DNA from: Pseudomonas fluorescens
Lineage (GTDB): Bacteria > Pseudomonadota > Gammaproteobacteria > Pseudomonadales > Pseudomonadaceae
Assembly (NCBI RefSeq): GCF_902498065.1
Contig: NZ_CABVIR010000008.1
Coordinates: 1-64,000, forward strand
Direction: 5' to 3'
Length of the DNA stretch: 64,000 nucleotides
A program made the position numbers and the translations under genes. The first letter of the stretch is position 1; each line of letters starts with the position of its first letter. Below, piece after piece: positions 1-64,000 of the stretch. The notes below the pieces were generated by a model. The model worked only from the letters and a program-made list of their open reading frames with translations. It searched no databases and had not been told where the DNA came from.

Positions 1-16
1 CGTTAGCGGGAGGCGA

Positions 17-44
17 ATTCTACAGCGTTACTCGCTGCTGTCAA
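17..44 (-). promoter_or_regulatory. rrn-type promoter, proximal (P2)
   Basis: Read on the minus strand there is a perfect -35 TTGACA (39-44), a 16-base spacer and a -10 TAGAAT (17-22), followed by the GC-rich run TCGCCTCCCGC. A consensus -35, a 16-base spacer and a GC discriminator are typical of growth-rate-controlled stable RNA promoters. It points out of the window. With the second promoter at 220-247 and the msr-pssA-ilvCNB order beside it, the most likely target is a 16S-23S-5S operon just off the left edge. The rRNA itself is not visible. Confidence 0.8.
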
Positions 45-219
45 CACCTCTTTTTCTCCGCTTTCGACCGAGAAGATCGAACCGTCAATTGAGCGACAAC
101 ACACTGCTCAACCAACTCCTTCTGGGCTTCGATGACCTGAAGCAACTCGCTGTCGAAAACTGCGTAACTCTTTGTTTACCAAGGAGTTTTTCGTTTCGAC
201 TGCGCCGGAAGTGGGGCGA

Positions 220-247
220 ATTATAGACTTCCAGAATCTGCCGTCAA
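220..247 (-). promoter_or_regulatory. rrn-type promoter, distal (P1)
   Basis: The minus strand carries TTGACG (242-247), a 16-base spacer and TATAAT (220-225), followed by TCGCCCC. It lies about 200 bases upstream of the second promoter with the same design, giving the tandem arrangement usual for rrn operons. The -35 starts only eight bases from the end of msrQ. The leader between the two promoters holds no gene; a short plus-strand reading frame there is not supported. Confidence 0.75.
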
Positions 248-254
248 CACCTAA

Positions 255-875
255 TTACGCTTTTCTTGCAGATGGTGTCTTTTTAGCTATTAAACGCGGA
301 ATTCGACGAGCTACAGGCGGCAGCCGTAACACCAATAGCAGTACGCCTATCGATGCATAGACCGCCCACTCCTTCAAATCAGCACGAACGATCCACAACA
401 TATGCAGCAAACCAAGACCGAGAACCCCATAAGCCATTCGATGCAGCTTCTTCCAGCGAGACCCCAACCGTCGCTGACTGTAGCGATTAGAGGTTATCGC
501 CAACGCCAACAAACAAAGGAACCCCAAAGCACCGACAATAATGTACGGCCGCTTGCGCAACTCGACACCCAGTTGGGACCAATCGAAGCCAAGAATGAAC
601 GCTAAATAGCCACCCGAATGGAGTACCACGTAAGCGAAGCACCACAAACCCAGTTGCCGCCGGACAGCAATCCACCCCACCCAACCGGTGAGTTTCTGCA
701 ACGGCGTCATACTCAACGCAACAAGCAGCAGTACAAGTGTCCCCAACCCCAACCGATCAACCAGCACCTTGCCTGGATCCGGCCCCAGCACGTCCGCCCA
801 TGCTTGATACAACCAAACCAGCGGCCACATCGCCGCTACGATGAAGACACCGATACGCCAGAGCGGATATCGCAT
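255..875 (-). CDS. msrQ: MsrPQ heme-binding membrane subunit
   Basis: MsrQ (YedZ) is the inner-membrane b-heme partner of MsrP. It passes quinone-pool electrons to MsrP for repair of periplasmic methionine sulfoxide. The 206-residue protein is almost entirely hydrophobic with about six helices. It shows the family DPGK motif (33-36), the RRQLGL segment (72-77) and candidate heme-ligand histidines H86, H145 and H158. The start codon overlaps the msrP stop by one base (TGATG), so the two are translationally coupled. Length and motifs fit the family well. Confidence 0.93.
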
Positions 876-1888
876 CAGTAGTTCTTCCGCAGATCGAGCC
901 CTGTATATAGAGAAGCAACTTCGTCCGAGTAGCCGTTGAACATCTGCGTGTCACGCACATTAGGCTTGAACAGTCCGCTCGGCAGCCGTCGCTCCCGAGC
1001 CTGCGTCCAACGCGGATGATCGACTGTCGGGTTCACGTTGGCATAGAAGCCGTACTCGTCCGCAGCGATGCTTTGCCAAGTAGTGGTCGGCTGCTCGCTG
1101 ACCAGACTGATCCGCACAATGGATTTGACGCTTTTGAAGCCGTACTTCCACGGAACGACCAAACGCAGAGGCGCGCCGTTCTGGTTTGGCAATTCGCGCC
1201 CATACATACCCACCGCAAGAATCGCCAATGGGTTCATTGCCTCATCCAGGCGCAACCCTTCTACATAGGGCCAGTCGATCAAGGCAAAACCGGAGCGCTG
1301 CCCCGGCATGGTCTTTGGATCCTGCAGTGTTTCGAAGCGAATAAACTTTGCCTTGGAGGTGGGCTCAACGGCTTTGAGCAGCGCAGAGATGGGAAATCCG
1401 ATCCATGGAATGACCATTGACCAGGCCTCTACACAGCGAAGCCGATAGATACGCTCCTCCAGCTGGTAAGGCTTCATGAAATCTTCCAGCGCATATCGCC
1501 CCGGCTTACCCACCTCCCCGTCCACCACTACGCTCCACGGCTCGGTTTTCAGCGAACCGGCGTTGGCGGCCGGATCCCCCTTATCGGTACCGAACTCATA
1601 AAAGTTGTTGTAGTGAGTCGCATCCTTGAACGGTGTGATCGCTTCATCCTTGACGGTGACCGCCCCCCACTTGGTAGAAGGGAGTTTCTCGGCAAACCAG
1701 GACGGCGCATTGCCCGCCTCGACATCCGCGTATCGCGCGGCATCTTCAGCATTGGACCAACGCGGCAAGCTGCTGACAGCCAGACCGGCAACGACAGCCC
1801 CGAGCACATGACGGCGAGACAGATAGAGGGATTCAGGCGTGACATCCGACTCATTGCAGTCGGACGCTTTGGGGACTTTGATCAGCAT
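875..1888 (-). CDS. msrP: MsrPQ periplasmic molybdoenzyme
   Basis: MsrP (YedY) is the molybdopterin catalytic subunit that reduces methionine sulfoxide in oxidised periplasmic proteins. The 337-residue product has a twin-arginine signal (SRRHVLG, 24-30, then a hydrophobic stretch), so it is exported folded. It carries the sulfite-oxidase-type Mo-cofactor fold with the presumed Mo-ligand cysteine C152 in RLRCVEAW. It is cotranscribed with msrQ directly downstream. Only about 60 bases separate it from the pssA stop, so readthrough from pssA is possible. Confidence 0.93.
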
Positions 1889-1947
1889 GGCAACTCCGCA
1901 GCATTGGAGGACAGATGCACCAATAGACTGCGGAGTATGAGGGAAAT

Positions 1948-2802
1948 TTACGTGCTTTTGTGCCGACGAAGACGTAACAGATATTGAACCGGACCAGACG
2001 CTGCATAGGCGAGGAAAACCAGCAGCAGAATGCGCGGCGGATCACTGAACACGACAGCAAACACCAACACTACAGCAAGAATCGCCACGAAAGGTACACG
2101 ACCCTTCAAGTCCAGCTCCTTGAAGCTGTTGTACTTGATATTGCTGACCATCAGCATGCCGGCAGCCGCGACCATCAGCGCGACCAGGAACGACATCTTG
2201 GAACCCTGAATACCGTAATCGCTGAATGCCCAGACAATACCCGCAACCACACCCGCCGCAGCCGGACTGGCCAGACCGATGAAGTAGCGTTTGTCCGCAG
2301 TACCTACCTGAGTATTGAAGCGCGCCAGACGCAACGCAGCGCCAGCGACATAAATGAACGCGACCATCCAGCCGACCTTGCCCATATCGCCCAAGGCCCA
2401 GCCAAAGGCCAACAGTGCCGGCGCGACACCGAAGGCGACCATATCGGACAGCGAGTCGTACTCGGCGCCGAAGGCGCTTTGGGTGTTGGTCATACGGGCA
2501 ACGCGGCCATCGAGACCGTCGAGCACCATCGCGACAAAAATGGCGATCGCGGCAAAGGCAAAATACTTGCTCGCGCCAATCGCATCACCGGCACTCAAGG
2601 CGCTCTGGGCACTCATCGAGTTGATGATGGAATAGAACCCTGCAAACAGGTTCGCAGTGGTAAACAGATTCGGCAGAAGATAGATACCACGATGCCGGAC
2701 TTTACGACCTTCAGCGTCATGCCCTTCTTCGATGTGCTCATCGATGGGCAGCAGGCTTTCGGCGTCAGAAGCCTGGTTTGGCTCTTCGGGACGTTCGCTC
2801 AT
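1948..2802 (-). CDS. pssA: CDP-diacylglycerol-serine O-phosphatidyltransferase
   Basis: PssA makes phosphatidylserine from CDP-diacylglycerol and serine, the first committed step to phosphatidylethanolamine. It is the polytopic type II enzyme. The CDP-alcohol phosphatidyltransferase signature is complete: DGLDGRVAR, then G and a D-x3-D pair (about residues 97-122, counted from the upstream ATG). A charged 40-residue cytosolic N-terminus precedes the membrane part. I chose the ATG at 2802 because AAGG lies eight bases upstream of it; another in-frame ATG at 2808 is only two bases from that site. The gene follows ilvC, from which a terminator separates it. Confidence 0.93.
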
Positions 2803-2904
2803 GGACATTACCTTGCAACGGGGTGGAAAGTTTCGACAGGTGTCTGGGACGACGGTTCGGCCACAAACGATGCAGCTTTATACCAGAACCGGCCTCCCAA
2901 ACGA

Positions 2905-2929
2905 AAAAACGCGGCCTAGGCCGCGTTTT
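2905..2929 (-). terminator. intrinsic terminator of ilvC
   Basis: An uninterrupted GC-rich inverted repeat (ACGCGGCC/GGCCGCGT) is followed on the minus strand by six T residues, just after the ilvC stop. It ends the ilvBNC transcript. Confidence 0.85.
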
Positions 2930-2946
2930 CCGTACAAGTGCGCGAC

Positions 2947-3972
<1,026 letters not shown>

Positions 3973-4011
3973 CTATATATCCAGGCCGTTCAGGCCGTTC
4001 GCTAATTTGGT

Positions 4012-4503
4012 TTAGATGCTGAGTACTTTGTCGCCGCGAGCAATACCGGTTACGCCGCTGCGGACGGTTTCCAGGATCGAGGCGGTGCCGATGGACTGAA
4101 TGAAGCTGTCGAGCTTGTCGCTGGTACCGGTCAATTGAACGGTATACACGCTAGCGCTGACATCAACGATCTGCCCACGGTAAATATCGGTGGTGCGCTT
4201 GATCTCGGCGCGCTGGGCGCCGGTGGCCTTGACCTTGACCAGCATCAGTTCGCGCTCGATGTGAGCACTTTCCGACAGGTCGACCAGCTTGACCACTTCG
4301 ATCAGCTTGTTCAGGTTTTTGGTGATCTGCTCGATGACCTCATCGTGGCCAACGGTGGTCAGCGTCAGACGCGACAACGTCGGGTCTTCGGTTGGCGCCA
4401 CGGTCAGGCTTTCGATGTTGTAGTTGCGCTGCGAGAACAGGCCGACTACACGAGACAGAGCGCCAGGTTCGTTTTCCAGAAGCAAGGAAATAATGTGCCG
4501 CAT
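4012..4503 (-). CDS. ilvN: acetolactate synthase small (regulatory) subunit
   Basis: This 163-residue protein is the regulatory subunit of acetohydroxyacid synthase; it gives the enzyme full activity and valine feedback inhibition. It opens with the ACT domain typical of IlvH/IlvN (MRHIISLLLENEPGALSR), followed by the conserved C-terminal half. A longer reading frame starts at 4533 inside ilvB, but the ATG at 4503 matches the family N-terminus and lies two bases after the ilvB stop, implying tight coupling. The symbol ilvH is also used for this gene in Pseudomonas. Confidence 0.97.
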   Translation of the reverse strand: MRHIISLLLENEPGALSRVVGLFSQRNYNIESLTVAPTEDPTLSRLTLTTVGHDEVIEQITKNLNKLIEVVKLVDLSESAHIERELMLVKVKATGAQRAEIKRTTDIYRGQIVDVSASVYTVQLTGTSDKLDSFIQSIGTASILETVRSGVTGIARGDKVLSI

Positions 4504-4505
4504 GA

Positions 4506-6239
4506 TTAAGTACGCTCCGTCTTGCTCAGCCACATATCTCGCATCGAGCCGTCTTTGATCTGCATCGGGTAGACGTGCTCGCTGGTGTCGACCGAAATAT
4601 CGATGATCACCAGGCGATCTTTCATGGCGAACGCCTCTTCCATCTTCGACTTCAAATCTTTCGATTCGGTGATGCGCACGCCAACGTGACCATAGGCCTC
4701 TGCCAGCTTCACGAAGTCAGGCAGCGACTCCATGTAAGAGTGCGAGTGACGGCTGCCGTAGCTCATGTCTTGCCATTGGCGAACCATACCCAGAACGCCG
4801 TTGTTCAGGATGACGATTTTGACCGGCAAGCCATATTGCAGACAGGTGGACAGTTCCTGAATGTTCATCTGGATACTGCCCTCGCCCGTTACGCAGGCGA
4901 CGTCGGCGTCCGGAAAGCTCAACTTGATGCCCATGGCCGCCGGAAAACCGAAGCCCATGGTGCCCAGGCCACCGGAGTTGATCCAGCGGTTTGGCTTGTT
5001 GAACTTGTAGTACTGCGCCGCGAACATTTGGTGCTGCCCCACATCGGAGGCAACAAAGGCATCGCCCTTGGTGACTTCGCACAGGGTTTCGATCACGGCC
5101 TGCGGCTTGATGACGCTGCCGTCGCCCTTGTCGTACGGGAACAGGCCGCGATCACCGCGCCATTCATCAACTTGCTTCCACCAGCTGGCAACAGACTCCT
5201 TGTTCGGGGTCTCGCCGATCTCCTTGAGGATCGCGACCATTTCGGTCAGGACGCTCTCGACCGGACCAACGATCGGCACGTCGGCCTTGATGGTCTTGGA
5301 GATCGAAGCCGGGTCGATGTCGATGTGGATGATCTTCGCATTCGGGCAGAACTTCGACGGACCGTTGATGACACGATCGTCGAAGCGTGCGCCGACTGCG
5401 ATGATCACGTCAGCATGGTGCATCGCCAGGTTTGCGGTGTAGCTGCCGTGCATGCCGAGCATGCCGATGAACTGACGGTCGGTGCCAGGGTAGGCACCCA
5501 GGCCCATCAGGGTATTGGTCACTGGCAGGTTGAGCATCTTCGCCAACTCGGTCAGCGGCGCGGAGCCACCACCGAGAATCACGCCGCCGCCCGCATACAT
5601 CACAGGGCGTTTGGCCGCAAGGAGCATCTCGGCTGCCTTGCGGATTTGTCCGGAGTGACCGCGAACGGCCGGACTGTAGGAACGCAGCTTGGCTTTTTTC
5701 GGGAAGATGTATTCGAACTTCTCGGCCGGGTTGGTCATGTCTTTCGGGATATCGACAACGACCGGACCAGGACGACCGGATTGCGCCAGGTAGAACGCTT
5801 TCTTCATGACTTCCGGGATTTCCGACGCGTGCTTGATCATGAAGCTGTGCTTCACGATCGGCCGGGAGATACCGATCATGTCGGTTTCCTGGAACGCATC
5901 GGTGCCAACCATGGTGCTCGGCACCTGGCCGGAAATGACCACCATCGGAATGGAGTCCATGTAGGCCGTGGCAATACCGGTGATGGCGTTGGTTGCGCCC
6001 GGGCCGGAGGTCACCAGTACCACACCGGCTTTACCGGTGGCACGAGCATAGCCGTCAGCCATATGGGTCGCAGCCTGTTCGTGACGAACCAGGATGTGGG
6101 TCACTTCCGGTTCTTTGAACAGGGCATCGTAAACATGAAGAAGAGCACCACCCGGGTACCCGTAGATGTACTTGACGCCTTCGTCACGCAAAAAGCGGAC
6201 GAGCATCTCACCGCCAGATAAAAGCTCCACGTTGTTCAC
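4506..6239 (-). CDS. ilvB: acetolactate synthase large (catalytic) subunit
   Basis: This is the ThDP-dependent catalytic subunit that condenses pyruvate with pyruvate or 2-oxobutyrate. The 577-residue chain has three thiamine-enzyme domains. The N-terminal domain holds the catalytic glutamate in [18 protein letters not shown], the central domain follows, and the C-terminal ThDP-binding motif begins GEGSIQMN and ends NNG. It is the first gene of ilvBNC and is preceded by a leader of several hundred bases. The symbol ilvI is equally used for this gene. Confidence 0.97.
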
Positions 6240-6630
6240 CTCTAAAACGCCAGAATACCGCCCACATACACGAGGACGGGTCTTAATAGGTTTACTTCTC
6301 AGCAGAGCATGAGCGACGGTGGTCGCCGACTACGTCAGCACTGACTGAGCAAGTATTGGGATCGTCCCAAGTGTTGCGGGCCTTTCCCACCCAGCGCGAG
6401 GTAACGCGTTGCGGGTGTAACAGGTCGGCGCGGATGTGCGCCTCATGATCTGCTGAGTGGGTCTGCTTCTGGCAGTCCCTCTACAGCGGACTTTGGATTC
6501 TTCTGTTTCGTCCCCTGCAAGTCAAGTCGTCAATGTGCTTTATTGAAGTAAGCACATGAGAAAGCAAGAAAAAACCGCTAAACAGCAACTGTGTTAGCTT
6601 CAATTGCGCAACCCAATACAAGGAAATGGC
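6240..6630 (-). promoter_or_regulatory. long upstream leader of the ilvBNC operon
   Basis: About 390 bases separate ilvB from the divergent DUF4124 gene. On the minus strand a possible promoter is TTGACT, 17 bases, AAGAAT (around 6500-6530), which would give a leader of roughly 250 bases. The leader contains hairpin-forming segments (for example TTGGGA-TCG-TCCCAA at 6356-6370) and one short reading frame (listed separately). I see no T-box, no run of Ile/Val/Leu codons and no clear attenuator, so the control mode is unknown. Confidence 0.35.
6330..6446 (-). other. short upstream ORF in the ilvB leader
   Basis: A 38-codon frame runs from ATG at 6446 to TAG at 6330, ending about 90 bases before ilvB. 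The predicted peptide starts MRRTSAPTCYTRN and ends ILAQSVLT. It is not rich in branched-chain residues, and no good Shine-Dalgarno precedes it. It is recorded only because it lies fully inside the presumed leader of an amino acid operon. Confidence 0.15.
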
Positions 6631-7053
6631 ATGCGAACGTTTTTCCTGACCGCCAGCCTGCTGATTGGCACCAGCCCTTTGTGCATGGCCGCTCAGATTT
6701 ACACATGGGTCGATGAACAAGGCGTTACCCACTTCGATGCGCAACCGCCCCAGGGCCGGGAAGCCACGACCGTGGTCACGCCCTCCTCCTCTGCGAGCAA
6801 GCCGTCTACGCTGCCGCGCAGTAACGCCATTGGCGATCAACAGGCCATCGATAAATCGGTGAAAAAACAGGTCGCCGAGCAGCAAGCCCAGCTCAAGGTA
6901 TTCTGCGAGCAGGCCCGAACCAACCTGGCTCAACTGCAGAACAATCCGCGGATACGGGAGGACGTCGACGGTGAGATGCGCCGCCTGACCGACGAGCAAC
7001 GTCAGGAGCGCATCACCGAAGCACAGCGACAGATCACAGAGAACTGCCAGTAG
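6631..7053 (+). CDS. DUF4124 domain-containing periplasmic protein
   Basis: This 140-residue protein is predicted to be secreted. It has a Sec signal peptide (MRTFFLTASLLIG...CMAA), then a DUF4124 segment (QIYTWVDEQGVTHFDAQPP), then a glutamine- and charge-rich helical tail that may form a coiled coil. DUF4124 proteins are common in gamma-proteobacterial envelopes and their function is not established. The ATG at 6631 has AAGGAA just upstream and begins the signal peptide; a TTG 27 bases earlier is unlikely. It is a single-gene unit divergent from ilvB. Confidence 0.85.
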   Translation: MRTFFLTASLLIGTSPLCMAAQIYTWVDEQGVTHFDAQPPQGREATTVVTPSSSASKPSTLPRSNAIGDQQAIDKSVKKQVAEQQAQLKVFCEQARTNLAQLQNNPRIREDVDGEMRRLTDEQRQERITEAQRQITENCQ

Positions 7054-7071
7054 GCACCTGCATGATCGAGG

Positions 7072-7410
7072 TCAGCGGGAGGCGGTGATCAGCAGATCAA
7101 ACTCTTTGAGCAGCACCTGCAACTGCCGATCCTTGCCCTGGACATTGCGGGCGGCGAAGACCATTTCGGCCATCTCCTGAATGCCCGAGGCATTGGGCAG
7201 CGGCAAATCCTGTTCGAGGATTACTTTCATGCGTGGCAGGAAGATCCATTGCAGCCACTGCTCGAAATCCAGCGTATCGACCGAGAACGGCTCGACGCTG
7301 GACAGCGCTTCAACCGATGGTGAGACATCGTCCCACCATCCCTGAACCCGCAGTTCGCGCTCGATCAACAGCAACTGCTCGGCGATTTTCGGAAATCGTG
7401 CGTCCATCAC
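7072..7410 (-). CDS. yqcC: YqcC family protein
   Basis: This is a 112-residue soluble protein of the YqcC family (MMDARFPKIAEQLLLIEREL...). It is mainly alpha-helical with the conserved FSVDTLDFEQWLQWIFLPRM segment. Function is not established; in enterobacteria the gene sits next to the tRNA pseudouridine synthase truC, which is absent here. Its start overlaps the stop of the upstream TPR lipoprotein gene by four bases (ATGA), so the two form a coupled pair. Confidence 0.85.
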   Translation of the reverse strand: MMDARFPKIAEQLLLIERELRVQGWWDDVSPSVEALSSVEPFSVDTLDFEQWLQWIFLPRMKVILEQDLPLPNASGIQEMAEMVFAARNVQGKDRQLQVLLKEFDLLITASR

Positions 7411-8141
7411 AGCGAAACCTTGGCCTTCTGACGGGCCAGTGAAGCGCCAGCGGAATCACCCTGTTTCTCACGTGCCTGAGCGATCAATTCCCACAGACTG
7501 GCCTGAAGTGCCGGACGTCCATTGGCGAGGGTCAGACCACGACGAGCGAACTGCTCGGCTTGTGCTGCATCACCTTGGGCCATGCGCACCTGCGCAAGAC
7601 GATAAAGCACTTGCGGCTCACGCGGCGCAACCCGTTGGGCACGCTCCAGACTGGAAGACGCACCGTTGAGGTCACCGCCAGCCTGTTGCTGCTGAGCAGT
7701 GGTCAGCAGCGCCAATACCGGACCGTCCAGTTGCTCATCGGCTGACAAACCACCGGCGCTCGACGAAGGAATCCCGCTCGGCGTCGATGGCATGCTGTAG
7801 CTGCCCTGGTTGACCGGTGCCGACTGGACTGGCGAAGTGTCGATCGGACTCGAAGTCATCGGGCCAGGTGTAATCGGCGAAGTGCTGATCGGTGCCGATG
7901 CGACTGCTCCGCCACCCGGTACCATCACCACGACGCCGGTGTCACCTTGCGGAATCGCCTGGGTCTGGGATTGCACAGGACGTTTAACCGTCGTCTGACG
8001 ATAACCACCGTTTGCCGAAATTCGCTCACTGTTGGAAACGGCGCTGCCTGAATCCACAACCGGAATCGAACCGCGTTGTACGCTGGAGCAACCGCTGAGC
8101 AAAGCCACGGCGGTAATTGCTGGAATCAACCACTTGTTCAC
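7407..8141 (-). CDS. TPR-type lipoprotein
   Basis: This 244-residue protein has a lipoprotein signal with lipobox LLSGC (C18). A low-complexity Ser/Pro/Thr linker follows (about 80-125). The alanine-rich helical C-terminus (about 130-240) resembles TPR units ('VLYRLAQVRMAQGDAAQAEQFARRGL'). It lies 16 bases downstream of the PBP1b gene on the same strand. A lipoprotein beside PBP1b suggests an envelope role, by analogy with LpoB/LpoP-type activators; Pseudomonas LpoP is a TPR lipoprotein encoded next to its PBP1b. I consider LpoP identity likely but not proven. Confidence 0.85.
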   Translation of the reverse strand: MNKWLIPAITAVALLSGCSSVQRGSIPVVDSGSAVSNSERISANGGYRQTTVKRPVQSQTQAIPQGDTGVVVMVPGGGAVASAPISTSPITPGPMTSSPIDTSPVQSAPVNQGSYSMPSTPSGIPSSSAGGLSADEQLDGPVLALLTTAQQQQAGGDLNGASSSLERAQRVAPREPQVLYRLAQVRMAQGDAAQAEQFARRGLTLANGRPALQASLWELIAQAREKQGDSAGASLARQKAKVSL

Positions 8142-8157
8142 TTGAAACCCTCTTTGC

Positions 8158-10482
8158 TTAATTCATCCAGCCCTTGACCCAATCCATCACCGTTTCGCCG
8201 GAAGCAGGGCTATCGCCACCGCAAGCGGCGCCGGGAGGCGGTTCGCTGCCGCGAATATACGGCATCTGCACCGCGCCTGGGCAGTTGGCATCAGAGCCTT
8301 GCCCGGTACGCGAGTCGACCCACGCCTGAACAATGTTGTCCGGTTGCGGCATGTCCAGCGGCAATGGATCGGCCTTGCGCATGAAACTCGTCCAGACCTG
8401 CAACGCACCGGTGGCACCGGTGAACGGAGTCTTGCCGTTATCGTCGCGCCCCAACCAGACCACCGCCAGCAAATCCTGACTGAAACCGGCGAACCAGCTG
8501 TCTCTCGAATCGTTACTGGTACCGGTCTTGCCGGCCAGGGTCAGGGTTTTCGGCAACACGTTGTAAACCGAACTGCCGGTGCCTTCGCGCATGACCCGTT
8601 GCATGGCGCTCTGGATCAGGTAAATGGAAGCCGGGTCGAAACGCTGCTGAATCTGGAACGGATAACGCTTGAGCGGTTCGCCTTCGGCCGTCAGTACGCT
8701 ACGGATCCCGCGCATCGGCGTATTGAATCCACCGTTGGCGAGTGTCTGGTACATGGTCGCCACTTCGATCGGGGTCATGCCGCCAGCGCCCAGCAGCATC
8801 GACGGGAATGCCGGAAACTCACGACTCACACCCAGGCGAGCCACCGTCTTCAAGACATTCGGCACGCCCACCGCCAACCCGAGACGCGCAGTCGACAAGT
8901 TGTAGGAATGTGCCAGGCCTTGATAAAGGAAAACCGTGCCATGGGAGCGGCGATCATAGTTCTGCGGTTTCCAGACCTGACCGTCCGCGCCTTTGACCGA
9001 GAAGGATTCGTCCGACAGCCAACTGGTCAATGTGTACTGGCTTGGCTTCTCCAGGGCTGTCAGATAAACCGCCGGTTTGATCAACGAACCGATCGGCCGG
9101 ACAGCATCCAGCGCCCGATTGAAACCGGCGAAGCTCGCCTGACGACTGCCAATCATGGCCTGGACTTCGCCGGTTTCCGGGTTGGTCACGACCATCGCCG
9201 CTTCAACGTCATCGGAGCCTTTGCGCCCGGACAAGCGCTTGAACGTATCGTTGACCGACGCTTCGGCTTTCATCTGCAAAATAGGATCGAAACTGGTGAA
9301 GATCCGCAGACCTTCTTCGGTCAAGTCTTCATCGCGATAGTCTTCACGCAGCTGACGTTTAACCAGATCGATAAAACCGGGGAACGAACTGTCGGCCAGT
9401 TTGCCGCGCGTCGTCACGCCCAACGGCATTTTCTTCGCCGCAGCGACCTGTTCGGCGGTGGCGACGCCTTGCTGCTCAAGTACGTCGAGCACCAGGTTGC
9501 GCCGCTCGAGCGCCCGCTCCGGATTGCGACGCGGGTTGTAATAGGACGGCCCCTTGACCATGCCCACCAGCATCGCGACTTGATGCAGTTTCAGTTCGGA
9601 CAACGGTTGCCCGAAGAAGAACTGACTGGCGAGGCCGAAACCGTGCACCGCGCGCTGGCCATCCTGACCGACGAACACTTCATTGAGGTAAGCCTCAAGA
9701 ATTTCCCGCTTGTCGTAATGCAGCTCAAGCAGCATCGCCATCATGGCTTCGGTGAGTTTGCGGGTCAGGCTGCGTTCGCTGGTCAGGTAGAAGTTCTTGA
9801 CCAACTGTTGCGTCAGGGTACTGCCGCCCTGGGTCATCTTGCCGCCAGAGGTGTTGACCCAAATGGCGCGGGCAATCGACTTCGGCGACACGCCCCAGTG
9901 GCTATAGAAGTCCCGATCCTCCACGGCGACCAGGGTTTCCAGCAGATACGGCGGCACCTGATCGATCTTGATCAGAATGCGGTCTTCGAGATTCTTCGGA
10001 TAAATCCCGCCGATCAGCAGCGGCTCCAGCCGTACCACAGAAAGCTTCGAACCATTGGTCGCGGAGAGTTCGCCTACGTAGTCGCCAGAGAATCGCACGC
10101 GCACGGGCTGTGCTTTCTCCAGGCCTTCATAGAACTGGAAACCACGGGTATTCAAGTCGACAGTGTTGCCGTTGACCGCCGCGGCGCCGGGGCCGTTGCT
10201 CACGCTTTCGCGGCGATAGCCCAAGGCGTCGAGTTCGGTGAGGAAGTCATCCTTGCTCAGCTTCTGGCCGGTGAACAGCTCCAGCGGGCGCGCATACACC
10301 TTGGCCGGGATGGTCCAGCGCTTGCCGGAGAACTTCTCCTGGACAATAGCGTCGAGGTAAACCGCGAATCCGGCGAGCACCACGAGGCCGACCAGACTGA
10401 GTTTAAGGGCCCAGCCCAGCCAAGGGCTCAGGCCCCTGGAAGGTGGTTTTTTGGGGGTACGGGGGGATCGAGTACGAGTCAT
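8158..10482 (-). CDS. mrcB: penicillin-binding protein 1B
   Basis: This bifunctional class A PBP polymerises and crosslinks peptidoglycan. The 774-residue chain has a short basic cytoplasmic tail, one membrane anchor (about 25-45), a UB2H-like region and a GT51 transglycosylase domain with the catalytic VEDRDFYSHWG motif. The transpeptidase domain shows all three signatures: SLIK (catalytic serine), SYN and KTGT. The order matches PBP1b rather than PBP1a. The downstream TPR lipoprotein is its probable regulator. Confidence 0.96.
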   Translation of the reverse strand: MTRTRSPRTPKKPPSRGLSPWLGWALKLSLVGLVVLAGFAVYLDAIVQEKFSGKRWTIPAKVYARPLELFTGQKLSKDDFLTELDALGYRRESVSNGPGAAAVNGNTVDLNTRGFQFYEGLEKAQPVRVRFSGDYVGELSATNGSKLSVVRLEPLLIGGIYPKNLEDRILIKIDQVPPYLLETLVAVEDRDFYSHWGVSPKSIARAIWVNTSGGKMTQGGSTLTQQLVKNFYLTSERSLTRKLTEAMMAMLLELHYDKREILEAYLNEVFVGQDGQRAVHGFGLASQFFFGQPLSELKLHQVAMLVGMVKGPSYYNPRRNPERALERRNLVLDVLEQQGVATAEQVAAAKKMPLGVTTRGKLADSSFPGFIDLVKRQLREDYRDEDLTEEGLRIFTSFDPILQMKAEASVNDTFKRLSGRKGSDDVEAAMVVTNPETGEVQAMIGSRQASFAGFNRALDAVRPIGSLIKPAVYLTALEKPSQYTLTSWLSDESFSVKGADGQVWKPQNYDRRSHGTVFLYQGLAHSYNLSTARLGLAVGVPNVLKTVARLGVSREFPAFPSMLLGAGGMTPIEVATMYQTLANGGFNTPMRGIRSVLTAEGEPLKRYPFQIQQRFDPASIYLIQSAMQRVMREGTGSSVYNVLPKTLTLAGKTGTSNDSRDSWFAGFSQDLLAVVWLGRDDNGKTPFTGATGALQVWTSFMRKADPLPLDMPQPDNIVQAWVDSRTGQGSDANCPGAVQMPYIRGSEPPPGAACGGDSPASGETVMDWVKGWMN

Positions 10483-10599
10483 GGCGCCGGATTATACGCA
10501 CTTTATTCATACTCAACAGGAGCCCTCCGAGGTTTGCGTCGGGCGGACTTGCGGCCATAATGACGGCCGTGAATTTTCTCAGACTCTGAAGGAACACCT

Positions 10600-12156
10600 G
10601 TGAGCCAGTCCCTGATTGCCGCGCTGCAAAACCCGGCCCTTTACCCGCATCCGGTAGACGGGTTCCAGCTCATCGAAACCCACATCTCCTGGGTGATTCT
10701 CACAGGCCCCTTTGCTTATAAAGTGAAGAAACCGGTCAATTTCGGCTTCCTCGACTTCACCAGCCTCGAGGCTCGCGAGCATTTCTGCGGCGAAGAGCTG
10801 CGCCTGAACCAGCGTCTGACCAATGATTTGTACCTCGAAGTGTTGCCGATTACCGGCAGCGCCGAAGCACCACAACTGGGCGGCGAGGGCCCGGTCGTCG
10901 ATTACGCGCTGAAAATGCGTCAGTTCCCACAGAGCCAACTGCTCAGCACGCTGCAGGCCAACGGCGAATTGACCACCGCGCACATCGACGAGATGGCCGC
11001 ACAGATTGCGCAATTCCACCTCACCGCACCAAAAGTGCCTGCGGAACACGAAGCCGGGACACCGGACAGCGTCATGGCGCCGGTGCGGCAGAACTTCGAA
11101 CAGATCCGCCCATTCCTCAGCGACAAGGCTGACCTGCTGCAACTCGATGCCCTGCAAGCCTGGGCCGAAAGCAGCTTCGAACGCCTCAAGCCACTGTTTG
11201 CCCAGCGTAAGGCCGAGGGGTTCATCCGTGAATGCCACGGTGACATCCACCTGGGCAACGCCACCGTGATCGATGGCAAGGTCGTGATCTTCGACTGCAT
11301 CGAATTCAACGAACCGTTCCGCTTCACCGACGTCTATGCCGACACCGGCTTCCTGGCGATGGACCTTGAAGACCGCGGCCTCAAAAGCCTGGCCCGTCGC
11401 TTCATCAGCCAATACCTGGAGCTGACCGGCGATTACCAGGGCCTGGAACTGCTGAACTTCTATAAAGCCTACCGTGCGCTGGTTCGCGCCAAGGTCAGCC
11501 TGTTCAGCATGCCGGCCGAGGCCGACCCGGTGCAGCGCGCCACTACCCTGCGCCAGTACCGCAACTATGCGAACCTGGCAGAAAGCTACAGCACCATTCC
11601 TTCGCGCTTCATGGCCATCACCCACGGCGTTTCCGCTGTTGGCAAAAGCCACGTGGCCATGCGCCTGGTGGAAGCGCTGGGCGCGATTCGTCTGCGTTCC
11701 GATGTCGAGCGCAAACGCCTGTTCGGCGAGCAGACCGTCACCAACGATCCGCAAGCCGGCATTTATAGCGCCGAAGCCAGCGTTGCGACTTACACGCGCC
11801 TGCACGAAATCGCCGCGGTCATCCTGCGTGCCGGTTTCCCGGTGGTGGTCGATGCCACTTACCTCAAACGCGACCAGCGTGACGGCGCGGCGAAAATCGC
11901 CGAAGCCACCGGCGCGCCATTCCTGATTCTTGATTGCAACGCACCACAAGCCGTGATCGAAAGCTGGCTGGCCCTGCGTCAGGCAGATAAAAAGGATCCG
12001 TCCGACGCCAACCTGGCCGTTATCAAAGCGCAGCAAGCCAATCGTGAAGCCCTGACGCCAGAAGAGATTCTGTGCAGCAAACGCGTGCAGACCAATGAAA
12101 GCGGGACCCTCGACACCGTCGTTGCGCAAATTCGCCAACGCTTGCCAGGCCTGTAA
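10600..12156 (+). CDS. APH-like kinase fused to a P-loop ATPase
   Basis: This 518-residue protein has two recognisable halves. The N-terminal part (about 1-320) resembles aminoglycoside-phosphotransferase/choline-kinase folds, with the catalytic-loop-like GDIHLGN and the metal-binding-like FDCIEFN. The C-terminal part (about 335-518) begins with a Walker A motif (GVSAVGKS) and resembles small zeta-toxin/gluconate-kinase P-loop kinases. Such fusions are widespread in Pseudomonas, but I know of no assigned substrate. The name should not be read as antibiotic resistance. It is a single gene starting about 120 bases from the divergent mrcB. Confidence 0.85.
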   Translation: MSQSLIAALQNPALYPHPVDGFQLIETHISWVILTGPFAYKVKKPVNFGFLDFTSLEAREHFCGEELRLNQRLTNDLYLEVLPITGSAEAPQLGGEGPVVDYALKMRQFPQSQLLSTLQANGELTTAHIDEMAAQIAQFHLTAPKVPAEHEAGTPDSVMAPVRQNFEQIRPFLSDKADLLQLDALQAWAESSFERLKPLFAQRKAEGFIRECHGDIHLGNATVIDGKVVIFDCIEFNEPFRFTDVYADTGFLAMDLEDRGLKSLARRFISQYLELTGDYQGLELLNFYKAYRALVRAKVSLFSMPAEADPVQRATTLRQYRNYANLAESYSTIPSRFMAITHGVSAVGKSHVAMRLVEALGAIRLRSDVERKRLFGEQTVTNDPQAGIYSAEASVATYTRLHEIAAVILRAGFPVVVDATYLKRDQRDGAAKIAEATGAPFLILDCNAPQAVIESWLALRQADKKDPSDANLAVIKAQQANREALTPEEILCSKRVQTNESGTLDTVVAQIRQRLPGL

Positions 12157-12166
12157 AAAAGTATTT

Positions 12167-12198
12167 CAGCCGTGAAGCCTTCACCGGCTTCACGGCTG
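12167..12198 (+). terminator. perfect 13-bp hairpin after the APH/ATPase gene
   Basis: CAGCCGTGAAGCC pairs perfectly with GGCTTCACGGCTG across a six-base loop, shortly after the stop codon. No T-run follows on the plus strand; on the minus strand the hairpin leads into ACTTTTTT. It may be a transcript 3'-end or a stabilising structure. Confidence 0.5.
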
Positions 12199-12247
12199 TC
12201 AAATAGTGGCACTATACTGGCGTCATAAAACCAACAGGTGATGTGAC

Positions 12248-12592
12248 ATGAGCCAGCCGAAACTTCTCGACACCCCGCTTTATGCCTTGCTGCACAAAGA
12301 CGACATCACAGGCTTCAACAACGAACGTCCATCCAGCGGACCTATCGACATGGTCGGTGGTGATTTCCGAGGTTTGGACCTGCGCGAACTGAACGCCGAC
12401 GGCATCGACTTTACCGATGCTTATTTCCGCTCCGCCGACTTGCGCGGCATCGATTTCAGCAACGCAAACCTGGAAGGCGCGAGCCTGGCTCACGCGCAGA
12501 TCTCCGGCGCCTACTTTCCGCGAGAGCTGAGTGCCGACGAAATTCTGATGTCGATGAATTTCGGTACACGTCTGCGCTATCGCCCCCGTTAA
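12248..12592 (+). CDS. pentapeptide repeat protein
   Basis: This 114-residue protein has a run of A(D/N)LXX-type pentapeptide repeats (about 35-90: DFRGLDLRELNADGIDFTDA..., SADLRGIDFSNANLEGASLA). Such repeats fold as a right-handed quadrilateral beta-helix. The array is short, about ten repeats, with a flexible N-terminus; no enzymatic motif is seen. Some family members mimic DNA and bind gyrase, but nothing here shows that. A Shine-Dalgarno-like AGGTGATGTGAC precedes the ATG. Confidence 0.85.
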   Translation: MSQPKLLDTPLYALLHKDDITGFNNERPSSGPIDMVGGDFRGLDLRELNADGIDFTDAYFRSADLRGIDFSNANLEGASLAHAQISGAYFPRELSADEILMSMNFGTRLRYRPR

Positions 12593-12611
12593 AAACGACA
12601 TTGACTGACAG

Positions 12612-12645
12612 GTCCAGCGCCCCCGCCTTGCGCTGGACTTTGGGC
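12612..12645 (+). terminator. probable terminator after the pentapeptide gene
   Basis: GTCCAGCGC pairs with GCGCTGGAC (12612-12620 with 12630-12638), followed by TTTGGGCATTTTTT. It is placed just after the pentapeptide-repeat gene. The 190 bases from here to the next gene hold nothing I can name. Confidence 0.6.
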
Positions 12646-12836
12646 ATTTTTTGCCAGTAAACCTGATCGCTTCCCCTTCTCTTCTGACCGCACTCGCGAA
12701 CTTTTCCGTCGCTGCGCAAGCACGCCTCTTAGAAGCATTTACGCCGAAACCGACCAAACAATCACGCTTTTCCTACTGATGGCTACACTCCTCAGAAGCT
12801 TGCCCACGCACCGTTCGGCCGTCGCAAGGAGGCTTG

Positions 12837-13109
12837 ATGAATGATGAACTGCAGCACCTGAAGAATCTTGGCAAGACATCGGCGCAGTGGCTGCATGCCG
12901 TGGGCATCCACAGCGCCTCGGACTTGCGTCGCCTGGGGGCGGTGGATGCTTATCGGGCCGTGCGCACGCGCGGATTTCGGGCATCCAAGGTGTTGTTGTA
13001 TGCGATCGAAGGCGCGTTGATGGATGTGCATTGGAACGACATCCCCGCCGAGCGCAAGGAAGCCCTGAATAAACAATTGGAAGCGATCTCGTCACGTCAC
13101 AAGAATTGA
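12837..13109 (+). CDS. TfoX C-terminal domain protein
   Basis: This 90-residue protein matches the TfoX/Sxy C-terminal helix-hairpin-helix-like domain alone (NLGKTSAQWLHAVGIHSASDLRRLGAVDAY). The N-terminal domain of full Sxy is missing. Full-length TfoX proteins regulate competence genes; stand-alone C-terminal versions are common in Pseudomonas and of unknown role. The ATG at 12837 was chosen because AAGGAGG sits four bases upstream; a TTG directly before it is too close to the ribosome site. It lies 15 bases before the cNMP-domain gene and probably shares its transcript. Confidence 0.85.
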   Translation: MNDELQHLKNLGKTSAQWLHAVGIHSASDLRRLGAVDAYRAVRTRGFRASKVLLYAIEGALMDVHWNDIPAERKEALNKQLEAISSRHKN

Positions 13110-13124
13110 ACAGGCACCGCCGCC

Positions 13125-13925
13125 ATGTACTTGCTTGGGGAACAACCGGCTTATGCCGATGCACTGATCAACCGACTGCAAAACATTCCCGCCCGACTGC
13201 TGGAGCGTTTGTCGCCTTGTGGCCCGGCCTTGCAGTTTTCCGCCGTGGACGACCTGACGCCCCTGTTGCCGGGCAATCAATTGTTTGTGCTGAAGAATGG
13301 GCTGCTGCATGGATGTGTCAACGAGCGCGCCCTGTTTTATCTGCATGAAGGCGATCTGGTCGGTTTGCGCCAGGACATGGACTTGCCACGCTTTCGCCTG
13401 TGCAGTGACAGCCCACTGGCATTGACGCCTTACCTGCGTTCCGAAGTTTTTCAGCACATCTATGCCAACCTGGAACGCTCAGAACTGTTCCTGCAATATC
13501 TGGCCGGCCAGACTGCACTGCTGTCCGACGCAGTCGCGCGCCTGAAACAACCCGAGTTCCGCGCCACCAATGGTTTTCAACGGGTGGCGCGGGGCGACGT
13601 GCTGATCCATCAGGGCGATGAGGCCGATCACGTGTTTGTCATCATCGAAGGCCACGCGGAAGCCTTCGTCGACGGATGTAAAGTCGGTGACGTGCCCCGG
13701 GACGAGATTTTCGGTGCGATGGCGGTGTTCACCGGCGAGAAGCGTAATGCCAGCGTGATCGCCAGCGAACCGAGCACCGTCATGCTGATCCCGAAGGAGC
13801 AGTTTCTCAGCCTCACACAAAGCAATCCGAAGATCGCCCACAGCCTGATCGAGAGTATGGCCCGACGCATTGACCTGCTAAACAAGCAGATCACGCAGTT
13901 GAGCTCACCCCAAAAAACAGGCTGA
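13125..13925 (+). CDS. cbpA: CbpA-like cyclic-nucleotide-binding-domain protein
   Basis: The C-terminal half (about 140-255) of this 266-residue protein is a cNMP-binding beta-barrel (GDVLIHQGDEADHVFVIIEGHAEAF...). There is no DNA-binding helix-turn-helix. The N-terminal half is unassigned. Its position directly before a PrrF sRNA and the phu heme genes matches CbpA of P. aeruginosa, a cAMP-binding protein under Vfr control. In the phosphate-binding cassette the sequence is FGAMAVFTGEKRNASV: the usual Glu of GE(L/M)A is Ala, while the phosphate-contacting Arg is kept. cAMP binding therefore needs testing here. Confidence 0.85.
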   Translation: MYLLGEQPAYADALINRLQNIPARLLERLSPCGPALQFSAVDDLTPLLPGNQLFVLKNGLLHGCVNERALFYLHEGDLVGLRQDMDLPRFRLCSDSPLALTPYLRSEVFQHIYANLERSELFLQYLAGQTALLSDAVARLKQPEFRATNGFQRVARGDVLIHQGDEADHVFVIIEGHAEAFVDGCKVGDVPRDEIFGAMAVFTGEKRNASVIASEPSTVMLIPKEQFLSLTQSNPKIAHSLIESMARRIDLLNKQITQLSSPQKTG

Positions 13926-13991
13926 AGCCCAATGATTACGGGGCTCTTCGGCAAGCGACTGACAATTTTCAAGCAAATGAAAAATCAGCGG

Positions 13992-14023
13992 TTGACTTGG
14001 TAATGAGAATCGCTATGATTATC
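13992..14023 (+). promoter_or_regulatory. prrF promoter with overlapping Fur box
   Basis: TTGACT (13992-13997), a 16-base spacer and TATGAT (14014-14019) form a good sigma-70 promoter. A Fur box, GAGAATCGCTATGATTATC (14005-14023), covers the -10 and matches 13 of 19 positions of the GATAATGATAATCATTATC consensus. This predicts repression by Fe-Fur and transcription from about 14026 when iron is low. Confidence 0.85.
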
Positions 14024-14025
14024 AC

Positions 14026-14137
14026 AACTGGTCGCGAGACTGGTCGATATTTGAAAAGCCCTTGGTTCGGACTCTCAGATATCTCCTCATCAGGCTAATC
14101 ACGGTTATTTGACCCGGCTCTTGCCGGGTCTTTTTTT
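14026..14137 (+). ncRNA. prrF: PrrF-type iron-responsive sRNA
   Basis: This is an sRNA of about 112 bases. It starts AACTGGTCGCGAG, contains the PrrF core CTCAGATATCTCCTCATCAG then GCTAATCACGG, and ends in an intrinsic terminator (GACCCGGC-TCTT-GCCGGGTC plus seven T). PrrF RNAs act with Hfq to repress non-essential iron-containing proteins under iron starvation. Location between cbpA and the phu genes matches P. aeruginosa, where two copies are in tandem. Only one copy is seen here, so the heme-linked readthrough RNA PrrH cannot form in the same way. Confidence 0.9.
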
Positions 14138-14158
14138 GCCTGTGGAAAAGTCCCTGGC

Positions 14159-15010
14159 TTACAGGCCGAACTGCTTGCGCATCTCTGCACAGTAATCCGG
14201 TGCCGGCGTGTCAGGCGTGTACCAGACGTAATCGGCCATCGCCGCTGTGACTTCGCCGCCCTGCTGCGCCAGCATTAAAACCACGGGCGCCTCGGGCGCA
14301 CCCAGATCCAGCACATGGATCGGCACGCCGACGTCCTTTCGCGCATGGTGAGCGCCGGCGAACAGCAAAGAAGGGGTGGGTGCCGCCAACAGTCGCTCGG
14401 CCATGCGCCGGTCACGTTGCTGCTGGACGGCGAGCATCGCCGGCATTTGCGATTGGGGCAGCAGGCCACAATGGGATTCACTGATCTGCGCCAGCAACTC
14501 AGACTTGACCGGGGCGGCATTGGAGCGAGTGCCGCTCAACGCGGGTGGCTGGGCGTAAAGAGCACGCACTTCGACCGTGTCCAGATTGGCGGCCAGCAAC
14601 AGATACGGTTGGGTCAGGGCAAAACGAATGATCGGCCCATACAGATTCCAGTCCCAACCAGACTGCCACGCCAATGCACCGGGCAAATCGGCGGGCTGTG
14701 TCGAGGCGTGGCGCACGTCGTCGACGCGCAGCTGTTGATCCGGCGTGAGCATTTCCAGCAGCAGACTGCCTTGCGGGCGCCGCTCTCCCAGCGCCTGCAA
14801 CAACCAGCGTTGCAGTTCATGGTGATCGCGATTGTCATGCTGCTCCCCCACGATCAATCGCGACGGCTTGGCCAGACGCGCCAACAGCTCCTGTGCCGTC
14901 AGCCTCTCACCGCTGTGCAAGTCGCGAATCTCGCCGACAACCGGTGGCGGCTTCGAAACATGCTGACAAGCACTCAGCATCAGCACCGCCAGAATCACCA
15001 TCAAACGCAT
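14159..15010 (-). CDS. phuW: ChaN/PhuW-type heme-associated lipoprotein
   Basis: This 283-residue lipoprotein has lipobox LSAC (C15) in a short signal (MRLMVILAVLMLSAC) and a ChaN domain. ChaN-type proteins are outer-membrane-associated and bind heme; a recognisable core is SRLIVGEQHDNRDHHELQRW. In P. aeruginosa the gene at this place is called phuW. The ATG at 15010 is preceded by GAGGGGG and starts the signal; a TTG six codons earlier is not needed. It is the last gene after phuTUV, 22 bases downstream of phuV. Confidence 0.88.
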   Translation of the reverse strand: MRLMVILAVLMLSACQHVSKPPPVVGEIRDLHSGERLTAQELLARLAKPSRLIVGEQHDNRDHHELQRWLLQALGERRPQGSLLLEMLTPDQQLRVDDVRHASTQPADLPGALAWQSGWDWNLYGPIIRFALTQPYLLLAANLDTVEVRALYAQPPALSGTRSNAAPVKSELLAQISESHCGLLPQSQMPAMLAVQQQRDRRMAERLLAAPTPSLLFAGAHHARKDVGVPIHVLDLGAPEAPVVLMLAQQGGEVTAAMADYVWYTPDTPAPDYCAEMRKQFGL

Positions 15011-15032
15011 GCCCACCCCCTCAATCAATGAA

Positions 15033-15800
15033 TCAACGGGCGATGATCAGCGGATGCCCACGCTCCGGATGCTGCTGCACCAAAACCTCCAGCCCGAATA
15101 CCGCCTTGAGCGGTTCCGGGCGCAACACGTGCTCCGGGGTATCCAGCGCCACCGGGCGCCCGCCTTCGAGCAGTAACAGGCGATCACAATAGCGCGCCGC
15201 CAGGTTCAGATCATGCAGGATCACCAACACGGATGCGCCGCGATCGGCAAACTCGCGCACCGCTTGCAACGTGGTGTGTTGATGCAGCGGGTCAAGCATC
15301 GAAGTCGGCTCGTCGAGCAGCAGCGTTTGCCCCGCCTCGCCGGGCCACAGTTGCGCCAGCACCCGCGCCAGATGCACCCGCTGACGTTCGCCGCCGGACA
15401 ACGCCAGATAGCTGCGACCACTCAAATGCCCGGCATCGGCGGCCTGCAAAGCGGCAGCGACGATTTCGTCGTCACGGACCCGGCCGCTCTGATGCGGCAA
15501 ACGGCCCATACCGACGACCTCCTCGACGCGAAAGGCGAAGTCCAGGCTCGAGACTTGCGGCAACACCGCCAGACGCTGGGCTCGCTGGGCACCGGTCCAG
15601 TCATGCAACTCGCGTTCATCCAGCCATACGCTGCCATGATTCGCCGGCAACTCACCACACAAGGCACCCAGCAGTGTACTTTTACCGGCACCGTTAGGCC
15701 CCAGTACACCGAGGACTTCCCCCGGATTGAGCTCAAGCGTGATGTCCGTCAGGACGATCTTGCGGCCCCGGAGAATTTGCAGATTTTGCGTTCGCAACAT
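15033..15800 (-). CDS. phuV: heme ABC transporter ATP-binding protein
   Basis: This 255-residue ABC ATPase energises heme import across the inner membrane. All motifs are intact: Walker [10 protein letters not shown], signature LSGGERQRV and Walker B LLLDEPTS with the switch histidine in [14 protein letters not shown]. It overlaps the upstream permease gene by one base, which implies coupled translation. The name hmuV is equally valid. Confidence 0.95.
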
Positions 15801-16837
15801 CAGGAACGCCCTCGGAGCAGTAGATAGAGGAAGAACGGTGCACCGATGAACGCGGTGACGATCCCGATCGGCAGTTCGGCCGGTGCCAGTGCCAGTCGCG
15901 CCACCAGATCAGCGAACAACAGGAGACTGGCGCCCGCCAGCACCGAGGCCGGCAATAACACCCGATGATCGGGACCGGCCAGCAGACGCACCAGATGCGG
16001 TACCACCAATCCGACAAACCCGATCATTCCCGCCGCTGCCACCGCCGCCCCGACTCCCAGTGCGGTGCAGAACACCAATTCGCGCTTGAGCCTTTCGACG
16101 TCGATCCCCAGGTGACCGGCCTCCGACTCTCCCAGCAGCAACGCATTCAGGGCCTTGGCCCGACGCGGCAACCACAGCGCCACGCCGACACTGATCAGCA
16201 GCAATGGCCAGAGCCGCGAATAGCTGGCGCCATTGAGACTGCCCAGGTTCCAGAAGGTCAGCGTGCGCAGGGTCGCGTCGTCCGCCAGATAGGTGAACAG
16301 TCCCACTGCCGAACCTGCAAGCGCCGTCAAGGCGATACCCGCCAGGAGCATGGTCGCGACATTGGTTTGTCCGTTACGCCGGCCCAGTCGATACACCAGC
16401 GCGGTCACGCCGAGGCCACCCAGAAATGCGCACAGCGAAAGCAGATAAGGTCCGAAGGATTCTGGCAAACCGCCAAACAGGGAACCGCCAACAATCGCAA
16501 TCGCCGCGCCTAACGCCGCGCCGCTGGAAACACCCACCAGGCCCGGATCGGCCAGCGGGTTGCGAAACAATCCTTGCATCGCCACGCCCGACAACGCCAG
16601 CACGCCACCGACCGCCAACCCAAGCAAGGTACGCGGCAGGCGAATCTGGCCCAGGATCAGCTCGGCCTGCTCCAGTCCGTCAGGCGCAATGGGCAGGCCA
16701 ACCATGCGCAACGCCGCGCGCAAGGTATCGAGCAACGGCAGGCTCACCGGTCCGAGCGCCAACGACAGCCAGATCGCCAACAAACACAGAACACTCAGCC
16801 CCAAGAATAAAGCACGGGGTTTTACCAGGACGGTCAT
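15800..16837 (-). CDS. phuU: heme ABC transporter permease
   Basis: This 345-residue FecCD/BtuC-family permease has about ten membrane helices. Conserved segments include [26 protein letters not shown] and the ATPase-coupling region near [11 protein letters not shown]. It partners PhuT and PhuV. It starts inside the end of phuT (four-base overlap) and ends at the phuV start, so the three genes form a tight operon. Confidence 0.95.
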
Positions 16838-17706
16838 TGATCAGCAGTGCCGGGATAAAAGCCGTCACTGATTTTTTTCAACGCCTCGGGCAACCGCGGG
16901 CCAAGCCCACCCACCAGCAGCGTTGGATCGAGCTCCATGACACGCCCGTCCTTGGCGGCGCGGGTTGAAGACAGAATCGGGTTTTCCTTGAACAGCGCCG
17001 CACGCGCCGCCTCGCCGGACAGTGCGCGGTCGGCAAACACCAGCACCTCTGGGTCCAGGCTGATCAAGGATTCGTTGGAAAAAGGTTTGTAACCGGTGTG
17101 CGTCGCCAGATTGTGCCCTCCGGCCTTTTGGATCAGCCAATCTGCGGCGGTATCTTTGCCAGCAATGAGCGGCTTGCCGCCCGCGTGACCGATCAGCACC
17201 AGCACACCCGGCGAGGGTTGCGTCAGTTGCGCTTTGGTCACCCGAACCTTTTGCTGATCGAGCTGCTGTTGATAAGCCTGGAACAGTCGCGCAGCCTTGT
17301 CCTCGGCGCCGAGCAACTTGCCCAAGTGCTGCAAGTTGGCCTGCAACGTCGGCAGGTTCGGCTGAGCCGAGAACAGTTCAACTTGCACCCCCGCCGTGCG
17401 AATTTGCGAAATCACCGGCGGCGGCCCCATTTCTTCGGTGCCGACCAGGATCTGCGGGCGTAAGCTCAAGACGCCTTCCGCCGACAGCTGCCGTTGATAG
17501 CCGATGCTCGGCAACGCCTTGAGCGATTCCGGATGCTGGCTGGTCGTGTCGACGCCGACCAGTTTCGATTCGCCGCCCATCGCGCTGACCCACTCCGACA
17601 AGGCCCCGCCGGCGCTGACCCAGCGTTGTTGCAACTCGGCCGCTACGGCGTGGTGACTGATGAGGAGTCCGGCACAGAGCGCAGCAATGCGGGTACTCAG
17701 GCGCAT
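16834..17706 (-). CDS. phuT: periplasmic heme-binding protein
   Basis: This 290-residue class III substrate-binding protein has a Sec signal peptide (first ~23 residues) and the TroA-like fold. Y70, in SIGYQRQLSAEG, is at the place of the single tyrosine heme ligand known for PhuT/ShuT proteins. It delivers heme to PhuUV. It is the first gene of phuTUVW and lies about 95 bases from the Fur box shared with the divergent Rieske gene. The receptor phuR and cytoplasmic carrier phuS, usually next to it, are absent here. Confidence 0.93.
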   Translation of the reverse strand: MRLSTRIAALCAGLLISHHAVAAELQQRWVSAGGALSEWVSAMGGESKLVGVDTTSQHPESLKALPSIGYQRQLSAEGVLSLRPQILVGTEEMGPPPVISQIRTAGVQVELFSAQPNLPTLQANLQHLGKLLGAEDKAARLFQAYQQQLDQQKVRVTKAQLTQPSPGVLVLIGHAGGKPLIAGKDTAADWLIQKAGGHNLATHTGYKPFSNESLISLDPEVLVFADRALSGEAARAALFKENPILSSTRAAKDGRVMELDPTLLVGGLGPRLPEALKKISDGFYPGTADQ

Positions 17707-17801
17707 AAACAGCTTCCTTTAAAGGTTTTCCCAGGCATTGAGGTGACAGGCCAAGTATCCTCGGCATCCGGCACCGGCCCCGATGGGCGAAGCGGCCATT
17801 T

Positions 17802-17820
17802 GATAATTGTTTGCATTTGA
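17802..17820. promoter_or_regulatory. Fur box between phuT and the Rieske gene
   Basis: GATAATTGTTTGCATTTGA matches the 19-base Fur consensus at about 12 positions, with a perfect GATAAT arm. It lies in the divergent spacer, about 95 bases from phuT and 50 bases from the Rieske start, so it could control both directions. Confidence 0.65.
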
Positions 17821-17871
17821 ACGTCAAGCTCGGACATATCCAGTCACGAGCCGCCGCACTTGAGGATAGAC

Positions 17872-18189
17872 ATGAAGTTTCTTTGCGCAGGCGTTGAGCT
17901 GGCCGAATCCAGCAGCCGCGGTTTCGAGATTGACGGCGCGAAGCTCTTCGCCGTGCGCCGCAAAGGCCAGGTCTACGTCTATATCAACCGTTGCCCGCAC
18001 CGTGGCGTCGGGCTGGAATGGACACCCGACCAGTTTCTCGACCCCAGCAACAGCCTGATCCAGTGTGCCACCCACGGCGCACTGTTCATGATCGAAGATG
18101 GCGAGTGCGTCGCCGGCCCATGCGCCGGGCAGTACCTGACCACTGTTGAGAGTCGCGAAGACGCTCAAGGCATCTGGATCAATCTTTAA
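17872..18189 (+). CDS. Rieske [2Fe-2S] protein
   Basis: This 105-residue stand-alone Rieske domain has both ligand pairs: C41-P-H43 and C65-x2-H68 ([10 protein letters not shown], then QCATHGALF). It has no signal peptide or catalytic domain, so it resembles ferredoxin-type electron carriers of oxygenases or nitrite-reductase small subunits. Its partner is unknown. The ATG at 17872 has GAGGA six bases upstream; a TTG at 17860 is less likely. It is divergent from phuT across a Fur box and converges on sfsA with a four-base overlap of stops. Confidence 0.88.
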
Positions 18190-18899
18190 CCGCCGAACAC
18201 CACCTCCAGGCGCCGGTCGACCGCCATTTCTTCGTGGGTCAAGTGCACGCCGTAAGCCAATACCTCGACCCCGCACGCCACCGCTTCTCGCAAAGCGGCC
18301 GCGTAGGCAGAATCGATTTCCTCTGCAGGACGCACGGCATCGATGCCGGTGAGGTTCACGCAGTACAACTGCACCGCGCGAATCCCGTCCCGCGCCAGAT
18401 GCGCCAATTCGCGCAAATGCTTGGCACCGCGTTGGGTCACCGCATCGGGAAACGCCGCCACCGATGAGCCATCGAAGCCCAACGTGACACTTTTGACTTC
18501 CACATACGCCGGTCCACTCGGGTAATCGAGGCGAAAATCGATGCGGCTGCTCTCCTGCCCGTAGGCCACTTCGCGTTTCAGCTCGTTGAAGCCGTTGAGC
18601 TCCGTAATGATGCCGGCCCGCAGCGCCTCTTCAATCAAACCGTTGGCTCGCCCGGTGTTCACGCAGAACAGACGTCCTTGAGGGGTTTCGCCGATTTCCC
18701 AGGTCCCGGGCAACTTGCGCTTGGGGTCATTGGAGCGACTGAACCAGACCTGCCCGCCCTCCACCTGACAATTGAGCATCGAGCCGGTGTTCGGGCAGTG
18801 AATGGTCAGCAACTCGCCATGAACGGTTTCGATATCGGCGAGAAAACGCTTGTAACGTCGGATCAAGCGACCTTCTTCAAGGGGAGGATTGAAGCGCAT
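18186..18899 (-). CDS. sfsA: SfsA family protein
   Basis: This 237-residue protein matches SfsA (sugar fermentation stimulation protein) along its length: [26 protein letters not shown] near the N-terminus, the nuclease-like core [11 protein letters not shown]...YVEVKSVTL and [14 protein letters not shown]. The core D/E-x-K pattern resembles restriction-endonuclease-fold nucleases, and the E. coli protein binds DNA, but the true role is uncertain. Its start overlaps the stop of the upstream aminotransferase gene, so they form an operon. dksA lies just beyond, as in many gamma-proteobacteria. Confidence 0.94.
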
Positions 18900-20071
18900 C
18901 AGCCTTGCCAGCTCTTCAAGCCGCGAGCGATGCGCTCGACCGCTTCCTGCAAGCGCGGAAGGCTTTGGGTGTAGGCAAAGCGCACGTGATGGCCGGCCTG
19001 ATAACGCCCGAAGTCGAGGCCCGGGGTAATCGCCACGTGTTCGGTTTCAAGGAAATGCCGACAGAACGCGAAGGCATCGCCGCCGAACTTGCTGATATCG
19101 GCATACAAGTAGAACGCCCCCTCAGGTTCAACGGCGATGCCGAAACCCAACTCTCGCAGGGCGGGCAGCAGAAAATCCCGACGCCGACCAAACTCGGAGC
19201 GACGCTCTTCAAGAATGGCGATGGTCGCAGGCTCGAAACACGCCAGTGCGGCATGTTGGGCCATGCTCGGCGCGCTGATGTAGAGGTTCTGTGCGAGTTT
19301 TTCCAGTTCGCCGACCGCCGCTTCCGGCGCCACCAGCCAACCGAGTCTCCAGCCGGTCATGCCGAAATACTTTGAAAAACTATTCAGCACGAAGGCGCTG
19401 TCATCGACTTCCAGTACGCTGGCGGCATCGGTGCCGTAGGTCAGACCGTGGTAGATCTCGTCCACCACCAGATGGCCATGCCGCGCCTTGATCGCGGTCG
19501 ACAGGCCCGCCAGCTCGTCTCGGGTCAGGATGGTCCCGGTCGGGTTGGCCGGCGACGCCACCAGCGCGCCGACGCTGTCGTGATCCCAATGACGCTCGAC
19601 CAGGTCCGGTGTCAGTTGATACCGCACCTCCGGACCGACGGGGACAAGCTGCGCCGCACCTTCGACCAGCCGCAGGAAGTGCCGGTTGCACGGGTAACCC
19701 GGGTCCGCCAGCAGCCAGTGTTTGCCCGGATCCACCAGCAAGGCGCTGGCCAGCAGCAATGCGCCGGAACCGCCGGGGGTGATGAGGATTCGCTGCGGAT
19801 CAATGTTCAAACCGTAACGCTGCTGATAGAAGCCGGAAATGGCCTCACGCAGTTCGGGAATGCCACGGGCAGCGGTGTAACGGGTTTTCCCCGCCGTCAG
19901 TGCGGCCTGGCCAGCCTGGATGATCGGCTCGGCGGTGGTGAAGTCCGGTTCGCCGATTTCCAGGTGGATCACATCGTGGCCGGCGGCTTGCAGCTCATTG
20001 GCCCGCGCCAGCAGCGCCATGACATGGAACGGTTCGATTGCGCGACTGCGGGCACTGTAGGACTGAGCCAT
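18899..20071 (-). CDS. PLP-dependent class I/II aminotransferase
   Basis: This 390-residue fold-type I aminotransferase has the PLP lysine in [16 protein letters not shown], the substrate-site segment [10 protein letters not shown] near the N-terminus (here [11 protein letters not shown]) and the ASPANPTGT motif. Close relatives are annotated as aspartate- or alanine-type enzymes; substrate cannot be assigned from sequence. It is cotranscribed with sfsA (one-base overlap). Confidence 0.92.
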
Positions 20072-20406
20072 TAGCCTTCCTTCAACGAGGGAAAAAAACC
20101 GATTCTACCCAAGCGCAGGAACGAGCGAGAACCTAAAGCGGTCAGACGCCTTAAGACCCTGGCCACAAACGACTCATGCGAGTGCGCGAGGTTTGACTAA
20201 AATCATTAATTGATCAGGTCTCCAGCACCACCAGTCAAGGCTTTGCAATCATTTGCAAGCCCTTCGGGCCACTACCTCGACATCCGGGAGTAGCGCGGCC
20301 CGATTTGATCTGGTAAGTTCGCCCGCTTGCAGCCGCAGGGCCGGCAGGTGTCGGTGATGGAGCAATCCTGCGCAGATGGATTACAAGAGTAGAGGCGGTC
20401 CATTTC
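20072..20406 (+). promoter_or_regulatory. intergenic control region before dksA
   Basis: This 335-base spacer separates the divergent aminotransferase gene from dksA. I see an AT-rich stretch (TTTGACTAAAATCATTAATTG around 20192) that may hold a promoter, and the small repeat TTGCAA-TCAT-TTGCAA near 20245. No convincing regulator site or small gene was found. Confidence 0.3.
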
Positions 20407-20847
20407 ATGCCCACCCAAGCAAAGCAGCAAAATCAGTCGATCAGCGGCTTCGAACCCTACAAAGAAGTAAAGGGCGAGGAGTACATGGGCAAACCCATGC
20501 GCGCTCACTTCACCAAGATCCTGAATAAGTGGAAACAGGACTTGATGCAGGAAGTCGACCGCACGGTTGATCACATGAAAGACGAAGCGGCCAACTTCCC
20601 TGACCCGGCAGACCGTGCCAGCCAGGAAGAAGAGTTCAGCCTTGAATTGCGCGCCCGCGACCGTGAGCGCAAGTTGATCAAGAAGATCGACAAGACGCTG
20701 CAATTGATCGAAGACGAAGAATATGGCTGGTGCGAGTCCTGCGGCGTCGAGATCGGCGTCAAGCGACTGGAAGCCCGCCCTACCGCCGACATGTGCGTTG
20801 ACTGCAAGACCCTGGCGGAAATCAAGGAAAAGCAAGTCGGCAAGTAA
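20407..20847 (+). CDS. dksA: RNA polymerase-binding transcription factor DksA
   Basis: DksA binds the RNA polymerase secondary channel and works with ppGpp in the stringent response. The 146-residue protein has the coiled-coil hairpin with the functional DPADRAS tip (D66, D69) and a four-cysteine zinc finger (C109, C112, C130, C133). The cysteines identify the zinc form, as opposed to the zinc-independent DksA2 paralogue. It ends in its own terminator. Confidence 0.98.
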   Translation: MPTQAKQQNQSISGFEPYKEVKGEEYMGKPMRAHFTKILNKWKQDLMQEVDRTVDHMKDEAANFPDPADRASQEEEFSLELRARDRERKLIKKIDKTLQLIEDEEYGWCESCGVEIGVKRLEARPTADMCVDCKTLAEIKEKQVGK

Positions 20848-20864
20848 TCTCGACTTGAACGAAG

Positions 20865-20892
20865 AACGGAGCGTGCGAACGCTCCGTTTTTG
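20865..20892 (+). terminator. dksA terminator
   Basis: AACGGAGCG and CGCTCCGTT pair across a six-base loop, followed by TTTTG. It separates dksA from gluQ. Confidence 0.85.
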
Positions 20893-20920
20893 TTTCCGAC
20901 ATTTGCCCCGACAGCAAAAC

Positions 20921-20993
20921 TGTGGGAGCGAGCCTGCTCGCGAAGAGGCCTTAAGCTTCATACACCGCTTTCGCAAGCAAGCTCGCTCCCACA
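20921..20993. repeat. paired REP element (dksA-gluQ)
   Basis: Two inverted copies of the REP sequence TGTGGGAGCGAGC...GCTCGC (20921-20944 and 20969-20993) face each other across about 25 bases. The same family recurs six more times in this window, always between genes. Confidence 0.9.
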
Positions 20994-21030
20994 GGGTCTG
21001 GCACAAGCCTGGAAAAGTAACATCGCCTAT

Positions 21031-21918
21031 ATGACTGCCACCTCCTACATCGGTCGCTTCGCCCCCACGCCAAGCGGCCACCTGCATTTCGGTTCGCTGG
21101 TTGCCGCGCTGGCCTCGTACCTCGACGCGCGGTCGGTGGGCGGGCGTTGGCTGATGCGCATGGAAGACCTCGATCCGCCACGGGAAGAACCCGGCGCGCA
21201 AGCGGCCATCCTCAAGGCGCTGGAAAGCTACGGTTTCGAGTGGGACGGCGAAATGGTCCGACAAAGCGACCGGCACGATGCCTACGCCGAAGTGCTCAAT
21301 CGCCTGTTCAATCATGGCCTGGCCTACGCCTGCACCTGTTCGCGCAAACAGATTGAGCCCTATCACGGCATTTATCCGGGCCTGTGCCGCAATGCCGGCC
21401 ATGGCACTGAAGACGCTGCGATTCGCCTGCGTGTGCCCGAGCTCGAATACCACTTCATCGACCGAGTGCAAGGTGAATACCGCCAGCATCTGGGTCGGGA
21501 TGTCGGTGATTTCGTGATCCGCCGCCGCGATGGACTCTACGCCTACCAATTGGCCGTGGTCCTCGATGACGCCTGGCAAGGCGTCACCGACATCGTCCGT
21601 GGCGCGGACCTGCTCGACTCCACGCCACGTCAGCTCTATCTGCAGGAACTGCTGGGTTTCTCGCAACCGCGCTATCTGCACATCCCGCTGATTACCCAGC
21701 CTGACGGCAACAAGCTCGGCAAGTCCTACCGTTCGCCACCGCTGACCGAAGATCAGGCCACACCTTTGTTACTGCGTGCATTGCGCGCGCTCGGGCAGAA
21801 TCCGGGCGCCGAACTGGCGTATGCCACCCCACGTGAAGTGCTGAACTGGGGTATTGCCCACTGGGATGCGCTGAAGATCCCACGCACACTCAACCTGCCC
21901 GAAGCGCAACTACAGTGA
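21031..21918 (+). CDS. gluQ: glutamyl-Q tRNA(Asp) synthetase
   Basis: GluQ-RS attaches glutamate to the queuosine base of tRNA(Asp); it is a truncated glutamyl-tRNA synthetase paralogue without an anticodon-binding domain. The 295-residue length, the HIGH-like PSGHLHFGS and the KMSKS-like NKLGKS motif fit. Cysteines in CTCSRKQ and GLCR form the zinc site. The frame is open further upstream through the REP element, but the family N-terminus begins at the ATG at 21031 (MTATSYIGRFAPTPSG). Confidence 0.96.
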   Translation: MTATSYIGRFAPTPSGHLHFGSLVAALASYLDARSVGGRWLMRMEDLDPPREEPGAQAAILKALESYGFEWDGEMVRQSDRHDAYAEVLNRLFNHGLAYACTCSRKQIEPYHGIYPGLCRNAGHGTEDAAIRLRVPELEYHFIDRVQGEYRQHLGRDVGDFVIRRRDGLYAYQLAVVLDDAWQGVTDIVRGADLLDSTPRQLYLQELLGFSQPRYLHIPLITQPDGNKLGKSYRSPPLTEDQATPLLLRALRALGQNPGAELAYATPREVLNWGIAHWDALKIPRTLNLPEAQLQ

Positions 21919-21995
21919 TCAGACTTGCAGTGGCGCGCCCATCCGTTACCATCGCCGCACGTTTTCGGGCACGCGCATAAAAAAGAGAGGCCGGG

Positions 21996-22172
21996 ATGTA
22001 CATCTATCGCTTGGTCCTGCTCCTGGTAGTGGGGATTTACCTGTTCTCCCCGGCCATCATGGATTGGTGGATCGACGCCACTGGCGCCTGGTATCGCCCT
22101 TATCTGCTCTGGCTGATTCTGATCGTCGTGACCTTCATCCTGCAGAGCCAAAAAGATGCCGATGAGCTTTAG
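21996..22172 (+). CDS. 58-residue membrane microprotein upstream of cbrA
   Basis: The frame begins at ATG 21996 after AGAGAGG and codes for 58 residues. Two hydrophobic helices (about 5-24 and 35-50) flank a short polar loop with WWIDATGAW, and the tail is charged (KDADEL). Its last 17 bases overlap the cbrA start in another frame, so the pair is probably translationally coupled. I know of no assigned function; a small accessory subunit of the CbrA sensor is one possibility. Confidence 0.75.
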   Translation: MYIYRLVLLLVVGIYLFSPAIMDWWIDATGAWYRPYLLWLILIVVTFILQSQKDADEL

Positions 22173-25110
22173 CCTGACCCAGATGATCCTGATCAGCGCC
22201 GCGTACCTGGCGGTGCTGTTCGGCGTCGCCTGGATCAGCGAACGGGGCATGATCCCCCGGGCGATCATTCGCCACCCGCTGACGTACACCCTGTCGCTGG
22301 GTGTTTACGCCAGTGCCTGGGCGTTTTACGGCACGGTGGGCCTGGCCTATCAGTACGGCTACGGCTTTCTCTCCAGCTACCTCGGGGTTTCCGGGGCATT
22401 TCTGCTGGCGCCGGTGTTGCTGTATCCGATCCTGAAAATTACGCGCACCTATCAGCTGTCGTCACTGGCGGACCTGTTCGCGTTCCGTTTCCGCAGCACC
22501 TGGGCCGGCGCACTGACCACGATCTTCATGCTGATCGGCGTACTGCCGTTGTTGGCGTTGCAGATTCAGGCGGTGGCCGACTCGATCGGTATTCTCACCC
22601 GCGAGCCGGTGCAGCATCGCGTGGCCCTGAGCTTCTGCGCACTGATTACGCTGTTCACGATTTTCTTTGGCTCGCGCCACATCGCCACCCGCGAGAAACA
22701 TGAAGGGCTGGTGTTCGCGATTGCATTCGAGTCGGTGATCAAGCTGATCGCCATTGGCGGCGTTGGTTTGTATGCACTTTACGGCGTGTTCGACGGCCCG
22801 CAACAGCTTGAGCTTTGGTTGCTGCAAAACCAGACCGCCCTCGCCGCGCTGCACACGCCGTTGCAGGAAGGCCCGTGGCGCACGCTGCTGCTGGTGTTCT
22901 TCGCCTCGGCGATTGTGATGCCGCACATGTATCACATGACGTTTACCGAAAACCTCAACCCGCGCTCACTGGTCAGTGCGAGCTGGGGCTTGCCGCTGTT
23001 CCTGCTGTTGATGAGCCTGGCGGTGCCGCTGATTCTCTGGGCCGGCCTGAAACTGGGCGCGACCACCAATCCTGAATATTTCACGCTGGGCATCGGCATC
23101 GCCGCCAACAGCAAAGCCCTGGCGCTGCTGGCGTACATTGGCGGGCTATCGGCAGCCAGCGGGCTGATCATCGTCACCACCCTCGCACTGTCCGGGATGG
23201 CGTTGAACCACCTGGTGCTGCCGCTTTATCAGCCACCGGCCGAAGGCAACATCTACCGCTGGCTGAAGTGGACGCGTCGGGCGCTGATCGTCGCGATCAT
23301 CATGGCCGGTTACGGCTTCTATCTGCTGCTGGGCGCGGAGCAGGATCTGGCCAACCTCGGCATCGTCGCGTTTGTCGCGACGTTGCAGTTCCTGCCTGGC
23401 GTACTGTCTGTCCTGTATTGGCCGACCGCCAACCGTCGCGGCTTCATCGCCGGTTTGCTGGCGGGGATTCTGGTGTGGCTGGTGACCATGCTGTTGCCAC
23501 TGGTCGGCAACCTGCAAGGCTTCTACATCCCGCTGCTAAACATGATCTACGTGCTGGACGACACCAGTTGGCACATGGCCGCAATCGCTTCGCTGGCCGC
23601 CAACGTGCTGATGTTCACCCTGATTTCACTGTTCACCAACGCCAGTCCCGAGGAGGCCAGCGCTGCCGAAGCCTGCGCCGTGGACAACGTGCGTCGCCCG
23701 CAACGCCGCGAACTGCACGCGGCCTCGCCTCAAGAGTTTGCCACGCAACTGGCCAAACCCTTGGGCGCCAAGGCTGCGCAAAAGGAAGTCGAACAAGCGC
23801 TGCGCGATCTCTATCTGCCGTTTGACGAGCGCCGTCCTTACGCCTTGCGCCGCTTGCGTGACCGGATCGAGGCCAACCTCTCGGGCCTGATGGGGCCGAG
23901 CGTCGCCCAGGACATGGTTGAGACCTTCCTGCCCTACAAGGCCGGCGGCGAAAACTACGTCACCGAGGACATCCACTTCATCGAAAGCCGACTCGAGGAC
24001 TACCACTCGCGCCTCACCGGCCTTGCCGCTGAACTCGATGCCCTGCGCCGCTATCACCGCCAGACCCTGCAAGAATTGCCGATGGGCGTCTGCTCGCTGG
24101 CCAAGGATCAGGAAATCCTCATGTGGAACAAAGCCATGGAGGAGCTGACCGGCATTGCCGCGCAGCGCGTGGTCGGTTCGCGCCTGAGCACCATCGCCGA
24201 TCCGTGGAAAGAACTGCTGCAAGGCTTCATCAACCTGCCGGACGAGCACCTGCACAAACAGCACTTGGCGCTTGATGGCCAGACCCGCTGGCTGAACCTG
24301 CACAAAGCGGCAATCGACGAGCCGCTCGCGCCGGGTAACAGTGGCTTGGTCTTGCTGGTGGAAGACCTGACCGAAACACAAATGCTCGAAGACAAACTGG
24401 TGCACTCCGAGCGTCTGGCCAGCATCGGGCGCCTCGCTGCGGGCGTGGCCCATGAAATCGGCAACCCGATCACTGGCATCGCGTGTCTGGCGCAGAACCT
24501 GCGCGAAGAACGCGAAGACGATGGCGAGCTGAAGGAAATCAGCGGGCAGATTCTGGAGCAGACCAAACGCGTATCGCGCATCGTGCAGTCGCTGATGAGT
24601 TTCGCCCACGCCGGCAGTCATCAGCACAGCGACGAGCCCGTCTGTCTGGCCGAAGTGGCGCAGGATGCCATCGGTTTGCTGGCCCTGAACCGACGTAATT
24701 TCGAAGTGCAGTTCTACAACCTGTGCGACCCCGATCACTGGGTCGAAGGCGATCCGCAGCGACTCGCCCAGGTACTGATCAACCTGCTCTCAAACGCCCG
24801 TGACGCCTCGCCTCCCGGCAGCGCGGTGCGGGTAAAAAGCGAAGCCGGCGAACACACGGTCGACCTGATCGTGGAGGACGAAGGCAGCGGTATTCCGAAG
24901 AACATCATGGACCGATTGTTCGAACCTTTCTTCACCACCAAGGATCCTGGCGAAGGCACCGGTCTGGGCCTTGCACTGGTCTATTCCATCGTTGAAGAGC
25001 ATTATGGACAAATCACCATCGACAGCCCGGCTGATGTTCAAAGCCAACGCGGCACCCGTATCCGGGTGACCTTGCCGCGTCATGTCGAAGCGACGTCCGC
25101 TGTGAACTGA
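22156..25110 (+). CDS. cbrA: sensor histidine kinase CbrA
   Basis: CbrA is the sensor of the CbrAB system controlling carbon/nitrogen balance and catabolite repression. The 984-residue protein has an N-terminal SLC5/solute-symporter-like membrane domain with about 13 helices (1-500), a linker, a PAS domain (about 630-740) and a kinase core with phospho-acceptor H766 ([12 protein letters not shown]) and HATPase motifs ([26 protein letters not shown]). The transporter-like part imports histidine in some pseudomonads. An in-frame ATG at 22162 is an alternative start. cbrB follows after 22 bases. Confidence 0.96.
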
Positions 25111-25132
25111 GACCGTCGAGAGTATCGAATCA

Positions 25133-26569
<1,437 letters not shown>

Positions 26570-26573
26570 GCGG

Positions 26574-26624
26574 GTAACACATAACTGTGTGAAAAAACTG
26601 TTACCTCAGCTTTTTCACGTAACA
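26574..26624 (+). promoter_or_regulatory. CbrB binding region upstream of crcZ
   Basis: TGTTAC-N14-GTAACA (26599-26624) is an exact match to the reported CbrB target pattern. A further GTAACA half-site is at 26574-26579 and another GTAAC at 26641. The region lies about 100-175 bases upstream of the sigma-54 promoter, as expected for an enhancer-binding protein. Confidence 0.85.
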
Positions 26625-26625
26625 G

Positions 26626-26662
26626 AAACCGGGGCTTACGGTAACGAAGCCCCGGTTTTTTT
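26626..26662 (+). terminator. cbrB terminator
   Basis: AAACCGGGGCTT and AAGCCCCGGTTT pair perfectly across a nine-base loop and are followed by TTTTT. It ends cbrB before crcZ begins. Confidence 0.88.
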
Positions 26663-26722
26663 GGGCCTCGAAAAAGCCAATCAAGTGACATAACCCCTTG
26701 TTTTGCTGGGCATCACAAAAGT

Positions 26723-26738
26723 TGGCACGCACCCTGCT
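26723..26738 (+). promoter_or_regulatory. sigma-54 promoter of crcZ
   Basis: TGGCACGCACCCTGCT has the invariant GG (-24) and GC (-12) at the correct spacing and matches TGGCAC-N5-TTGC closely. It predicts a start near 26749. Confidence 0.88.
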
Positions 26739-26748
26739 ATATGTTTGG

Positions 26749-27119
26749 TACAAGAACAATAACAAGCAATGCACAAGACAATAAAAATAAGACGAATCGA
26801 CTCACGCACAATAAAAACAAGACGGCATGAGGCGCAGCTAACTGATTCTTTTGGAGAGGCGTTGTATTTGGGGCTAGCCCCACGACCAGGCCGAGAACAA
26901 CAAAAACTGTCCTAAGACAGAGCCTGAACTGGTTGGATCGCAAGATCACTGCAGCACAGCGACCAAAGCAATCCGTTTGCTCTTGGCTCCCGATTGGGAG
27001 GGTCATGAAGGAAAACTTCATGACGCGGGCACTCAACAAAAACAAAAAGCCCGAAACCAATAACAAAAATAGAACATGCAACTACTTCTTGGGGAGCTTC
27101 GGCTCCCCTTGTAGTTTCT
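26749..27119 (+). ncRNA. crcZ: CrcZ regulatory RNA
   Basis: CrcZ sequesters Hfq/Crc and so relieves carbon catabolite repression. This RNA of about 370 bases lies between cbrB and pcnB, the canonical place. It carries at least five A-rich Hfq/Crc-type motifs (around 26754, 26778, 26808, 26894, 27033 and 27057; for example GAACAATAACAAGCA). It ends in a hairpin with a GGGGAGC-TTCG-GCTCCCC core (27080-27116). Ends are inferred from the promoter and hairpin, so they may be off by several bases. Confidence 0.92.
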
Positions 27120-27259
27120 GGCGTTTACCCCCGTACCAGACATGCCCTTCAAGCGCTTGCGCAGCTTCCTACACCATCCCCCGACTAAATGCTAGAATCC
27201 CCGCCCATCATGCGGTCATTCTTCGTTATGGCCGAACATTCCTTCAAACAGTGCATCCC

Positions 27260-28663
27260 ATGCTGAAGAAGTTGTTCCAGTCATTCCGTTCTCCCAAGCG
27301 TCATACGCAACACATTCGCAGCACGCCTGAAGTGCTCAACAGCGGCCAACATTCGCTGCAGAAGGCGCAATTCAGCCGTTACGCGGTGAATATCGTCGAA
27401 CGCCTGCAGAACGCCGGTTACCAGGCTTACCTGGTCGGCGGTTGTGTGCGTGACATGATGCTGGGCATCACGCCGAAAGATTTTGACGTCGCCACCAGTG
27501 CTACCCCTGAGCAGGTGCGCGCCGAATTCCGCAATGCGCGGATCATTGGCCGCCGCTTCAAACTGGTGCATATCCACTTTGGCCGAGAAATCATTGAAGT
27601 CGCGACCTTCCGCGCCAATCACCCGCAAAACGACGAAGAGGAAGACAGCAACCAGTCTTCCCGCAACGAGAGCGGGCGCATTCTGCGCGATAACGTTTAC
27701 GGCACGCTGGAAGAGGACGCGCAACGCCGCGACTTCACCATCAACGCCCTGTATTACGACCCGGTCAGCGAGCGCATTCTCGATTACGCCAACGGCGTAC
27801 ACGACATTCGCAATCACCTGATCCGCCTGATTGGCGATCCGAAGCAACGCTACCAGGAAGACCCGGTGCGGATGCTGCGGGCCGTGCGTTTCGCCGCCAA
27901 GCTGAATTTCGGCATCGAAAAACACAGCGCCCTGCCGATCCGCGATCTGGCGCCAATGCTGCGCGAGATCCCGTCGGCTCGCCTGTTCGAAGAAGTGCTC
28001 AAGCTGTTCCTCTCCGGCCACGCCGCGGACACCTTTGAGATGCTGGTCGACTTGCAGCTGTTCGATCCGCTGTTCCCGGCCAGTGCCGAGGCGCTGGAAT
28101 ACAACCCGACGTACACCCACACCCTGATCAGCGAAGCGCTGATCAACACCGACCTGCGCATCAAGCAGAACAAACCGGTGACCCCGGCGTTCCTGTTTGC
28201 GGCCCTGCTCTGGCCTGCCCTGCCCGCCCGCGTATTGCGCTTGCAGGAACGTGGCATGCCGCCGATTCCGGCGATGCAGGAAGCGGCGCACGAGCTGATT
28301 GCCGAGCAGTGCCAGCGGATCGCGATTCCAAAACGCTTCACCATGCCGATCCGCGAGATCTGGGACATGCAGGAACGTCTGCCGCGCCGCAGTGGCAAAC
28401 GTGCCGACCTGTTGCTCGACAACCCGCGGTTCCGCGCCGGTTACGACTTCCTGCTGCTGCGCGAAAGCGCCGGTGAGCAGACCGATGGCCTGGGCGAATG
28501 GTGGACGGATTATCAGGACGCCAACGACAGCGAGCGCCGCGACATGATCCGCGACCTCAGCGGCAAGGACGAGGGCGCCAGCGGTGCGCCGCGCAAACGT
28601 CGCCGCAGCGGCGGTGCCAAGCGCAAACGTGCAGCTGGCGCGCCGAGCACCACGGGCGAGTAA
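27260..28663 (+). CDS. pcnB: poly(A) polymerase I
   Basis: PcnB adds 3' poly(A) tails that promote RNA decay. The 467-residue protein has a class II nucleotidyltransferase head (LVGGCVRDMMLG, then KDFDVATSATPEQV with the DxD metal site), the RNA-binding neck and body, and a very basic C-terminal tail (RKRRRSGGAKRKR). The frame is open back into crcZ, but the ATG at 27260 (MLKKLFQSFRS) begins the conserved protein. folK follows after three bases. Confidence 0.95.
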   Translation: MLKKLFQSFRSPKRHTQHIRSTPEVLNSGQHSLQKAQFSRYAVNIVERLQNAGYQAYLVGGCVRDMMLGITPKDFDVATSATPEQVRAEFRNARIIGRRFKLVHIHFGREIIEVATFRANHPQNDEEEDSNQSSRNESGRILRDNVYGTLEEDAQRRDFTINALYYDPVSERILDYANGVHDIRNHLIRLIGDPKQRYQEDPVRMLRAVRFAAKLNFGIEKHSALPIRDLAPMLREIPSARLFEEVLKLFLSGHAADTFEMLVDLQLFDPLFPASAEALEYNPTYTHTLISEALINTDLRIKQNKPVTPAFLFAALLWPALPARVLRLQERGMPPIPAMQEAAHELIAEQCQRIAIPKRFTMPIREIWDMQERLPRRSGKRADLLLDNPRFRAGYDFLLLRESAGEQTDGLGEWWTDYQDANDSERRDMIRDLSGKDEGASGAPRKRRRSGGAKRKRAAGAPSTTGE

Positions 28664-28666
28664 TCG

Positions 28667-29152
28667 ATGGAACGCATCTACATCGGCATGGGCAGCAATC
28701 TGGCTGACCCCGCCGAACAATTGCGCAGCGCCGTCGAAGCGCTGGCGCGGTTGCCGCAGACCGAACTGGTCGGGGTTTCCGCTTTTTATCAAAGCGACTC
28801 GCTGCTGCCCGGCCAACCGCGTTACACCAACGCGGTCGCCGCCCTCGACAGCACGCTTGCACCGCTGGCGCTGCTCGACGCGCTGCAAGCCATCGAGAAC
28901 GGACAGGGCCGCGAGCGTCTCGAACGCTGGGGGCCACGCACGCTGGATCTCGACATCGTGCTGTTCGGTAATCGGCTGATCGACGAACCGCGCCTCAAGG
29001 TGCCTCACTACCATATGCAGGAACGCGCGTTCGTTCTGTATCCGCTGGCCGAACTGGCGCCGGTGGATTTACGCTTGGCGGATGGCCGTGCCTTGGCCGA
29101 ACTGCTCGCGTCCTGCCCGTTTGTCGGGCTGGAACGCCTCTCCCAGAATTGA
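28667..29152 (+). CDS. folK: 6-hydroxymethyl-7,8-dihydropterin pyrophosphokinase
   Basis: HPPK transfers pyrophosphate from ATP to 6-hydroxymethyl-dihydropterin in folate synthesis. The 161-residue length is typical. Motifs include YIGMGSNLADP at the N-terminus, the pterin/ATP-site segment RWGPRTLDLDIVLFG and HYHMQERAFVLYPL. It is directly coupled to pcnB. Confidence 0.96.
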   Translation: MERIYIGMGSNLADPAEQLRSAVEALARLPQTELVGVSAFYQSDSLLPGQPRYTNAVAALDSTLAPLALLDALQAIENGQGRERLERWGPRTLDLDIVLFGNRLIDEPRLKVPHYHMQERAFVLYPLAELAPVDLRLADGRALAELLASCPFVGLERLSQN

Positions 29153-29163
29153 CCACAATCCCC

Positions 29164-29253
29164 TGTGGGAGCGAGCTTGCTCGCGATAGCGGCAGCCCAT
29201 TCAACATTGATGTTGGCTGATATACCGCCATCGCGAGCAAGCTCGCTCCCACA
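29164..29253. repeat. paired REP element (folK-panB)
   Basis: Two inverted REP units (TGTGGGAGCGAGCTTGCTCG and its complement) enclose a spacer containing TTCAACATTGATGTTGGCTG. Almost the same 90-base unit is repeated at 31192 and 33661. Confidence 0.92.
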
Positions 29254-29298
29254 TTGTTTTTGTGTCGAACACAAGATTGCAGCTGCTGAATCGCATCA

Positions 29299-29338
29299 GT
29301 TACGTCGGTAACACCCCACGCGTAACAATGCGGTAACA
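29299..29338 (+). promoter_or_regulatory. GTAACA half-site cluster upstream of panB
   Basis: Four half-sites lie in 40 bases: GTTAC (29299), then GTAACA at 29308, 29322 and 29333. The first two form GTTAC-N4-GTAAC. The half-site is the one used by CbrB, but the spacing differs from TGTTAC-N14-GTAACA. The 180 bases from here to panB contain no gene; TTGACT at 29346 may belong to a promoter with a poor spacer. Confidence 0.4.
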
Positions 29339-29518
29339 CACGCAATTGACTTCCCGAGTTCTCCTCACGACTATAGGCGTCCCGCTGCCGCCAACACGGC
29401 GTTGAAGGGCGCAATCCAGGCCTTAAAAGCACGACAACAGACCGTGCGCCTGTATTTAACGAAGAATCACGCGCGTTACTCGCAGTAGTTTCCACAGCGC
29501 CTGAATGAGGAACTTTTC

Positions 29519-30319
29519 ATGCCAGCCATCACCCTGACCACTCTGCAAGGTCTCAAGCAAAAAGGTGAAAAAATCACCATGCTGACCTGCTATGACGCGA
29601 CCTTCGCCCACGCCTGCAATGAGGCGGGTGTCGAAGTGCTGTTGGTGGGCGACTCCCTCGGCATGGTTCTGCAAGGTCACGACAGCACCCTGCCGGTGAC
29701 CACCGCCGAGATGGCTTACCACGTCGCGTCCGTCAAACGCGGTAACACTGACGCGTTGATCCTCGCCGACCTGCCTTTCATGGCCTACGCCACCCTCGAA
29801 CAAACCATGACCAACAGCGCCCTGTTGATGCAGGCCGGTGCGCACATGGTCAAGGTCGAAGGCGCGCTGTGGCTGGCGGACTCAATTCGTCTGCTGGCCG
29901 AACGCGGCATCCCGGTGTGCGCGCACATGGGCCTGACGCCGCAATCGGTCAACATTCTGGGCGGTTACAAAGTCCAGGGCCGTAGCGAGAACCAGGCCCG
30001 GCAGATGCGCGCCGACGCCATCGCCCTGGAACAGGCCGGTGCCGCCATGCTGCTGCTCGAATGCGTACCGAGCGAACTGGCTCAGGAAATTACCCAGGCG
30101 GTGGGGATTCCGGTGATCGGCATCGGCGCCGGCAGCGGCACCGACGGCCAGGTCCTGGTGCTGCACGACATGCTCGGTCTGTCGATTACTGGTCGAGTGC
30201 CAAAATTCGTGAAGAACTTCATGAACGGCCAAACCAGCATTCAAGCGGCCCTGAGCGCATACGTCACTGAAGTCAAAGCAGCGACTTTCCCTGGTATCGA
30301 ACACGGATTCTCTGCATGA
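29519..30319 (+). CDS. panB: 3-methyl-2-oxobutanoate hydroxymethyltransferase
   Basis: PanB makes ketopantoate from 2-ketoisovalerate and methylene-tetrahydrofolate, the first pantothenate step. The 266-residue TIM barrel contains the Mg-site segments [30 protein letters not shown] and [20 protein letters not shown]. Its end overlaps panC by four bases. Its substrate links it to the ilv operon of this window, and folK directly upstream serves the folate cofactor. Confidence 0.97.
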
Positions 30320-31176
30320 ACACCGTAAAAACCGTACGCGAACTGCGGGCCGCTGTAGCCCGCGCCCGCGGTGAAGGCAAGCGCATCGCCTTCGTACCGA
30401 CCATGGGCAACCTGCACAGCGGCCATATTGCGCTGATTACCAAAGCCAGCCAGCGCGCGGATTTCGTCGTTGCGAGCATTTTCGTCAACCCGCTGCAATT
30501 CGGCGCCGGCGAAGACCTCGACAAGTACCCGCGCACCCTGGCGGCGGATCAGGAACAACTGCTCCAGGCCGGTTGCCACTTGCTGTTCGCGCCGACCGTT
30601 GAAGAAATGTACCCCGACGGCATGACCGGCCAGACCCGCGTCAGCGTTCCGCAACTGTCCGAAGGCCTGTGCGGCGCCAGCCGTCCGGGGCATTTCGAAG
30701 GTGTGGCGACGGTGGTCAGCAAACTGTTCAACATGGTCCAGCCGGACCTGGCGATCTTTGGCCAGAAAGACTTCCAGCAACTGGCCGTGATTCGCGCGCT
30801 GGTGCATGACCTGAACATGCCGATCCAGATCATCGGTGAGCCAACGGTGCGTGCGGCCGATGGGCTGGCGCTGTCATCGCGCAATGGGTTTCTCAGTGAA
30901 GAACAGCGGGCCGTGGCGCCGGTTGTGTATCGCACGCTGTCGTCGATTGCCGAAGCCATTAAACAAGGTGAACGCGATTATCCTGCGTTGATCGACGCCC
31001 AGACCAAGCAGCTTGAGGCAGCGGGTTTGCGCACCGATTACCTGGAAATCCGTCATGCGCTGACGTTGCGTCCGGCGACGGCGGAAGATCGGGACTTGGT
31101 GATTCTGGTCGCGGCCTTCCTCGGCACCACGCGGTTGATCGACAACCTGCACCTGAACCTCGACGCCACTGTCTGA
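30316..31176 (+). CDS. panC: pantoate-beta-alanine ligase
   Basis: PanC joins pantoate and beta-alanine with ATP. The 286-residue protein carries the HIGH-like [10 protein letters not shown], the substrate motif [18 protein letters not shown] and KMSK-like ALSSRNG. It is coupled to panB by an ATGA overlap. A REP element follows it before panD. Confidence 0.97.
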
Positions 31177-31191
31177 CTCACCAACGAACCC

Positions 31192-31281
31192 TGTGGGAGC
31201 GAGCTTGCTCGCGATGAGGGACTGACATTCAACATAGGTGTTGCCTGACAGTTCGCTATCGCGAGCAAGCTCGCTCCCACA
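31192..31281. repeat. paired REP element (panC-panD)
   Basis: A 90-base inverted pair of the same family as 29164-29253, with a diverged central spacer (ATTCAACATAGGTGTTGCCTG). Confidence 0.92.
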
Positions 31282-31373
31282 TTGGTATTTGTGGCGATCT
31301 CCGGACCGTATTGCCGCCCTTTAAGCCTTCGGGCAAACTGCCCGCCGTTCGATTCCGACCTGGGAAAACACTC

Positions 31374-31754
31374 ATGCACGCCATCATGCTCAAGGCCAAG
31401 CTGCATCGCGCCGAAGTCACCCACGCAGTACTCGATTACGAAGGTTCTTGCGCCATCGACGGCGAATGGCTGGACTTGTCCGGCATCCGTGAATACGAAC
31501 AGATCCAGATCTACAACGTCGACAACGGCGAGCGCTTCACCACCTACGCCATTCGCGGCGAAGAAGGTTCGCGCATGATCTCGGTCAACGGCGCCGCCGC
31601 CCACAAGGCCAAGGTCGGCGACCGTGTGATCATCTGCGCTTACGCTCACTACAGCGAAGCCGAACTGCTCAACTTCAAGCCGCGCATGCTCTACATGGCA
31701 CCAGGTAACGAGTTGAGCCACACCAGCAATGCCATTCCGGTTCAGGTCGCCTGA
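31374..31754 (+). CDS. panD: aspartate 1-decarboxylase proenzyme
   Basis: PanD makes beta-alanine from aspartate. It is a 126-residue pyruvoyl enzyme whose proenzyme cleaves itself between G24 and S25 (YEGSCAID); both residues are present. The active-site lysine K9 ([11 protein letters not shown]) and Y58-region segment ([10 protein letters not shown]) are in place. The start at 31374 gives the standard length; an upstream open frame was discarded. Confidence 0.97.
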
Positions 31755-31777
31755 CCGAATCTTCTCTTCCGTTTGTC

Positions 31778-31936
31778 GGACCGTTCCCTGCTTCATGTAC
31801 AAAAAAGTACCGGGAACGGGTCAGACAAAGTCAAGACAGATCGCAGCGCGAGGTTTACTGTATTCGCCCTGTGCCATGAAATCGTGTCGACGCAGTTGAC
31901 CGGACGCCCACCCGCAGCGCTCCGGGATTTTTTAGT
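31778..31936 (+). terminator. hairpins between panD and pgi
   Basis: CCGTTCCC (from about 31784) pairs with GGGAACGG (to about 31820) in a long-loop hairpin after panD. Further on, CCCG-N8-CGGG followed by ATTTTTT (about 31911-31934) looks like a weak intrinsic terminator. No gene is visible in this 220-base spacer. Confidence 0.4.
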
Positions 31937-31975
31937 GTTCAAAAGGCCGTTCAAGTAAAAAGGAAACCCGCAGCG

Positions 31976-33640
31976 ATGGCGTACTACCGCACTCCTCAAG
32001 ACGTGACCGCTCTGCCCGCCTGGCAGGCGCTGAATGACCACCGCCAAGCCATGCAGGATTTCAGCATGCGCGAAGCCTTCAATGCCGATCCGCAGCGCTT
32101 CACCCAATTCACCCTCAGCAGCTGCGGCCTGTTTCTCGACTACTCGAAGAACCTGATCAACGCCGAGACCCGCAATCTGCTGGTGGGCCTGGCCAACGAA
32201 GTCGACCTTCAGGGCGCGATCAAGGCGCTGTTCGAAGGAGAAATCGTCAACTCTTCCGAAGGGCGTCCGGCCCTGCACACCGCGTTGCGCCGCCCAGTGG
32301 GCGAAAAACTGTCGGTCAACGGCGTCAACGTGATGCCGGAAGTACACAAGGTGTTGAACCAGATCACCGACCTCGTGGGCCGCATCCACGACGGTCTGTG
32401 GCGCGGTTATTCCGAAAAGCCGATCACGGATGTGGTGAACATCGGCATCGGCGGTTCGTTCCTCGGCCCGGAGCTGGTGTCCGAAGCGCTGCTGTCCTAC
32501 GCGCAGAAAGGCGTGCGCTGCCACTACCTGGCGAACATCGATGGCAGTGAGTTCCACGAACTGACCATGAAGCTGCGCGCCGAGACCACGTTGTTCATCG
32601 TCTCGTCGAAATCCTTCAACACCCTCGAAACCCTGAAAAACGCTCAGGCCGCTCGCGCCTGGTACCTGGCTCAGGGCGGTTCGGAAGCCGAGCTGTATCG
32701 TCACTTCATCGCGGTCTCGAGCAACAACGCCGCCGCCGTGGCGTTCGGTATCCGCGAAGAAAACATCTTCCCGATGTGGGACTGGGTTGGCGGCCGTTAC
32801 TCGCTGTGGTCGGCCATCGGTTTGCCGATTGCCCTGGCCATCGGCATGTCCAACTTCAAGGAACTGCTGTCCGGTGCCTACACCATGGACCAGCATTTCC
32901 AGAGCGCACCGTTCGAGCAGAACATGCCGGTGCTGCTGGCGTTGCTCGGTGTCTGGTACGGCAACTTCTGGGGCGCGCAGAGCCACGCGATCCTGCCGTA
33001 CGACCACTACCTGCGCAACATCACCAAGCACTTGCAACAACTGGACATGGAATCCAACGGCAAGAGCGTGCGCCAGGACGGCACACCGGTGTCCACCGAC
33101 ACCGGTCCGGTGATCTGGGGCGGCGTGGGTTGCAACGGTCAGCACGCGTATCACCAGTTGCTACACCAAGGCACCCAACTGATTCCGGCCGACTTCATTG
33201 TGCCGATCGTCAGCTTCAACCCGGTGTCCGATCACCACCAGTGGCTGTACGCCAACTGCCTGTCGCAAAGCCAGGCGCTGATGCTCGGCAAGACCCGCGC
33301 CGAGGCCGAAGCCGAGCTGCGTGACAAAGGCATGGCCGAAGCGGACGTGCAGAAACTCGCGCCGCACAAGGTGATCCCGGGCAACCGTCCGAGCAACACC
33401 CTGGTGGTCGAACGCATCAGCCCGCGTCGTCTCGGCGCACTGGTGGCGATGTACGAACACAAAGTCTTCGTGCAAAGCGTGGTCTGGGGCATCAACGCCT
33501 TCGACCAGTGGGGCGTGGAACTGGGCAAAGAGCTGGGCAAAGGCGTCTACAACCGCCTGGTCGGCAGCGAAGAAACCCCGGCTGATGACGCATCCACCCA
33601 GGGCCTGATCAACTACTTCCGCGGTCGTCACCGCGGTTAA
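31976..33640 (+). CDS. pgi: glucose-6-phosphate isomerase
   Basis: Pgi interconverts glucose- and fructose-6-phosphate. The 554-residue protein carries the family signatures [17 protein letters not shown] and [19 protein letters not shown], and the active-site segments [12 protein letters not shown] and [29 protein letters not shown] lies before the ATG. Confidence 0.97.
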
Positions 33641-33660
33641 GTCACTCAAAACCCGATCCC

Positions 33661-33750
33661 TGTGGGAGCGAGCTTGCTCGCGATAGCGGTTAGTCATTCA
33701 ACATTGATGTTGACTGATACGACGCCATCGCGAGCAAGCTCGCTCCCACA
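33661..33750. repeat. paired REP element (pgi-acs)
   Basis: A 90-base inverted REP pair nearly identical to the folK-panB copy, including the TTCAACATTGATGTTG spacer. Confidence 0.92.
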
Positions 33751-33832
33751 TTGGTTCGATGTACACCTTGAACTCGATATTCTCAGGGCGCATCTTTAGA
33801 TCTTGTCGTGCAAACAAGAATAAGGAACCGTC

Positions 33833-35770
<1,938 letters not shown>

Positions 35771-35782
35771 CGCACGACCCTT

Positions 35783-35810
35783 TGTAGGCGCCAGCAAGCA
35801 GGCGCCTACA
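35783..35810. repeat. perfect palindrome after acs
   Basis: TGTAGGCGCC pairs perfectly with GGCGCCTACA across an eight-base loop (AGCAAGCA). No T-run follows. It resembles a single REP-like unit of another family. Confidence 0.6.
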
Positions 35811-35850
35811 GGGGCAATGCGATGACATTTTTTTTCACCACCGAGTCGCC

Positions 35851-36723
35851 ATGGAATTCATCCGCAGCCGCATCGAAACCCAGGTCATGAGCCTCACCGG
35901 TCTGTCCCTCGGTCAGCTCGACCTGGAAAACCCCAAGGGCGATCCCGGCCTGTTCGGCCCCGATTCGGTCAGCTGGCAAGTCCACGGCGACTTCAGCAGC
36001 ATGCTCATCGGCGGCATCAGTGCGCTGATGCTGCAAGCCCTGCACCCTTTGGCGCTGGCCGGGGTCTGGGACCATTCGAATTTTCGCGAGGACATGCTCG
36101 GTCGCCTGCGCCGCACCGGGCAGTTCATTTCCGGCACCACGTTCGGCTCGCGCAAAGATGCCGACTGGCTGATCGAGAAAGTTCGCACCATTCACCTGCA
36201 AGTAACCGGCACCGCGGCGGATGGCCGGCCTTACGCCGCCAGCGATCCCGATCTGTTGACCTGGGTGCACGTGGCCGAAGTCAGTAACTTCCTCGCGGCA
36301 CATTTGCGTTACCGCAATCCGCGCCTGTCTGGGGCCGATCAGGACCGTTACTACGACGAAATTGCTCTGGTCGCCGAAAGACTCGGTGCTCGTGATGTGC
36401 CCCGTTCGCGACAGGAAATGGCCGAATACCTTGAGCGTATTCGCCCGCACCTGCTGTGCGACGAGCGCAGTCGCGAGGTGTTGCGATTGTTGTTGAACGC
36501 ACCCTCCCCGAGCCGTCTGGCCAAGCCATTCGGCGGTTTGATGATGCAGGCCGGCATTGACCTGTTGCCGGATTGGGCCAGCGACATGCTGGGGGTGCGC
36601 CAGAGTTCGCTGCAACGCACGCTGATCCGCGCCAGCGTCAACCGCAGCGCGCCGATGCTGCGCTGGGCTGTGCGTAATGGCTCGGTGCATCGGGCGAAAC
36701 GGCGGATGGGGTTGTTGACCTGA
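35851..36723 (+). CDS. DUF2236 (MpaB-like oxygenase) family protein
   Basis: This 290-residue protein matches DUF2236, related to the latex-clearing protein Lcp and fungal MpaB. The family trait is seen in SSMLIGGISALMLQALHPLALAGVWDHSNF, with the histidine placed as the proximal heme ligand in Lcp. RTGQFISGTTFG and VHVAEVSNFLAAHLRY follow. The substrate is unknown. It lies 80 bases after acs across a palindrome and is probably its own unit. Confidence 0.85.
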   Translation: MEFIRSRIETQVMSLTGLSLGQLDLENPKGDPGLFGPDSVSWQVHGDFSSMLIGGISALMLQALHPLALAGVWDHSNFREDMLGRLRRTGQFISGTTFGSRKDADWLIEKVRTIHLQVTGTAADGRPYAASDPDLLTWVHVAEVSNFLAAHLRYRNPRLSGADQDRYYDEIALVAERLGARDVPRSRQEMAEYLERIRPHLLCDERSREVLRLLLNAPSPSRLAKPFGGLMMQAGIDLLPDWASDMLGVRQSSLQRTLIRASVNRSAPMLRWAVRNGSVHRAKRRMGLLT

Positions 36724-36738
36724 AAAAGAGCTTAAGAG

Positions 36739-36811
36739 CATCGCAAGCAGGCTCGCTCCCACAGGGTTATGTGTTCACAAATCCAGTGTGGGAGCGAGCT
36801 TGCTTGCGATG
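36739..36811. repeat. paired REP element, reversed order
   Basis: Two REP units in the opposite relative order to most in this window: CATCGCAAGCAGGCTCGC... first (36739-36763), then TGTGGGAGCGAGCTTGC... (36787-36811). Confidence 0.88.
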
Positions 36812-36879
36812 GCAGCAACTCGGTCTCATGCCAAGCTGTTAAACTCCCGCGCCAAATTCCCTCCTGCAAGGCGCCCAGC

Positions 36880-37896
36880 ATGTCTTCCTTGAATCAGGCG
36901 CTGCGCGCCGCCCTCGAACATCGCCAGGACCTGCTTGCCGAACTGCATCAGCAAGGCACCGATTGCTATCGCCTGTTCCACGGCAGCCAGGAAGGCGTCG
37001 GCGGTCTGACCATCGACCGCTACGGCCCGCAGTTGTTGGTGCAGAGCTTTCACCAGTCATTGGAGCGCGACGCCCTGCTGCACGTGCATGAGGCGATCAA
37101 CCAACATCTGGGCTTCGAGACCCTGCTGGTCTACAACGACCGCTCCCGGGGCAACTCGCGCATCGACCGTGAAGACACGGTCTACCGCGCCGACGAAGCC
37201 GCGCTGCAAGACTTGATCGGTCACGAATGGGGCCTCAATTACCGGGTTCGCGGCCGCCATGCAGGCCAGGATCCGTTGCTGTTCCTCGACCTGCGCAACA
37301 CTCGCGGCTGGGTCAAGGAACACAGCCAGCACAAAAGCGTGCTCAACCTGTTTGCCTACACCTGCGGCGTCGGCCTGAGCGCGGCGGCCGGTGGCGCGAG
37401 CGAGGTGTGCAACCTGGACTTCGCCGAGGGCAATCTGGCGGTCGGCCGCGAAAACGGTCTGCTCAATCCGCAGTTGCCGACGATGCAGTTCATCCAGTCC
37501 GATTATTTCCCGGCGATTCGCCAACTCGCCGGCCTGCCCATCAGTCAGCGTCGCGGGCAGAAACTGCCGAGCTATCAACGCCTGGAACAACGTCAATACG
37601 ACCTGGTGTTGCTGGATCCACCGGCCTGGGCCAAGAGCGCCTTCGGCACCGTCGACCTGCTGCGCGACTACCAGAGCCTGCTCAAACCTGCGCTGCTGAC
37701 CACCGCCGACAATGGCGTACTGATCTGCTGCAACAACCTGGCAAAAGTCAGCATGGATGACTGGCGCGAACAGGTTTTGCGCTGCGCGGAGAAAGCCGGA
37801 CGACCGGTGCGCGAGTGGACGGTGATGAAACCGGGAGCCGATTTCCCGTCAATGGATCAACAGCCGCCGCTTAAAACCCTGATCCTGCAGCTCTGA
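36880..37896 (+). CDS. class I SAM-dependent rRNA methyltransferase-like protein
   Basis: This 338-residue protein has an N-terminal PUA/EEHEE-like part (GTDCYRLFHGSQEGVGGLTIDRYG) and a Rossmann methyltransferase domain with LNLFAYTCGVGLSAAAGGA (SAM loop) and LVLLDPPAWAKSAFG (DPPxx motif). It resembles the RlmI/RlmK-like 23S rRNA m5C/m7G enzymes; the exact target cannot be read. The ATG at 36880 is the family start; the frame upstream runs through the REP element. Confidence 0.9.
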   Translation: MSSLNQALRAALEHRQDLLAELHQQGTDCYRLFHGSQEGVGGLTIDRYGPQLLVQSFHQSLERDALLHVHEAINQHLGFETLLVYNDRSRGNSRIDREDTVYRADEAALQDLIGHEWGLNYRVRGRHAGQDPLLFLDLRNTRGWVKEHSQHKSVLNLFAYTCGVGLSAAAGGASEVCNLDFAEGNLAVGRENGLLNPQLPTMQFIQSDYFPAIRQLAGLPISQRRGQKLPSYQRLEQRQYDLVLLDPPAWAKSAFGTVDLLRDYQSLLKPALLTTADNGVLICCNNLAKVSMDDWREQVLRCAEKAGRPVREWTVMKPGADFPSMDQQPPLKTLILQL

Positions 37897-37956
37897 TTCA
37901 CGTCAGATAAATCTGAAAAATCCTGGGTTGAGCGATTACTTCGGAACCGGATTCGC

Positions 37957-40938
37957 ATGCCATACTCCAAGGCACTCCGATTCAGACAGATGAAGCCGCA
38001 CATGCCCAAAGGATTGATCCGCGCTATCGGCGCCTTGTTGACTGCTCTGGCCCTCTACAGCCTGCTGGGGTTTCTGATTTTGCCGGGCATCGCATTGCGG
38101 GTGGCCAACCAGCAATTGGCCACCTACGCCACGACGCCCGCCACGATTCAGCGAATCGAACTCAACCCGTTCAGCCTCGAAGTCACCCTGTGGGGCCTGA
38201 TCATCGGCGAACCGGGCAAGGAACAGGTCGGCTTCGAACGCCTCTACGCCAACCTGCAGATCGACAGCCTCTGGACCAAAGCGCTGCACCTGTCCGATAT
38301 CGAACTGGACAAACCCAAGACCGAAATCCTCTTTGGCAAGGACGGCAAGCTCAATCTGCTCGGCCTGTTCAAAATCCCCGCCAGCGAACCGACCCCGGCC
38401 GACCCGAACGCCAAACCGTTTCCGCTGCGCGTGGAGCGGATCAAACTGGCCGACGGTGCCGTGCACTTCAAGGATGAACGTCCCAGCGAAGCTATCGAGT
38501 TCCTCTACGACAAACTCGATTTCGAGCTGAACAACCTCAGCACCCTGCCCGAAGACAGCGCCGACATGACCCTTGTGGCCATCGGTCCGAACGGTGGCCA
38601 GATCGACTGGACCGGCAATTTCAGCCTGATCCCGATTGCCTCCGAAGGTAAGCTGAAAGTCACCGACGGCCAGATGAAAGCCTTTTGGCCCTATGTGCGC
38701 GACGCGCTGCCGCTGGTGCTGGAAAACGGCGTGCTGAACCTGAGCACCGACTACAAACTCAACCTCTCCAAGGAAACCGAACTGCTGCTGAGCAACGTCG
38801 CGGTCAGCGTCGCGCCTTTCGCCATCAACGCCCCGGACGGTCGACCGCTGGCGAAACTCGCGCGACTGGACATCACCGACACCACGGTGGACCTGGCCAA
38901 ACAGCAAGTTGTGGTCGGCAAGATTCGCAGCCAGAAACTGGAAACCTGGGCGGCGCTTGAAGCTGATGGCCAACTCGACTGGCAGAAGCTGTTCGCCAGC
39001 CAACCGTCCAAGGAAGCAGCCAAGGCCAAAGCCGAGCCCGTCAGCACGCCAGCAGCAGCCGACTCGCCGAAAGCCCCTGCCGCGCCGAGCAAGCCTTGGC
39101 AGGTTTTGCTCAAAGACGTGCAACTGCGCGATTACCAGGTGCACCTGGCTGACCGCAAAGCGCAACCCGCCGTGACGCTGGACCTGAACCCGCTGAACCT
39201 GGACCTGCAGAATTTCGACAGCCTCAATGGCTCGCCTTTTACCCTCAAGCTCGACACCGGCGTGGGCAAGCAAGGCAAGATCACTGCCGAGGGCGAGGTC
39301 AACCTGGCCCCGGTCAGCGCCAGACTCAACGTGCAGACCAAAGACATCGACCTGCGGGTTGCCCAGTCCTACATCACCCCGTTCATTCGCCTCGAACTGC
39401 GCAGCGGCATGCTCGGCAGCGACCTGGCGGTCAACCTGAAAAGCACCGAGCCGTTGGCACTCAGCGTCACAGGACGTGCGCAGATCGATCAGTTGCACAC
39501 CCTCGACACCCTGAAAACCCGCGACTTTCTCAAGTGGCAGCAGGTGGTGGTCGAAGGCTTGAATTATCAGCACGGCGACAGCCTGTCGATCGACAAGGTC
39601 AACCTGTTCCAGCCCTATGTGCGTTTCATGATCAACGATGACCGCACCACCAACGTCGATGACCTGCTGATCCCGCAACCGCCCGATTCCGGCGCAAAAA
39701 CAGCGGCGGCCAAACCCGCCAGCAAGGACAAGCCGCTGGGCATCCACATTGGCGGGATTGCCATCAATGACGGCTCGGCGAACTTTGCCGACTTCAGCCT
39801 GACCCCTAACTTCGCCACCGCCGTGCAACAGCTCAACGGCCAGATCGGCACCATCGACAGCCGTCAGGCGAAACCGGCGACCGTCGACATCAAGGGCAAG
39901 GTCGATCGTTATGCACCGGTGACCATCAAGGGCTCGGTCAATCCGTTCGACCCGATGGCCAGCCTCGACATCGCCACCAGTTTCAAACGGGTCGAGCTGA
40001 CCACACTGACGCCCTACTCCGGCAAGTTCGCCGGCTACCGTATCCGCAAGGGCCGGCTCAATCTCGATCTGCATTACCTGATCACCAAAGGTCAGCTCAA
40101 GGCGGAAAACAAAGTGGTGGTCGAGCAGTTGCAGCTCGGTGAAAAGGTCGACAGCCCGGACGCCGTCAGCCTGCCGTTGAAACTGGCGATTGCCCTGCTC
40201 AAGGATGTCGACGGCAAGATCTCCATCGAGCTGCCGGTGACGGGTGACCTCAACAATCCACAGTTCAGCGTCATGCCGATTGTCTGGCAGACCCTGCGCA
40301 ATCTGATCGTCAAAGCCGCCGCCGCGCCGTTCAAAATGATTGGCGGGCTGGTCAGTGGCGGTGGTTCGGAAGACCTGGGTACGGTGTCGTTCGCACCGGG
40401 TTCAAGCGACCTGAGCAAGGAGGCCGAGGGTTCGTTGGTCAAACTGTCCAATGCGCTCAAGGAACGCCCGGCCCTGCGCCTGGAAATCGAAGGCACCGCT
40501 GCCGCCAGCAGCGATGGCCCGCCGATCGCCGAGCAACGCCTGGAACGGGAATACCAGTACAACTACTACAAGATGCTCCAGCGTCGCGGCGACAAAGTGC
40601 CGGCACAGGCTTCATTGCTGCAAGTACCGGACGGTGAGAAAGGCCCACTGCTGGAAGGCATCTACCGCACCCGCCTGAAAACCCAGCCACCCGCCGAATG
40701 GAAGGATCTGGGCAAGGAAGAACGCACCGCAAAAATGCGCGCCGACGTGATCAAGTTCTGGAGTACCAGCGACGTGCTGTTGCGCCAACTGGGCCAGGAT
40801 CGCGCCAGCAGCATCAAGGATTATCTGGTCGACAAGGGTCAGTTGGCCGATGACCGCGTGTACTTCATCGACGCCAGCCTCGGCGAAGCCGAAAGTGACG
40901 GTCGGGTGGTGACGCCGTTGCACCTGGATGCCGAGTGA
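37957..40938 (+). CDS. DUF748 domain-containing envelope protein
   Basis: This 993-residue protein has one N-terminal membrane anchor (about 20-45) followed by a very long, repetitive beta-rich region typical of DUF748 (AsmA/TamB-like) proteins. At the end (about 810-860) lies an OmpA-like stretch (FAPGSSDLSKEAEGSLVKLS). A Pro/Ala-rich linker falls near 350-375. AsmA-like proteins are proposed to carry lipids between membranes, so an envelope role is likely but not shown. Start is uncertain; ATG codons at 37990 and 38002 are alternatives. Confidence 0.85.
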   Translation: MPYSKALRFRQMKPHMPKGLIRAIGALLTALALYSLLGFLILPGIALRVANQQLATYATTPATIQRIELNPFSLEVTLWGLIIGEPGKEQVGFERLYANLQIDSLWTKALHLSDIELDKPKTEILFGKDGKLNLLGLFKIPASEPTPADPNAKPFPLRVERIKLADGAVHFKDERPSEAIEFLYDKLDFELNNLSTLPEDSADMTLVAIGPNGGQIDWTGNFSLIPIASEGKLKVTDGQMKAFWPYVRDALPLVLENGVLNLSTDYKLNLSKETELLLSNVAVSVAPFAINAPDGRPLAKLARLDITDTTVDLAKQQVVVGKIRSQKLETWAALEADGQLDWQKLFASQPSKEAAKAKAEPVSTPAAADSPKAPAAPSKPWQVLLKDVQLRDYQVHLADRKAQPAVTLDLNPLNLDLQNFDSLNGSPFTLKLDTGVGKQGKITAEGEVNLAPVSARLNVQTKDIDLRVAQSYITPFIRLELRSGMLGSDLAVNLKSTEPLALSVTGRAQIDQLHTLDTLKTRDFLKWQQVVVEGLNYQHGDSLSIDKVNLFQPYVRFMINDDRTTNVDDLLIPQPPDSGAKTAAAKPASKDKPLGIHIGGIAINDGSANFADFSLTPNFATAVQQLNGQIGTIDSRQAKPATVDIKGKVDRYAPVTIKGSVNPFDPMASLDIATSFKRVELTTLTPYSGKFAGYRIRKGRLNLDLHYLITKGQLKAENKVVVEQLQLGEKVDSPDAVSLPLKLAIALLKDVDGKISIELPVTGDLNNPQFSVMPIVWQTLRNLIVKAAAAPFKMIGGLVSGGGSEDLGTVSFAPGSSDLSKEAEGSLVKLSNALKERPALRLEIEGTAAASSDGPPIAEQRLEREYQYNYYKMLQRRGDKVPAQASLLQVPDGEKGPLLEGIYRTRLKTQPPAEWKDLGKEERTAKMRADVIKFWSTSDVLLRQLGQDRASSIKDYLVDKGQLADDRVYFIDASLGEAESDGRVVTPLHLDAE

Positions 40939-41234
40939 TGATCAGGCGATTGCTGTTCGGCGTGGCGCTGGCACTGGCGGCCAGTCAGGCTTCGGCCGCC
41001 GATACCCTGCGCTGCGGCAGTCAATTGATCAGCGTGGGGGACAGGTCCAGCGAAGTGCTACAGAAATGCGGAGAGCCGGTCAGTCGCGATCTGTTGGGCT
41101 ACAAGCGCAGCGCCAACCGCCGGGAAGAATTCCAGGTCGAGGAATGGACCTACGGGCCCAACGGCGGGATGTACCATTACCTGCGGTTTGAAGGTAATCG
41201 CCTTAGGCAGATCACCAGCAAACGCGGTAACTGA
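40938..41234 (+). CDS. DUF2845 domain-containing secreted protein
   Basis: This 98-residue protein has a signal peptide (MIRRLLFGVALALAASQASA) and a DUF2845 domain (LRCGSQLISVGDRSSEVLQKCGEP...EEWTYGP). The two cysteines in the mature part may pair. The ATG overlaps the DUF748 stop by one base (TGATG), so the two are coupled. Function unknown. Confidence 0.87.
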   Translation: MIRRLLFGVALALAASQASAADTLRCGSQLISVGDRSSEVLQKCGEPVSRDLLGYKRSANRREEFQVEEWTYGPNGGMYHYLRFEGNRLRQITSKRGN

Positions 41235-41294
41235 CACACCGTAATCGCCAGCAAGCCGGCTCCTACCGTTTGGTTTTGCGGTGTCCACAATAGA

Positions 41295-41326
41295 ACAGGC
41301 CCCAGACACGAATGTCCGGGGCCTGT
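41295..41326. terminator. hairpin between the DUF2845 and BON genes
   Basis: ACAGGCCCC pairs perfectly with GGGGCCTGT across 14 bases. It stands between two convergent genes and could terminate both, though T-runs are weak. Confidence 0.5.
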
Positions 41327-41431
41327 AATGACCACATCCTTGTGGCCGTCGCATGAACTCTCAAGTTGCGGCAGACGTATGACTCGGCTCGTCTACCGCG
41401 TCTTCTCCCGGTTCAGGCGAGAAGTCTTGCC

Positions 41432-41785
41432 TTACTCGGCTTTCAGGCCGTCAGCGGAGACCGCTTTGACGCCTTTGATTTTCTTGGTGATGGCCACAGC
41501 AGTTTCTTTCTGAGCGTCAGTCACCGCGACGGTAGACGACAGGGAAACAACACCTTTGTTGGTTTCAACCTTGATGTCGGTACCAGGAATGCCTTTCTCG
41601 GTAACCAGGTCCGCTTTGACTTTGGTGGTGATCCAAGTATCGGAAGTGGCTTCTTTGGCTTCAGTGACCTCACCGGCAGCCAGCACCATTGGGGCCTGGG
41701 TAGCCTGGGTTTGAGCGAATGCTGCGTTGGCCATGGTCAGGGTCAGCGCGGTAGCAGCAGCGGCAGCGATAGCGAACTTCTTCAT
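41432..41785 (-). CDS. BON domain periplasmic protein (OsmY-like)
   Basis: This 117-residue protein has a signal peptide (MKKFAIAAAAATALTLTMANAAFA) and one BON domain (about 50-115: TWITTKVKADLVTEKGIPGTDIKVETNKGVVSLSSTV). BON domains bind membranes or carbohydrates; OsmY, with two, is a periplasmic stress protein with chaperone activity. The single-domain form is common in Pseudomonas. AGGAG precedes the ATG. A sigma-54-type promoter with an IHF site and upstream palindromes lies in front, suggesting activator-dependent control. Confidence 0.92.
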   Translation of the reverse strand: MKKFAIAAAAATALTLTMANAAFAQTQATQAPMVLAAGEVTEAKEATSDTWITTKVKADLVTEKGIPGTDIKVETNKGVVSLSSTVAVTDAQKETAVAITKKIKGVKAVSADGLKAE

Positions 41786-41851
41786 ACGAGTAACTCCTGT
41801 TTTTTCATAAAGTCTGCTGCGTGTCTTGTCAGCAGGGTTACTGGGTATATT

Positions 41852-41866
41852 GCGAACGCTGTGCCA
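41852..41866 (-). promoter_or_regulatory. sigma-54-type promoter of the BON gene
   Basis: The minus strand reads TGGCAC-AGCGT-TCGC: -24 GG and -12 GC with the correct spacing and one mismatch to TGGCAC-N5-TTGC. The start would be near 41840, about 55 bases before the gene. Confidence 0.65.
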
Positions 41867-41894
41867 ACTTTGAGACAGCTATTAATTCCTTATT

Positions 41895-41907
41895 AATCAA
41901 CAAGTTA
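41895..41907 (+). promoter_or_regulatory. IHF consensus site
   Basis: AATCAACAAGTTA fits WATCAA-N4-TTR exactly, in an AT-rich stretch (41881-41920). It lies between the sigma-54 element and the upstream palindromes, where DNA bending by IHF is normally needed. Confidence 0.55.
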
Positions 41908-41929
41908 ATAAATCTACTGTTTTTCGGAA

Positions 41930-41975
41930 TCATGCAAATTGCATGACTTCGACATTCTCTACATGCAAGTTGCGG
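41930..41975. promoter_or_regulatory. candidate enhancer sites, two copies of CATGCAA(A/G)TTGC
   Basis: TCATGCAAATTGCATGA (41930-41946) is a perfect palindrome. A degenerate copy, CATGCAAGTTGCGGG, starts 31 bases further on (41962), three helical turns away. They are about 98 and 129 bases upstream of the predicted BON start, in the normal range for sigma-54 enhancer-binding proteins. The regulator is unknown to me. Confidence 0.5.
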
Positions 41976-42060
41976 GTTTTACCGTTGGCCTAAGGCCATG
42001 AATTTTCGAGGTTTTCCAAATCTCATCAAACCGCGCAGCAAACTCGAGGTTTTTCACAAA

Positions 42061-42092
42061 AAAAATGCCCCATCTGACGATGGGGCATTTTT
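42061..42092 (-). terminator. pilA terminator
   Basis: AAAAATGCCCCATC pairs with GATGGGGCATTTTT across four bases, ending on the minus strand in a T-run just after the pilA stop. Confidence 0.85.
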
Positions 42093-42112
42093 CTGTTTAC
42101 ACGTCTGCAGCG

Positions 42113-42529
42113 TTACGTTGCAGAGGCCGTGCAGCCAGGTGGTGCGTAATCGGCAGTGACGCCGGTTGCGCATGACCAGCCCGTAGTCGCGCTACGAGTC
42201 AGCGTAATGGTTTTACCTGCCACAGGTGCGGGGGCCTTTTGCAGGGTACAAACAATGGTGCCGGCGCCGGATGCAACCGTTCCGGTGACCGAGATTGCGC
42301 AGTTCTGCGTAGTGGTTCCGGCACCTGCCAGTGTGGTGGGTTCTGCAGTGCCAGCATTCATCAGGTCTTCAAACGAAACCTTCAACGCTGCAATTTCCGC
42401 CAACCCGGCCGTCACTTTCGCCCGGGCCTGATACTTCGAGTAAGCCGGCAACGCAAACGTCGCCAGAATCCCGATGATCGCCACCACGATCAACAGTTCG
42501 ATCAGCGTAAAACCTTTCTGAGTATTCAT
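42113..42529 (-). CDS. pilA: type IV major pilin
   Basis: This 138-residue type IVa prepilin has the short basic leader MNTQKG, cleaved before F7 by PilD, followed by the hydrophobic helix [24 protein letters not shown] with E5 of the mature chain (E11). Four cysteines in the C-terminal half could form the disulfide loop. The start at 42529 was chosen by the leader; an upstream in-frame start adds a sequence unlike any prepilin. It is divergent from pilBCD and has its own sigma-54-type promoter. Confidence 0.95.
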
Positions 42530-42578
42530 AGACAAGCTCCATGCATGAGTCGAAATCTCATGATCTGAATTAGCCACA

Positions 42579-42593
42579 GCACAGCCCGTGCCA
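42579..42593 (-). promoter_or_regulatory. sigma-54 promoter of pilA
   Basis: The minus strand reads TGGCAC-GGGCT-GTGC, one mismatch from TGGCAC-N5-TTGC, with GG/GC spacing correct and a start near 42567. pilA transcription by RpoN with PilSR is known in P. aeruginosa. Confidence 0.75.
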
Positions 42594-42666
42594 AGCCCGC
42601 CGCCCCCTGTTAACGGGGCGCGAGAACAATGCGATGCCTCTTCCAGCCCCCAGGATCCGCACTAAC

Positions 42667-42681
42667 TGACACTTTTTGTCA
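42667..42681. promoter_or_regulatory. candidate PilR-type site
   Basis: TGACA-CTTTT-TGTCA is a perfect five-base inverted repeat about 107 bases upstream of the predicted pilA start. PilR sites contain GTGTC-type cores, so this fits in place and content but is unproven. It also lies about 80 bases before pilB. Confidence 0.35.
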
Positions 42682-42754
42682 CCAGAGCAGCGCTGGTTTG
42701 GTTCCACCGGTTGACTAGGCTATAAGTCATGAACTGTCTGCGTCCGGTATCCCC

Positions 42755-44455
42755 ATGAATGACATCGCCCTTAGCGGTCTGGCCAAGCAATTGGTCCTGG
42801 CCGAACTGCTCACTGACAAAAGCGCGCAACAGGCGTATCAGCAAGCCCAACGCCAGAAACTCTCCCTGGTCAGTTATCTGGTGCAGAACAAACTGGTGAA
42901 AAGCCGTCAGGTCGCCGAGATCGCCTCCGAGCATTTCGGCATGGCGCTGCTAGACCTCCACTGCCTGGACAAAGAGTCCCAACCCAAAGGGCTGGTCAGC
43001 GAAAAACTGGTTCGCCAGCACCAAGCCCTGCCCCTCTGGCGGCGCGGCAACAAGTTGTTCGTGGGGGTTTCCGACCCGACCAATCACCAGGCCATCAACG
43101 ACATCCAGTTCAGCACCGGGCTGAGTACGGAAGCCATCCTGGTGGAGGACGACAAGCTCAGCGACGCCATCGACAAGTTCTTCGACAACCATGCCACCGG
43201 GCTGGAAGACATGCCCGACGTCGACCTCGATGGCGTGGACATTGAGTCGATCAATGACCACGACCAGGACGCCATCGCCGGACAGGATGCCGACGACGCG
43301 CCGGTGGTGCGATTCGTCCACAAGATGCTGCTCGACGCGATCAGGAGTGGTTCTTCCGACCTGCATTTCGAGCCCTACGAAAAAACCTACCGCGTACGCA
43401 TGCGCACCGACGGCATGCTGCGTGAAGTCGCCAAGCCGCCGGTTCAACTGGCCAACCGCATCGCCGCCCGCCTGAAAGTCATGGCCAGTCTTGACATCTC
43501 CGAGCGGCGCAAACCCCAGGACGGGCGGATCAAGATGCGCCTGTCGAAGAGCAAGTCCATCGACTTCCGGGTCAATACCCTGCCGACCCTGTGGGGCGAG
43601 AAAGTGGTGATCCGGATCCTTGATCCATCGAGCGCGCAAATGGGCATCGACGCCCTCGGCTACGAGCCGGACCAGAAAGACCTGTACATGGCCGCGCTGA
43701 AGCAGCCGCAGGGGATGATTCTGGTGACCGGCCCCACCGGTTCGGGCAAGACCGTGTCGCTCTATACCGGGCTGAATATCCTCAACACCGTGGACATCAA
43801 CATCTCCACCGCCGAAGACCCGGTGGAGATCAACATGGAAGGCATCAACCAGGTCAACGTCAATCCCAAGCAGGGACTGGGTTTTGCCCAGGCGCTGCGC
43901 TCGTTCCTGCGCCAGGACCCGGACGTGATCATGGTCGGCGAGATCCGCGACCTGGAAACCGCCGAGATCGCCATCAAGGCCGCCCAGACCGGGCACCTGG
44001 TGCTCTCGACCCTGCACACCAACAGCGCCGCAGAAACCCTGACCCGCCTGCACAACATGGGCATTCAGGGGTTCAACATCGCGACGTCGGTCAGCCTGAT
44101 CATCGCCCAGCGCCTGGCGCGCAAACTGTGCAGCCATTGCAAGAAGCCCATCGACATTCCCCGCGAGGCATTGATCAAGGAAGGCTTCCCCGAGGAACGC
44201 ATTGGCACGTTCACGATCTATGAGCCGGTCGGTTGCGATCAGTGCAACGGCGGCTACAAGGGGCGCGTGGGGATTTATGAAGTGGTGAAGAACACACCAG
44301 ACCTGCAACGGCTGATCATGGCCGAAGGCAACTCGCTGGAAATCGATATTCAAATGCGCAAGGACGGCTTCAACGACCTGCGCACTTCCGGGCTGATCAA
44401 GGCCATGCAAGGCATCACCAGCCTTGAGGAAATCAACCGGGTCACCAAGGACTGA
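42755..44455 (+). CDS. pilB: type IV pilus extension ATPase
   Basis: PilB powers pilus assembly. The 566-residue GspE-family ATPase has the N-terminal MshEN/GSPII_E domain (1-150), Walker A GPTGSGKTVSLYTG (near 325), Asp and His boxes, Walker B DPDVIMVGEIRDLETAEIA and a four-cysteine zinc site (CSHCKK ... CDQCNGGYKGR). pilC begins two bases later. Confidence 0.97.
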   Translation: MNDIALSGLAKQLVLAELLTDKSAQQAYQQAQRQKLSLVSYLVQNKLVKSRQVAEIASEHFGMALLDLHCLDKESQPKGLVSEKLVRQHQALPLWRRGNKLFVGVSDPTNHQAINDIQFSTGLSTEAILVEDDKLSDAIDKFFDNHATGLEDMPDVDLDGVDIESINDHDQDAIAGQDADDAPVVRFVHKMLLDAIRSGSSDLHFEPYEKTYRVRMRTDGMLREVAKPPVQLANRIAARLKVMASLDISERRKPQDGRIKMRLSKSKSIDFRVNTLPTLWGEKVVIRILDPSSAQMGIDALGYEPDQKDLYMAALKQPQGMILVTGPTGSGKTVSLYTGLNILNTVDINISTAEDPVEINMEGINQVNVNPKQGLGFAQALRSFLRQDPDVIMVGEIRDLETAEIAIKAAQTGHLVLSTLHTNSAAETLTRLHNMGIQGFNIATSVSLIIAQRLARKLCSHCKKPIDIPREALIKEGFPEERIGTFTIYEPVGCDQCNGGYKGRVGIYEVVKNTPDLQRLIMAEGNSLEIDIQMRKDGFNDLRTSGLIKAMQGITSLEEINRVTKD

Positions 44456-44457
44456 AC

Positions 44458-45675
44458 ATGGCGGTCAAAGCAGCAAAAATCAGTGTGTATACCTGGGAAG
44501 GCACCGACAAAAAAGGCACGAAAATCACCGGCGAACTCAGCGGGCAGAATCCGGCCTTGATCAAGGCGCAACTGCGCAAGCAAGGCATCAACCCTGGCAA
44601 GGTGCGCAAGAAATCCGCCTCGATTTTCAGCCTCGGCCAACGCATCAAGGCGCATGACATTGCCCTGTTCACCCGGCAGATGGCGACCATGATGAAAGCG
44701 GGGGTGCCGCTGTTGCAGTCATTCGACATCATTGGCGAAGGCTTCGATAACCCGGCCATGCGCAAACTGGTGGACGAGGTGAAACAGGAAGTCGCTGCGG
44801 GTAACAGCTTCGCGGCGGCCCTGCGCAAAAAGCCGCAGTATTTTGATGAGCTCTACTGCAACCTGGTGGATGCCGGCGAACAGGCCGGTGCGCTGGATAC
44901 CCTGTTGGAGCGGGTCGCGACCTACAAGGAAAAGAGCGAAAGCCTCAAGGCCAAGATCAAGAAAGCCATGACGTACCCGCTGGCCGTGGTGTTCGTCGCG
45001 ATCATCGTCACCGGGATTCTGCTGGTCAAGGTGGTGCCGCAGTTCGAGTCGGTGTTCAAAGGATTCGGTGCCGAATTGCCGGCGTTCACGGTGATGGTCA
45101 TCGGCCTCTCGCAGTTCATGCAGGATTGGTGGTGGCTGATGCTTGGCGGGCTGATTGCGGCGATATTCGGTGTGCGCCATGCCTTCAGGACATCGCAAGG
45201 CTTTCGGGACCGGACCGACACCTGGCTGCTGAAACTGCCGTTGATTGGCACGTTGATGTACAAGTCCGCCGTGGCCCGTTACGCCCGAACATTGTCGACC
45301 ACCTTTGCCGCTGGCGTGCCGCTGGTCGAGGCGCTGGAATCGGTGGCGGGCGCGACGGGCAACATCGTGTTCAAACGTGCGGTACTGCGCATCAAGCAGG
45401 ATGTGTCGACGGGGATGCAGCTGAACTTCTCCATGCGCACCTCCGGCATCTTTCCGAACATGGCGATTCAGATGACCGCCATTGGTGAAGAGTCCGGCGC
45501 ACTGGATGACATGCTCGACAAGGTCGCGAGTTTCTACGAGGCCGAAGTCGACAACATGGTCGATAACCTCACCAGTCTGATGGAACCGTTCATCATGGTG
45601 GTGCTGGGTGTTATCGTCGGCGGTCTGGTGGTTGCGATGTACCTGCCCATCTTCCAACTCGGCAATGCGATCTGA
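44458..45675 (+). CDS. pilC: type IV pilus inner-membrane platform protein
   Basis: This 405-residue GspF-family protein has two repeated cytosolic helical domains and three membrane helices (about 175-200, 220-245 and 375-400). Typical segments are FTRQMATMMKAGVPLLQSFDI and, in the repeat, YARTLSTTFAAGVPLVEALES. It connects PilB to the growing pilus. It is coupled to pilB and is followed by pilD after one base. Confidence 0.97.
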   Translation: MAVKAAKISVYTWEGTDKKGTKITGELSGQNPALIKAQLRKQGINPGKVRKKSASIFSLGQRIKAHDIALFTRQMATMMKAGVPLLQSFDIIGEGFDNPAMRKLVDEVKQEVAAGNSFAAALRKKPQYFDELYCNLVDAGEQAGALDTLLERVATYKEKSESLKAKIKKAMTYPLAVVFVAIIVTGILLVKVVPQFESVFKGFGAELPAFTVMVIGLSQFMQDWWWLMLGGLIAAIFGVRHAFRTSQGFRDRTDTWLLKLPLIGTLMYKSAVARYARTLSTTFAAGVPLVEALESVAGATGNIVFKRAVLRIKQDVSTGMQLNFSMRTSGIFPNMAIQMTAIGEESGALDDMLDKVASFYEAEVDNMVDNLTSLMEPFIMVVLGVIVGGLVVAMYLPIFQLGNAI

Positions 45676-45676
45676 C

Positions 45677-46549
45677 ATGCCCTTGAACGAAATTCTGACT
45701 GTGTACCCGCTGGCGTTTGTCCTCCTTGCCCTGGTGGTCGGTTTGCTGGTCGGCAGCTTTCTCAACGTGGTGATCTGGCGCCTGCCGAAAATGCTCGCGC
45801 GCGAATGGCGACTGCAGGCCTACGACATTCTGGGCCTGCCAGGCGAAACGCCGCAGCCGACCTACAACCTGATGCTGCCCCACTCCCAATGCCCGCACTG
45901 TGGGCACCGGATCCGCGCCTGGGAAAACATTCCGCTGCTCAGTTATGTGTTTTTACGTGGGCGATGCTCAAGCTGCGCAACGCCCATCAGCAAACGCTAC
46001 CCATTGACTGAACTGGCCTGCGGCCTGCTGTCCGCGTTCATCGCCTGGCATTTCGGTTTAGGGTGGCAGGCCACGACGGTGCTGGTGTTGAGCTGGGGCC
46101 TGTTGACGATGAGCCTGATCGACGCCGAGCATCAACTGTTGCCGGATGTACTGGTGCTGCCGCTGCTGTGGCTGGGACTGATCGTCAACAGCTTCGAGTT
46201 GTTCGTGCCGTTGACTGAGGCACTGTGGGGCGCCATTGCGGGCTACATGGTGCTGTGGTCGGTGTTCTGGCTGTTCAAGCTGATCACCGGCAAGGATGGC
46301 ATCGGCCACGGCGATTTCAAGCTGCTGGCCATGCTGGGCGCCTGGGGCGGCTGGCAGATTTTGCCGCTGACCATTTTGTTGTCGTCCATGGTGGGCGCGA
46401 TTATCGGCGTGATTTTGCTGCGCCTGCGCAACGCGAAAACCTCGACGCCAATTCCCTTCGGTCCCTATCTGGCGATTGCCGGCTGGATTGCATTGCTCTG
46501 GGGTGGTCAAATAACCGACTTCTATTGGCAGTTTGTCGGTTTGAAATGA
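45677..46549 (+). CDS. pilD: prepilin peptidase/N-methyltransferase
   Basis: PilD cleaves and methylates prepilins and type II pseudopilins. The 290-residue membrane protein has the cytosolic zinc site of two C-x2-C pairs ([16 protein letters not shown]) and the paired catalytic aspartates in [12 protein letters not shown] and [14 protein letters not shown]. The start at 45677 gives the standard length. Its end overlaps coaE by four bases. Confidence 0.97.
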
Positions 46550-47169
46550 ATACCCCTGTGGAAAAACCCTGGATTCTCGGCCTGACCGGTGGCATCGGCA
46601 GCGGCAAAAGCGCGGCCGCCCAGCATTTTATCGACCTGGGCGTGCATGTGGTCGATGCCGATCATGCGGCGCGCTGGGTGGTGGAGCCGGGGCGCCCGGC
46701 GCTGGCCCGGATCGCTGAACATTTTGGCCCCGGCGTGCTGCAAGCCGACGGTCAACTGGATCGTGCGGCGTTGCGCAAACTGATCTTCGAAGTGCCTGAG
46801 CAACGCCTCTGGCTCGAGGCGCTTTTGCATCCGCTGATCGCCAAGGAAATCGCCGATCACTTGGGCAAGGCACAATCGCCTTATGCGATTCTGGTTTCGC
46901 CGTTGCTGATCGAGTCCGGGCAGTACGCCATGACCCAGCGCGTGCTGGTGATCGATGCGCCCGAACAGTTACAGATCGAACGCACCCTGCAGCGTGACCA
47001 GACCAGCGAACAACAGGTCCAGGCGATCCTCAAGGCGCAATCCAGCCGCCAGGATCGTCTGAGCCATGCCGACGATGTGGTGGTCAACGACCGCGACCTC
47101 GCCTGGCTGCACAGCGAGGTCGAACGCCTGCATCACTTTTACCTTACATTGCGTGGAGGCCAGTCATGA
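46546..47169 (+). CDS. coaE: dephospho-CoA kinase
   Basis: CoaE performs the last step of coenzyme A synthesis. The 207-residue P-loop kinase begins with [11 protein letters not shown] and has the [13 protein letters not shown] and SPLLIESG segments. It overlaps pilD and yacG by four bases each, a classic gamma-proteobacterial order. It works downstream of panBCD, which are also in this window. Confidence 0.97.
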
Positions 47170-47366
47170 GCCAAACCCCAACCGTCGAATGCCCCACCTG
47201 CGGCGCCCCTGTCGAATGGACCCCGGAAAGCACATTCCGGCCGTTCTGTTCGGACCGCTGCAAACTGATCGACCTGGGCGCCTGGGCGTCGGAAGAACAC
47301 AAGATTCCGGTGGCCCCCGATGCCGAGGACGAGTTGTTCAGCGGCGATTTCGACCCACGTCACTGA
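47166..47366 (+). CDS. yacG: DNA gyrase inhibitor YacG
   Basis: YacG is a small zinc protein that binds GyrB and inhibits gyrase in E. coli. The 66-residue chain has [10 protein letters not shown] and [14 protein letters not shown], giving the C-x2-C and C-x3-C zinc ligands. It is coupled to coaE. Confidence 0.95.
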
Positions 47367-47376
47367 CGTCCGGCGT

Positions 47377-47592
47377 TCAAGGCCGCATGAAGCCATAGTC
47401 CTGACCGTCATCGAGGTTCTCGGCGAGAAACTGCAACTCATCGGCCAGATCCTCGACACTGCGCACAGCCTTGCTCTGCTGCACCACCGCGCTGAGCAAG
47501 GCGCGCAGGCTCAACCCCGGATCAAACCCGACTTCCTGCGCTGCATCCAGACTGTGGCGCAACTCCTGCCTTGCCCATTCGTAGACACTCAT
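47377..47592 (-). CDS. conserved small protein downstream of yacG
   Basis: This 71-residue acidic helical protein (MSVYEWARQELRHSLDAAQEVGFDPG...) has no signal or membrane part. It occurs at the same place in other pseudomonads and has no function known to me. The ATG at 47592 is preceded by CAGGAGC; a longer frame from 47622 lacks such a site. It converges on yacG, ten bases away, and lies about 60 bases after the CbiM-like gene on the same strand. Confidence 0.75.
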   Translation of the reverse strand: MSVYEWARQELRHSLDAAQEVGFDPGLSLRALLSAVVQQSKAVRSVEDLADELQFLAENLDDGQDYGFMRP

Positions 47593-47655
47593 TTCGATGC
47601 TCCTGAAGGTTTTGCGGAGCATGGATTCGTCGCCGTTTTTTGGATTTGATGTGGA

Positions 47656-48345
47656 TCAAGATTTCGGATCGTCGTCCTTCCAGGGCGCCGAAAGGTAGCG
47701 TGTGCGGTTGAAGGTCTCCAGCCATTCCGGGCTGAACACCACCAGTGCGCTGACGACCATGCCGTTGATGAACGCTTCGGGAAAGATGATCAGCCACAGG
47801 TAACCGACAAAATCTTCCAGCCAATAGGGCATGACGAAAAGCTCGTTGAACCACAGCAACCACAGGGCCAGCAACAGGCACAGCAAGGCCGATAGCGCCG
47901 CGGCGAAGAAGCCGGAAACGAAGATGTAAACGAAGGGGTTTCGCGGTTGCGCGCGCTCCACGAGGATGGCGCAGCACTCGGTGACCAGCACGGGCAGCAG
48001 AATGAACAACGCACCGTTGACCCCGACGGCGGCGAGATCCTGGCGTCCGAGCAGGACCAGGCCGGTTTGGGCGACCAGGCCGCCGACGATTGCCAACGGC
48101 CAGTCCAGGAGCAGGGTCACGGCGGTCATGCCAATGAAGTGATAGGACACGCCGGTGTCGAAATCCCTTCGCACCAGCCACAGCATGAACAGTGCAAATA
48201 CGGTGCCGAACAACAGGTGCTGGCGGCGGCTGTCGCTGAAGAGTTCGACCCACGGGGCGCGCGCGATGGCCCAGATCAGCGCTGGGACGTAGATCAGCCA
48301 ACCGACGGTGAGGGTTTCGGGGGACAGCAGCTCGGCGCCGATCAT
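47656..48345 (-). CDS. CbiM-like energy-coupling-factor permease
   Basis: This 229-residue protein with six to seven membrane helices resembles the CbiM/NikM substrate-specific component (GVSYHFIGMTAVTLLLDWPLAIVGG...). The metal-binding N-terminal Met-His start of true CbiM is not present (it begins MIGAELLSPE). No CbiO, CbiQ or CbiN gene is near, so if it transports cobalt or nickel it must work alone or with distant partners. GGAG precedes the ATG. Confidence 0.75.
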   Translation of the reverse strand: MIGAELLSPETLTVGWLIYVPALIWAIARAPWVELFSDSRRQHLLFGTVFALFMLWLVRRDFDTGVSYHFIGMTAVTLLLDWPLAIVGGLVAQTGLVLLGRQDLAAVGVNGALFILLPVLVTECCAILVERAQPRNPFVYIFVSGFFAAALSALLCLLLALWLLWFNELFVMPYWLEDFVGYLWLIIFPEAFINGMVVSALVVFSPEWLETFNRTRYLSAPWKDDDPKS

Positions 48346-48809
48346 GGCTGGGCTTGCTCCTTTTTCTTTGCCGGGAGAGGACAGGCTCTCAGTCTACACC
48401 GCCGTTTGTGCGCCCTACGATTGGGGGCATATCCGTTTCTGCGGTAATGGCGCCTGACGGTCTCACAGGAAAAGCGAAAGCCGTACCATGATCCTCTGTG
48501 GGAGCGAGCCTGCTCGCGAAAAAAAGTCCGGACACCGCGTTCATTCAGACAGCCCGCGTTATCGTTGACGTCCATCGCTAGCAGGCTAGCTCCCACAGGG
48601 GAATGCGTACGCTTGAAGTGACACGCCACCTCGCGGTGCTGTGGCGGTAGTCGCCCCCTCGAGCGGCTAAGTGGAGGTTCTGCGCAGTAGGCAACCCGGC
48701 ATGGATGATTGTTACGTTTCCTGCAACGCTGAATCAGCCTCAGCCCCCTTTATCCATCACAGCCGAGGACTAAACTTCAAGCATCAAAACCAACACCGAG
48801 TCGACAAAA
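48346..48809. other. gene-free spacer with a REP pair
   Basis: Apart from the REP pair at 48497-48597 I find no gene here. A B12 riboswitch, which might be expected before a CbiM-like gene, is not recognisable. The last 60 bases probably hold the promoter of the DUF2790 gene. Confidence 0.5.
48497..48597. repeat. paired REP element (CbiM-like/DUF2790)
   Basis: TGTGGGAGCGAGCCTGCTCG (48497) faces GCTAGCAGGCTAGCTCCCACA (its first base is at 48577). The right arm is mutated (CTAGC for CTCGC), so this copy is degenerate. Confidence 0.85.
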
Positions 48810-49049
48810 ATGAAAACCCTGACCACCCTGTTTCTGACCCTGATCGCCACCTCAGCCATGGCCGCCAGCGAGCCCGCCGCCACCCCGTACGACCCCGCAC
48901 AACCGCTGGACATCGCCAAGGTGGTTTCCATCACCGACACCGCCACCTCGTGCGACGTCGTACCGGCAACCATGGTCTACATTGACCATCAGGGCCAGAC
49001 CCATAGCGTGACCTACTCAGTCATGGGCAATTGCACGAGCAGCCTGTAA
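48810..49049 (+). CDS. DUF2790 secreted protein
   Basis: This 79-residue protein has a signal peptide (MKTLTTLFLTLIATSAMA) and a DUF2790 domain (DIAKVVSITDTATSCDVVPATMVYIDHQGQ). Two cysteines in the mature form may pair. The family is largely confined to Pseudomonas and close relatives, often in multiple copies, and is of unknown function. Confidence 0.88.
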   Translation: MKTLTTLFLTLIATSAMAASEPAATPYDPAQPLDIAKVVSITDTATSCDVVPATMVYIDHQGQTHSVTYSVMGNCTSSL

Positions 49050-49067
49050 CACCGGGCAACCCGCGAC

Positions 49068-49715
49068 TCACACGATCAGCCGTTTCGCCTGCAACGCCAA
49101 ATCATGCAGGCCGGCCAAACGCGCCATGATCCGTTCGACCACCTCGACCCTGGCCACCGCACCGCTTTGCAATTCACCCATCGAGTGCAAAGCCACTCCA
49201 GCCTTTTCCAGCCCCAGACGGGTTGAACCGGATAACTGCTGAAGACCCTGGCGCGCCTGCTCCGCCGACTGTTCCAGCCCCGTGGCGATTTGCCGGATCT
49301 GCGCACTGGAGTCCGCGGCCTGACGCGAGAGATTGCGCACTTCATCGGCGACCACCGCAAACCCTCGGCCATGGTTGCCCGCCCTCGCCGCCTCGATGGC
49401 CGCGTTGAGCGCCAGCAGATTGGTCTGACGGGCAATGTCCTGAATGCTGCCGACAATCGCGCCGATGCGCATCGACTGACTGCCGAGTTCATCGAACACC
49501 TGATCCAGACGCTGCATGTAGAGGTTCAGATCCTCCAGCACACTGGCCGACGACTGCATGCTTTGCGCACTCGCCTTGACCCGATCGCCGGCCGTGCGCG
49601 CCAGTTGATTGGCAAAGCGCATGTCTTCCTCGGTTTGCAGCACCGACTCGGTCAATTGCTCCAGTTTGACCTGCAGGCCGATGGTGTACGGCGGTTGTTC
49701 TTTTTCAAGGCTCAT
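49068..49715 (-). CDS. short cytoplasmic methyl-accepting chemotaxis protein
   Basis: This 215-residue protein is only an MCP signalling hairpin. The tip [24 protein letters not shown] and [19 protein letters not shown] are intact. There is no membrane segment or periplasmic ligand domain, and the 60-residue N-terminus is helical. Its start overlaps the porin gene by four bases, so it is the last member of the benK-benE-porin operon. A link between aromatic-acid uptake and chemotaxis is inferred from position only. Confidence 0.88.
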
Positions 49716-50980
49716 AGCAGCGTCCAGGTGTAACTGAGGATCAGGCGGTTTTCGTCGATATCGCTGCGGTAGTTGGAACGGGCCATCACGTTGCGCACCC
49801 GAATCCCGAGGCCTTTGAGGCTGCCGCTTTGCAGCACGTAACCGAGGTCGAGATCCCGCTCGCGGTCCTTGCCCTCGAAGCCCTGCCCGGTGTCGACGTT
49901 ATTACCGGAGATGTAACGCACGGTGCTGGTCAGCCCAGGCACACCGAGCGCGGCGAAGTCGTAGTCGTAACGTGCCTGCCACGAGCGTTCGTCGGTGTAG
50001 GCGAACTCGTAGGTCGGCACCTCATTGCCCAGCGGCGAGATGTTGGCGAAGACGCGTGGGAATGCGCTGTCACCGAACATCCCCTGATACCCGACATAAA
50101 ACGTATGGCCACCGCGCTTGGCGGACAACAGCGAGAAGAACGCCTGGTTATCGATGTTGCCCAGCAGCTTCTTGCCGTCTTCGCGCGAATCGTAGTAACC
50201 CAGGTTCGCGCCCAGAATCCAGTCCCCCATCGGTTCGCTGTGCTTGAGACCGAGAAAGCGCTGGTTGTAGATATCTTCCAGTTGCCCGAACCAGGCACTG
50301 ACCGAACTGCGTTTATCGTTGAAGGCGTAATCGGCACCGGCGAAATTGAAGCCGTCACTGCTGACCTGACGTTGCGGCACGTGGCCGAGCATGGCCTGCA
50401 TCTTTTCGTCGCCGGCCTCGTTGCGCAGGCTGGTGGTATTCAAATGGCCACCCTGCAAGGTCAGGCCATTGATCTCATTGGAACTGATGCTTGCACCTTG
50501 ATAGCTGGGCGGCAGCAGGCGGATATCACTGAACGCCAGCACCGGCAGATTGGGTTGCAGCTCCCCGACCTTCAGCTCGGTTTTTGAAAAACGCACCTTC
50601 AGCGCCGCTTCGAGACGGCTGTAATCATTCGCCGCGCGCCCGTCATCTTTAACCGGCAGCAAACCGGTGTTCACCCGATCCGGGCTGCTGTCGAGCTTGA
50701 GGCCGAGCAGGCCGATCACATCCACACCGAATCCGACCGGCCCTTGGGTGTAACCGGATTTGACGTTGAGGATGAAGCCCTGTGCCCACTCTTCGGCCTT
50801 CGACTGTTTGTTGGCCCCGACGATGTCGGAGAAGTCCCGACTGAAGTAGTAATTGCGTGCTTGCAAGGTGGCCGTGGTGTCTTCGATAAAGCCACTCTCG
50901 GCCGCCATCGCGCTGGCGGAGAAACCCGAGACGACCGCCATGGACAACACTGACCCGGTTGTTGGAAAAATCTGTTTCAT
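49712..50980 (-). CDS. OprD-family outer-membrane porin (BenF-like)
   Basis: This 422-residue OprD-type beta-barrel has a signal peptide (about 27 residues, ending SAMAA). It begins with [21 protein letters not shown], typical of the family, and ends in an aromatic-rich strand (SYTWTLL). In pseudomonads an OprD-type porin, BenF, accompanies benK and benE and passes benzoate. Position suggests the same here; substrate is not readable. Confidence 0.9.
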
Positions 50981-50997
50981 CGTTTGTTCTCTTATTT

Positions 50998-52203
50998 TTA
51001 TTGATCGACAGTTGGAAGAGCTTCAGCCGCCGCGCTTTCGCGACGGGCGTTTAACAACACATGGGTGACCATGCCGAAAATCAGTCCCCAAAAAGCCGCG
51101 GACAACCCCAACAACGACATGCCCGAGGCGGTGGTGAGAAAGGTCACCAACGCGGCTTCGCGATCAGTCGGCACCGCCATTGCGCCGGCTAGCGCTCCGG
51201 CAATCGCGGCGAACAGCGCCAGCCCGGCCAGCGCCGCGATCAGCTCTTTGGGGAACGCCGAAAACAGCGACACCAGGGTGGCGCCGAAGATGCCCAGCAC
51301 CAGGTAACACAGCCCACCGACCACCCCGGCCACGTAGCGCTTGCCGGGATTTTCATGGGCCTCGCGACCGGTACAAATGGCCGCGGTAATCGCCGCCAGA
51401 TTCAGCCCGTGGCAACCGAACGGCGCCAACAACGCCGTGCCCAGCGCGCTGCTGGCGATGATCGGGCCGGATGGCGTCGCGTAACCGCTGGCCCGAAGCA
51501 CCGCGATGCCGGGCACGAACTGACCGGTCAGCGCCACCATCACCAACGGCAAGGCGATGTTCAGCGTTGCACTCAGGCTGAACTCCGGCGTGATCCACAC
51601 CGGCGTGGCCAACCCGATCACCAGGGCTTCGCTGTGCAAGTCACCGGCGAGAAACGCCATCGAGCAGCCCACCAGCAGCACCATCAACACCGCATAACGC
51701 GGCATCAGCCGTTTGCAGATCAGGTACGTGGCAAACATCGCCAGCACCAGCCACGGTTTGCCCTGCAACGAGACAAACAACCCGGTGCCGAAACTGAACA
51801 AAATCCCCGCCAGCATCGCCGCCGCTATCGCCGCCGGCAGTTTGCCGATGATCCGGTCAAACGCCCCCGACACCCCGACCAGGAAAATGATCAGGCTGCT
51901 GACCAGGTACGCGCCCACCGCCTCCGGCATCGAGATCCCCGGTAACAACGCCACCAGCAGCGCCGAGCCCGGCGCCGACCACGCGATGATCACCGGCACG
52001 CGGTAACGCAGGCTCAAACCGATGCCGAGCACCGCGCTGCCGATGGAAATCGCCCAGACCCACGACGACAGCACTTCCCGCGACAGGTGCGCGGTCTCGG
52101 CCGCCTGGAAAATAATCACCAACGGGCCGGCGTAGGAAATCACCGTGGCGATAAATCCGGCGACGGCCGCCGACAGGGAAAAATCCCGGACAAACGCTTT
52201 CAC
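50998..52203 (-). CDS. benE: benzoate/H+ symporter BenE
   Basis: This 401-residue membrane protein of the BenE family has about twelve helices. A recognisable core is [34 protein letters not shown]. It is thought to import benzoate with protons. It overlaps the benK stop by four bases. Confidence 0.92.
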
Positions 52204-53576
52204 GAAACTTCGCCGACAGACCCGGCTGGCGAACCGTGGCGCAGGCCCGACAGCGCTTGCCTGTGACTGCGCTGACTGCTGATGGCGAACACGGTCATGG
52301 CAATCGCGGCCACTGCGCCGGGCAAGGCAAACGCCATGAAATTCAGTTGCAGCGGCAGGCTGATCCCGAGCAAGGCACCGCCCAGCAGAGGCCCGACAAT
52401 CGCGCCGTTACGTCCGATGCCCGAGGCCCAACCCAGACCGGTGGAGCGAATGGTCATGGAGTAGAACTGCGCAGCGCAGGCGTACAGCAGAATCTGCGAT
52501 CCGATGGTGGTGGCGCCCGCGATGGCGATCAGCAGGTACAGCAGCGGCATCGGGCTGTTGAAACCGAGCAAGGTGATCGACACGGCGGCGACGGCGAAGA
52601 ACACCGCCAACACCCGCGGCAGGTTCAGTTTGTCACCCAGCACGCCACCACCGACCGCGCCAAAAATAGCGCCGAAGTTGAGCACCAGCAGGAACGACAG
52701 GCTAGAACCCAGACTGTAACCGGCGTTGGCCATCAGTTTCGGCAGCCACGAACTCAAGGCGTAAACCATCAGCAAGCAGCAGAAAAACGCCAGCCACAGC
52801 ATCAGCGTGCGCAGCGCGCGCCCCTCGCGAAACAGTTGCAGCACGGGGGTCCCGGTGCCCTTCACTTCGCTCATGTGCAGTTGATCGCTGGTCTGCGCGA
52901 CGTACGCCGGATCCACCCGTTGGAGAATGGCGCGCGCCTCTTCATTACGCCCCTGACGCAGCATGAAACCCACCGACTCGGGCAGGAAATACATGATCAG
53001 CGGCAACAACACCAACGGCAGCACCGCGACATAAAACACCGATTGCCAGCCGAAGCTCGGAATCAGCACGATGCCCAGCCCCGCCGAGAGCATGCCGCCT
53101 ACGGAGTAGCCGCTGAACATGATCGCCACCAGCGTGCTGCGGATTTTCTTCGGCGCGTACTCGTTCATCAGCGCCACGACGTTGGGCATCACCCCGCCGA
53201 TGCCCAGGCCGGCGATGAACCGGCACAGGCCGAACTCGGTGGGGTTGCGGGCAAAACCATTGAGCACGGTAAAACCGCTGAAGAGCATCACGCAGATCGT
53301 GATGGCTTTCTTGCGGCCGATCCTGTCCGAGAGCGGGCCGAAAAACAGCGCGCCGAACATCATTCCAAACAATGCGTAACTTCCCAGCGCGCCGGCCTGC
53401 AAGGGACTGAGCCCCCACTCTTTCATCAGCATCGGCAACACCACGCCGTAGATCACCAAATCGTAACCGTCGAAAATGATGATCAGGGCACACCAGAACA
53501 GCACCATCCAGTGGAAGCGGTTGAATCGAGCGTTGTCGATAACCTCATGTACGTCGATCTTGCGCATGGCATTCAT
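52200..53576 (-). CDS. benK: aromatic acid MFS transporter BenK
   Basis: This 458-residue major facilitator of the aromatic acid:H+ symporter group (BenK/PcaK) has twelve helices. The family aspartates lie in DGYDLVIYG of helix 1, and GPLSDRIGRKKA forms the 2-3 loop. It begins the transport operon. AAGAG sits right before the first ATG, so the second ATG (53567) is also possible. A BenR/XylS-type repeat lies 85 bases upstream. Confidence 0.92.
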   Translation of the reverse strand: MNAMRKIDVHEVIDNARFNRFHWMVLFWCALIIIFDGYDLVIYGVVLPMLMKEWGLSPLQAGALGSYALFGMMFGALFFGPLSDRIGRKKAITICVMLFSGFTVLNGFARNPTEFGLCRFIAGLGIGGVMPNVVALMNEYAPKKIRSTLVAIMFSGYSVGGMLSAGLGIVLIPSFGWQSVFYVAVLPLVLLPLIMYFLPESVGFMLRQGRNEEARAILQRVDPAYVAQTSDQLHMSEVKGTGTPVLQLFREGRALRTLMLWLAFFCCLLMVYALSSWLPKLMANAGYSLGSSLSFLLVLNFGAIFGAVGGGVLGDKLNLPRVLAVFFAVAAVSITLLGFNSPMPLLYLLIAIAGATTIGSQILLYACAAQFYSMTIRSTGLGWASGIGRNGAIVGPLLGGALLGISLPLQLNFMAFALPGAVAAIAMTVFAISSQRSHRQALSGLRHGSPAGSVGEVS

Positions 53577-53660
53577 CTCTTGTTGTTGTTTTATTCAGAG
53601 CGTCGGTAAAGCGGCTAACGTCCCGTAAAGCCGAGGGTAAAGTTGCCAGGCGCGGGGCAA

Positions 53661-53696
53661 TATCCGCTTTGCGCAGATCGCTATCCGTTTTGTGCA
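53661..53696 (-). promoter_or_regulatory. BenR/XylS-type operator upstream of benK
   Basis: On the minus strand there are two direct repeats, TGCACAAAACGGATA (53696-53682) and TGCGCAAAGCGGATA (53675-53661), with starts 21 bases apart. This matches the TGCA-N6-GGNTA tandem site recognised by XylS and BenR at Pm and Pben promoters, so benzoate-dependent activation is likely. Confidence 0.85.
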
Positions 53697-53769
53697 GGGC
53701 CCTGAATCGGGCGCGGGAGGGAGGAATGTCGCGGCAGGCTTTTGCTCCTGCGCGACAAACAGTCTTTCT

Positions 53770-53876
53770 GGCGATCACCTTTGGACGCCAAGCCGGGGTC
53801 TATGGATGACCCCGACTACTTTCACCTGCCGGCCGTTGCGGCCGAACAAGTCAACGCATACGTCACTGAAGCCCGA
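53770..53876 (+). pseudogene. 5' remnant of a DUF1780 gene
   Basis: From ATG 53802 the translation MDDPDYFHLPAVAAEQVNAY, then VTEAR, matches the start of the intact DUF1780 protein at 54539 (MDDSDYLRLLTIAAEQANAF): 14 of the first 25 residues are identical. About 22 bases before each ATG are also alike (GACGCCAAGCCGGGGTCTAT against AACGCTAAGCTTGGGCCTAT). Similarity stops around 53875, exactly at the end of the ytfJ-like gene. It looks like a broken duplicate. The open frame continues antisense to ytfJ but that part is not related. Confidence 0.7.
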
Positions 53877-54344
53877 TCACGGCCGGGCCTTCTCCAGTGC
53901 CTCACGCAGTTGCGCCGCCGTGGCGTATTCGTGCTCACCGACCACTTGACCGTCCTTGAGCGCCAGCCACAACACTTTATCCACGGCCCCGGGGTAACGC
54001 GGCGCCACGCGCCCGTCACGGTCGAGCATCACGCGATAGGAATAATCGCGCATGGCCGGCACGGCGAACATCTTCGCGATCAGCCGAGGCATGCGCTGGA
54101 TATCCGCGACAAATACCGCGTGCCGGGCTTCCAGATAGCCCTTGGGCTGGCCCTGCAGTGCTGCGTCGACCAGTTTCGCGGCGTCCATGCTGCGCGCCAC
54201 CAGCAGCGTCTGCGTCTGGTTGTCGAGCGTGAAGGCCTGATCGAACTGATCAAGCAAGGTCCACGGCGCCAGCCGCTCACCCACCTCCAGCGCCTGAGCC
54301 CAGAGAGGCACAAGACTGAGCAATAACACGGGCCATAATTTCAC
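53877..54344 (-). CDS. YtfJ-like periplasmic thioredoxin-fold protein
   Basis: This 155-residue protein has a signal peptide (MKLWPVLLLSLVPLWAQA) and a thioredoxin-like fold of the YtfJ type (LEVGERLAPWTLLDQFDQAFTL...). No CxxC motif is present, so it is not a disulfide reductase. The C-terminus has the peroxiredoxin-like DRDGRVAPRYPG. Function unknown. It lies between a broken and an intact copy of a DUF1780 gene start. Confidence 0.8.
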   Translation of the reverse strand: MKLWPVLLLSLVPLWAQALEVGERLAPWTLLDQFDQAFTLDNQTQTLLVARSMDAAKLVDAALQGQPKGYLEARHAVFVADIQRMPRLIAKMFAVPAMRDYSYRVMLDRDGRVAPRYPGAVDKVLWLALKDGQVVGEHEYATAAQLREALEKARP

Positions 54345-54538
54345 GACATTCCCCTCGTTGAGGCGCTTGAGCGCAATGAATCCAGTCTACACCGCCTTTA
54401 TTGCACACCCAGTCGCCGCAACACCGATCACAGAAACATCGTGGGAACCCGACCGCCGTTGACGCCTGCGGGGCCATTACGACCTTGTTTCAACGCAAAG
54501 CTTTCAGCTTGTCGCATTTGAACGCTAAGCTTGGGCCT

Positions 54539-55165
54539 ATGGATGACTCAGATTATCTACGCCTGCTGACCATTGCGGCCGAGCAAGCCAACGCGTTCCT
54601 TTCCAATGCCCGCAAATGGGAGCGTGAGCGTTGGGTGTGCCAGCGCCTGCTGCAAGGCCTGAACATTCCTTACCGCGTCGACGAATTTGCCCCTGCCGGG
54701 GAGCCGCCGGACGTGTTGTTTCGCGATGCGAATTTCGAAGTGTTTTTCGTGCTCGACGAGGGCCGGCGCCTCAATGATGAGTGGCGCGATGAACTGCAGC
54801 GGCGACGCAGTGCGTTTTCCTTGAGTTCGCTGGTGCGCCGTGAGGCCAAGCCCAGACGCATTCCGGCCAATGAGTTCCTGCTGAGACTGGCGCCGACCTT
54901 GCGCAAAAAAGCGCACAACTACAAAGAGCGCGGCATGGACCTGGGCGAACTGGACATCATCGCCTTCGCCAGCCTCAAGCGCGAAGTGCTCGACCTCAAC
55001 AGCCATTTCCCACCGCCCACCGAATACTTGCGTCAGGGTTGGCGCTCGTTGTCGCTGGTCGGGCCGACCTTCGCTCGTGTGCTGTTCGCCCATCCGGATG
55101 CACCGGATTTCCTGCGCAGCAACCTCGGTCGCAGCATCGTCTTCGATGTCGGGATCAGCCTGTGA
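54539..55165 (+). CDS. DUF1780 family protein
   Basis: This 208-residue protein of the DUF1780 family has a helical N-terminus, a core resembling restriction-endonuclease folds (NIPYRVDEFAPAGEPPDVLFRDANFEVFFVLDEGRR with a D-x6-E-V-F pattern) and the tail NLGRSIVFDVGISL. Whether it acts on nucleic acid is unknown. The ATG at 54539 is the family start. Its stop overlaps the MOSC gene (GTGA). Confidence 0.85.
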   Translation: MDDSDYLRLLTIAAEQANAFLSNARKWERERWVCQRLLQGLNIPYRVDEFAPAGEPPDVLFRDANFEVFFVLDEGRRLNDEWRDELQRRRSAFSLSSLVRREAKPRRIPANEFLLRLAPTLRKKAHNYKERGMDLGELDIIAFASLKREVLDLNSHFPPPTEYLRQGWRSLSLVGPTFARVLFAHPDAPDFLRSNLGRSIVFDVGISL

Positions 55166-55689
55166 GTCCGCTGCAGGAACTGATCGCTGAAGTCCCGCAA
55201 ACCGGCCGCGTCCGCTGGATCGGCGTGCGCCCGCAGCCCCATGTGCCGATGATCGAACTGGAGGCCGTGGAGGCGCGGCTCGAGGCCGGCCTGACCGGCG
55301 ATCGCGCCCGCCCCGGCGCGCGCAATGCGCGACAAGTGACGTTGATTCAATGGGAGCATCTGGCAGTGATCAGCTCGCTGATGGGCCGGCCGGAAGATAA
55401 TCCGGTGTCACCTAATGACTTGCGGCGCAACCTCGTGATCAGTGGGATCAACCTGTTCAGCCTCAAGGGCCGCCGCTTCAAAATCGGCCAGGCGATTTTC
55501 GAAACCACCGGTTGGTGCCAGCCTTGCGCACGCCTGCAAAACAACCTCGGCCCCGGCACTTTTCAGGCCGTTCGCGGACATGGCGGAATCACCGCCCGAG
55601 TGTTACAAAGTGGAATCATTCGCCTGGACGATACAGTCAGCGTCGAGCCGATTCCGGCCAGCGGCTATGCTCCGTTCAATGTGGGGTAA
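55162..55689 (+). CDS. MOSC domain protein
   Basis: This 175-residue MOSC (Mo-cofactor sulfurase C-terminal) protein starts with GTG overlapping the previous stop. Conserved features are GLTGDRAR, QVTLIQWEHL, RRNLVISGINL and a cysteine in ETTGWCQPCARL near the expected Mo-ligand place. Relatives such as YiiM detoxify N-hydroxylated compounds. Substrate unknown. A longer upstream frame was rejected because it runs inside the DUF1780 gene. Confidence 0.87.
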   Translation: MSPLQELIAEVPQTGRVRWIGVRPQPHVPMIELEAVEARLEAGLTGDRARPGARNARQVTLIQWEHLAVISSLMGRPEDNPVSPNDLRRNLVISGINLFSLKGRRFKIGQAIFETTGWCQPCARLQNNLGPGTFQAVRGHGGITARVLQSGIIRLDDTVSVEPIPASGYAPFNVG

Positions 55690-55744
55690 AACCCCCTGTA
55701 GCTTCTACACATTCAGCAACGTCTACCCCCTGACGAGGCCCGAT

Positions 55745-55918
55745 ATGACCAGCCGCCTGAACCCCGACGACCAGAAGCATGTCGAAGAGTACCTGCACCT
55801 GTCCCAGCACCGAGTCGAGCGCCGGCCTTTCCGGCCGTGGATGCTCCTGGTGGTGGTACTGGCAGTGACCATTGGCCTGGGCCTGTTGAGCCGATTTATC
55901 AGTTACCTGACGCTATGA
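55745..55918 (+). CDS. DUF3094 small membrane protein
   Basis: This 57-residue protein starts at the ATG at 55745 (MTSRLNPDDQKHVEEYLHLS), has a basic HRVERRPFRPW segment and a single C-terminal membrane helix. It matches DUF3094, of unknown function. It lies just before ndh, and the pair is conserved in Pseudomonas, so a link to the respiratory membrane is possible. Confidence 0.85.
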   Translation: MTSRLNPDDQKHVEEYLHLSQHRVERRPFRPWMLLVVVLAVTIGLGLLSRFISYLTL

Positions 55919-55978
55919 GCTGCATCGCGCTCGCTCGGGTAATTGCACCGATTTCTTTTAGCCTTGCGAGATATCCCC

Positions 55979-57277
55979 ATGACTCATCGTATTGTCATCG
56001 TTGGCGGCGGCGCCGGCGGTCTGGAGTTGGCTACCCGTCTGGGTAAGACTCTGGGCAAGCGCGGCACGGCCAGTGTGATGCTGGTCGACGCGAACCTGAC
56101 CCACATCTGGAAACCGCTGTTGCACGAAGTGGCGGCCGGGTCTTTGAACTCTTCCGAAGACGAACTCAATTATGTTGCCCAGGCAAAATGGAACCACTTC
56201 GAGTTCCAGCTGGGGCGCATGAGCGGGCTCGATCGCGAACAGAAGAAAATCCAGTTGGCCGCCACGTATGACGAAGCCGGCCTGGAACTGGTGCCAGCAC
56301 GTGAAGTGCCATACGACTCGCTGGTGATCGCAGTCGGCAGCACCACCAACGATTTCGGTACCCAGGGAGCAGCGCAACATTGCCTGTTCCTCGACACCCG
56401 CAAACAGGCCGAGCGCTTCCATCAGCAACTGCTCAATCATTATTTGCGCGCGCACGCCGGGCAGACGGATGTGGTGCAGCAGATCAGCGTGGCGATCGTA
56501 GGTGCCGGCGCCACGGGCGTCGAGCTGGCCGCCGAACTGCACAATGCCGCGCATGAACTGGCGGCTTATGGTCTGGACCGGATCAAACCGGAGAACATGC
56601 ACATCACCCTGATCGAGGCCGGTCCACGGGTACTGCCAGCGCTGCCGGAACGGATTGGCGGCCCTGTGCATAAAACCCTGGAGAAACTCGGGGTCAACGT
56701 CATGACCAATGCGGCCGTCAGTGAAGTGACCGCCGACAGCCTGATCACCGCCGACGGCAATGTGATCAACGCCAGCCTCAAGGTCTGGGCCGCCGGCATC
56801 CGTGCGCCGGGTTTCCTCAAGGACATCGACGGTCTGGAAACCAATCGCATCAACCAGCTGCAAGTGCTGCCGACCCTGCAAACCACCCGTGACGAGAACA
56901 TCTTCGCCTTCGGTGACTGCGCGGCCTGCCCGCAACCAGGCACCGATCGAAATGTACCGCCGCGTGCCCAGGCTGCGCATCAACAGGCGTCGTTGCTGGC
57001 CAAATCGCTGAAGCTGCGGATCGAAGGCAAGCCGTTGCCTGTGTACAAGTACACCGATTACGGTTCGTTGATTTCGCTGTCGCGTTTTTCGGCTGTGGGT
57101 AACTTGATGGGCAACCTGACCGGCAGCGTGATGCTTGAGGGGTGGTTGGCGCGGATGTTTTATGTGTCGCTGTACCGCATGCACCAGATGGCGCTGTATG
57201 GCGCGTTTCGTACGGCGATGTTGATGTTGGGGAGCAAGATTGGGCGCGGAACCGAGCCGCGCCTGAAGCTGCATTAA
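55979..57277 (+). CDS. ndh: type II NADH dehydrogenase
   Basis: NDH-2 oxidises NADH and reduces quinone without pumping protons. The 432-residue protein has the FAD-binding VIVGGGAGGLELATRLG at the N-terminus, the NAD-binding VAIVGAGATGVELAAELH in the middle and a second FAD motif (NIFAFGDCAACPQ). The C-terminal amphipathic region anchors it to the membrane. The ATG at 55979 begins the conserved protein. Confidence 0.95.
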   Translation: MTHRIVIVGGGAGGLELATRLGKTLGKRGTASVMLVDANLTHIWKPLLHEVAAGSLNSSEDELNYVAQAKWNHFEFQLGRMSGLDREQKKIQLAATYDEAGLELVPAREVPYDSLVIAVGSTTNDFGTQGAAQHCLFLDTRKQAERFHQQLLNHYLRAHAGQTDVVQQISVAIVGAGATGVELAAELHNAAHELAAYGLDRIKPENMHITLIEAGPRVLPALPERIGGPVHKTLEKLGVNVMTNAAVSEVTADSLITADGNVINASLKVWAAGIRAPGFLKDIDGLETNRINQLQVLPTLQTTRDENIFAFGDCAACPQPGTDRNVPPRAQAAHQQASLLAKSLKLRIEGKPLPVYKYTDYGSLISLSRFSAVGNLMGNLTGSVMLEGWLARMFYVSLYRMHQMALYGAFRTAMLMLGSKIGRGTEPRLKLH

Positions 57278-57300
57278 ATATTCGGCGCTCGTCAGGACCC

Positions 57301-57392
57301 CATCGCGGGCAAGCCCGCTCCCACAGGTGATGTGTCGGACCCAGGCTCCATGGTCAGCATCTAACCCTGTGGGAGCGTGGCTTGCCCGCGAT
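57301..57392. repeat. paired REP element (ndh/EF-hand gene)
   Basis: CATCGCGGGCAAGCCCGCTC... (57301-57325) and TGTGGGAGCGTGGCTTGCCC... (57368-57392) form an inverted pair of a variant REP family with GGGC arms. The rest of the 340-base spacer up to 57616 holds no recognisable gene. Confidence 0.88.
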
Positions 57393-57616
57393 ACAGGCGC
57401 CTCGGTCTATCCTGCAAACACATGTGTGTCTCACTGTATCTCCCCCGCGGTTTCGCCCCTTCGCTTACAAATCCCCCCCTGCGCGACACAGTAGCGGTAC
57501 ACCCCGCCCGTTAAATGGCCACATCCGAGCAAGGCACCCCGCCAACTACGGTTATCGCCGCACTTACGTGGCAACCTTTATCGAGTGGTTGCGTCGTGCA
57601 ACCCAGGAGATTTGAA

Positions 57617-58015
57617 ATGTCCCGTACCACCAAGAACACTATCGGTTTGCTCGGCGCTGTCCTCGCTGGCGGCATGATGTTGACCGGCTCCGTTTTCGCC
57701 TCGCAGCCACTGACCCAGGGCTACCTGCTGGCCTCGGCCGAACAGGTGGTGAAAACCCCTGAAGGCAAGTGTGGCGAAGGCAAGTGTGGTGATGCATCGA
57801 TGGCAAAAACCGACACCGACGGCGACGGAAAAGTGTCCCGCGCCGAATTCCTGAAAGTCGCGCCCAAGTCCAATTTCGACAAGATCGACACCAACCATGA
57901 CGGCTTCATCGACGAACAAGAAGCGTTCGACAACGTGAAAGCCAACTACGAAGCCAATGGCAAGAAAATGCCAAAAGGCCTGTTCGAGCACCTGAAAGAC
58001 CAGGACGGCGCCTAA
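57617..58015 (+). CDS. EF-hand protein with EGKCG metal-binding motifs
   Basis: This 132-residue exported protein has a signal peptide (about 1-28), then two adjacent EGKCG motifs (EGKCGEGKCGD) and two canonical EF-hand loops (DTDGDGKVSRAE and DTNHDGFIDEQE). EGKCG repeats mark HvfA-type precursors, whose cysteines are turned into copper-binding oxazolone/thioamide groups by an HvfB (DUF692)/HvfC pair. Neither gene is next to it; it is followed by its own terminator. It may be a calcium protein, a metallophore-like precursor with maturases elsewhere, or a relic of both. AGGAG precedes the ATG. Confidence 0.85.
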   Translation: MSRTTKNTIGLLGAVLAGGMMLTGSVFASQPLTQGYLLASAEQVVKTPEGKCGEGKCGDASMAKTDTDGDGKVSRAEFLKVAPKSNFDKIDTNHDGFIDEQEAFDNVKANYEANGKKMPKGLFEHLKDQDGA

Positions 58016-58030
58016 GTATCCGGGCATCAG

Positions 58031-58066
58031 ACCGCGCTTCTCCATCGAGAGGCGCGGTATTTTTTC
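58031..58066 (+). terminator. terminator after the EF-hand gene
   Basis: CCGCGCTTCTC pairs with GAGAGGCGCGG (one wobble) and is followed by TATTTTTT. It makes the EF-hand gene monocistronic and faces the convergent MCP gene. Confidence 0.8.
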
Positions 58067-58077
58067 GTCTGGCGGTC

Positions 58078-59763
<1,686 letters not shown>

Positions 59764-59814
59764 TTATCGGCTAGTTGTATGATGACTTGAAAGGATTTGG
59801 TTTTTTCGAAGGCA

Positions 59815-59850
59815 AAAAAAATCCCCGTATCTTTCGATACGAGGATTTTT
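59815..59850 (-). terminator. terminator of the tRNA cluster
   Basis: On the minus strand, AAAAATCCTCGTATC and GATACGGGGATTTTTTT pair across four bases, immediately after the last tRNA. Confidence 0.88.
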
Positions 59851-59854
59851 AATA

Positions 59855-59931
59855 TGGTCGGGGTAAGGGGATTCGAACTCCTGACATCCTGCTCCCAAAG
59901 CAGGCGCGCTACCGGACTGCGCTATACCCCG
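59855..59931 (-). tRNA. tRNA-Pro (TGG), distal copy
   Basis: This 77-base cloverleaf starts CGGGGTATAGCGCAG, has anticodon stem CCTGC/GCAGG with anticodon TGG, T-loop GTTCGAATC and an encoded CCA. Its sequence is identical to the copy at 60108-60184. A terminator-like hairpin lies just upstream of its 5' end. Confidence 0.97.
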
Positions 59932-59935
59932 GTAA

Positions 59936-59962
59936 AAAAAAGGCACCCGTTAAAGGCGCCTT
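59936..59962 (-). terminator. internal terminator-like hairpin in the tRNA cluster
   Basis: On the minus strand, AAGGCGCC and GGGTGCCTT pair across six bases, with seven or more T residues following. It stands between tRNA-Lys and the distal tRNA-Pro, about five bases before the latter. It may end the main tRNA transcript or act in processing. Confidence 0.7.
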
Positions 59963-60026
59963 CTTCGATCAGCGCTTTTGGCCTCTGATCTTAAGATTCG
60001 ATTCCAGCGCTAACTGGTTTCAAAAA

Positions 60027-60102
60027 TGGTGGGTCGTGTGGGATTCGAACCTACGACCAATTGGTTAAAAGCCAACTGCTCTACCAACTGAGCTAACGAC
60101 CC
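60027..60102 (-). tRNA. tRNA-Lys (TTT)
   Basis: This 76-base cloverleaf starts GGGTCGTTAGCTCAG, has anticodon TTT in the GGCTTTTAACC loop, and an encoded CCA. Confidence 0.97.
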
Positions 60103-60107
60103 AAAAA

Positions 60108-60184
60108 TGGTCGGGGTAAGGGGATTCGAACTCCTGACATCCTGCTCCCAAAGCAGGCGCGCTACCGGACTGCGCTATACCCCG
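60108..60184 (-). tRNA. tRNA-Pro (TGG), proximal copy
   Basis: This 77-base tRNA is identical to 59855-59931, with anticodon TGG. It stands between tRNA-Asn and tRNA-Lys in the main transcript. Confidence 0.97.
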
Positions 60185-60193
60185 GTTTGAAAT

Positions 60194-60269
60194 TGGCTCC
60201 GTGACCAGGACTCGAACCTGGGACCCAATGATTAACAGTCATTTGCTCTACCGACTGAGCTATCACGGA
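60194..60269 (-). tRNA. tRNA-Asn (GTT)
   Basis: This 76-base cloverleaf has acceptor stem TCCGTGA/TCACGGA, anticodon GTT (loop CTGTTAA) and an encoded CCA. It is the first tRNA of the leftward cluster. Confidence 0.97.
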
Positions 60270-60355
60270 ACTACATATTTCAATTTACAACTGTGAAGCT
60301 TGCTTCACCTCTTCGACCCGTTCGCATCGCTGCGTTCGTGTGTCTGAGGCGCGCT

Positions 60356-60383
60356 ATTCTACAATTTTAAGCACCTCTGTCAA
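60356..60383 (-). promoter_or_regulatory. stable-RNA promoter of the tRNA cluster
   Basis: The minus strand carries TTGACA (60378-60383), a 16-base spacer and TAGAAT (60356-60361), then the GC-rich discriminator AGCGCGCC. The design is nearly the same as the rrn-type promoter at 17-44. The transcript would have a leader of about 80 bases before tRNA-Asn. The 130 bases upstream towards clpB hold no gene. Confidence 0.85.
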
Positions 60384-60516
60384 CCCCCTAAATTGCATTC
60401 AAGTTAATGATTTGCAACTTATTTCAGATTTCTGCTTGGGGAGCAGAAACCCTTCCGGGTGACTTACTGCGGGGCGCACTTTACAAGCCTTTTCCTTTAA
60501 GTTCAACAACCTGACG

Positions 60517-60546
60517 AAAAAAAGGCCTCGCAATGCGAGGCCTCTT
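60517..60546 (-). terminator. clpB terminator
   Basis: The GGCCTCGC-AAT-GCGAGGCC hairpin is followed on the minus strand by seven T residues, about 20 bases after the clpB stop. Confidence 0.88.
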
Positions 60547-60567
60547 CATTTTTGCCGTGGATGTGGA

Positions 60568-63132
60568 TCAGGCGAAAACGATTTCGTCGTTCTCCACGAC
60601 CCCTTTGGCGGTATCGCCGGGCATGAAACGACCCGACAGAATCAGCTGTGCCAGCGGGTTTTCGATCCAGCGCTGAATCGCCCGTTTCAGCGGCCGTGCG
60701 CCGTACACCGGGTCGTAGCCGACCGCGATCAGCTTGTCCATGGCCTCAGGGCTGAGTTCCAGCTTCAGTTCGCGCTCAGTCAATCGACTGCGCAGACGAC
60801 TCAACTGGATCTCGGTAATGCCCGCGATCTGATCCCGCGCCAGTGGCTCGAAGATCACCACTTCGTCGACCCGGTTGATGAACTCCGGCCGGAAGTGCGT
60901 GGAAATCGCATCCATAACCGCCGCGCGCTGAGCCTCACGATCACCGACCAGCTCCTGGATCTGTACCGAGCCCAGGTTGGACGTCATGACAATCACAGTG
61001 TTCTTGAAATCCACCGTGCGGCCATGGCTGTCAGTCAGGCGACCATCTTCCAGCACTTGCAGCAAGATGTTGAACACGTCCGGGTGGGCCTTCTCGACCT
61101 CATCCAGGAGGATCACCGAATAAGGCTTGCGACGCACCGCCTCGGTCAGGTAACCGCCCTCCTCGTAACCTACGTAGCCTGGTGGCGCACCGATCAACCG
61201 GGCCACGGAATGTTTCTCCATGAACTCGGACATGTCGATCCGCACCATCGCCTCTTCGGTATCAAAGAGGAACTCGGCCAACGCCTTGCACAGCTCGGTT
61301 TTACCGACACCGGTCGGGCCGAGGAACATGAACGAACCGCTTGGGCGATTCGGGTCGGACAACCCGGCCCGCGAACGCCGCACCGCGTTGGAAACCGCGA
61401 TCACCGCTTCGTCCTGACCAATCACACGCTGGTGCAACAGACTTTCCATCTTCATCAGCTTGTCGCGCTCGCCTTCGAGCATTTTCGACACGGGAATGCC
61501 GGTCCACTTCGAGACGACTTCAGCGATTTCTTCCTCGGTCACCTTGCTGCGTAGCAACTGGTTTTCGCTTTTGCCATGCTGGTCGACCATTTGCAGGCTG
61601 CGCTCCAGGTCCGGGATCACCCCGTATTGCAACTCGGCCATGCGGTTCAGGTCGCCTTTACGGCGTGCGGCTTCCAGTTCCTGACGGGACTGTTCGATTT
61701 TCTGCTGGATCTGTGCAGAACCCTGGACTTCGGCTTTTTCCGAGTTCCAGATTTCTTCGAGGTCCGAATACTCACGCTCGAGACGAACGATTTCTTCCTG
61801 GAGTTTTTCCAGACGCTTGATCGCCGCTTCGTCGCTCTCTTTCTTCAGCGCCTGGGATTCCACCTTCAGCTGAATCAGACGACGCTCCAGACGGTCCAGT
61901 ACCTCCGGCTTGGAGTCGATCTCCATGCGGATGCGGCTGGCGGCTTCGTCGATCAGGTCGATGGCCTTGTCCGGCAGCTGACGGTCCGTAATGTAACGGT
62001 GACTGAGCTTGGCGGCGGCGATGATCGCGCCGTCGGTGATCGCCACTTTGTGGTGAACCTCGTAACGCTCTTTCAGGCCACGCAGGATGGCGATGGTGTC
62101 TTCTTCGCTCGGCTCGTCCACCAACACTTTCTGGAAACGCCGCTCGAGGGCCGCATCCTTCTCTATATATTGGCGATACTCGTTGAGCGTGGTCGCGCCG
62201 ACGCAATGCAACTCGCCACGGGCCAACGCTGGCTTGAGCATGTTGCCCGCATCCATCGAGCCTTCGCCCTTACCGGCACCGACCATGGTGTGCAGTTCGT
62301 CGATGAACAGAATGATCTGCCCTTCCTGCTTCGACAATTCGTTGAGCAGGGATTTCAGGCGCTCTTCGAACTCGCCACGGTATTTGGCGCCGGCAATCAG
62401 CGCGCCCATGTCGAGGGAAAGCAGGCGCTTGCCTTTCAGGCCATCCGGCACTTCACCGTTGATGATCCGTTGGGCGAGGCCTTCGGCAATGGCGGTTTTA
62501 CCCACGCCAGGCTCACCGATCAGTACCGGGTTGTTCTTGGTGCGGCGTTGCAGCACCTGAATGGTCCGGCGAATTTCGTCGTCACGACCGATCACCGGAT
62601 CGAGCTTGCCGTCTTCGGCGCGCTTGGTCAGGTCGACGGTGTACTTATCCAGCGCCTGACGCGATTCCTCGTGGTTGGCGTCGTTGACCGCTTCGCCGCC
62701 ACGCAGGTTGTTGATCGCGTTTTCCAGGGCTTTTTTGCTGACGCCCTGACCGAGCAACAATTTGCCGAGTTTGCTGTTCTCGTCCATCGCGGCGAGCAGC
62801 ACCAGCTCACTGGAAATGAACTGATCACCTTTCTGCTGGGCCAGTCGATCGGCCTGGTTGAGCAGGCGCGCCAGATCCTGCGACATGTTGACGTCGCCGG
62901 TCGGGTTCTGGATTTTTGGCAGCTGATCGAGCTCTTTGGTCAGCTCTTTGCGCAGGCTGTTGACGTCGAAACCGACCTGCATCAACAGGGGTTTGATTGA
63001 ACCACCCTGCTGCTCAAGCATGGCTTGCATCAAGTGCGCCGGCTCAATGCCGGGATGGTCAAGACCGACGGCCAGCGATTGGGCGTCGGAGAGTGCTAAC
63101 TGTAATTTGCTGGTTAAACGATCGATACGCAT
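60568..63132 (-). CDS. clpB: ATP-dependent disaggregase ClpB
   Basis: ClpB rescues aggregated proteins with DnaK. The 854-residue Hsp100 has the Clp-N repeat domain (1-145), AAA1 with GEPGVGKTA (near 205), the long coiled-coil M domain (about 405-520), and AAA2 with GPTGVGKTE (near 605). The pore motif [12 protein letters not shown] and second pore loop GYVGYEEGG are present. A heat-shock promoter precedes it. Confidence 0.97.
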
Positions 63133-63204
63133 GGGTCACCTTCCTTTTGAGCAGGCCGGACCTATAAAACATCCTGAATGAAGAAACCTGCCAGATACCG
63201 TTAT

Positions 63205-63232
63205 AGATGCGGTCGATTCTGGGAGTTTCAAG
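63205..63232 (-). promoter_or_regulatory. sigma-32 promoter of clpB
   Basis: The minus strand reads CTTGAA (63227-63232), 14 bases, then CCGCATCT (63205-63212). This fits the RpoH consensus CTTGAA-N13/14-CCCCATNT with one mismatch and lies about 75 bases before clpB. Confidence 0.75.
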
Positions 63233-63262
63233 CGTCGTACAGTTGATGTAGATCAGAGAAGT

Positions 63263-63988
63263 CTAGTGTTCTAACCAGACAAGGGAGGCAAACCGACCAG
63301 TGCGTGGACTGCGGCGGTAAGAAAAGAAGCGCGGATCGGTCACGGTGCAGAAACCGCCGCCATATATAGCGGTAACGCCGCGAACAGCCAGACGCAAGCG
63401 CGCCAGCTCGTAGATATCGGCCATGAACTTGCCGGTATTGGCACTGGGCACAAAGGCTTTGGCGGCCTCAGGCAGTTGCTCGACGAAGGTTTCGCGCACT
63501 TCCGGGCCGACTTCAAAGGCTTGCGGGCCAATCGCCGGGCCGAGCCAGACCAGCACGTCTTCCGGTGGCACCGCCAGCGCGTCGAGCGTCGCTTCGAGCA
63601 CACCCGCCGCCAACCCGCGCCAACCGGCATGGGCCGCTGCGACGCGAGTACCGGCACGGTCGCAGAACAGCGCCGGTAGGCAATCAGCCGTCATCGCCGC
63701 GCAGGCAATGCCGGGCGTTGCCGTCCAGCTGGCATCGGCAGTGGCTACCTGCTCGGGGTCCGCATGAGCCACGACAATGCCGTGGACCTGCTTTAACCAA
63801 GCCGGTTGAATAGAGAAATGATCGGTAAGGCGGCGACGGTTTTCGGCAACAGCCTCAGGGCTGTCGTCGACGTGATCGCCGAGATTGAGGCTGTCGAACG
63901 GCGCCAGACTGACGCCGCCCGCTCGGGTGGTGACGCAGGCTTTCACCCCGGCAGGCGCAGGCCAGTCGGGAATCAGCCAGTCACTCAT
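63263..63988 (-). CDS. pgeF: PgeF/YfiH laccase-domain protein
   Basis: This 241-residue protein of the Cu-oxidase_4/YfiH family has the metal-site histidine and cysteine segments QVHGIVVAH, MTADCLPALFCD and AAHAGWRG. Members cleave purine nucleosides, and PgeF edits peptidoglycan precursors by removing wrongly added serine. It lies upstream of clpB as in many gamma-proteobacteria; rluD would be expected just beyond the right edge. Confidence 0.93.
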   Translation of the reverse strand: MSDWLIPDWPAPAGVKACVTTRAGGVSLAPFDSLNLGDHVDDSPEAVAENRRRLTDHFSIQPAWLKQVHGIVVAHADPEQVATADASWTATPGIACAAMTADCLPALFCDRAGTRVAAAHAGWRGLAAGVLEATLDALAVPPEDVLVWLGPAIGPQAFEVGPEVRETFVEQLPEAAKAFVPSANTGKFMADIYELARLRLAVRGVTAIYGGGFCTVTDPRFFSYRRSPRTGRFASLVWLEH

Positions 63989-64000
63989 CCGATGAACGCC

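Follow-up and report, generated by a model that had tools for sequence, protein, structure and literature searches.

An unlinked hvfB-hvfC pair probably modifies the products of dispersed EGKCG precursor genes in trans in Pseudomonas fluorescens, under control that is shared between the maturases and the precursors and is probably of the BfmR type. One of the precursor genes is located in the window, the 64,000-nucleotide stretch of contig NZ_CABVIR010000008.1 (C8) of assembly GCF_902498065.1 that was analysed. We propose that its product gives rise to an exported, metal-binding RiPP of the EGKCG (oxazolin/captophorin) type, with a pair of EF hands as fusion partner. The EGKCG/EF-hand fusion itself is already known (PMC12452194, PMC4053335); the new part is an 18-bp repeat shared by the promoters of the precursors and of hvfB.

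The features of the precursor gene and of its promoter are listed in Table 1. The preliminary description had reported a signal-peptide-like start, the EGKCGEGKCG stretch, two canonical EF-hand loops, and a terminator belonging to the gene. All of these were recovered, from the reading frame, the profile matches, and the hairpin, with the signal peptide recognized by eye. An AGGAG-like ribosome site is positioned immediately 5' of the precursor ATG. Another in-frame ATG, at 57515, lies inside the promoter region 5' of the assigned start and is unlikely to be the start codon of the precursor. Terminator-like sites number two in the stretch, compared with a mean of 1.1 in shuffled sequence, and the hairpin behind the precursor gene is much the stronger of the two.

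Table 1. Positions of the features of the precursor gene, its promoter, and the minimal precursor locus. Coordinates refer to the window unless a locus is named.
Feature	Position	Strand	Basis
EfhP-type Buf_EGKCG/EF-hand_5 precursor, 132 aa	57617..58015	+	reading frame, profiles, orthologs
Signal-peptide-like N-terminus, residues 1-28, SVFA^SQ, hydrophobic core	57617..57700	+	by eye
LTQGYLLAS (LxxGYxxA) between signal peptide and EGKCG; candidate recognition element	57710..57736	+	
EGKCGEGKCG, residues 49-58; candidate modified cysteines C52 and C57	57761..57790	+	
EF-hand loop 1, DTDGDGKVSRAE, residues 66-77	57812..57847	+	canonical by eye; Pfam
EF-hand loop 2, DTNHDGFIDEQE, residues 91-102	57887..57922	+	canonical by eye; Pfam
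Terminator-like hairpin 58031-58058 (12 pairs, then ATTTTTT), with T run	58031..58068	+	
Direct-repeat operator candidate GACACA-N5-GGTACAC, 132 nt 5' of start codon	57485..57502	+	
TGTGTC-N4-TGTATC, possible second site, opposite orientation, period 10	57425..57440	+	by eye
GTTAAATGG, candidate -10 element after the repeat	57510..57518	+	by eye; similar at four promoters
Minimal EGKCG precursor and DoxX, shared repeat upstream	L107 (G000 C1:817000-822000), 1799-2571	-	

The precursor protein contains exactly two EGKCG repeats. Pfam EF-hand_5 (PF13202) matches two stretches of it with 35.4 bits (cut-off 25.9), and the protein passes the NCBIfam model KCGExKCG_twice (NF050137, HvfA family) with 24.8 bits (cut-off 19.5). 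The model of the full-length HvfA equivalog (NF050188) gives 23 bits against a cut-off of 95. A sequence search of the PDB with the precursor returned 12 EF-hand chains, the best of which belong to an EF-hand protein and to lanmodulin. Orthologs with at least 84% identity are present in 47 of 298 sampled Pseudomonas genomes, the genome of the window included, and the EGKCGEGKCG stretch is kept in every one of the 47. Of the named relatives, the closest (95-98% identity) include P. fluorescens PS662, P. mucoides, P. mandelii, P. migulae, and P. frederiksbergensis. The retention of gene and motif in 47 of the 298 genomes rules out that the precursor arose by chance or as an artefact. Of 79 named loci that were scored (one of 80 was left unscored), 71 have the motif [LM]xxGY 5' of their first GKCG. 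Among the eight misses are four in which the first GKCG was found behind an EF hand and one broken gene. All three precursors of the genome of the window have LxxGY between the signal peptide and EGKCG.

The precursor gene is surrounded by genes for a DUF1780 protein, a DUF3094 protein, a pyridine-nucleotide oxidoreductase, and a chemotaxis receptor. Between the oxidoreductase gene and the precursor gene, at 57303-57395, an inverted pair of the CGGGCAAGCC/CTCCCACAGG-type repeat (REP-like) was seen by eye. None of the neighbouring genes inspected in the window encodes a DUF692 or DUF2063 protein, in agreement with the earlier claim that no maturase gene is adjacent. The designation of the gene as an orphan holds for its position and fails for the content of the genome. 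The proposed search of the genome for DUF692/DUF2063 genes without an adjacent precursor found an hvfB-hvfC pair on another contig. The pair exceeds the curated cut-offs, which rules out a genome without maturase; the suggestion that the genome might lack any DUF692 protein gives way to the presence of a full HvfB.

The single HvfB of the genome, at C1:462814, matches NF003818 with 418.5 bits (cut-off 360), and the HvfC encoded directly after it matches NF050145 with 252 bits (cut-off 142). The pair spans C1:462.8-464.4 kb. The genome contains no second HvfC match, and no precursor gene was found beside its hvfBC. An acetamidase/formamidase-like gene, named by eye, is located upstream of hvfB. 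Contig C1, which carries hvfBC, is 1.95 Mb long, and the window belongs to C8; in six relatives with one-contig genomes, 1.6 to 3.2 Mb separate hvfB from the window-type gene. Three loci of the genome contain the EGKCG pattern, one in the window, one at C1:1744.5 kb, and one at C1:819.4 kb. The paralog at C1:1744.5 kb has four EGKCG motifs and EF hands and is 44% identical to the window protein. The precursor at C1:819.4 kb is minimal, with 67 residues that end in EGKCGEGKCGAGE, and is followed by DoxX. A second, divergent DUF692 protein (54.9 bits; L002, G000 C3:457349-457951) adjoins a 370-residue radical SAM protein and a small protein, and this locus is possibly another peptide-modifying cluster.

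Comparison by eye of the promoters of hvfB and of the three precursors identified an 18-bp direct repeat, RAYACA-N5-GRTACAC, with a period of 11 bp. At all four promoters the repeat is followed by an AT-richer GTTAAATG-like element. At the window gene, a sigma-70 scan detected no consensus promoter. The pattern RAYACAN5GRTACAC has exactly four sites in the 6.21-Mb genome and its reversed control has none; it was drawn from the four promoters, so that their recovery is built in, whereas the absence of sites elsewhere is not. The sites are at C1:462714, 67 nt 5' of hvfB; at C8:57485-57502; and at C1:819648 and C1:1744865, upstream of the two other EGKCG precursors. An earlier operator pattern, ACACAGNNNSGRTACAC, was rejected: it is exact at the hvfB and window promoters only, and matches with one mismatch number four, compared with five for the control.

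The shorter form RAYACAN5GRTACA is present upstream of all 47 window-type orthologs (reversed control, 0). Scoring of relatives covered 44 of 46 hvfB loci, since no start was found for two, and 60 of 63 further named loci. Strict matches precede hvfB at 22 of the 44 loci, and others have near variants by eye; a form with a 10-bp period on the other strand precedes hvfB at 16 of the 44. The 11-bp form was found at 16 of the 60 further loci, one of which (L160) is a window-type gene. Seven operons in which precursor and maturases are linked have, by eye, GATAC- or GACAC-type repeats with the same 11-bp period. Sites similar to TGTGTC-N4-TGTATC were seen by eye upstream of linked efhP operons.

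The distribution of the repeat was compared in 60 other genomes, comprising 33 of 45 available ones that bear HvfB (44 others with the window-type gene and G046) and 27 of the 32 genomes of the tree that lack HvfB. The 33 HvfB-bearing genomes contain 83 sites, compared with 7 for the reversed pattern. The 27 HvfB-lacking genomes contain 17 sites compared with 13 reversed; of the 17, three fall in promoters of the window-type gene (G183, G233, and G011). Thirty-three of the 83 sites precede the window gene, as expected in genomes chosen for this gene, 12 precede hvfB, and at least 11, among those listed, precede other EGKCG genes. The 12 sites before hvfB correspond to the longer repeat pattern in 12 of the 33 genomes. 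Both this figure and the 22 of 44 strict matches weigh against the shared control. The 27 remaining sites were read individually: 18 are before doxX, and in nine of these cases a minimal EGKCG gene intervenes; one is cut off by a contig end, and eight are elsewhere. Apart from the window gene, hvfB, doxX, and other precursors carry the repeat in genomes with HvfB, and in genomes without HvfB the number of sites is at the control level.

Several promoters with the repeat belong to genes that are not precursors. The doxX promoters with the repeat and no EGKCG gene between are at L280, L281, L282, L287, L288, L294, L297, L299, and L303. Of the eight sites elsewhere, one lies upstream of an OsmC-like gene (L290) and one upstream of a gene for an exported cupin (L304, with two look-alikes by eye). 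An OsmC-like frame, recognized by eye, follows hvfC in P. resinovorans (L168).

A BfmRS-like pair, formed of a kinase and an adjoining OmpR-type response regulator, is encoded 2.4 kb from hvfC. Among the proteins of the genome, this kinase is the best match to that of the P. resinovorans hvf-doxX neighbourhood, with 67% identity (E 1.4e-143). In P. aeruginosa, bfmRS (PA4101-4102) is near PA4103-4104 and the efhP-PA4106-PA4105 operon (PMC4148453, PMC8025907), the promoter of which is among the strongest BfmR targets (PMC8025907). The reported BfmR sites are GATACAnnGC and TACAA-N3-GATACA, and a GACACA half-site is required at phoB (PMC4148453, PMC8025907). The half-sites found here agree with the published ones, whereas the period is 11 bp, compared with the 10 bp implied by TACAA-N3-GATACA. 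The promoter sequences point to a BfmR-type response regulator rather than to a copper sensor, and BfmR control of the four loci appears likely. It is somewhat unlikely that the four loci form one regulon under another response regulator of the OmpR family. Such a regulator would accommodate the difference in period, and regulation of P. aeruginosa efhP by another two-component system, CarSR, has been studied (PMC11559002). However, the GATACA/GACACA half-sites fit the footprint, ChIP, and mutation data for BfmR (PMC4148453, PMC8025907), and the likeness of the kinase near hvfBC to that of P. resinovorans also argues against a different regulator.

The presence of the precursor follows that of HvfB across the genus. 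HvfB was counted when over the model cut-off, and an EfhP-like match when at E <=0.001. Among the 298 genomes, 131 have HvfB and 133 have an EfhP-like match; 130 have both, one has HvfB alone, and three have the match alone, in counts that ignore kinship. The genome with HvfB alone (G008) contains its own EGKCG gene beside hvfB. The DNA pattern of the tandem EGKCGEGKCG occurs in 129 of the 298 genomes, each among the 133 with an EfhP-like match. Kinship was taken into account with a tree of 105 rows based on the flanking oxidoreductase gene, in which bootstrap support was not settled and from which G005 (short match), G107, and G223 were omitted. Following the EfhP-like matches, the precursor was coded as present in every HvfB-bearing row, and among the remaining rows in G183 and G233. 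Nine independent pairs differ in HvfB; the intact EGKCG precursor differs in the same direction in eight to nine of them and in the opposite direction in none (p 0.004-0.008).

Modification in trans predicts that the precursor decays after loss of the maturase. G011, which lacks HvfB, has a frameshifted precursor gene without the core of the signal peptide, and in G237, also without HvfB, all that is left of the precursor at the corresponding site is a C-terminal fragment. G046 has HvfB, a broken window-type gene, and another EGKCG gene. In G183 the precursor is intact and hvfB is reduced to an N-terminal remnant (tblastn residues 1-73; L206, G183 C1:3948000-3955000), which runs into an HvfC whose alignment begins at residue 26. 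G233 has an intact precursor gene and neither HvfB nor HvfC over the cut-off; it counts against modification in trans or reflects a recent loss, and the intact gene in G183 also counts against such modification.

Alternatively, the protein could bind calcium in the periplasm as an unmodified EfhP-like buffer or sensor, and its EGKCGEGKCG stretch would be either a relic or a metal site of unmodified thiols. In P. aeruginosa, EfhP binds Ca2+ and has an effect on Ca2+ responses (PMC9132961, PMC4053335), and its EGKCG cysteines have been proposed to sense iron (PMC11559002); the retention of the gene in G233 would also suit a protein that functions without HvfB. We regard this explanation as improbable. 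EGKCGEGKCG is invariant among the 47 orthologs, and an EfhP-like match is present in only three of the 167 HvfB-lacking genomes, of which one has a broken gene and one a recent-looking hvfB remnant. Furthermore, the G233 precursor (L040) has a Gly-to-Asp change in EF loop 2. The unmodified metal buffer, offered as an alternative in the preliminary description, is disfavoured. The reading of the protein as HvfA-type and modified in trans gains inferential support from the distant HvfB and HvfC, their genus-wide co-occurrence with the precursor, and the common promoter element.

Modification by the other MNIO of the genome, the second DUF692 protein on C3, is very improbable, because that protein adjoins a radical SAM gene, HvfC is matched only once in the genome, C3 carries no copy of the promoter repeat, and the precursor follows HvfB and not MNIOs generally: matches to the HvfB model at E <=0.001 occur in 250 of the 298 genomes, whereas 130 of the 133 EfhP-like genomes are among the 131 over the cut-off.

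Among the 45 HvfB-bearing genomes with the window-type gene, a tandem EGKCG gene is beside hvfB only in G053 (L053) and G100 (L055), in stretches of 2.5 kb upstream and 1.5 kb downstream of hvfB, a few of which ended at contig ends. Both genomes have a different short EGKCG precursor directly 5' of hvfB besides the unlinked window-type gene. A missed linked precursor at hvfBC was considered and rejected; single GKCG frames in some genomes looked like chance. The window-type locus is the sole tandem EGKCG in 18 of the 45 genomes, one of which (G223) is 73% complete. Single-motif matches outside the window-type gene number 13 in these 18 genomes, compared with 8 in the reversed control, and one of the 13 (G062) is near a second MNIO match. 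By a crude motif test, an HvfB-like frame is right behind the EGKCG gene in 46 of 63 more distant named loci and in none of the 17 closest. The more distant loci include those of Xanthomonadaceae and other Pseudomonas. The reach of HvfB-linked loci into these groups makes the linkage of maturase and precursor look ancestral.

Modification, recognition, export, metal binding, and the identity of the regulator are inferred in the following scheme. In the cytoplasm, the unlinked HvfB and its partner HvfC would recognise the signal peptide of the precursor, and perhaps also the LxxGYxxA segment. HvfBC would convert Cys52 and Cys57 to 5-thiooxazoles before export. This step is deduced from the two repeats of the window protein together with two published results. 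The related FonBC pair acted on a substrate carrying two EGKCG repeats, which lost 8 Da, and left a single-repeat substrate unmodified (PMC13097082), and HvfA without its signal sequence was poorly modified by HvfBC, indicating that the Sec signal is leader-like (PMC13419390). After export by Sec, the periplasmic product may hold a soft metal, such as copper, beside the EF hands. One hvfBC operon would serve three scattered precursors: that of the window, the longer EF-hand form with four EGKCG motifs, and the 67-residue form. The four loci would be switched on together, probably by the BfmR-type response regulator encoded near hvfBC. On balance, we lean towards a broader view of part of the P. 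fluorescens group, in which an RiPP cluster has been dissolved into a regulon with one HvfBC near BfmRS and up to three unlinked precursors, two of them with calcium-binding domains, and in which a shared operator of 11-bp period coordinates DoxX with the maturase and the precursors.

The discovery of RiPPs normally assumes that precursor and enzyme genes are together, and BfmRS is known for the control of biofilm formation and virulence. The shared repeat provides a sequence handle for scattered RiPP substrates. If the proposed scheme is true, such products would escape genome mining that is confined to the neighbourhood of MNIO genes, and BfmRS would regulate modified metal-binding peptides. 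The work on BfmRS and EfhP in calcium responses and virulence of P. aeruginosa would then be joined to that on MNIO copper-binding peptides, and the strong induction of P. aeruginosa efhP by BfmR would be the induction of a modified metal-binding peptide. A literature search, with most subscription papers outside its scope, found no paper that joins 'BfmR' with 'DUF692'. Within the literature on EfhP, copper, and RiPPs, PMC12452194 alone, as far as its available text extends, treats EfhP as a likely MNIO substrate. No paper has the precursor protein as its subject, judged by title, in the literature on copper, EF-hand proteins, DUF692, RNA-seq, and P. fluorescens.

The window protein resembles the Buf_EGKCG/EF-hand_5 chimeras of the MNIO survey in its hydrophobic N-terminal segment, short EGKCG part, and two EF-hand_5 domains (PMC12452194). 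The survey describes short EGKCG domains fused to two EF-hand_5, with EfhP as an example, as well as stand-alone precursor genes, and considers the EGKCG part unstructured. However, the unlinked maturase, the several precursors per genome, and the shared operator are not traced in its available text, and the terms 'BfmR' and 'two-component' are absent from its main text. The setting of the window gene is that of the EfhP homolog (Group III) of P. fluorescens Pf0-1, reported in 2014 to be located by DUF1780/DUF3094, without downstream DUF692/DUF2063 (PMC4053335). EfhP of P. aeruginosa (PA4107) is likewise an EF-hand protein with EGKCG repeats, encoded in a BfmR-controlled operon before DUF692/DUF2063; it has four EGKCG repeats and linked maturases, whereas the window protein has two and its maturases are elsewhere. 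The four repeats were suggested to sense iron in PMC11559002, in the available text of which neither DUF692 nor MNIO appears. Oxazolin (HvfA/HvfB/HvfC) and fontiphorin (FonA/B/C), the 'captophorins' of PMC13097082, share with the system described here the EGKCG repeats and the HvfB and HvfC families. In contrast, the captophorins are encoded in linked clusters and are without an EF-hand part; the term 'EF-hand' is absent from the available text of that paper. The BfmRS regulon of P. aeruginosa has the same GATACA/GACACA half-sites, with the efhP operon and its neighbours as main targets, whereas the putative targets in the genome of the window are dispersed and their repeat has a period of 11 bp.
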